From a virus, in IMG/VR virus record IMGVR_UViG_3300030106_004130, positions 1 to 22,043 of that record: a DNA stretch of 22,043 bases. One strand, given 5' to 3'. Position numbers and translations under genes: made by a program. Of this stretch, positions 1 to 22,043 are shown one piece after another; within the stretch, counting starts at the first letter, position 1; every line of letters begins with the position of its first letter. The notes under the pieces were generated by a model. It had not been told where the DNA came from. It ran no database searches and saw only the letters and a list, made by a program, of their open reading frames with translations.

Positions 1-71
1 TTCCTAATGGAGCGTTTTTAACTGCTGACCAAGGCGACATTACAGGTTTAACAGTATTCTACGACGGGTAG
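1..71 (+). CDS. 3' end of an unidentified gene (partial)
   Basis: Reading from base 3, an open frame runs through 22 codons to a TAG at 69-71, ending in the residues LTVFYDG. The other two forward frames stop within the first 21 bases. The stop codon is embedded in the TAGGAGG ribosome-binding site of the next gene, as expected when two phage structural genes are adjacent. Too little is present to name it. From its place just before a head-tail adaptor-like gene, a capsid or decoration protein is possible, but that is inference only. Confidence 0.6.
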   Translation, partial: PNGAFLTADQGDITGLTVFYDG

Positions 72-79
72 GAGGTTAG

Positions 80-1021
80 ATGGCTAACACTACTTCAAGG
101 TCTTATACTTTTGATAAGAACTTAGGCATAGACGAAATTATTGAAGATGCATATGAAAGAATTGGTATGCAAGGTGTTTCTGGCTATCAATTAAAAACTG
201 CAAAAAGATCTTTAAACGTTTTATTTTCTGAATGGGGTAATAGAGGACTTCATTTTTGGGAAGTAAAAAATCAAAACGTTACTTTAGTAGATGGTCAAGC
301 TACTTACAATTTTTATAGATCATCAAGTGATGGAACGTCTGATGGAGTTAGCACAACCCTTAGTGCAGGAATAAATGCAACAGCTACAACTATTGCGGTA
401 ACTTCTACAACTGGTTTTGCTACTTCAGGAACAATTTTAATTGGTACAGAAGAAATTACATATACAGCTATTTCAGGTTCAAATTTAACCGACTGTGTTA
501 GAGGAGTTAATGGTACAACTGCAGCTACTCACAGCACAGATGATGCTGTTGCTCAATCTCCAAGAGGAATGACAGACATCCAAGAAGCTAATTACAGAGT
601 AAAATCTACTTTTGTAGATACACCAATGACCAAAATTAGTAGATCTCAATACCAAGCTTTTTCTAACAAAACAGATAAAGGTTTGCCAACTCAATATTGG
701 GTACAAAGATTTATTGATAGAGTTAGTTTAACTCTATACTTAACACCGGGAGCAGCTCATGATGGAAATTATATTAATTTTTATTACACAAAAAGAATTG
801 ATGATGTAGGTGCATATACAAATGCTAGTGATGTTCCATACAGATTTATTCCTTGTATGATTACAGGACTTGCATTTTATTTATCTCAAAAATATGCACC
901 ACAAAGAACTCAAGAATTAAAAATGTTGTATGAAGATGAATTATTAAGAGCAGAAGATGAAGATGGTTCTTCTAATTCAACTTATATAGCACCTAAAATA
1001 TATTACCCTGGTGTTGCGTAA
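80..1021 (+). CDS. Head-tail adaptor/tail accessory-like virion protein with an inserted beta domain
   Basis: 313 residues. The N-terminal part (about 9-62) is helical, with the pattern DEIIEDAYERIG...A-x-x-SLNVLFSEWGNRGLHFW. I associate this pattern with podovirus-type connector or tail accessory proteins (P22 gp4-like); the assignment rests on pattern memory. Residues 92-157 are a Thr/Ser-rich beta insert (core IGTEEITYTAISG, then CVRGVNGTTAATH) that recurs in two other proteins of this window. The remainder (about 160-313) resumes with an aromatic-rich section and an acidic helical C-terminus (LYEDELLRAEDEDG). The start is set by TAGGAGG four bases upstream of ATG. The stop overlaps the next start as TAATG, so the two are probably translationally coupled. 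The role would be at the neck between capsid and tail. Confidence 0.7.
   Translation: MANTTSRSYTFDKNLGIDEIIEDAYERIGMQGVSGYQLKTAKRSLNVLFSEWGNRGLHFWEVKNQNVTLVDGQATYNFYRSSSDGTSDGVSTTLSAGINATATTIAVTSTTGFATSGTILIGTEEITYTAISGSNLTDCVRGVNGTTAATHSTDDAVAQSPRGMTDIQEANYRVKSTFVDTPMTKISRSQYQAFSNKTDKGLPTQYWVQRFIDRVSLTLYLTPGAAHDGNYINFYYTKRIDDVGAYTNASDVPYRFIPCMITGLAFYLSQKYAPQRTQELKMLYEDELLRAEDEDGSSNSTYIAPKIYYPGVA
353..550 (+). repeat. Inserted beta domain, copy 1 (protein level)
   Basis: This stretch encodes residues 92-157 of the adaptor-like protein. Order of features: a TTLSAGINAT start, an ITV-type strand, a GF-x-TSGT turn, IGTEEITYT, a short Ser/Asn linker, then RGVNGTTAATH. Copy 3 (in the 12484 gene) follows the same order closely, and copy 2 (in the 1021 gene) is more diverged. 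The similarity is at protein level; the DNA is not a recent duplication. Confidence 0.65.
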
Positions 1022-1815
1022 TGAGCAGTTTTTCACAAGGTAAATACGCTCTTGCAATATCAGATCGTTCCGGTCTAGCCTTTCCATATAATGAAATGGT
1101 AAGAGAATGGAATGGAGCCCTGGTTCATGTTTCAGAATTTGAGCCTAAACAACCACAGCTACAACCAAAACCAACTAATGCAGATCCACAAGCTTTACAA
1201 AGAGCTAGGCCTGCAAGAACAGAATTTCCAACTGAAGATTTTTTACCAGAAAACCCTTTAGTAACTGCATCTAATACTACTTTAAAAATTAATTTTCCAA
1301 ATGGAGATTTACAAGTAAACGATCAGATTAGATTACGTAATATTAAATCACCTGTTGGTGGAGTTGCACTTTCTACATTGCAATTATCTACAACTTTAAA
1401 TGGAGATATTACAGCTACCGCAGACTCAATTGTTTTAACAGATGGGTCACAATTTCCAACGAGTGGTTTTATTGTTATTGAAAAAGTAAATACTGATGGT
1501 TCTTTTGTAAACGAAACTATTGAGTACACAGGAAGATCTTCAAATACTTTAACTGGTTGTGTAAGAGGCACTTCTGCTCCTTACAGAGGAGTTACATTTG
1601 AAAACACTACAGCTGGCACACATGCAAATGGAGCAAAAGTTTTTGGATCTTATAAAGTAGTTTCTTTAAATACAACACAAGTGCTTGGAACAGGACAACC
1701 TCAATACAGCACTCAATTTGATGGATTAAATGTAACATTAATTACTGCTGCTAGCAGTACAGAAACAGGAGGCGGTTTTCAGTGTACAATTGGACCTGTT
1801 AATGATAGAGCTTAA
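1021..1815 (+). CDS. Virion structural protein, neck/tail region
   Basis: 264 residues, probably structural. The N-terminus has the block ALAISDRSGLAFPYNEMVREWNG followed by an EPKQPQLQP proline/glutamine segment (about 40-52). I recognise this pairing from phage structural proteins of unknown role. Residues 60-80 are rich in Arg and Pro. The C-terminal half is all beta. Residues 85-115 (TTLKINFPNGDLQVNDQIRLRN) resemble the HGL-x(2)-ND-x-I module seen near residue 118 of the 12484 product, and residues 122-208 carry the diverged second copy of the beta insert. The insert therefore seems to sit inside another beta module. The ATG overlaps the preceding TAA (TAATG). No catalytic motif is visible. 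Confident as a gene, weak as to precise role. Confidence 0.65.
   Translation: MSSFSQGKYALAISDRSGLAFPYNEMVREWNGALVHVSEFEPKQPQLQPKPTNADPQALQRARPARTEFPTEDFLPENPLVTASNTTLKINFPNGDLQVNDQIRLRNIKSPVGGVALSTLQLSTTLNGDITATADSIVLTDGSQFPTSGFIVIEKVNTDGSFVNETIEYTGRSSNTLTGCVRGTSAPYRGVTFENTTAGTHANGAKVFGSYKVVSLNTTQVLGTGQPQYSTQFDGLNVTLITAASSTETGGGFQCTIGPVNDRA
1384..1644 (+). repeat. Inserted beta domain, copy 2 (protein level, diverged)
   Basis: Residues 122-208 of the 1021 gene product. The landmarks are STTLNGDITATADSIVL, then FPTSGFIVIE, then ETIEYTGRSSNTLTGCVRG, then TTAGTHANGAKV. Compared with copies 1 and 3 it has extra residues between the two central strands and before the AGTH motif. The shared order of strands and of the RG...T-A-x-H motif argues for common ancestry. 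Confidence 0.5.
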
Positions 1816-1817
1816 TT

Positions 1818-2549
1818 ATGGCCGGATATACTTACGCAAATTTAACGACAGATATTAGAAACTACACAGAAGTTAGTTCTGATGTGCTTACAGCGGCTGT
1901 TATAAATAGATTTATTGAAAATGCAGAATTTAGAATTAATCAAGAACTTCCTATGGATGCTGATCGATTTGTTCAAGAAGGAAATTTAGTTATAAATAAA
2001 AATACTATTAACTCTCCAGCTGGAGCTTTATTTATTAGAGGGGTAGAAGTATTTGATTCTACTACAAGCACAGAAGATGAGGGAAAATGGTTAGAGAAAA
2101 AAGATCAAACATATTTATCAGAATATGTAGACAGATTAACTGGTCCAGAAGGAGACTTAACTAGTCAACCAGTAACCGGTTTTCCTAAATATTACGCTAT
2201 GTTTGGCGGAGCTACAGGAACTACAGATAGCACTTCAGGAGGCCTTTACATAGCGCCTACACCTGCTGCTAATTATAAATTTAGAATATATTATAATAAA
2301 ATGCCAGGTGGATTAGAAACCAATACTTCAGGTACATACCTAAGTAACTACTTCCCACAGGGCCTATTATATGCCTGCCTAGTAGAGGCTTATGGATATT
2401 TAAAAGGTCCAACAGACATGTTGACATTGTACGAAACAAAGTATAAAAATGCTATACAACAGTTTGCAGGTATGCAACTGGGTAGAAGAAGACGAGACGA
2501 CTATACTGACGGAACAGTTAGAATACCAGTTAAGTCCCCTTCACCGTAA
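1818..2549 (+). CDS. Head-tail connector/adaptor-like protein
   Basis: 243 residues. The N-terminus (about 1-45) is helical with ANLTTDIRNYTEVSSDVLTAAVINRFIENAEFRINQELP, a layout typical of phage head-completion adaptors that stack under the portal. The middle is beta-rich with YYAMFGG and TPAANYKFRIYYNKMPGG. This is the pattern of proteins in which predicted strands end in 'riyYy..p'. The C-terminus is helical and basic (GYLKGPTDMLTLYETKYKNAIQQF, then GRRRRDDY). It starts three bases after the preceding stop. It forms a set with the two upstream genes, so a neck or tail-tube position is likely. The family name is inferred from layout and not from a database match. Confidence 0.6.
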   Translation: MAGYTYANLTTDIRNYTEVSSDVLTAAVINRFIENAEFRINQELPMDADRFVQEGNLVINKNTINSPAGALFIRGVEVFDSTTSTEDEGKWLEKKDQTYLSEYVDRLTGPEGDLTSQPVTGFPKYYAMFGGATGTTDSTSGGLYIAPTPAANYKFRIYYNKMPGGLETNTSGTYLSNYFPQGLLYACLVEAYGYLKGPTDMLTLYETKYKNAIQQFAGMQLGRRRRDDYTDGTVRIPVKSPSP

Positions 2550-2566
2550 ACAAGGAGTAAAATATT

Positions 2567-3049
2567 ATGGCAATATCATCGGCAATATGCAACACCTTCA
2601 AACAAGAGTTGTTACAAGGAGGACATAATTTTAATACGTCCGGCTCAACACCTGCAGGAAATGCATTTAAATTAGCACTATACACAAGTTCAGCAAATAT
2701 GGATGCTACAACAACTGTGTATTCAACTTCAAACGAAACTTCAAATGATTCTGGATCAGCTTATTCTCCTGGTGGAAAAGCATTGGTGAACAATGGTGTA
2801 ACAGGAAGCTCATCAGCAACTACAGCTTATGTTGACTTTGCAGATTTATCGGGTGGAACTGCTTGGACTTCAGCTACTTTTTCAACAGCTGGATGTTTAA
2901 TTTATAACACAACTGCACTGTCTGGTTTTACAACTAATCGAGCAGTCTGTGTAGTTTCTTTCGGTGGAACTAAATCAGTTTCAGCAGGAACATTTACAAT
3001 TGAATTCCCAACAGCTAGTACAAGCGCAGCTATTATAAGAGTTTCATAA
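2567..3049 (+). CDS. Small beta-rich virion protein
   Basis: 160 residues, preceded by a clear AAGGAG ribosome-binding site. The first 20 residues are helical (AISSAICNTFKQELLQGGHNF). The rest is Ser/Thr/Gly-rich beta: FKLALYTSSANMDATTTVYS, a Gly-Ser linker, an ATTAYVDFADLSGGTAWTS block and a terminal strand set with FTIEFPTAS. I recognise this plan (short helix, KLALYT strand, ATF-x-TAGCLIYN strand) from small phage proteins found among tail genes, usually listed as structural or hypothetical. No enzyme motif and no signal peptide are visible. A tail or fibre-associated beta-sandwich protein is the best guess. Confidence 0.6.
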   Translation: MAISSAICNTFKQELLQGGHNFNTSGSTPAGNAFKLALYTSSANMDATTTVYSTSNETSNDSGSAYSPGGKALVNNGVTGSSSATTAYVDFADLSGGTAWTSATFSTAGCLIYNTTALSGFTTNRAVCVVSFGGTKSVSAGTFTIEFPTASTSAAIIRVS

Positions 3050-3062
3050 GGAGTAAGTCCTT

Positions 3063-4262
3063 ATGGCTGACAAAACAATTACAGTCACAGTAGGAAGCGG
3101 CACACAATATATCGTTGGCGGAACGGGTAACGTTTATTATTTTGACGGTTCCCAACCAACAAGTAATAAAGTCGATTGGGTTGTTGATGGTACAATAAGA
3201 TTAATTCAATCTGATTCTAGTAATGATAACCATCCGCTTTACATTACAACTAGTTCCAGCACTACTTTATCAACAGGTCAAGCAGCAGTGCAGACCTCAA
3301 ACATATCTTATTATTTAGATGGTGCTTCTAATCAAGCTAGTTATTATAATACCACCACTTTTAACGCTGCTTCAGTTCGATACGTAGAATTTAAATTACC
3401 TACAACTCAAAGTTATTGGTCATGTTGGATTCACGGAATTGGTATGGGTGGTTTTTGGAACGACACTACTACAACATGGGGTGCTTTAAATTGGAGTGAT
3501 GGTGAATGGGGTGAACAAGGTGATGCAACTGTTGCTATATCAAGCAGTTTTAATTTAACAACAGCTCTTAATGCAGCAGATGTTGCAGCAAACCCTTCTC
3601 CAGGTTGGGGTACAGAAGCATGGGGAGAAAACGGTTGGGGTAATGTTTTAGGTGGTACAGAAACTTTACCAACGTTTACAACTCTAAGCACTGCTTTAGG
3701 TACTTTAACTACAGCTGTTGAAACTCCAGTAGTTATAACAGACAGCTTTAATATAACTAGTGCTGTTGGAACAATAGACACTAAATTTGATTTTAATTTA
3801 ACTCTTACTGAAAGTTTATTAGTTTCTACCGCTCAAGGAACGTTAGATGTAAATGATGGATCAGATCAAGATGTTGGTTTAGAAAGCTTTAGTTTAACGA
3901 CAAATGTAGGTGCAATTGCTCCAAGTGACGTTGTAGGATTATCGTTGGATGAGGGCTTAACTACAAGAGTTGGCAATTTATTAGATGAAACAAGAACAGA
4001 CGTACCTATAACGTCCCCTGGTTCTTTAAGCACAACTTTAGGCACTTTAACAGTGCCATCTATGGCTGTAGGTATTACAGATAGCTTTAATTTAACAGGC
4101 ACAGTAGGGTCTATAAGTCCTATAGAACAGACCGTTGGATTAACTGGGCTTGAATTAACAACTGTTGTGGACGCTACACAATTAGCAACTACTGGATATA
4201 CAGATGTTGACATAACTGGAAATACATCTTATACAGACATTAAGCATGTAAATCAGGCGTAG
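3063..4262 (+). CDS. Modular virion protein: cupredoxin-like N-domain, Trp-Gly segment, tandem beta repeats
   Basis: 399 residues, AAGGAG site upstream. Residues 20-130 look cupredoxin-like: a Tyr-rich strand, a VDGTIRLIQSDSSNDNHPLYI block with His57, a YYLDGAS block, then SYWSCWIHGIGMGG, which supplies Cys121, His124 and Met128. The order His...Cys-x2-His-x3-Met is that of type-1 copper ligands; copper binding itself is not shown. Residues 131-197 are a Trp-Gly segment (WNWSDGEWGEQG, GWGTEAWGENGWGN) of a kind I know from marine phage structural proteins. Residues 209-370 hold repeats of about 25-35 residues built on SFNLTTAxGTL. The whole is likely a fibrous virion protein outside the neck. 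A promoter candidate for the next unit lies in its last codons. Confidence 0.65.
   Translation: MADKTITVTVGSGTQYIVGGTGNVYYFDGSQPTSNKVDWVVDGTIRLIQSDSSNDNHPLYITTSSSTTLSTGQAAVQTSNISYYLDGASNQASYYNTTTFNAASVRYVEFKLPTTQSYWSCWIHGIGMGGFWNDTTTTWGALNWSDGEWGEQGDATVAISSSFNLTTALNAADVAANPSPGWGTEAWGENGWGNVLGGTETLPTFTTLSTALGTLTTAVETPVVITDSFNITSAVGTIDTKFDFNLTLTESLLVSTAQGTLDVNDGSDQDVGLESFSLTTNVGAIAPSDVVGLSLDEGLTTRVGNLLDETRTDVPITSPGSLSTTLGTLTVPSMAVGITDSFNLTGTVGSISPIEQTVGLTGLELTTVVDATQLATTGYTDVDITGNTSYTDIKHVNQA
3687..4172 (+). repeat. Tandem degenerate beta repeats in the 3063 gene
   Basis: Residues about 209-370 repeat a short strand motif: LSTALGTL, FNITSAVGTI, LLVSTAQGTL, FSLTTNVGAI, LTTRVGNL, LSTTLGTL, FNLTGTVGSI, LELTTVVDA. 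Linkers vary, and several contain an ITDSF or VGL lead-in. The consensus is [LF]-x-[LS]-T-[TGS]-x-[LVA]-G-[TAS]-[LI]. At DNA level the copies are diverged, so this is an old protein repeat and not a recent tandem duplication. Confidence 0.7.
4207..4235 (+). promoter_or_regulatory. Candidate sigma70-type promoter before the fibre unit
   Basis: TTGACA at 4207-4212 and TATACA at 4230-4235 are separated by 17 bp, inside the last codons of the preceding gene. Transcription would begin near 4242, about 30 bases before the next start codon. The -35 box is perfect and the -10 box matches 4 of 6. TTGACA alone is expected several times by chance in a window of this composition, so spacing and location carry the weight. 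Confidence 0.4.
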
Positions 4263-4270
4263 GAGAAATT

Positions 4271-4897
4271 ATGGCATCAACATATAACTACTTAGGTATA
4301 GAACTTATGGCTACTGGCGAAAACGCTGGTACATGGGGAACAAAAACTAATACAAATTTAAACATTATTCAACAAGCAGCGTCAGGATATCACTCACAAT
4401 CAATAGCTGGTGGTGCTCAAACAACTGCTTTATTAATTACAGATGGAGACTCTACTTCTACAACAGATAGTTTAACTAATGCTGCTAGAAATTTTGTCGT
4501 AGAATTAACAGGAACTATTTCAGGTAATCAAATAGTCACTATTCCAAATGGAGTAGAAAAATTTTATTGTTTTAAAAATTCAACATCGGGTGCATACACA
4601 GTCCAAATTAAAGGCGCAAGTGATTCAGGATCTGGATATACTTTTTCAGCAGTAGATAAAACTAGTGTCCTTTTATATATTAATGGTCAAGACGTAGTAG
4701 CTGTATCAGATGCTACAGAACCTGCAGGTACAACAGGACAGGTTCAAATCAATACTAATGGTTCTTTTGCAGCCGTTTCTGAAGGAACTAGTGGCTTTAT
4801 ATTAACATCAAACGGAACCGGGGCAGCCCCTACCATGCAAGCGAATGCTGGAATTGGGATAGGAAAAGCTATTGCAATGGCAATCGTTTTCGGATAA
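4271..4897 (+). CDS. Tail-fibre-like structural protein
   Basis: 208 residues; TAGGAG precedes the ATG by a few bases. The N-terminus STYNYLGIELMATGENAGTWG, then TKTNTNLNIIQQA, is a recognisable opening of phage fibre-associated proteins, especially in marine myo- and podoviruses. It is followed by NFVVELTGTISGNQIVTIP, EKFYCFKNSTSGAYTVQIKG and a VLLYINGQDVVAVS strand, which make up a beta domain. Residues from about 155 (QVQINTNGSFAAVSEGTSG, then LTSNGTGAAPT) resemble the 'LTSNGxGxAPT' segment common in tail fibres. The end, GIGKAIAMAIVFG, is a hydrophobic tail peptide I have seen at the C-termini of other marine phage proteins. Likely role: part of, or connector for, the receptor-binding apparatus that includes the downstream glycine-rich protein. 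Confidence 0.65.
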   Translation: MASTYNYLGIELMATGENAGTWGTKTNTNLNIIQQAASGYHSQSIAGGAQTTALLITDGDSTSTTDSLTNAARNFVVELTGTISGNQIVTIPNGVEKFYCFKNSTSGAYTVQIKGASDSGSGYTFSAVDKTSVLLYINGQDVVAVSDATEPAGTTGQVQINTNGSFAAVSEGTSGFILTSNGTGAAPTMQANAGIGIGKAIAMAIVFG

Positions 4898-4918
4898 AAA
4901 ACAAAGAGGAAATAAATT

Positions 4919-5308
4919 ATGGCAAATCCAAATATAGTATCAGTAGCAAGTATTTACGGTGAGTCGGTAGGTTGGAATTTAACAAATACTGTATCTACAA
5001 CTTTAATGACCGTTTCTTCTGGTAAACTAATTAAAATTAATAGAATGACAGTTGCAAACGTAGATGGATCAAGTGCAGCTGATGTTACAGTATATATAGA
5101 CACAAGTGTTCAAACATCTTCAGGTGCTACAGTAGCAAGTGGAGCAGCAGATGTTTATTTAGCAAAAACAGTTTCAGTGCCTGCTGATGCAACATTAGTT
5201 TTAGCTGATACACCAATTTATTTAAGAGAAGGTGACGTATTAAAAGGTGGTGCAAGTGCAGCATCAGATCTAGATCTATTCATTTCATATGAAGTACTAG
5301 ACGATTAG
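4919..5308 (+). CDS. Small beta-sandwich virion protein
   Basis: 129 residues, AGAGGA site upstream. No signal peptide or enzyme motif is visible. The sequence alternates strands: TTLMTVSSGKLIKINRMTVANVDGS, VTVYIDTSV, VYLAKTVSVPADATLVLADTPIYLREGDVLKGGA and a final LDLFISYEVLDD. This is the pattern of small phage beta-sandwich proteins that decorate virions or cap fibres. The 111-residue product at 16147 has the same order of strands and a comparable last strand (FDIAISYLNI), so they may be distant relatives. It lies between a fibre-like gene and the large glycine-rich gene in what looks like one transcription unit. Confidence 0.6.
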   Translation: MANPNIVSVASIYGESVGWNLTNTVSTTLMTVSSGKLIKINRMTVANVDGSSAADVTVYIDTSVQTSSGATVASGAADVYLAKTVSVPADATLVLADTPIYLREGDVLKGGASAASDLDLFISYEVLDD

Positions 5309-5323
5309 GAGGTTTTATAGGCT

Positions 5324-8047
5324 ATGTCTAATGGCGGAATTATAGGACCTACACAAACAGTAACCGCAGCTCAAGCGGAAAAGAAAACAATCTTTAAATG
5401 TTCAGGAACATTTACATCGCAACCTGGAACTACTACAGCTAAAGTTTTAGTTGTTGGTGGTGGAGGTGCAGGTGGAAAAACTGGCGGCGGAAACGGCGGC
5501 GGTGGTGGAGGCGGCGGCCTTTTATTGGGTTGTAAAACTATTTCAGGTGGAACATCTTATGCTGTAACAGTCGGAGCAGCAGGACAATATACAGGACCAG
5601 GAGATACAACAGCTGGTGGAAATTCAGTTTTTGATGTTTGCGGAGCAAGTCCAGATGGAGCAGCTACTGCAAATGGTGGTGGTCTTGGTGGTAACAACGA
5701 TAGAAATCAATGTGGTGGTGCTGGAGGATCTGGTGGTGGCGGAGGCGGTGCTGGTAATGATAGTCCAGGTTCTGCTAGTCAATCTCCTTCAGGAGGTTTA
5801 ACAGGTTATGGAAATGCTGGTGGACCAGGAAGTCCAACAGGTACAGACGCTGCAGGTGGTGGAGGCGGTGCTGGTGCAGCAGGTACTGCAGAAAATGCAC
5901 CTAATGCTGGTGGTTGTGCTGGAATAGGTAAAAGTGCATATGACGTAGTTGGAACAGAATTTGGAGAAGCAGGATTTTTTGCTGGTGGTGGATCAGGCGG
6001 AGGTAATGTTACTGGTGCTGGTGGTATGGGTGGTGGAGGATTTGGATCTACACCATGCGTAAGAGCTAACAGCGATGGCGGTAATGTTATAGCTTCATCT
6101 GGAGGTGGAGGCTCAGCAAATGTATATAGTGGTGCTGGTCGTTGTGGTAGTAAGGGTGTTGTAATTGTAAAAGAAGCAGGACAACAAGCTGCAGCTCCAG
6201 GTATTTGGTCAATATGTGAAGTTTATTGTAAAGTAAAATCAGATAATTGGGTAAGTGCAGGACCTGCAGGTGGACCTTTAGATTTCTTTTTAGTAGCTGG
6301 TGGTGGATCAGGTGGTGATGGTGGAACCGGTGAAGCTGGTGGTGGAGGCGGAGCAGGTGGTGTCGTTAAGTCTTATGATAACGTAGATTTTACAAAAGTT
6401 GATGCAACTCCAGGGACTTATTGCGTAACAGTTGGAGCTGGTGGAGTACCAGCAGCATCAGGACCGGGTGGTGGAAACACTGTTGGTGGTTCTGGTGGAA
6501 ATACAATATTTGCATATACATGCACTCACACTGCTTATGGCGGTGGAGGCGGAGCATCCGGTGGATCAGCTGCACCAAAAGCTGGAACAGGTGGTTCTGG
6601 TGGTGGAGGAAACGGACGTTGTGGTCCAGGAACTCCAGGTAACTCAACTGGTCAAGCTGGTAATACACCTGCAATTGCAGGATGTGCTGGAGGACCTCAA
6701 GGAAATACTGGTGGTAATGGAGTTCCACCTTATGGTAACGCTGGTGGTGGAGGTGGTGGAGCTGGTCAAACAGGATCTAATGGACAAAACTCTCCACAAA
6801 ACATGGGTGGAGAAGGTGGTGCAGGAGTTATTTCTGGAGTAAGTGGAAGTGGTAGATTTTATGCTGGTGGCGGCGGTGGTGGAGTTCAAACTACTCCTTC
6901 AGGAACATTAAGTGGTTTAGGTGGTGTAGGTGGTGGTGGTCAAGGTCAAAAAGGCGGACCAAGATGTTCTGGAAACGCAGAAGAAAATACTGGTGGTGGA
7001 GGTGGAGGAAATGCTTCTGGCCCAGGATCAGGAGTTTGTGGTTGTGGTGGTAAAGGTGGTAAAGGAGTAGCTTTCTTTAGAAGTGGTGTAGGCTTAACTG
7101 CAGCACCAGGATGTAATACTTCTTTCTACGATGGTCAACATTGGGTTGCTAAATTTAAAACTACTGGAACTCTTACAGTTGGATCAAGATCTGTACCTTC
7201 TCATTCATTTGATTATTTAGTAGTTGGTGGTGGAGGAGGTGGTGAAACTAACCAAGGAGGAGGTGGTGGAGCTGGTGGTTATCAAACATCTTTTCCAGGT
7301 GGTAAAAAATTATATTTAAATCCAGGATCTAACACAATTCAAGTTGGAGCTGGTGGAGCTGGAGGAAGTTATCCTCAAAATAGTGCAAGTAGTGGTGAAC
7401 CTTCATCAGTAGGATTTATAGAATCTATTGGTGGTGGAAAAGGTGGTGGTAATCCAAGTATTTTTACTGGAAGAGGTGGAACCGGAGGATCTGGAGGTGG
7501 TGGAGGATCAGTATCACCATGTAATGTAAGATATGGTAGAGGACTAGTTGGTTTTGATCAGATTCAAGGAAACCCTGGAGGAAGTGGTCAAGGAAGTCCA
7601 GCTTATGGAGGCGGTGGCGGTGGTGGAGCAAACGCTAGAGGAGGAACCGTTACAAGTTCAAGTGCTGCTGGTGGAGCTGGTGGAGCTGGTAAAACAAATT
7701 GTATAACAGGATCACCTGTTACATACGCTGGTGGTGGAGGCGGTGGAGCTGGAGGTCCGGCACCTGCTGCTGGAGCTGGTGGAGCTGGTGGAGGTGGAGC
7801 TGGAGGAAAAGCTTCAGCTAACGGAACTGCTGGAACTGTAAATACTGGTGGTGGTGGCGGAGGATCAATGTGTGGTCCTGCTGGAGTTGCTGGTGGATCA
7901 GGGATTGTTATTTTAAGAGCACCTGGACCGGCTGGCCCAAGCTATACTGCAGCCCCAGGAACTAACACAAAAACAACATTACCTGCGCCTGCTGGAGGAT
8001 GTACGGTATTGACATTTACTGTAGATGGTACGTTGACAATAAGTTAA
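5324..8047 (+). CDS. Large glycine-rich tail adhesin, three domain copies, cysteine-rich
   Basis: 907 residues; AGGAGG lies upstream of ATG. The N-terminus, SNGGIIGPTQTV, shares the SNGGIIG block with the 8557 product and is a likely attachment peptide. Three glycine-rich domains follow (about 40-285, 318-587, 629-867). Each opens with a hydrophobic strand such as VLVVGGGGAGG or YLVVGGGGGG, has a middle TVG strand and closes with a strand such as VVIVKE or GIVILR. Linkers include GIWSICEVYCKVKSDNW. The C-terminus ends GTLTIS. Such polyglycine proteins form polyglycine-II helix bundles in known phage adhesins (phage S16 gp38), so a receptor-binding tail role is plausible. By my count it has about 21 cysteines, concentrated in the first two domains, and about 16 Pro-Gly pairs. 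It is glycine-rich in a different way from collagen: there is no strict Gly every third residue. Confidence 0.75.
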   Translation: MSNGGIIGPTQTVTAAQAEKKTIFKCSGTFTSQPGTTTAKVLVVGGGGAGGKTGGGNGGGGGGGGLLLGCKTISGGTSYAVTVGAAGQYTGPGDTTAGGNSVFDVCGASPDGAATANGGGLGGNNDRNQCGGAGGSGGGGGGAGNDSPGSASQSPSGGLTGYGNAGGPGSPTGTDAAGGGGGAGAAGTAENAPNAGGCAGIGKSAYDVVGTEFGEAGFFAGGGSGGGNVTGAGGMGGGGFGSTPCVRANSDGGNVIASSGGGGSANVYSGAGRCGSKGVVIVKEAGQQAAAPGIWSICEVYCKVKSDNWVSAGPAGGPLDFFLVAGGGSGGDGGTGEAGGGGGAGGVVKSYDNVDFTKVDATPGTYCVTVGAGGVPAASGPGGGNTVGGSGGNTIFAYTCTHTAYGGGGGASGGSAAPKAGTGGSGGGGNGRCGPGTPGNSTGQAGNTPAIAGCAGGPQGNTGGNGVPPYGNAGGGGGGAGQTGSNGQNSPQNMGGEGGAGVISGVSGSGRFYAGGGGGGVQTTPSGTLSGLGGVGGGGQGQKGGPRCSGNAEENTGGGGGGNASGPGSGVCGCGGKGGKGVAFFRSGVGLTAAPGCNTSFYDGQHWVAKFKTTGTLTVGSRSVPSHSFDYLVVGGGGGGETNQGGGGGAGGYQTSFPGGKKLYLNPGSNTIQVGAGGAGGSYPQNSASSGEPSSVGFIESIGGGKGGGNPSIFTGRGGTGGSGGGGGSVSPCNVRYGRGLVGFDQIQGNPGGSGQGSPAYGGGGGGGANARGGTVTSSSAAGGAGGAGKTNCITGSPVTYAGGGGGGAGGPAPAAGAGGAGGGGAGGKASANGTAGTVNTGGGGGGSMCGPAGVAGGSGIVILRAPGPAGPSYTAAPGTNTKTTLPAPAGGCTVLTFTVDGTLTIS

Positions 8048-8061
8048 AACTAAATTATAAA
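8033..8061 (+). promoter_or_regulatory. Candidate sigma70-type promoter before the 8079 unit
   Basis: TTGACA at 8033-8038, then a 17-bp spacer, then TATAAA at 8056-8061. The -35 box lies in the final GTLTIS codons of the glycine-rich gene and the -10 box lies just after its stop. Transcription would start near 8068, just ahead of the AAGGAGG site of the next gene. The match is 6/6 and 5/6 at optimal spacing, in a non-coding gap, which makes it one of the better candidates here. Confidence 0.55.
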
Positions 8062-8078
8062 TTAAGGAGGATAAAAAT

Positions 8079-8543
8079 ATGGCACACTTTGCAGAATTAA
8101 ATGGATCTAATCAAGTAGTTAGAGTCGTAGTTGTTGGCAATGATATTGCAACAGCAGATGGGCCTTTAGGAAATAATGATATGCATGTTGATGGAGAAAC
8201 ATGGTGTAAAGACTTTTTTAAAGGTGGTACTTGGAAGCAAACTTCATACAATAATAATTTTAGAAAACAATACGCTGGAATAGGTTATACCTATGATGCA
8301 GTGAAAGATAAATTTATTTGTCCACAACCTTATAGTTCATGGTCTTTAGATGAAAATGATGATTGGCAAGCGCCAGTTGCAAGACCAAACACTAGAGGTG
8401 ACGATGCAGATAATCCAAAAATAGAACAATGGGATGATGTAAACCAACAATGGACTGCAGAAACTCATTGGAATTCAGAAACAAATCAATATGACCAAAA
8501 TTGGGTCTGGGATACGTCAACATTAGCTTGGGTATCCGCATAA
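8079..8543 (+). CDS. Tail-associated protein with Trp-rich C-terminus
   Basis: 154 residues with a strong AAGGAGG site. It opens MAHFAELNGSNQVVRVVVVGND, has a central CKDFFKGGTWKQTSYNNNFRKQYAGIGYTYD and KDKFICPQPYSSWSLDENDDWQAPVARP, then repeats of W-x(2-5)-D spacing (EQWDDVNQQWTAETHW, WVWDTSTLAW). The RKQYAGIGYTYD...FIxPQPYxSW series is one I recognise from proteins encoded next to tail-fibre genes in marine myoviruses and related phages; its role is unknown. Its position between the two large glycine-rich genes fits an assembly partner or tip component of the fibres. No enzymatic motif is seen. Confidence 0.65.
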   Translation: MAHFAELNGSNQVVRVVVVGNDIATADGPLGNNDMHVDGETWCKDFFKGGTWKQTSYNNNFRKQYAGIGYTYDAVKDKFICPQPYSSWSLDENDDWQAPVARPNTRGDDADNPKIEQWDDVNQQWTAETHWNSETNQYDQNWVWDTSTLAWVSA

Positions 8544-8556
8544 GGAGAACTAAGTT

Positions 8557-10395
8557 ATGGCCAGATCAAATGGCGGTATAATCGGAAAAAAGAACCCAAC
8601 CTCTTTTGGTAAATGTACCGTTACATCTAAAACATCCTCAGGAAATGTTACAACAGACTCAGGAACTAGACTTATAGATACTCTTATAGTTGCTGGTGGT
8701 GGAGGTGGTGGTAAAGGAACTGGTGCTGGTGGTGGCGGCGGTGGATATAGACAAATTTCATGTATTAGTGTTTGTGGATCAACTGCTTATGCAGTCACTG
8801 TTGGAGGTGGTGGAGCTGGAGCAGGACCTACTAGAGGTCAAGGTAGTCAAGGTATTGGTTCAGTATTTAATCCAAGTGGTTCAGAAGGAATATCAAAATT
8901 TACAACAACTGGTGGTGGAGGTGGAGGTGGACAACCTCCAAATGGACCTGTCGATGGTGCACCAGGTGGTTCAGGTGGAGGAGCGGCTAATAATGGAGCA
9001 CCTACTGGATCAATTGGAACAGGAAATACTCCCCCATTTAGCCCATCACAGGGAAATAATGGAGGAGCTACTGTTGCTGAAAGAGGTTCTGGTGGTGGAG
9101 GAGGCGCAGGAGCTGTTGGAGTAGATGGCACTGGTGGAGCTTCTTCTTCAGATGGATCAGGCGGAGCAGGTGGTGCTGGTTCAACAAGTAATATTACAGG
9201 ATCTTGTGTAACTTACGCTGGCGGTGGCGGTGGAGGTCATCACAATAATGGTGGTCAAGGAGCAGGTGGATCTGGCGGCGGTGGAGCTGCATCTAAAACA
9301 GGTGCTGGGACAGCAGGAGGCACTAACACTGGAGGTGGTGGTGGCGGAGCTTCTGATTATCCATCCCCTGGTAATGGTGGTGCAGGTGGTCCAGGAATCG
9401 TAGTCATAAAAGAATTAACAAAAGCAAGTGGTGTGTGGTCAATGCAAAGTCAATTTCAAGCTAAGAAAGAAGGGTCATGGCCAAGCTTAGTACAAACATA
9501 TAGTTTAGATTATTTAGTAGTAGCTGGTGGTGGAGCAGGTGGATATTTCAAAGGTGGTGGAGGTGGAGCAGGAGGTTTTAGAACTTCCGAAGGAAGCCCT
9601 GCCCCTATAAATGGGTGTACCATGACTTTTACCAATGTAGCTGTTGGATCAACTTATGATGTAACAGTTGGTGGTGGAGGAACAGCTACGCCAACTCCAA
9701 GCCCTCAAGCTGCTGGCGCTGGAACTAATTCAGTATTTAACCCAGGTGGTTCAGAAGACACTACAATGATTACATCGTCTGGTGGTGGATATGGTGGTAA
9801 CCAATCTGCTCCAGGTACTCCTCCGGGATCAGGGGGATCAGGAGGATCAGGAGGTGGTGCTTCTGATACAACTTCAGGACCTCATGTAGGATCAGGAAAT
9901 ACTCCTCCTCAAACAAAACAACAAGGTAACCCTGGTGGTGTAGGACGAGCAAGTCCTCCGTCTGCTGGTGGTGGTGGAGGTGGTGCCGGCGGTGCTGGTA
10001 GTGGTGCTCCTGGAAATGGTGGAGCCGGTGGTGTAGGATTAGAAAATGATATTACAGGATCTCCAGTTTTCTATGCTGGAGGTGGTGGTGGATCTGGAAA
10101 TGGAACTGGTGGTGCTGGCGGAAACGGTGGTGGTGGAGCAGGAGGAAATGCTCCTAATGGTGCTGGAACACCAGGTACTTCAAACACTGGCGGTGGTGGA
10201 GGTGGTGGTGCGCCTGCAGCAACTCCTCCGGGACCAGGATCAGGTGGGGGTAATGGTGGCCCAGGAATTATTGTTCTTAGAGGACCAAGTGCACTTACAT
10301 TTAGTGTAACACCTGGAACTAACTCAACTTCAACTCACCCAGGTGGTGACAAATTAGCTACATTTACAGTTACTGGAACATTGACAGTCGAATAA
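8557..10395 (+). CDS. Second glycine-rich tail adhesin, two domain copies
   Basis: 612 residues; AAGGAG precedes ATG. It begins ARSNGGIIGKKNPTSFGKC, sharing SNGGIIG with the 5324 product. Two glycine-rich domains (about 38-288 and 317-577) carry parallel blocks: TLIVAGGGGGG / YLVVAGGGAGG, a TVGGGG strand, SVFNPxGSE, a GNTPPxxPxQGN turn, ITGSxVxYAGGGGG, NTGGGGGGA and a closing GIVVIK / GIIVLR strand. The linker GVWSMQSQFQAKKEGSWPS separates them, and the end is VTGTLTVE. The same order of blocks in both copies indicates internal duplication. It has about 5 cysteines, far fewer than its paralogue, but also many X-Pro-Gly sites. A receptor-binding tail role is inferred, possibly as an alternative or companion adhesin. 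Confidence 0.75.
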   Translation: MARSNGGIIGKKNPTSFGKCTVTSKTSSGNVTTDSGTRLIDTLIVAGGGGGGKGTGAGGGGGGYRQISCISVCGSTAYAVTVGGGGAGAGPTRGQGSQGIGSVFNPSGSEGISKFTTTGGGGGGGQPPNGPVDGAPGGSGGGAANNGAPTGSIGTGNTPPFSPSQGNNGGATVAERGSGGGGGAGAVGVDGTGGASSSDGSGGAGGAGSTSNITGSCVTYAGGGGGGHHNNGGQGAGGSGGGGAASKTGAGTAGGTNTGGGGGGASDYPSPGNGGAGGPGIVVIKELTKASGVWSMQSQFQAKKEGSWPSLVQTYSLDYLVVAGGGAGGYFKGGGGGAGGFRTSEGSPAPINGCTMTFTNVAVGSTYDVTVGGGGTATPTPSPQAAGAGTNSVFNPGGSEDTTMITSSGGGYGGNQSAPGTPPGSGGSGGSGGGASDTTSGPHVGSGNTPPQTKQQGNPGGVGRASPPSAGGGGGGAGGAGSGAPGNGGAGGVGLENDITGSPVFYAGGGGGSGNGTGGAGGNGGGGAGGNAPNGAGTPGTSNTGGGGGGGAPAATPPGPGSGGGNGGPGIIVLRGPSALTFSVTPGTNSTSTHPGGDKLATFTVTGTLTVE

Positions 10396-10408
10396 GAAAT
10401 GTTATAGT
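10381..10408 (+). promoter_or_regulatory. Candidate extended -10 promoter before the oxygenase cassette
   Basis: TTGACA at 10381-10386, a 16-bp spacer, then TATAGT at 10403-10408 preceded by TGT, giving an extended -10 (TGTTATAGT). The -35 box is inside the last GTLTVE codons of the glycine-rich gene. Transcription would begin near 10415, leaving only about ten bases before the ATG at 10425 and no clear Shine-Dalgarno site. This suggests weak or nearly leaderless translation of the first oxygenase from this transcript. Confidence 0.55.
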
Positions 10409-10424
10409 AAGTTCATAAAGACAT

Positions 10425-11051
10425 ATGAACTTATTTAATTATTATTGGTATTTTCAATCAGCAATTCCTCATAGAGTATGTGATGATATTGTTCGTTATG
10501 GAAAACAATTAGCTGATCAAATGGCTGTTACTGGTGGATATGGTGATCCTACAAAATTAAATAAAAAAGAAATACAAGATTTAAAAAAGAAAAGAGATTC
10601 TAATATTGTGTGGATGAGCGATAGATGGATATACAGAGAAATACAACCATATGTAAATAGAGCTAATAATGATGCTGGTTGGAATTTTCAATGGGACTGG
10701 TCTGAACCATGTCAGTTTACTAAATACACTAAAGGCCAATATTATGATTGGCATTGTGATTCATGGGAACACGCATACGATAAACCAAACACAGCATCAC
10801 ATGGTAAAACAAGAAAACTGTCTGTAACAGTAACTTTATCAGATCCAAAAGAATATAAAGGTGGTGAATTAGAATTTGATTTTAGAAATCAAGAACCTAA
10901 TAAAAAACCTAACATTAGGAAATGCACAGAAATATTACCTAAAGGTTCTTTAGTAGTATTCCCATCACATGTATGGCACAGAGTCTGTCCTGTTAAAAAA
11001 GGATCAAGATATAGTTTAGTAATATGGAACCTAGGATGGCCGTTTCAATGA
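10425..11051 (+). CDS. 2-oxoglutarate/Fe(II) dioxygenase, prolyl hydroxylase-like
   Basis: 208 residues. Members of this superfamily use Fe(II), O2 and 2-oxoglutarate to hydroxylate a substrate, releasing succinate and CO2. The double-stranded beta-helix core is visible: FTKYTKGQYYDWHCD gives the HxD pair His110/Asp112, then KLSVTVTLSDPKEYKGGELEF, then LPKGSLVVFPSHVWHRV with distal His185, then SRYSLVIWNLGW with Arg195, the likely 2-oxoglutarate carboxylate binder. This set fits PKHD/P4H-like enzymes and is complete, so activity is plausible. The substrate cannot be read from sequence. It is first in a three-gene oxygenase cassette just after two adhesin genes, which suggests a virion or host-surface protein as substrate. 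An alternative is modification of nucleic acid or a small molecule. Confidence 0.85.
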   Translation: MNLFNYYWYFQSAIPHRVCDDIVRYGKQLADQMAVTGGYGDPTKLNKKEIQDLKKKRDSNIVWMSDRWIYREIQPYVNRANNDAGWNFQWDWSEPCQFTKYTKGQYYDWHCDSWEHAYDKPNTASHGKTRKLSVTVTLSDPKEYKGGELEFDFRNQEPNKKPNIRKCTEILPKGSLVVFPSHVWHRVCPVKKGSRYSLVIWNLGWPFQ

Positions 11052-11755
11052 AAAAAAATAAAAAACAAAAAGATAAATTAATGTATCCTAAAGAATTAAA
11101 TAAGGATGAATTATTTAAATGTCCTGTGTGGTATGCAGATGAACCACAATTTGTAAATACATTAAATAAAGCATCAGACAAATATATTGAAGAATCTAAA
11201 AAAAATTTAAAAAAATCTATAGATGAACGTAATAAAAAATTTGGTAATAAAGGAGATATGGGTCACGTTTTTCACTCAACAACTTTATTAGGTGATCCTA
11301 ATTTTACAGAACTTACAAACTACATAGGAGCTACCGCACATAATTTATTAATTGAAATGGGTTTTGATTTAAGTAATTATCAAGTGTTTACTACAGAAAT
11401 GTGGGTACAAGAATTTGCTAAAAAGGGTGGAGGACATCACACATTACACACACATTGGAATGGTCATATATCTGGTTTTTATTTTTTAAAAGCTAATGAT
11501 GCAACATCTAGACCAATATTTGAAGACCCTAGAGCAGGAAATGTAATGAATCTTTTACCAGAAAAAGATAGATCAAAAGTAACATATGCATCCTCACAAA
11601 TTAATTATGAGGTTAAACCAGGAAGAATGATATTCTTTCCCTCTTACATGCCACATCAATATATGGTAGATATGGGATATGAACCATTTAGGTTTATACA
11701 TTGGAATTGTCAGGCTATACCGAAAGGAGTATTAAATGTCGTTCAAAAAAAATAA
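11048..11755 (+). CDS. 2-oxoglutarate/Fe(II) dioxygenase-family protein (TIGR02466-like)
   Basis: 235 residues from the ATG at 11048, chosen because it overlaps the previous stop as ATGA, with AGGA eleven bases upstream. An in-frame ATG at 11024 would add eight residues and overlap more deeply. The N-terminal 60 residues are Lys-rich and helical. The core has FTTEMWVQEFAKKGG, then a HHTLHTHWNGHISGFYFL strand (His134 and His136 are candidate metal ligands, with the SGFYFL strand following). Next comes VKPGRMIFFPSYMPHQY with distal His203, then FRFIHWN with Arg215. This arrangement matches the family of putative phage and bacterial 2OG-Fe(II) oxygenases of unknown substrate. The first ligand pair is H-x-H in place of H-x-D, as I recall for that family. 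It belongs to the same operon as its neighbours. Confidence 0.75.
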   Translation: MKKNKKQKDKLMYPKELNKDELFKCPVWYADEPQFVNTLNKASDKYIEESKKNLKKSIDERNKKFGNKGDMGHVFHSTTLLGDPNFTELTNYIGATAHNLLIEMGFDLSNYQVFTTEMWVQEFAKKGGGHHTLHTHWNGHISGFYFLKANDATSRPIFEDPRAGNVMNLLPEKDRSKVTYASSQINYEVKPGRMIFFPSYMPHQYMVDMGYEPFRFIHWNCQAIPKGVLNVVQKK

Positions 11756-12377
11756 ATATCAAGTTTTAAAAAAAACTATAAGTAAAGAGTTAGCAGATTT
11801 TTGTTATGCTTACTTTTTAAACAAAAGAAAGGTAGCACGATTTTTATTTGATGAAAAATATATATCTCCATTTACTGAATATTTTGGAATATGGAGTGAT
11901 CCCCAAGTTCCCAATACTTATTCTCATTACGCTGACATAGTAATGGAAACTTTATTACAAAAAGTAAAACCTGTAATGGAAAAAAATACAGGGTTAAAAT
12001 TATCTGAAACATATTCTTATGCAAGAATTTACAAAAAAGGAGATATACTAGCTAGACATAAAGATAGATTTAGTTGTGAAATATCTACTACATTAAATTT
12101 AGGTGGAGATCCATGGCCTATATATTTAGATCCTACTGGTAAAATAAGTCAAGCTGGTATTAAAGTAGAATTAGATCCAGGAGACATGTTAATATATTCT
12201 GGATGTGATCTTGAACATTGGAGAGAAGAATTTATAGGTAAAGATTGTGCTCAAGTTTTTTTACACTACAATAAAAAAGGTTCTAAATCAGCAAAAGAAA
12301 ACGAGTTTGATACAAGACCGTTTTTAGGTTTACCTGGTTATTACAAAGGTGCAAAGTTGACAAAACCTAAGAAATAG
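11736..12377 (+). CDS. 2-oxoglutarate/Fe(II) dioxygenase, phage P4H-like
   Basis: 213 residues. Its start lies 20 bases inside the previous gene, with AAGGAG just upstream of ATG. The core reads SYARIYKKGDILARHKDRFSCE with His108/Asp110 as the HxD pair, ISTTLNLGGDPWPIYLD, then VELDPGDMLIYSGCDLEHWREEF with distal His161, then CAQVFLHYNKKG. This succession is that of phage-encoded prolyl 4-hydroxylase-like proteins. The basic residue expected after the distal His is less obvious than in the first cassette member (Lys169 is a candidate). The C-terminus is short and basic (GAKLTKPKK). The three cassette proteins differ in length and motif spacing, so they are separate subfamilies and not a recent triplication. 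The substrate is unknown. Confidence 0.8.
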   Translation: MSFKKNKYQVLKKTISKELADFCYAYFLNKRKVARFLFDEKYISPFTEYFGIWSDPQVPNTYSHYADIVMETLLQKVKPVMEKNTGLKLSETYSYARIYKKGDILARHKDRFSCEISTTLNLGGDPWPIYLDPTGKISQAGIKVELDPGDMLIYSGCDLEHWREEFIGKDCAQVFLHYNKKGSKSAKENEFDTRPFLGLPGYYKGAKLTKPKK

Positions 12378-12385
12378 TTTATAAA
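12357..12385 (+). promoter_or_regulatory. Candidate sigma70-type promoter before the hub/ejection unit
   Basis: TTGACA at 12357-12362 (in the last codons of the third oxygenase), a 17-bp spacer and TATAAA at 12380-12385. Transcription would start near 12392, directly in front of the hairpin at 12394. The match is 6/6 and 5/6 at optimal spacing, in the only long intergenic gap of the window. Confidence 0.55.
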
Positions 12386-12393
12386 ATAAGCTT

Positions 12394-12430
12394 GCAGGGG
12401 GAACTCCACCACAATTCCCTCTGCTTTAAA
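12394..12430 (+). terminator. GC-rich hairpin: intrinsic terminator or 5' mRNA hairpin
   Basis: GCAGGGGGAA (12394-12403) pairs with TTCCCTCTGC (12415-12424), a 10-bp stem with one G-U pair and an 11-base loop. The following tract is only TTTAAA, so it would be a weak intrinsic terminator for the oxygenase operon. Because the 12357 promoter candidate would start transcription just ahead of it, it could instead protect the 5' end of the downstream mRNA. Confidence 0.55.
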
Positions 12431-12434
12431 CATA

Positions 12435-12461
12435 TTGAATTTCCTTATCATCTGTTATATT
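12435..12461 (+). promoter_or_regulatory. Candidate extended -10 promoter downstream of the hairpin
   Basis: TTGAAT at 12435-12440, a 15-bp spacer and TATATT at 12456-12461 preceded by TGT (TGTTATATT, the same form as the TGTTATAGT at 10400). Transcription would start near 12468, about 16 bases before the ATG at 12484. The -35 box and spacing are below consensus; the extended -10 form is the main support. Confidence 0.35.
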
Positions 12462-12483
12462 ACCTACTAAACAGGTTTTTAAT

Positions 12484-14658
12484 ATGTTACAAAAATTAGG
12501 TTTTCTACCAGGATTTAATAAACAAGTCACAGAAACCGGGGCCGAGGGGCAATGGTTTGATGGTGATAATGTAAGATTTAGATATGGTACACCAGAAAAA
12601 ATAGGCGGTTGGAGACAACTGGGAGCAGATAAACTTACAGGAGCAGCTCGAGCTCTTCATCATTGGGATGATAATGCTGGTATTAAATACGCAGCAATAG
12701 GCACAAATAGAATTTTATATGTATATTCTGGAGGAGTGTATTATGATATTCACCCTATTAGAACAACACTTTCTGCAACAGCGTTTCAAACAACTAATAA
12801 TTCTAAAACAATTACGGTAACTTTTAGCACAGCCCACGGGTTACAAGATAACGATATAATTATGTTCGATAGTGTAACAGGATGGGCTAACTCTACATTT
12901 ACAAACGCTACCTTTGAAGATCAAAAATTTATGGTAACTACAGCACCTACGGCTAATACCATAACAATTACTATGGCTGAGGTAGAACAACAAGCTTCTC
13001 AAAATCCTGTAACAGGAGCAAGTGCTTCTTGTTTAGCTTACTATACAGTAGGTCCTGCTCAACAAGTTGGTGGTTTTGGATGGGGTACTGGACTGTGGTC
13101 TGGTACAGTTTCTGGTCCTGTAACTAACTCATTAAGCACAGGTATCAATGACTCTGTAACAGTTATACCTTTAAACTCTACAAATGGTTTTCCTTCAACA
13201 GGAACAGTTAGAATAGGAACAGAAGATATTTCTTACACTTCTATTAATGGTAACAATTTAGAAGGAGCAACAAGAGAAGTAAATGGCACAACTAAAGACG
13301 CCCATCTTAGCGGAGCTGTAGTAACTAATATAACTGATTATGTTGGATGGGGAGAAGCCTCTTCGGATGACTTTACAATTGATCCGGGTTTATGGGTTTT
13401 TGACAACTATGGCACAAAATTAATTGCACTTATTTATAATGGTAATTGTTTTGAATGGGATGCAGCTGCAACTAATGCAACAGCAACTAGAGCTACTTTA
13501 ATTGCTAATGCACCTACAGCATCACGTCATGTGTTAGTATCTACACCGGATAGACACTTAGTGTTTTTTGGAACTGAAACTACCGTTGGAGATCAATCAA
13601 CCCAAGACGATATGTTTATTAGATTTTCTGATCAAGAAAATATTGATGGAACAGACGCTTATACTGTTAAAGCAGACAATACGGCAGGAACACAAAGACT
13701 AGCTGCAGGTTCTAAAATTATGGGAGCTATTAAAGGTAGGGACGCAATCTACGTTTGGACTGATACTTCTTTATTTTTAATGCAGTTTGTAGGTCAACCA
13801 TTTACATTTTCTTTTTCACAAGTTGGTACCAACTGTGGATTACTCGGTAAGAATGCGTGTGTTGAAGTTGATGGCACAGCGTATTGGATGTCAGAAAACG
13901 GATTTTTTACTTACGATGGTCAATTAAAATCTATGCCATGTCTTGTAGAAGATTTTGTTTACGATAGTTTAAACAGCACACCAAGAGATTTAATTTTTGC
14001 AGGTGTTAATAACTTGTTTGGTGAAGTTACTTGGTTTTATCCTAATGGTGGATCAGATGTAGTTAATAGATCAGTTACATATAATTATTTAGATTCTTCT
14101 GTTAGACGTCCTATATGGACTACAGGAAGTTTAGCTAGAACAACGTGGCAGGATTCTGCAGTGTTTGCTAAACCTCATGCAACTTATTATAATAAAAGTG
14201 ATAATGCTTCTTTTGATGTTACAGGTAACACGGATGGTAGCACGATATACTATGAACAGGAATCAGGGACCGATCAAATCGATGCAGGTGGAAGCACAAC
14301 ATTAATAACTGGAACAATTACGTCTGGAGATTTTGATATTACACAGCGAAGAAGTAATACAGGACAAACGGTAGGAATGCCTGACATTAGAGGAGACGGA
14401 GAATTTATAATGAGAATTAGTAGAATTATACCAGATTTTATTTCTCAAACAGGAAATACACAAGTTAGTTTTATAACTAGAGATTATCCAAATAATTCTG
14501 CAACTACTACAAACTTTACAACAACTACAAGCACTGATAAAATTGACACAAGACTACGAGCTAGATCAATTGCTATGAAAGTATCAAATACAGCAGTAGC
14601 AGAAGATTGGAAACTAGGAACATTTAGGTTGGACATACATCCTGGAGGTAGAAGATAA
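12484..14658 (+). CDS. Large tail nozzle/hub-like structural protein
   Basis: 724 residues with only a weak AGG site before ATG. The N-terminus has KLGFLPGFNKQVTETGAEG, QWFDGDNVRFRYGTPEKIGGW and RALHHWDDNAGIKYAAIGT, a series I recognise from marine phage proteins at the position of tail hub or nozzle proteins (P22 gp10 / T7 gp12 type). Inserted beta modules follow: an HGL-x2-ND-x-I module near residue 118 and the third copy of the shared beta insert at 214-283. The second half has repeated blade-like blocks (HVLVSTPDRHLVFFGTE, DMFIRFSDQENID, GRDAIYVWTDTSLFLMQF, GTAYWMSENGFFTYDG), consistent with a beta-propeller. The C-terminus (KVSNTAVAEDWKLGTFRLDIHPGG) also fits such proteins. It likely forms the lower tail tube. 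The functional call is from layout; no search was possible. Confidence 0.65.
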   Translation: MLQKLGFLPGFNKQVTETGAEGQWFDGDNVRFRYGTPEKIGGWRQLGADKLTGAARALHHWDDNAGIKYAAIGTNRILYVYSGGVYYDIHPIRTTLSATAFQTTNNSKTITVTFSTAHGLQDNDIIMFDSVTGWANSTFTNATFEDQKFMVTTAPTANTITITMAEVEQQASQNPVTGASASCLAYYTVGPAQQVGGFGWGTGLWSGTVSGPVTNSLSTGINDSVTVIPLNSTNGFPSTGTVRIGTEDISYTSINGNNLEGATREVNGTTKDAHLSGAVVTNITDYVGWGEASSDDFTIDPGLWVFDNYGTKLIALIYNGNCFEWDAAATNATATRATLIANAPTASRHVLVSTPDRHLVFFGTETTVGDQSTQDDMFIRFSDQENIDGTDAYTVKADNTAGTQRLAAGSKIMGAIKGRDAIYVWTDTSLFLMQFVGQPFTFSFSQVGTNCGLLGKNACVEVDGTAYWMSENGFFTYDGQLKSMPCLVEDFVYDSLNSTPRDLIFAGVNNLFGEVTWFYPNGGSDVVNRSVTYNYLDSSVRRPIWTTGSLARTTWQDSAVFAKPHATYYNKSDNASFDVTGNTDGSTIYYEQESGTDQIDAGGSTTLITGTITSGDFDITQRRSNTGQTVGMPDIRGDGEFIMRISRIIPDFISQTGNTQVSFITRDYPNNSATTTNFTTTTSTDKIDTRLRARSIAMKVSNTAVAEDWKLGTFRLDIHPGGRR
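13123..13332 (+). repeat. Inserted beta domain, copy 3 (protein level)
   Basis: Residues 214-283 of the 12484 gene product: TNSLSTGINDSVTVIPL, FPSTGTVRIGTEDISYTSING, then REVNGTTKDAHLSG. It closely parallels residues 92-157 of the 80 gene product (SGT-x-x-IGTE-[ED]-I-[TS]-YT, VNGTT). Its boundary lies between a WGTGLWSG segment and a DYVGWGEASSDD segment, as expected for a domain inserted in a larger fold. Confidence 0.65.
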
Positions 14659-15983
14659 TGTCATTATTTTATACTGGAAGAGATTTAGAAACTTACAATA
14701 AAGGTTATAAATTTGTACCTCAAGAAAAATATTTAAAAAACCCTTTTAATTTTCCTAATCTTGAAACCAAAAGTTCTACAACTAATGTAGCTAGTGCTCC
14801 AGTTACGTATAATTATCAAACTGGTCAATCAGGAATAGTCCCTGGATCAACTAATAGTTTAGTAGATGATTTTAATTTAGCCATTACTGAAAGACAAAAA
14901 AGAATTAATGAAGCTAATAGACCTTTAAGACCCGCACAGTTTCCAAGTTTTCCGGGAGTTAGTAATGCTCAAACAATGTATAATAAAGCTGCTGCTAATT
15001 TTGCTAAAGACCCAAATTCTTTAACTGAAACTTTTACAGGAATGAGGCCATCTAAACAAGTTATGGATCACTATAACGAACAGATAATGGACTATCAAGA
15101 AAAAGTTAGAACAGGACAATTTGGTCCAAGTTTTATACCAGCAGAAAAACCTACAATAGGTAGAAAAATTTCTGATTTTGTATATGACAATGTGCCATTT
15201 ATAGACAGACCTCAATCTGCTACAGATATTTTACAATATGGTTATAAAGAACCAAGTTTTACAATGCCTGGAATTACAGGTATTTTATCTCAACTAGGTC
15301 TACGAACTTATTCTGGTTTACCAAGAGGACAACAAGCCTTTATTGCATCTAGAACAGGATATCAAGGACCAACTATATTTGGAGATAATTTAGGAAATCA
15401 AGATCCGTTTGGAATTAACGTGCAATCTATGTTTGGAAACTATGCAGACTACAGTAGAAAAGAAGCAGCAAGATTAGAAGAACAACTTGAAAAATCAAAA
15501 GATAAGTGGGAAGACACATATGGTAGTTTAGATACAACTAATCAGTATGGAAAAACTTGGGAAGAAATGAACAAGTTAAACATAACAAAATCAAATTTCT
15601 ACAATCAAAACGTGGTTGATTTAGACAACTATGTAGCTGATGCAAATTTAATAGATAAAGCTAGAAAAGAAGAAATTAGACAAGCCCAAGGAAATATCGA
15701 TAGACGTGAAACGGCTATCAATAGAGCATCAGAAAGAGGGCAAGCCATAAACAAAGACGAAGGAGTGGGTTCTGTTAATCCTAATTCAGCTTATGGTAAA
15801 GCACAAGGTTACAAAGGAGGACATGCTAATCCGCATACTCAAACAGGTTGGAGTGGAGCAACTAAAAGCAATGAAAGCACTGGTAAAGGAAAGGGTAAAA
15901 GTAGAGGAAGAGATCCTGACGATAGAATGGCAAGTGGTGGAAGAGTAGGTTATTTTTATGGAGGACTAGCAAGTATATTATAA
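14658..15983 (+). CDS. Probable internal virion/ejection protein ending in a GGRVGYFYGGL motif
   Basis: 441 residues, no known enzyme motif. The start overlaps the previous stop (TAATG). The N-terminal third is Pro/Asn/Thr-rich with little predicted order (RLLD-poor, e.g. PLRPAQFPSFPGVSNAQ). The centre includes RKISDFVYDNVPFIDRP and a LPRGQQAFIASRTGYQGP segment. Residues about 265-292 form a charged helical, possibly coiled-coil stretch (SRKEAARLEEQLEKSKDKWE). The tail is Gly/Lys-rich and basic (KGKGKSRGRDPDDR) and ends MASGGRVGYFYGGLASIL. Terminal GGR-[VI]-GY-x-x-GG peptides recur among proteins of this block and, from memory, in many marine phage genomes. An internal core or DNA-ejection role is inferred from position after the hub gene; a scaffold-like role is an alternative. 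Confidence 0.55.
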   Translation: MSLFYTGRDLETYNKGYKFVPQEKYLKNPFNFPNLETKSSTTNVASAPVTYNYQTGQSGIVPGSTNSLVDDFNLAITERQKRINEANRPLRPAQFPSFPGVSNAQTMYNKAAANFAKDPNSLTETFTGMRPSKQVMDHYNEQIMDYQEKVRTGQFGPSFIPAEKPTIGRKISDFVYDNVPFIDRPQSATDILQYGYKEPSFTMPGITGILSQLGLRTYSGLPRGQQAFIASRTGYQGPTIFGDNLGNQDPFGINVQSMFGNYADYSRKEAARLEEQLEKSKDKWEDTYGSLDTTNQYGKTWEEMNKLNITKSNFYNQNVVDLDNYVADANLIDKARKEEIRQAQGNIDRRETAINRASERGQAINKDEGVGSVNPNSAYGKAQGYKGGHANPHTQTGWSGATKSNESTGKGKGKSRGRDPDDRMASGGRVGYFYGGLASIL

Positions 15984-16147
15984 TGGCAAGAATTGTACAA
16001 TCATTAACAAGAGCAAGTAAAGAATATGAAGAAAGAACTTTTCAATCTTTAGTTAGAGATCTTGACTCTGTTATACAAAAATTAAACACATCTTTTCAAG
16101 ATGAGGTTAAACAGGAGATAGAAGCTAAAAGTTTCTTTTTAGAATAA
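15983..16147 (+). CDS. Small helical protein (54 residues)
   Basis: The frame starts with the ATG overlapping the preceding TAA (TAATG, 15981-15985) and ends with a TAA overlapping the next ATG (16145-16149). The product begins MARIVQSLTRASKEYEERTF, continues QSLVRDLDSVIQKLNTSFQ and ends EAKSFFLE. It is almost wholly amphipathic helix with a heptad-like run of hydrophobic residues (V, L, Y, F, L, L, V, L), so a short coiled coil is likely. I recall similar 50-60 residue proteins at this position in marine phages, of unknown role. Its perfect fit between two overlapping genes makes it a convincing gene despite its size. Confidence 0.8.
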   Translation: MARIVQSLTRASKEYEERTFQSLVRDLDSVIQKLNTSFQDEVKQEIEAKSFFLE

Positions 16148-16482
16148 TGGCAGTAATAAACGAATATAAATTTAAAGGTATAGACAATAGCACAACAGGA
16201 GGAGCTTTAGTTCCTTTAGGTGCAGGAATACCTGGAGTTAATGAAACTATAATTATTAAGTCTCTTTTAGTAACATCTGCTGGTACACCTGTTGTTACGG
16301 TCATTAACAATAGTATTACAGCAATTAAATCTAAAGCTTTAACAGCTAATGAAACTACAGAACTTTTAACTCAACCGTTAATAGTAGAAGGTGGCACATC
16401 TTTTACAGTCCAAGCAAGCACTGCAGACTCATTTGATATAGCCATCAGTTATTTAAACATTAAAAAGGAGAAAACAGACTAA
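16147..16482 (+). CDS. Small beta-rich virion protein
   Basis: 111 residues, coupled on both sides by TAATG overlaps. The strand series ETIIIKSLLVTSAG, PVVTVINNSI, TELLTQPLIVEGGTSFTVQAST and SFDIAISYLNIKKE gives a compact all-beta protein. The strand order and the ISY motif near the end resemble the 129-residue product at 4919. It contains no cysteines and no catalytic motif. Its context among hub and internal protein genes suggests a minor virion component or an assembly factor. Confidence 0.6.
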   Translation: MAVINEYKFKGIDNSTTGGALVPLGAGIPGVNETIIIKSLLVTSAGTPVVTVINNSITAIKSKALTANETTELLTQPLIVEGGTSFTVQASTADSFDIAISYLNIKKEKTD

Positions 16483-16682
16483 TGAAAACTACAAAAATAG
16501 ATGGTCAAGAAGTACCTGTATTAGAAGCTACAGAAGTGATTACTACTTACAGGCATAAAGTAACAAATGAGGTTTTTAAGGACCAAAAATCATGGGAAGC
16601 TAAAGGTTATAAGCCAGAGGAAATGGCACAAGACGTAAAAGTCATCATGCCTAACCTTGATTTATTAGGAGAAACAAAGTAA
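16482..16682 (+). CDS. Hypothetical protein (66 residues)
   Basis: Third small gene in the coupled run; its ATG overlaps the preceding TAA. The product MKTTKIDGQEVPVLEATEVI, then TTYRHKVTNEVFKDQKSWEAKGY, then EEMAQDVKVIMPNLDLLGE has a beta hairpin-like middle around Y-x-HKVTNEVF and an acidic helical end. I do not recognise the family. Phage proteins with a 'hKvt.ev..d..eW.akG' stretch of this kind occur in structural clusters with unknown function. Confidence 0.6.
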   Translation: MKTTKIDGQEVPVLEATEVITTYRHKVTNEVFKDQKSWEAKGYKPEEMAQDVKVIMPNLDLLGETK

Positions 16683-16704
16683 AACGAGAGATTAAGGTAA
16701 AATT

Positions 16705-17958
16705 ATGGCAATATCTAGAATGCAAGAACCCAGACAATTACAAGCCGGTGGTGGAATCATAACATTACAAGAGCCAAGACAAGGTTATTTTGTAGGTAAA
16801 CTGGTTAAAAAAGCTGTCCGTGGTGTAAAGAAAATTGCTAAAAGTCCTATTGGAAAATTAGCTTTACTTGGTGGTGGAGCTTATTTAGCTGGAGGCGCTT
16901 TAGGTGGCGGCGGAGGTCTAGGTAATTTTACTAAATTATTTAGTTCTGCAAGAGGTTTATTTGATAAAGGTAGATTATTATCACCGCTAGTTAGAAATAA
17001 AGCAGGAGAATTTAGTTTAGGCCGAGCAGCATTAACAGGTTTAGCAGGCACAGCTATTGCAGCACCATTTTTAATGGGTGGTGATGATGATGAGGAAGAA
17101 GAAGTAACAGATGTTATGGATGTACAAGCAGTAAGAGATGCTGCAAGAAACTATTATAGAAACCCAGGTGCACCAACTGATTTAGCATTTATGCCACAGA
17201 AAAAATATGTAATGGAAAATTTTTATGCAGCTGATGGCGGCCGTGCAGGTTATGCTGACGGTATGATGGTAGAAGAAGATGATGAAGAAGAATTTATAAG
17301 AACAGGGGCAGGTATGTCTAGAAGACAACCTAAAACATTTTTAAATATGGGTGGTGGCGCAGGTCAAGCTCAAGCAGAACAGGTGCTTATGGCAGAATAT
17401 GTTAAATATAAAAATAGAGGTGGAGACATGTCTTTTGAACAATTTGTAAAAGCAGTAATGCAAGCATCAGAGCAACCAGAAGGTATGGGTATGGAACAAC
17501 CACAACCAGTTATGATGGCGGCAAATGGTGGATTAATGACTGCAGTGCCAGGTTACACGACTCCAGAAGGTTATAACAAATTTGATTATCCAAGCGGTGG
17601 TAAAAAAGTTAGAGTTGGTAAACAAGAAGGTGGAATCATGGAAACAGAAGAAGCATCAGAAATGATTGACATGGGTGGTTTAGAAAAAGATTATAGAAAT
17701 ACTGGTGGTTTTGTAGAAATGGGCGGCAAAGAAAGAGCTGACGATGTTCCGGCAAGGCTATCTAAAAATGAATTTGTATTTACAGCAGATGCTGTTAGAA
17801 ATGCAGGAGGCGGCGATATAGATAAAGGCGCTGAAGTCATGGAAAATTTAATGAATAATTTAGAACAAGGTGGTGAAGTTTCTGAAGATTCACAAGGCTT
17901 AGAAGGAGCACAAGCAATGTATGATCAAATGCAACAATTAGAATCAAGGATGATATAA
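16705..17958 (+). CDS. Motif-rich probable internal virion protein with hydrophobic segments and DDVPARLS block
   Basis: 417 residues; a weak AAGG site precedes ATG. Order of features: EPRQLQAGGGIITLQEPRQGYF (8-29, two EPRQ motifs); a basic amphipathic stretch GKLVKKAVRGVKKIAKSPIGK (31-51); glycine-alanine hydrophobic segments at about 50-70 and 108-126 that could enter a membrane; an acidic run (GGDDDEEEE); DGGRAGYADGMM (178-188); a helical middle with QAQAEQVLMAEYVKYKNRGG; GGFVEMGGKE; and RADDVPARLSKNEFVFTADAVRNAGGG (345-370). The last block resembles the 'D-x-VPA-x-L-x-x-x-E-[FY]-V' motif seen in tape-measure and internal proteins of many phages. Membrane-active segments plus position suggest a DNA-ejection protein; this is inference. 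Confidence 0.6.
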   Translation: MAISRMQEPRQLQAGGGIITLQEPRQGYFVGKLVKKAVRGVKKIAKSPIGKLALLGGGAYLAGGALGGGGGLGNFTKLFSSARGLFDKGRLLSPLVRNKAGEFSLGRAALTGLAGTAIAAPFLMGGDDDEEEEVTDVMDVQAVRDAARNYYRNPGAPTDLAFMPQKKYVMENFYAADGGRAGYADGMMVEEDDEEEFIRTGAGMSRRQPKTFLNMGGGAGQAQAEQVLMAEYVKYKNRGGDMSFEQFVKAVMQASEQPEGMGMEQPQPVMMAANGGLMTAVPGYTTPEGYNKFDYPSGGKKVRVGKQEGGIMETEEASEMIDMGGLEKDYRNTGGFVEMGGKERADDVPARLSKNEFVFTADAVRNAGGGDIDKGAEVMENLMNNLEQGGEVSEDSQGLEGAQAMYDQMQQLESRMI

Positions 17959-18818
17959 TGGCAATAGCAGATTATTTAGAACCTACAGTAAAAGATTTTG
18001 CCAAACAGGCAACAGCTACATATTCAGCACCTATTAATACCGATTTATTTACAGGTAGACAATTTGTTGCTGGTGAAGATCCATTACAAACACAAGCTAT
18101 TAACATAGCTCAAAGTGGTGTTGGATCATATGCACCATACCTACAAGCAGCAACTGCAGCACAACAAGCAGCAGCGGGAACAGTTGGTGGATTAGGTGCT
18201 TTAACAGGACCACAAGCTTATCAACCCTTTATGTCTCCGTATCAAACGCAAGTTATTGATACAACATTAGCAGAGTATGATAGACAAGGTAGAGCTGGTG
18301 AACAAGCTATTAGAGATGCAGCTGTAGCTTCAGGAAATTTTGGTGGTGGTAGAGAAGGTGCACAACTAGGTCAGTTTCAATCAGATAGATTAGCAGACAG
18401 AGCTGCATTACAAGCACAATTATTACAAGGTGGTTTTACACAAGCAAATCAATTAGCTAACCAAGCGTTTACGCAAGGTGGTCAACTAGCACAAGCTCAA
18501 GCTAATCTAGCAACTAATCAATACGGTTTAGGAAACTTTGCAAGACAAAGCATGGGTCAAGATGTTTCTGCTTTAGGATCTCTTGGCGCGTTAAGACAAG
18601 GTTTAGATCAAGCAAGACTATCTGCTGATGCTCAACAAGCTCAAACAGGAGCATATGAGCCTTATGGAAGATTGTCTCAATATGGCAGCATGCTAACTGG
18701 ATTAGGTGGTGGAGTTGCACCTGGTCAATACGCACAACCTGCAGCACCAAGTCCTTTCCAAAGTGCATTAAGCACAGCGTTAGGTATTGGTGGATTGTAC
18801 GGCAAAATATTTGGATAG
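17958..18818 (+). CDS. Probable internal/DNA-ejection protein, Ala/Gln-rich helical
   Basis: 286 residues; the start overlaps the previous stop (TAATG). The protein is rich in Ala, Gln and Gly and mostly helical: DPLQTQAINIAQSGVGSYAPYLQAATAAQQ (41-70), FMSPYQTQVIDTTLAEYDRQG (91-111), ASGNFGGGREGAQ (124-136), then repeated A/Q helices (LADRAALQAQLLQGGFTQANQLANQAFTQGG, 145-175). It ends GIGGLYGKIFG, a glycine-rich hydrophobic tail. I know this layout (FMSPYQ, GGGREG, GGLYGK) from marine phage proteins next to tail-hub genes, where an internal virion or injection role is often proposed. No signal peptide is visible. A P22 gp7/gp20-type function is a reasonable analogy but unproven. Confidence 0.6.
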   Translation: MAIADYLEPTVKDFAKQATATYSAPINTDLFTGRQFVAGEDPLQTQAINIAQSGVGSYAPYLQAATAAQQAAAGTVGGLGALTGPQAYQPFMSPYQTQVIDTTLAEYDRQGRAGEQAIRDAAVASGNFGGGREGAQLGQFQSDRLADRAALQAQLLQGGFTQANQLANQAFTQGGQLAQAQANLATNQYGLGNFARQSMGQDVSALGSLGALRQGLDQARLSADAQQAQTGAYEPYGRLSQYGSMLTGLGGGVAPGQYAQPAAPSPFQSALSTALGIGGLYGKIFG

Positions 18819-18826
18819 GAGAATAC

Positions 18827-19036
18827 ATGGCTGATAAAAAAAAATCAGGTTACAAATTTAAAGCTTCTAATTTTATTAATCCTTTAAAATTAGAAAGTTT
18901 AGCAACAACAGGTGGATTAGATCAACTAGTTCAATTGTTTGGTTACTCTGGATTATTTAAAGATGGTGGTAGAGTAAGAAGAGGATGCGGTATTGCTAAA
19001 CGTGGGTTTGGTAGAACAATGAAGAGGAAGAAATGA
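18827..19036 (+). CDS. Small basic protein with GGRVRRGCG-x-AKRGFGR tail
   Basis: 69 residues after a TAGGAG site. It opens ADKKKSGYKFKASNFINPLK, has a central helix (LATTGGLDQLVQLFGYSGLF) and ends with DGGRVRRGCGIAKRGFGRTMKRKK, which is extremely basic. The terminal peptide is one I recall at the C-terminus of small proteins in many marine phages. It could contact DNA or the capsid interior, but no direct evidence is visible. The stop overlaps the next start as ATGA, so both are probably translated in step. Confidence 0.65.
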   Translation: MADKKKSGYKFKASNFINPLKLESLATTGGLDQLVQLFGYSGLFKDGGRVRRGCGIAKRGFGRTMKRKK

Positions 19037-20307
19037 AACCATTAAATAGACCAATGTTTAGATATGGTGGCCCTATAAAAGAAGGAATCATGTCTGGTAT
19101 TAAAGAACCAAGACAAGGTTATAATGTGGCTGGACGTGTTATAGGAAGTGTTAAAAATTTTTTTAAACCTAAAGCTCCAGTAACAGGGGGTATCACAGCA
19201 ACTAACAAAGGTGGTTTTATTCCAGCAATGGGTAGTAAAATTAAACAATTATTTACTGGTCAAAAAACTACAACAGGACCAGGGACAGTTACCATACCAG
19301 CTCAACCTGGTAAGACAGTATATCAAGGTGGATATTCTATGAGAGTGCCACCATCAGCTGCAAGAACTGTAGAAAAAATGGGTCCTTCTCAAGTAACAAC
19401 ACAGCTTGCTCCTTTTGGACCAGGTGGACCAACTAACCAAAATATTTATGCTGCATTACAAAGAGGTATTGTTCCTACTGTAGGTGCAGGTGGTAAAGTA
19501 TTATCAGCAGCTAAACCATATACAGGATCAATTGTAATTGCAGGAACTATGTATTCCGTTTTAAAACCAGATGGCACTCCTAAATCAGTTGAAGAATTAA
19601 GTGCAGAATCAGGAGCTGATAACAACTTAGTTGTAGAACAAATTAAAGAAAAAATTACTACTCCGGAAAAAAGTAAAGAAGAAATAAGAGCTGAAAATGT
19701 TCAAAAATACAGAGACATTATGGACATTAAAGGTATGAATAAAGACGCTGCATATGATTCTTTAATTGCAGCTAGTAAATTAATAGGTGAGTCAGGAGAC
19801 TTTAAAGGTGATATTAAATCAGGTAAATTAATTAACCAAGTCATTCAAGCAGCTAGTAAAGAATTTGATAAACCTAAGAAAACTAAAGATGCAATTGATA
19901 CATTAATATTAAAAGGTGAAATAGAAAAAGATATTAAAGCGTCTGATCCAAGCACTCAACTTCTTAATGAATACAGATTAAAACAAATGGCAAAAATAGA
20001 TAAAGACATGGAAACAGATTTTTCAGAAGCTAAAATTGCAGCTGCTAAAAATTTATCAGGTCAAGCAGCATTTGACGCTGCAGCATCGGCTGCATCCGAT
20101 AACTTTAAAGGAAACTTAATTACAAAAACACAGCTTAACGATTTAATGGAAAATGCTAAAAAAGCAGGAGAAATATCAGAACAAGATATAATTATATCAG
20201 CAACTACAGAAGTTATTAAAGGAAAAGAATTACCGGATGGTGACTACACTGTAGGTGATGTATTGGTTACTATTAAAGATGGTACAGTAACGAATGTAAC
20301 GAGGTAA
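19033..20307 (+). CDS. Helical probable internal virion protein with RPMFRYGG / EPRQGY N-terminus
   Basis: 424 residues; the start overlaps the previous stop and has GAGGAAG upstream. The N-terminus MKPLNRPMFRYGGPIKEGIM, then SGIKEPRQGYNVAGR, shares EPRQGY with the 16705 product. Residues 35-125 are basic and Gly/Pro/Thr-rich. The C-terminal 240 residues are charged helix: EEIRAENVQKYRDIMDIKGMN, YDSLIAASKLIGESGDFKG, LINQVIQAASKEFDKPKKTKD, AIDTLILKGEIEKDI, EYRLKQMAKIDKDM. It ends in a small beta tail (GDYTVGDVLVTIKDGTV). I recall the helical part from other marine phages but know no established function. Position between a basic small protein and a large internal protein suggests a core or ejection component. 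Confidence 0.55.
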   Translation: MKPLNRPMFRYGGPIKEGIMSGIKEPRQGYNVAGRVIGSVKNFFKPKAPVTGGITATNKGGFIPAMGSKIKQLFTGQKTTTGPGTVTIPAQPGKTVYQGGYSMRVPPSAARTVEKMGPSQVTTQLAPFGPGGPTNQNIYAALQRGIVPTVGAGGKVLSAAKPYTGSIVIAGTMYSVLKPDGTPKSVEELSAESGADNNLVVEQIKEKITTPEKSKEEIRAENVQKYRDIMDIKGMNKDAAYDSLIAASKLIGESGDFKGDIKSGKLINQVIQAASKEFDKPKKTKDAIDTLILKGEIEKDIKASDPSTQLLNEYRLKQMAKIDKDMETDFSEAKIAAAKNLSGQAAFDAAASAASDNFKGNLITKTQLNDLMENAKKAGEISEQDIIISATTEVIKGKELPDGDYTVGDVLVTIKDGTVTNVTR

Positions 20308-20310
20308 CAC

Positions 20311-22043
20311 ATGGCCTCAAACTTTGATTATTCAGCTTATTTCGATACAGCAAGTAGAGCCAGTAAAGTAGGCACAATAGAATCTATGCTATCAGGTGTA
20401 GCATCAGGTTTAATTGCTATACCAAAAGGTTTCTTTTCACTAGGTGCAAGTCTTATGGACCTTGGTGTCAACAGCGGCAAAGCTGCTGCTGTAGAACAGT
20501 GGTTTGATGATCTTACAGAATTTGATGAGAAAGCAGAAGCAACAGCTGCTGGTAAAATTACTGAAGCATTAGTTAACATTGGTATACCTGGTGGTATTGC
20601 ATTTAAATCTGCTAGCGGTATGGCAAAGACTGCAATGCTTGCAGGTAAAAATAATAAATATGTTAGATTAGGAAATAAAAAATTAGTTGATGCAGCTGAC
20701 GAAGCTTTAGAACTTACCGCTAGAGGTAAAGGCAGACAATTTATTGCTGGTGCTATAGGTGGTGGTATTGCAGAAGGAGTTTTTGTAGGTGATGCAGAAG
20801 CTATTGGTACATTTGGAGATCTCCTTGGTGGTCCAACTAAGATAGATAGAAGTGACACGGACCCAGATGCAACGAGAGAAATATTAAATAGAATTAAATT
20901 TGGTACAGAGGGTGCATTATTTACAGGTATTTTAAGTGGTACAGGTAGAGTTATTAAAAAAATAACAAACAGGAACCGGGGATTAGATACTGCTAATTCA
21001 CAATTAGATAGATGGATAGATAAAGTTGCAGAAAAATTTAGAGCACGTAGTGGTAAGACAAAAGAATTTTTTGATATAGAAAGACAATCTATTGGTGCTC
21101 AAGCAGCTGATGCAAACGTTGCAAGAAATTTATCTAGAGAATTAGACACAGATATAGACAAATTATTTCCACCGATGCGTACAGTATTTAATAAACAATC
21201 CGCAAAGGAAAGAACAAAATTTTTAGGTGACGTTAACGATGCATTATTGTCAGGAGAAGCAAGACTTGGTGATGATGGCGTTGCAGCTTTTGGTGAAATA
21301 GATGAGGTAGCAAAACAAAAAGTTATTGATGGCATAAGAAAATTTGCACCAACTAAAGAAGCAGCAGAGGAATTAGAAAAATCTATTCTTGGTGGACTAT
21401 CTATTATGAGAAGTAAATGGTCTGAGTTGTTTTCTAAACTTGGTGGATCATTAGACGCTGCGGATATACAAGCATTTAAATCATTATTCGGTGGTAAGTT
21501 TAAAAATTATTTAGGTTCTACATACGACATATTTCAAGACAAAAGTATTTTACCTTGGTTAAGATACAAGCCTGCAGCAGAAGCTGTAGAAAATGCTAAA
21601 ACATTATTTAAAGATAGTGCGAGACAGGCAGGTAAAGAAATTACAGATTTAGAAGCAGAGCAAATTGTAAACAATGTATTAAAAACTGCAGGACTACCTA
21701 AAGGTTTAAGAATGGATAAACCTTCGGATGCATTATTTAATATACCAGATTTTTTTGTAAACAGAACAGCATTAGACGATGCTGTTAAAAGAGGTGGTGT
21801 ACCTAGAATATCAATTAGAGATTTAGAATCGGCAGCCGATAGAAAAGTATTTGATGATTTGTTTGGTAAACAAAAAAATCCTATGCAAACAATGATAGGT
21901 GGTATGGCTAAACTATCTTTAATTACAAGACGTAATTTATTTTACGATGATCTTATAAAAAAGAATGATGAAGTATCTGCAGCATGGAGATCTGCTACAG
22001 ATAAACAAACAGTTGCACAACCTATGTTTGCTAGATCAGAAGC
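20311..22043 (+). CDS. Large probable internal virion/ejection protein, 3' end outside the window
   Basis: The ATG at 20311 follows a GAGG site, and the frame stays open for 577 codons to the end of the window. The product starts MASNFDYSAYFDTASRASKV. Weakly hydrophobic glycine-rich segments occur at about 31-53 (ASGLIAIPKGFFSLGASLMDLG) and 143-163 (FIAGAIGGGIAEGVFVG). The rest is charged, helical sequence with SQLDRWIDKVAEKFR, IERQSIGAQAADANVARNLSREL, KERTKFLGDVNDALLSGEA and WSELFSKLGGSLDAADIQAF. This resembles the very long internal or ejection proteins that close such gene blocks, with membrane-active stretches inside a helical protein. No transglycosylase or peptidase motif is visible in the part present; the missing C-terminal part may hold one. 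Confidence 0.65.
   Translation, partial: MASNFDYSAYFDTASRASKVGTIESMLSGVASGLIAIPKGFFSLGASLMDLGVNSGKAAAVEQWFDDLTEFDEKAEATAAGKITEALVNIGIPGGIAFKSASGMAKTAMLAGKNNKYVRLGNKKLVDAADEALELTARGKGRQFIAGAIGGGIAEGVFVGDAEAIGTFGDLLGGPTKIDRSDTDPDATREILNRIKFGTEGALFTGILSGTGRVIKKITNRNRGLDTANSQLDRWIDKVAEKFRARSGKTKEFFDIERQSIGAQAADANVARNLSRELDTDIDKLFPPMRTVFNKQSAKERTKFLGDVNDALLSGEARLGDDGVAAFGEIDEVAKQKVIDGIRKFAPTKEAAEELEKSILGGLSIMRSKWSELFSKLGGSLDAADIQAFKSLFGGKFKNYLGSTYDIFQDKSILPWLRYKPAAEAVENAKTLFKDSARQAGKEITDLEAEQIVNNVLKTAGLPKGLRMDKPSDALFNIPDFFVNRTALDDAVKRGGVPRISIRDLESAADRKVFDDLFGKQKNPMQTMIGGMAKLSLITRRNLFYDDLIKKNDEVSAAWRSATDKQTVAQPMFARSE

Follow-up and report, generated by a model that had tools for sequence, protein, structure and literature searches.

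The window analyzed here is the whole of a 22,043-base virus record (IMGVR_UViG_3300030106_004130, positions 1 to 22,043). It carries an open reading frame at 3063 that encodes a 399-residue protein and is preceded by AAGGAG at 3048-3053, nine bases upstream of its ATG. The original prediction had placed a cupredoxin-like copper-ligand pattern in this product, and the interval concerned (3120-3452) does correspond to residues 20-130; the reading frame was present, with His57 in NDNHPLYI and Cys121, His124, and Met128 in SCWIHGIGMGG, as predicted. The features of the locus that are used below are as follows.

80..1021, plus strand: neighboring gene, PHROG 12985.
1021..1815, plus strand: neighboring gene, PHROG 28581 anchor, with another domain instead of the cupredoxin domain.
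3063..4262, plus strand: coding sequence of 399 amino acids (ATG start, open reading frame list), with an N-terminal cupredoxin-like domain and a repeat-rich remainder.
3063..3458, plus strand: cupredoxin-like domain, residues 1-132 (AlphaFold2 model, PDB matches).
3231..3233, plus strand: codon of His57, predicted first equatorial ligand (N-x-HPL; invariant in the 55-row alignment described below and aligned with the cupredoxin His by hhalign).
3423..3425, plus strand: codon of Cys121, predicted thiolate ligand (invariant in the same alignment; hhalign).
3432..3434, plus strand: codon of His124, predicted second equatorial ligand (invariant in the same alignment; hhalign).
3444..3446, plus strand: codon of Met128, predicted axial ligand (invariant in the same alignment; hhalign).
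3477..3641, plus strand: Trp-rich segment (WGALNW..GWGTEAWGENGW) 3′ of the cupredoxin-like domain (sequence).

Gene 3063 lies between adaptor and tail-fiber-like genes: upstream are an SU10-type adaptor gene (PF24175, E = 1.7e-19) and a PHROG 644 gene, and downstream are a PHROG 31104 gene and glycine-rich PHROG 2295 genes. The PHROG 2295 proteins (5324-8047 and 8557-10395, tail region) are very glycine-rich, with long poly-Gly stretches. The product of gene 12484 was nearest to proteins of 023Pt_psg01 and of Pelagibacter phages HTVC023P and HTVC027P (39-48% identity). HTVC023P (26.9 kb examined) has homologs of genes 80, 1021, 1818, and 2567 and none of 3063; gene 3063 is thus an accessory part of the region. 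Three adjacent genes of the window (10425-12377) were homologous to HTVC023P gp65-gp67, with 10425 and 11024 identified by Pfam as 2OG-Fe(II) oxygenases; 11736 had no Pfam match, and its homolog is labeled putative ferrochelatase.

The cupredoxin-like domain was found in several gene contexts. A homolog of window gene 1021 followed by the domain on its C-terminal side accounted for 40 of the 153 domain-bearing open reading frames, and an N-terminal copy with W motifs, the arrangement of the window gene, accounted for 40 of the 153. In phage 023Pt_psg01 the domain is N-terminal to a homolog of window gene 80, and it also occurs in baseplate and tail-fiber genes of other phages. The fusions to homologs of neighboring genes indicate that the domain moves among neighboring virion genes. 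It has also spread across marine phages that are unrelated to one another. The 3063 product is a candidate virion protein on the basis of its gene neighborhood and of the fusions to virion-gene homologs.

The 3063 product contains a single Cys (Cys121), three His (57, 124, and 395), and three Met (1, 128, and 334). A disulfide role for Cys121 was rejected because the protein has one Cys. The order of the ligands was that of plastocyanin and amicyanin, as originally proposed, but their spacing was not, since C-x2-H-x3-M equals neither and falls between the two (C-x2-H-x2-M in amicyanin, C-x2-H-x4-M in plastocyanin). In the wider phage family, the His-to-Met spacing was x2 in 116 domains and x3 in 23. 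The pattern C-x(2-4)-H-x(2-4)-M arose in 93 of 200,000 shuffles of the 3063 protein, and the same pattern with a His 31-91 residues upstream of the Cys arose in 23 of 200,000 (approximately 1 in 9,000). Among the window's 55 open frames of at least 70 codons, the ligand pattern was also present in a second, apparently non-coding frame. The ligand pattern by itself is not decisive. A chance motif was rejected as a reading on the shuffle counts, the invariant alignment columns, and the all-or-none conservation of the ligands described below.

Structure prediction, one of the checks suggested with the original prediction, gave the window domain a cupredoxin fold, modeled as a Greek-key β-sandwich of approximately eight strands (AlphaFold2 with 55 sequences, pLDDT 88, pTM 0.84; strands at residues 4-14, 21-27, 44-48, 59-62, 81-85, 106-111, 117-121, and 125-132). 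In the model, Cys121 closes one strand, His57 stands immediately ahead of a strand, His124 is located in the turn to the last strand, and Met128 is located in or just past that turn; the placement of the four residues along the predicted strands fits a type-1 copper site. When the model was compared with the PDB by Foldseek, 49 of the 50 rows shown were copper proteins by title, and the remaining row was factor VIII. The A domains of coagulation factor VIII share the cupredoxin fold. The best Foldseek E-value was modest (3.3e-3), with zero PDB matches below 1e-3. All 50 rows shown by VIA-align were copper proteins, counting 6h5y, a laccase titled only "PM1 mutant". The best VIA-align match was rusticyanin 2cal (Z = 7.3, rmsd 3.4, 111 aligned residues), with a Z in the range that VIA-align calls common, and none reached Z ≥ 8. 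Laccases were also found among the PDB structure matches.

A relative nearer to the family consensus, located at the start of a W-repeat protein (L090), was modeled with a pLDDT of 96.4. Its best VIA-align match was the N-terminal domain of the Hyphomicrobium nitrite reductase (Z = 9.7, rmsd 2.4, 96 aligned residues), and 22 chains had Z ≥ 8. Foldseek gave two matches below 1e-3 for this relative, the best being modest (E = 6.9e-4), and its list also included 11 rows of SO1698 (aspartic peptidase) and one row of a prothrombinase complex. Among viral models, the window model matched cyanophage structural and tail fiber proteins, with E-values down to 3.5e-8.

For comparison with cellular proteins, ten PF00127-type proteins were gathered from host-type genomes, eight of them classical. 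The 55-member phage family aligned with the ten proteins at E = 2.1e-9 (hhalign, score 55.6), with the four ligands in register, and with the eight classical proteins at E = 2.6e-6 (score 38.1); none of 200 column-shuffled controls scored above 18.1 and 21.7, respectively. Masking the four ligand columns lowered the scores to 23.1 (just above the shuffles, ten-protein set) and 14.7 (not above the shuffles, eight-protein set), and the sequence link therefore depends strongly on the ligand motif. The nine-member subfamily of the window alone had no match with the classical cupredoxins (hhalign E = 0.055, score 15.5), and the link to cellular cupredoxins is therefore transitive, via the wider family.

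The window protein matched no Pfam family below E = 1 and did not reach the cut-off of PF00127 (Copper-bind), and PF13473 (Cupredoxin_1) had no match in the window. No NCBIfam model matched the protein, and PHROG and PDB-sequence searches with it alone gave nothing usable. Neither the domain nor its close relatives are covered by a dedicated family in Pfam, NCBIfam, or PHROG; the PHROG matches of relatives were stretches within long tail and baseplate profiles. Three of the 55 family members matched PF00127 weakly (best E = 0.021). Two giant phage open reading frames (L026 and L036) exceeded the Copper-bind cut-off (24.3 and 22.9 vs. 21.2) through other cupredoxin copies. L036 scored 21 bits with PF13473 (cut-off 27), and a related domain in giant phage open reading frames matched positions 18-99 of 99 of the plastocyanin model (E = 1.1e-4, below the cut-off of that model).

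Two cellular proteins have motifs near that of the phages: L142 (SHPFYI...YYYVCSPH; Copper-bind, 32.9 bits) and L144 (IHPFRI...YVYQCQVH; 19.0 bits, below cut-off), and copies of this kind were found inside both L026 and L036. Three marine bacterial proteins (L123, L126, and L127) combine a lipoprotein-like start with a cadherin domain and the same cupredoxin-like domain, and these starts suggest an extracytoplasmic role for the domain in cells as well. When PDB sequences were searched with a relative and with the family profile, most matches were antibody and Ig chains with weak E-values; for the family profile the best was LRIG1 (E = 6.3e-4), and one pseudoazurin was found at E = 0.73. These Ig matches were dropped because the structure-match lists disagree with an Ig reading. 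The plant-named family PF25489 (At5g54830-like) weakly matched phage copies (L129, L150, and L157; best E = 3.6e-4), a hint of an unrecognized cupredoxin relation.

All four ligands were kept in the close relatives (L002-L009, 88-92% identity) and in the more distant ones (L010-L012, 52-54% identity). A scan with patterns free of the four ligand residues gave 35 loci. A profile scan of IMG/VR gave at least 590 related stretches, of which the best 80 were retained, skewed towards one subfamily; because the scan pattern demanded the HP of the first His (Cys, His, and Met being outside the pattern), conservation of His57 is inflated among those loci. An initial scan of bacterial and archaeal genomes gave zero relatives, and a scan of bacterial and archaeal genome contigs with a wider profile found 17 loci. 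Of 50,697 annotated phage records, the copy of phage S-B68 matched 178, and the related C-terminal domain of the S-SSM5 gp9-like baseplate protein matched 338. Nearly all matching records were marine cyanophages, and the S-B68 query also matched some Pelagibacter and Methylophilales phages.

In marine T4-like cyanophages, the gp9-like baseplate wedge/tail-fiber connector has a C-terminal cupredoxin-like domain (AHPFRI...YYQCTIHAAMQGTINV), and the copies of S-SSM5 (L150:1-336) and S-CAM22 (L157:2-352) have the four ligands and the last strand. A 168-residue protein of S-SCSM2R (L164, 1282-1788) with the gp9-type domain is labeled PetE and is possibly a tail-gene relative named as a plastocyanin. 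The giant tail-type open reading frames L026 (2-8236) and L036 (2-8332) contain five YHYH stretches together with several cupredoxin-like copies, of which four have the C-H-M motif and others are ligand-free. The portions consulted of the virion proteomes reported for cyanophages S-SM1, S-CREM2, and S-SCSM1 tied no detected protein to the domain. No description of the domain was found in the openly accessible literature searched.

Conservation of the ligands was all-or-none. The alignment of 55 rows (20-87% identity to the window), from which ligand-lost copies had been excluded beforehand, had six invariant columns: S53, H57, C121, H124, M128, and G129. When domains were located with a profile ending before the Cys, 166 were found, with HCHM at the ligand positions in 141, YCYY in 10, KGGF in 10, and HSGE in 5. 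Twenty hand-picked stretches of public phage records (S-B68 included; HTVC023P held no domain) had 26 domains, of which 20 were HCHM and the others KGTL, QATH, HSDH, DATM, and, twice, NSNY. Among the pooled 191 domains (duplicate S-B68 removed), 160 had four ligands, 17 had one, 14 had none, and 0 had two or three. Thus the residues did not vary freely in homologs, a point that the original prediction had left to be checked. The same trend was found in 80 clusters at 80% identity (68 with four ligands, 5 with one, 7 with none). When the four columns were shuffled independently among 65 clusters, on average 30 clusters had two or three ligands, and zero was reached in 0 of 10,000 shuffles.

Related sequences do not count independently, but losses occurred at several domain positions, namely at three in the giant open reading frames, in the second of the copies of cyanophage gp7-like genes, and in the PSS2 protein. 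In 12 ligand-lost representatives the scaffold was largely retained (F47 in 12 of 12, Y45 in 11, S53 in 11, and G87 in 10), whereas H57 was found in 2, C121 in 2, H124 in 0, and M128 in 1. The YCYY copies have three ligands replaced by Tyr in a nearly unchanged flanking sequence (SDSSNxGYPF, YYCSLYSGYG). The ligands were kept or lost jointly, as expected of one shared metal site.

We consider it probable that residues 1-132 form a cupredoxin with a full type-1-like ligand set, likely holding one copper, and that this cupredoxin is a mobile decoration displayed on a tail-region protein. A cupredoxin domain with an intact predicted site is well supported; occupancy of the site by copper, uptake of the metal outside the cell, and a role in contact are what we infer. 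The chain would fold metal-free in the reducing cytoplasm of the host and would acquire copper once released into oxic seawater, or else at the host envelope. Copper binding may then stiffen the last loop (CWIHGIGMGG), and this loop could form the surface that contacts the host envelope or a neighboring virion protein. Because sister copies on one and the same chain have lost the whole site but not the scaffold, we regard the scaffold itself as probably structural or adhesive and the metal as probably an added stabilizing or contact feature. Electron transfer by the domain is possible but less likely than a decoration module with a working copper site, and no electron-transfer partner was visible in the window.

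The original prediction had also allowed for a cupredoxin-derived fold that no longer binds copper. This holds for the sister copies, but with its full ligand set it is not the likelier reading for 3063. A domain that binds no copper in nature, with the four residues serving packing or hydrogen bonding in a structural or adhesive β-sandwich, seems to us unlikely, even though ligand-free copies with the scaffold kept are widespread (31 of 191 domains), which shows that the fold does not depend on the site. Many Ig-like decoration domains occur in phage tails, which also agrees with a purely structural role. Packing residues, however, would be expected to go singly, and no domain with two or three ligands was found; in the YCYY copies, moreover, three ligands have become Tyr in nearly unchanged surroundings.

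A genuine site for another metal (zinc, iron, or nickel), or one acting mainly as a Cu(I) store or carrier and not as a redox type-1 site, appears improbable. Cupredoxin sites accept other metals in vitro, but one Cys, two His, and one Met in a cupredoxin fold are the classical copper set, and zinc sites seldom use Met. Zinc would also agree with the YHYH domains of phage tails (PF14240), which co-occur in the giant open reading frames and are described, in the portion of the source used here, as a predicted zinc hydrolase (PMC7824862). Like the cupredoxin-like domain, YHYH is predicted to bind metal in tail and baseplate proteins of marine phages, but it belongs to another Pfam family and has another predicted site. 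An Ig-like or other common phage-tail β-sandwich that resembles a cupredoxin by chance, to which the antibody and Ig chains with weak E-values in phmmer and profile searches of PDB sequences would point, was already disfavored and is very improbable, since structure searches gave copper proteins almost exclusively, the ligands are in register with PF00127 proteins, and related domains in giant open reading frames pass the Copper-bind cut-off or, in one case, match the plastocyanin model (E = 1.1e-4).

The favored reading, a cupredoxin decoration likely holding copper, can be compared with known systems. The ligand order His...Cys-x2-His-x(2-4)-Met is common to the phage domain and the plastocyanin/azurin family (PF00127, including amicyanin and pseudoazurin), and in the model the Cys likewise ends the penultimate strand of a Greek-key β-sandwich. 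The first His is followed by Pro in the phage domain and mostly by Asn in the classical PF00127 members collected. Unlike PF00127 proteins, the phage domain is fused to a repeat-rich protein and has no signal peptide in its sequence. The best structural matches were rusticyanin (2cal, 1rcy) and the N-terminal domain of the three-domain nitrite reductase of Hyphomicrobium denitrificans (2dv6, 6tfo), with 9-17% identity in the best-matching rows. Rusticyanin and the Hyphomicrobium nitrite reductase are periplasmic redox proteins, and the rusticyanin loop is longer (C-x4-H-x4-M).

A free photosynthetic plastocyanin was ruled out because 3063 encodes several domains and lies in the tail region of a phage with HTVC023P and HTVC027P as relatives, and because Pelagibacter is not known to carry out oxygenic photosynthesis. 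The cyanophage plastocyanin PetE is treated, in the portion of the source used here, as an auxiliary metabolic gene and read as part of photosynthetic electron transport in the infected cell (PMC3037559). PetE is likewise a cupredoxin encoded by marine phages, but the 3063-type domain is part of tail and baseplate genes. An overview of jumbo phages (PMC7824862) uses none of the words cupredoxin, copper, plastocyanin, and azurin in its main text. A study of pelagimyophages places YHYH among putative receptor-binding proteins and, in the sections consulted, mentions neither copper nor plastocyanin (PMC7029224).

The analysis offers a fold and a candidate chemistry for a domain found in hundreds of records annotated as hypothetical protein, tail fiber, or baseplate wedge. 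It is a tentative suggestion that marine phage particles are copper proteins. If so, each tail or baseplate subunit of cyanophages, and of phages infecting SAR11 and other marine bacteria, would hold one or several copper sites. These sites would be filled after lysis with copper from seawater or from the host envelope, and the bound copper, or its reduction at the host surface, would be needed for particle stability or as a trigger of attachment. Tandem copies would then be metal-loaded and metal-free versions of one module, side by side, and the natural copies that have the fold but have lost the whole site are ready-made controls. A link between phage infectivity and trace metals via copper in tails was not found in the literature searched. 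A filled site would mean that copper is present in the tails of a widespread class of ocean phages, linking their infectivity to trace-metal chemistry.

Follow-up and report, generated by a model that had tools for sequence, protein, structure and literature searches.

The window, an IMG/VR virus record of 22 kb, carries two glycine-rich tail proteins separated by a small conserved companion gene, followed by three consecutive candidate oxygenase genes (ox1, ox2, and ox3) and a conserved virion structural gene, with all genes under discussion on the plus strand (Table 1). Since its nearest named relatives are the Pelagibacter phages HTVC033P and HTVC023P, the host of this phage is probably SAR11. 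The oxygenase genes overlap by 28 bp (ox1/ox2) and 20 bp (ox2/ox3), and with all three metal triads located, the original prediction of three consecutive overlapping genes with 2OG/Fe motif sets is borne out. So is its placement of two glycine-rich tail proteins ahead of the cassette, the first of which lies outside the interval 8557–12377 that this prediction had covered. The small gene at the left edge is retained 5′ of the glycine-rich genes in related loci, while the companion gene adjoins glycine-rich genes in many phages, including oxygenase-free ones.

Table 1 Features of the adhesin–oxygenase locus, in window coordinates.
Feature	Position	Strand	Basis
Small virion-type gene, left edge of variable region	4919–5308	+	Weak phrog_1276 match
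Glycine-rich tail protein 1 (putative adhesin), 907 aa, three Gly_rich_2 stretches	5324–8047	+	PF21722 7.7e-38; phrog_2295 1e-91
Small conserved companion gene between both adhesins	8079–8543	+	phrog_7759
Glycine-rich tail protein 2 (putative adhesin), 612 aa, candidate substrate	8557–10395	+	PF21722 3e-34
Promoter-like site right before oxygenase genes	10381–10408	+	TTGACA-16-TATAGT with TG; 11/12 matches
ox1, predicted P4H/PKHD-like 2OG oxygenase, HxD...H...R	10425–11051	+	PF13640 8e-19
ox2, predicted TIGR02466/PF13759-type oxygenase, HxH...H...R	11024–11755	+	PF13759 3e-14; TIGR02466 above cut-off
ox3, predicted 2OG-oxygenase fold, HxD...H	11736–12377	+	phrog_2954 1.6e-50; AlphaFold2 model
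Conserved virion structural gene, right edge of island	12484–14658	+	phrog_3287 6.6e-93

A stricter version of the promoter pattern was found at 8 of 19 related adhesin–ox1 junctions, compared to 3 of 827 other gene starts. We tentatively consider this site a promoter ahead of the oxygenase genes, the caution being due to its −35 element overlapping conserved codons of the adhesin C-terminus.

Three predicted 2OG-Fe(II) oxygenases

Residues H110-x-D112, H185, and R195 of ox1 are invariant across 43 homologs, and its profile matches (1.5e-12 to 9e-6) include PiuC, a viral P4H (5c5t), and the algal, Chlamydomonas-type P4H 2jig, which points to kinship with solved P4H and PKHD enzymes. The corresponding set in ox2 is H142-x-H144, H211, and R223, and its solved relatives (3bvc and 2rg4) are both uncharacterized. 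Based on the iron triad, the 2OG-binding Arg or Lys, and the family profile, both proteins are predicted members of the 2OG-Fe(II) oxygenase superfamily.

The third protein is more divergent at the 2OG site: H108-x-D110 and H161 are invariant across 45 homologs, and an equally invariant glutamine, Q173, occupies the usual 2OG-binding Arg/Lys column; the invariant R97 or R163 could instead contact the 2OG carboxylate. No match to ox3 was obtained in Pfam at E 0.1 or in NCBIfam at 0.01, and no solved relatives were found by sequence search. However, the closest folds to its AlphaFold2 model (pLDDT 94) by Foldseek and VIA-align are the Pseudomonas putida EF-Tu P4H (Foldseek E 1.6e-9), PHD2, and SnoN, with Z about 16, suggesting that ox3 adopts the prolyl-hydroxylase-type double-stranded beta-helix fold of the same superfamily. 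Both PHROGs and deposited phage genomes label the ox3 family ferrochelatase, an assignment we reject given that no ferrochelatase domain was matched in Pfam or NCBIfam and that the structures resembling its model belong to 2OG oxygenases. Protein hydroxylation is an established activity of P4H-type enzymes, and the kinship with prolyl hydroxylases anticipated in the original prediction is recovered for ox1 from profile matches and for ox3 from fold comparison.

Glycine-rich adhesins

Both tail proteins are 34% Gly and match PF21722 well above its cut-off (131 and 119 bits vs. 24.3), and both are assigned to phrog_2295. The AlphaFold2 model of protein 2 (mean pLDDT 84) is largely non-regular in structure, and its nearest solved folds are the cyanophage Pam3 fiber (7ypx, E 8e-5) and the Bxb1 tail tip (9d93, E 3e-4), a resemblance that supports a tail role. 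Taken with the PF21722 matches, this tail-fiber type fold suggests that the Gly_rich_2 proteins are tail adhesins, and protein 2 may adopt a polyglycine-II type fold.

These proteins had been proposed as collagen-like substrates on the grounds that they hold roughly thirty X-Pro-Gly sites. The count itself is correct, with 16 sites in protein 1 (which has 47 Pro) and 14 in protein 2, but it is also what composition would produce (16.1 and 14.1 expected; shuffle P = 0.58 and 0.57), so that an enrichment in Pro-Gly is rejected for the window adhesins. Long collagen-type Gly-X-Y tracts are likewise absent from both proteins, in which only short Gly-X-Y runs occur; with Pro-Gly at chance level, we discarded the collagen-type substrate model.

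Oxygenases and glycine-rich genes are neighbors beyond chance

The association between oxygenases and glycine-rich genes was evaluated in 16 named phages holding both, which span T4-like cyanophages, pelagimyophages, and podovirus-like pelagiphages. An oxygenase lies within 3 kb of 13 of their 17 glycine-rich clusters, while 3.7 were expected when positions were shifted within genomes, and none of 5000 shifts reached 13. Removing the closest relatives of the window leaves 10 clusters near an oxygenase vs. 2.95 expected. Across long IMG/VR contigs, 24 of 32 oxygenases are within 3 kb of a glycine-rich gene (6.5 expected), and in an independent set of single-oxygenase records with a glycine-rich domain, reached via the companion gene of other phages, the two are at most 1.2 kb apart in 9 of 11 cases (1.7 expected). 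The co-occurrence survey that the original prediction had suggested thus came out in its favor. The associated P values overstate the significance by an unquantified factor, since most named phages were reached via oxygenase or companion-gene matches and the records are related; the agreement among separate sets is therefore the stronger point.

In HTVC033P, HTVC023P, and 023Pt_psg01, all oxygenases of the genome are located in or beside the adhesin locus. Within the named-phage set as a whole, 97 of 129 oxygenases are more than 3 kb away from glycine-rich genes, and large phages carry many such genes. Many phages also encode glycine-rich tail genes without any oxygenase, hence modification is not needed for the fold.

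A hypervariable island dominated by one enzyme superfamily

Using the downstream virion gene (phrog_3287) as an anchor, we mapped the equivalent region in related phages. The stretch from adhesin to anchor is hypervariable, with 116 protein clusters at 40% identity. Among 110 island representatives (at least 130 aa, one alignment), 93 (about 85%) have the full iron triad and 99 an Arg or Lys at the 2OG position. Pfam matches in the island further include tryptophan halogenase, JmjC, and WelO5-like families as well as carbamoyl-, sulfo-, and methyltransferases. No scaffold-building pathway or sugar biosynthesis genes stood out among the island families in Pfam, and for tailoring enzymes without a scaffold pathway it is simplest to assume a substrate made by the ribosome. 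Several PHROG labels of island proteins (DNA endonuclease V, minor coat protein, and ferrochelatase) look wrong for a group of proteins characterized by this iron triad.

Searching the first 385 sequences with a profile of the oxygenase core retrieved 1114 ORFs, and reversed decoys gave no hit at that threshold. Across 86 distinct complete loci, islands hold 0 to 11 oxygenases: 78 loci combine an adhesin with oxygenases, three have an adhesin only, three have oxygenases only, and two have neither. This tabulation is biased by itself, as some loci were fetched with an ox2 or ox3 query; loci fetched with the neutral anchor give the same picture. Three loci (L129, L132, and L370) encode several oxygenases and, instead of a glycine-rich adhesin, other large genes. 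Cassettes are inverted in three others (L123, L144, and L152).

Adhesins and enzymes change together

Phages of the HTVC023P type carry a second, minimal module consisting of one glycine-rich gene and one TIGR02466 oxygenase. In this module, the oxygenase is present in all 29 loci with adhesin allele A and in none of the five with allele B or no adhesin. The anchor-gene tree indicates three independent switches, all concordant (3/3), a number at which a sign test cannot become significant. Across larger islands, adhesin similarity follows enzyme-set similarity when both flanking genes are controlled for (partial Mantel 0.29, n = 47, and 0.70, n = 22). Linked recombination of adhesin and enzymes as one block could also explain both the neighborhood and the joint change. 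No target residue stands out when adhesin alleles with and without an oxygenase are compared, because these alleles differ nearly everywhere.

Proline as a candidate target

Across 22 phages, including the window, proline represents 5.6% of residues in adhesins near oxygenases vs. 2.73% in others (p = 2.5e-5). It is the only one of the 20 amino acids that clearly separates the near-oxygenase adhesins, and the other ORFs of these phages are equal in this respect; the window adhesins have 5.2 and 6.9% Pro. In 238 new loci the difference was in the same direction (3.24% vs. 2.55%, p = 2e-7 at 80% dereplication), yet clustering at 60% left it without significance (p = 0.50), and it was absent for ox1/ox3-type neighbors (p = 0.95). 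We consider the proline excess near oxygenases weak, since it shrank upon replication and vanished both at coarse clustering and for these neighbors.

Adhesins of the minimal module are about 1.9% Pro with a median of one Pro-Gly, so that, should the adhesin be the substrate of the module's enzyme, a residue other than proline is probably targeted. Some enzyme-linked adhesins are almost proline-free. A rise of Pro-Gly with oxygenase number was considered and rejected, the correlation being negative (Spearman −0.49) and tied to adhesin length. The collagen-type X-Pro-Gly argument of the original prediction is thus not sustained: Pro-Gly is unenriched, the adhesin paired with the lone oxygenase of the minimal module holds a median of one such site, and the proline excess replicated weakly. 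Proline is a plausible target of ox1 and ox3 in window-like and cyanophage loci, but is no general rule across loci. Adhesins beside halogenases were checked for an excess of Trp or Tyr, and such cases are few.

Discussion

On balance, we lean towards the cassette being one version of a tailoring-enzyme island that modifies the tail adhesin. Under this model, the cassette belongs to a hypervariable island of the adhesin locus whose enzymes, mainly small Fe(II)/2OG oxygenases, would work within the infected cell on the freshly made glycine-rich adhesins encoded directly upstream. Chosen adhesin side chains would be hydroxylated or otherwise oxidized ahead of virion assembly, and joint exchange of adhesin and enzymes would diversify the chemistry of the receptor-binding surface. 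The coupling between adhesin and enzymes favors the adhesin as substrate, and we infer active enzymes and a modification that alters binding or stability. A broader proposition, that marine phages practice a combinatorial post-translational tailoring of their receptor-binding proteins in which an adhesin and its matching set of enzymes evolve in step, is more speculative, and we advance it tentatively. The islands comprise exchangeable sets with up to 11 oxygenases, along with halogenases and carbamoyl-, sulfo-, and methyltransferases.

The enzymes might instead modify host surface molecules or a small molecule, and adjoin the adhesin because the same receptor is concerned, for example if that receptor were altered to exclude other phages. 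A secondary metabolite or capsule decoration was proposed for cyanophage clusters by Iyer et al. 2021 (PMC7824862), and the same kinds of enzymes (carbamoyltransferase, halogenase, and 2OG oxygenases) are found in the islands described here, whose joint change with the adhesin would be expected under this explanation as well. Yet sugar or scaffold biosynthesis genes are not prominent among the island families, several phages hold one oxygenase and no other enzyme, and hydroxylases of protein residues are among the solved relatives of ox1 and ox3; we therefore regard a surface or small-molecule substrate as unlikely, albeit the best placed of the alternatives.

Less probable again is a role in host takeover or metabolism, in which the oxygenases would lower or consume 2-oxoglutarate, or act on host proteins, for instance EF-Tu or ribosomal proteins. 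Control of 2OG levels was proposed by Sullivan et al. 2010 (PMC3037559), an EF-Tu prolyl hydroxylase is among the nearest folds to ox3, and many cyanophage oxygenases sit elsewhere in the genome. This would leave unexplained, however, why the only oxygenases of small genomes are found at the adhesin locus, why island enzymes are so extremely diverse, and why they change jointly with the adhesin allele. Finally, we give least credit to the island being simply a site that tolerates insertions beside an adhesin locus prone to recombination, with unconnected roles and a coupling due to linkage: Fe(II)-dependent oxygenases do accompany tail fiber genes in the metaviromic islands described in PMC3909814, and inverted cassettes do occur, but random cargo is not expected to come to about 85% from one enzyme superfamily, and single-oxygenase phages with that gene beside the adhesin would be unexplained.

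If adhesin tailoring is confirmed, chemical modification of adhesins would join the means of phage–host competition. Genes for 2OG oxygenases rank among the most common in marine phages for which an explanation is lacking, and have so far been read as metabolic; with a candidate substrate encoded alongside, their role can be tested directly in pelagiphages that grow in culture. Our results also indicate an annotation error, since the phage ‘ferrochelatase’ family to which ox3 belongs, and on which literature arguments for iron or heme metabolism had drawn, has a predicted 2OG-oxygenase fold.

The same order of glycine-rich gene, companion gene, ox1, ox2, and ox3 is found in HTVC033P (76–82% identity to the window) and HTVC023P (49–62%). 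The report covering these phages and 023P-type genomes (PMC9599517) noted, in its passages on these genes, that 2OG oxygenases are co-located with ‘ferrochelatases’ and suggested a partnership between the two; within those passages, the oxygenases are not tied to glycine-rich genes and the family of the third gene is taken for ferrochelatase. Mizuno et al. 2014 (PMC3909814) described Fe(II) oxygenases next to tail fibers in metaviromic islands, from which host recognition was inferred. These are likewise variable host-recognition regions, presented in the relevant part of that study without an adhesin–enzyme module, joint change, or enzyme survey. A Baltic study mentions viral P4H and collagen tail fibers, and no report of hydroxylated phage tail fibers was found in the literature searched.

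Among characterized bacterial enzymes, the P. putida P4H acting on EF-Tu (4iw3) and the PKHD enzyme PiuC (9ghl) have the fold and metal triad in common with the candidates described here, but these prolyl hydroxylases are host enzymes, with 12–14% identity to ox3. Viral parallels to our proposal are the mimivirus collagen lysyl hydroxylase (PMC5802723, PMC9546862) and the prolyl 4-hydroxylase of PBCV-1 (Eriksson 1999, as cited in PMC9301287), each a virus-encoded oxygenase for the virus's own structural proteins. Both belong to eukaryotic giant viruses and are single enzymes with collagen or proline-repeat substrates, whereas the system in the window would pair sets of enzymes with Gly_rich_2 domains in phages.

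Organization of oxygenase islands in related phages

A strong promoter-like site lies at the junction of the second Gly-rich adhesin gene and the first oxygenase gene (ox1) and was found again in related loci; the window oxygenases may have their own promoter. The small, conserved companion gene phrog_7759 adjoins Gly-rich tail genes in numerous marine phages, whether or not these carry oxygenases, and its product may act as a partner or chaperone for the tail fibre.

In related islands, the hypervariable stretches downstream of the adhesin, oxygenases are interspersed with tryptophan halogenases, carbamoyltransferases, sulfotransferases and methyltransferases. Oxygenase cassettes at three related loci (L123, L144 and L152) run opposite to the flanking virion genes. 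At L129, L132 and L370, large non-Gly-rich genes (325-600 aa) take the adhesin position, and each island holds 4-5 oxygenases, with ox1 and ox2 of a distinct subtype.

Positions of window features and of example island stretches with mixed enzymes
Feature	Locus	Positions
Promoter-like site	window	10381-10408
phrog_7759	window	8079-8543
Third oxygenase gene	window	11736-12377
Mixed-enzyme stretch	L130	3862-5397
Mixed-enzyme stretch	L146	3974-6830
Mixed-enzyme stretch	L147	6623-8101

Proteins with the iron-binding 2OG-oxygenase triad, in the window (third oxygenase) and in phage records, are annotated as "ferrochelatase", "DNA endonuclease V" or "minor coat protein", which is likely a widespread mislabelling. 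L521, L534, L537 and L557 carry a further, distinct cluster of Gly-rich proteins that are exceptionally rich in proline (6-17%) and have no oxygenase nearby. The pelagimyophages HTVC008M and Mosig carry ~12-22 oxygenase matches across the genome, part of which adjoin terminase and neck genes.
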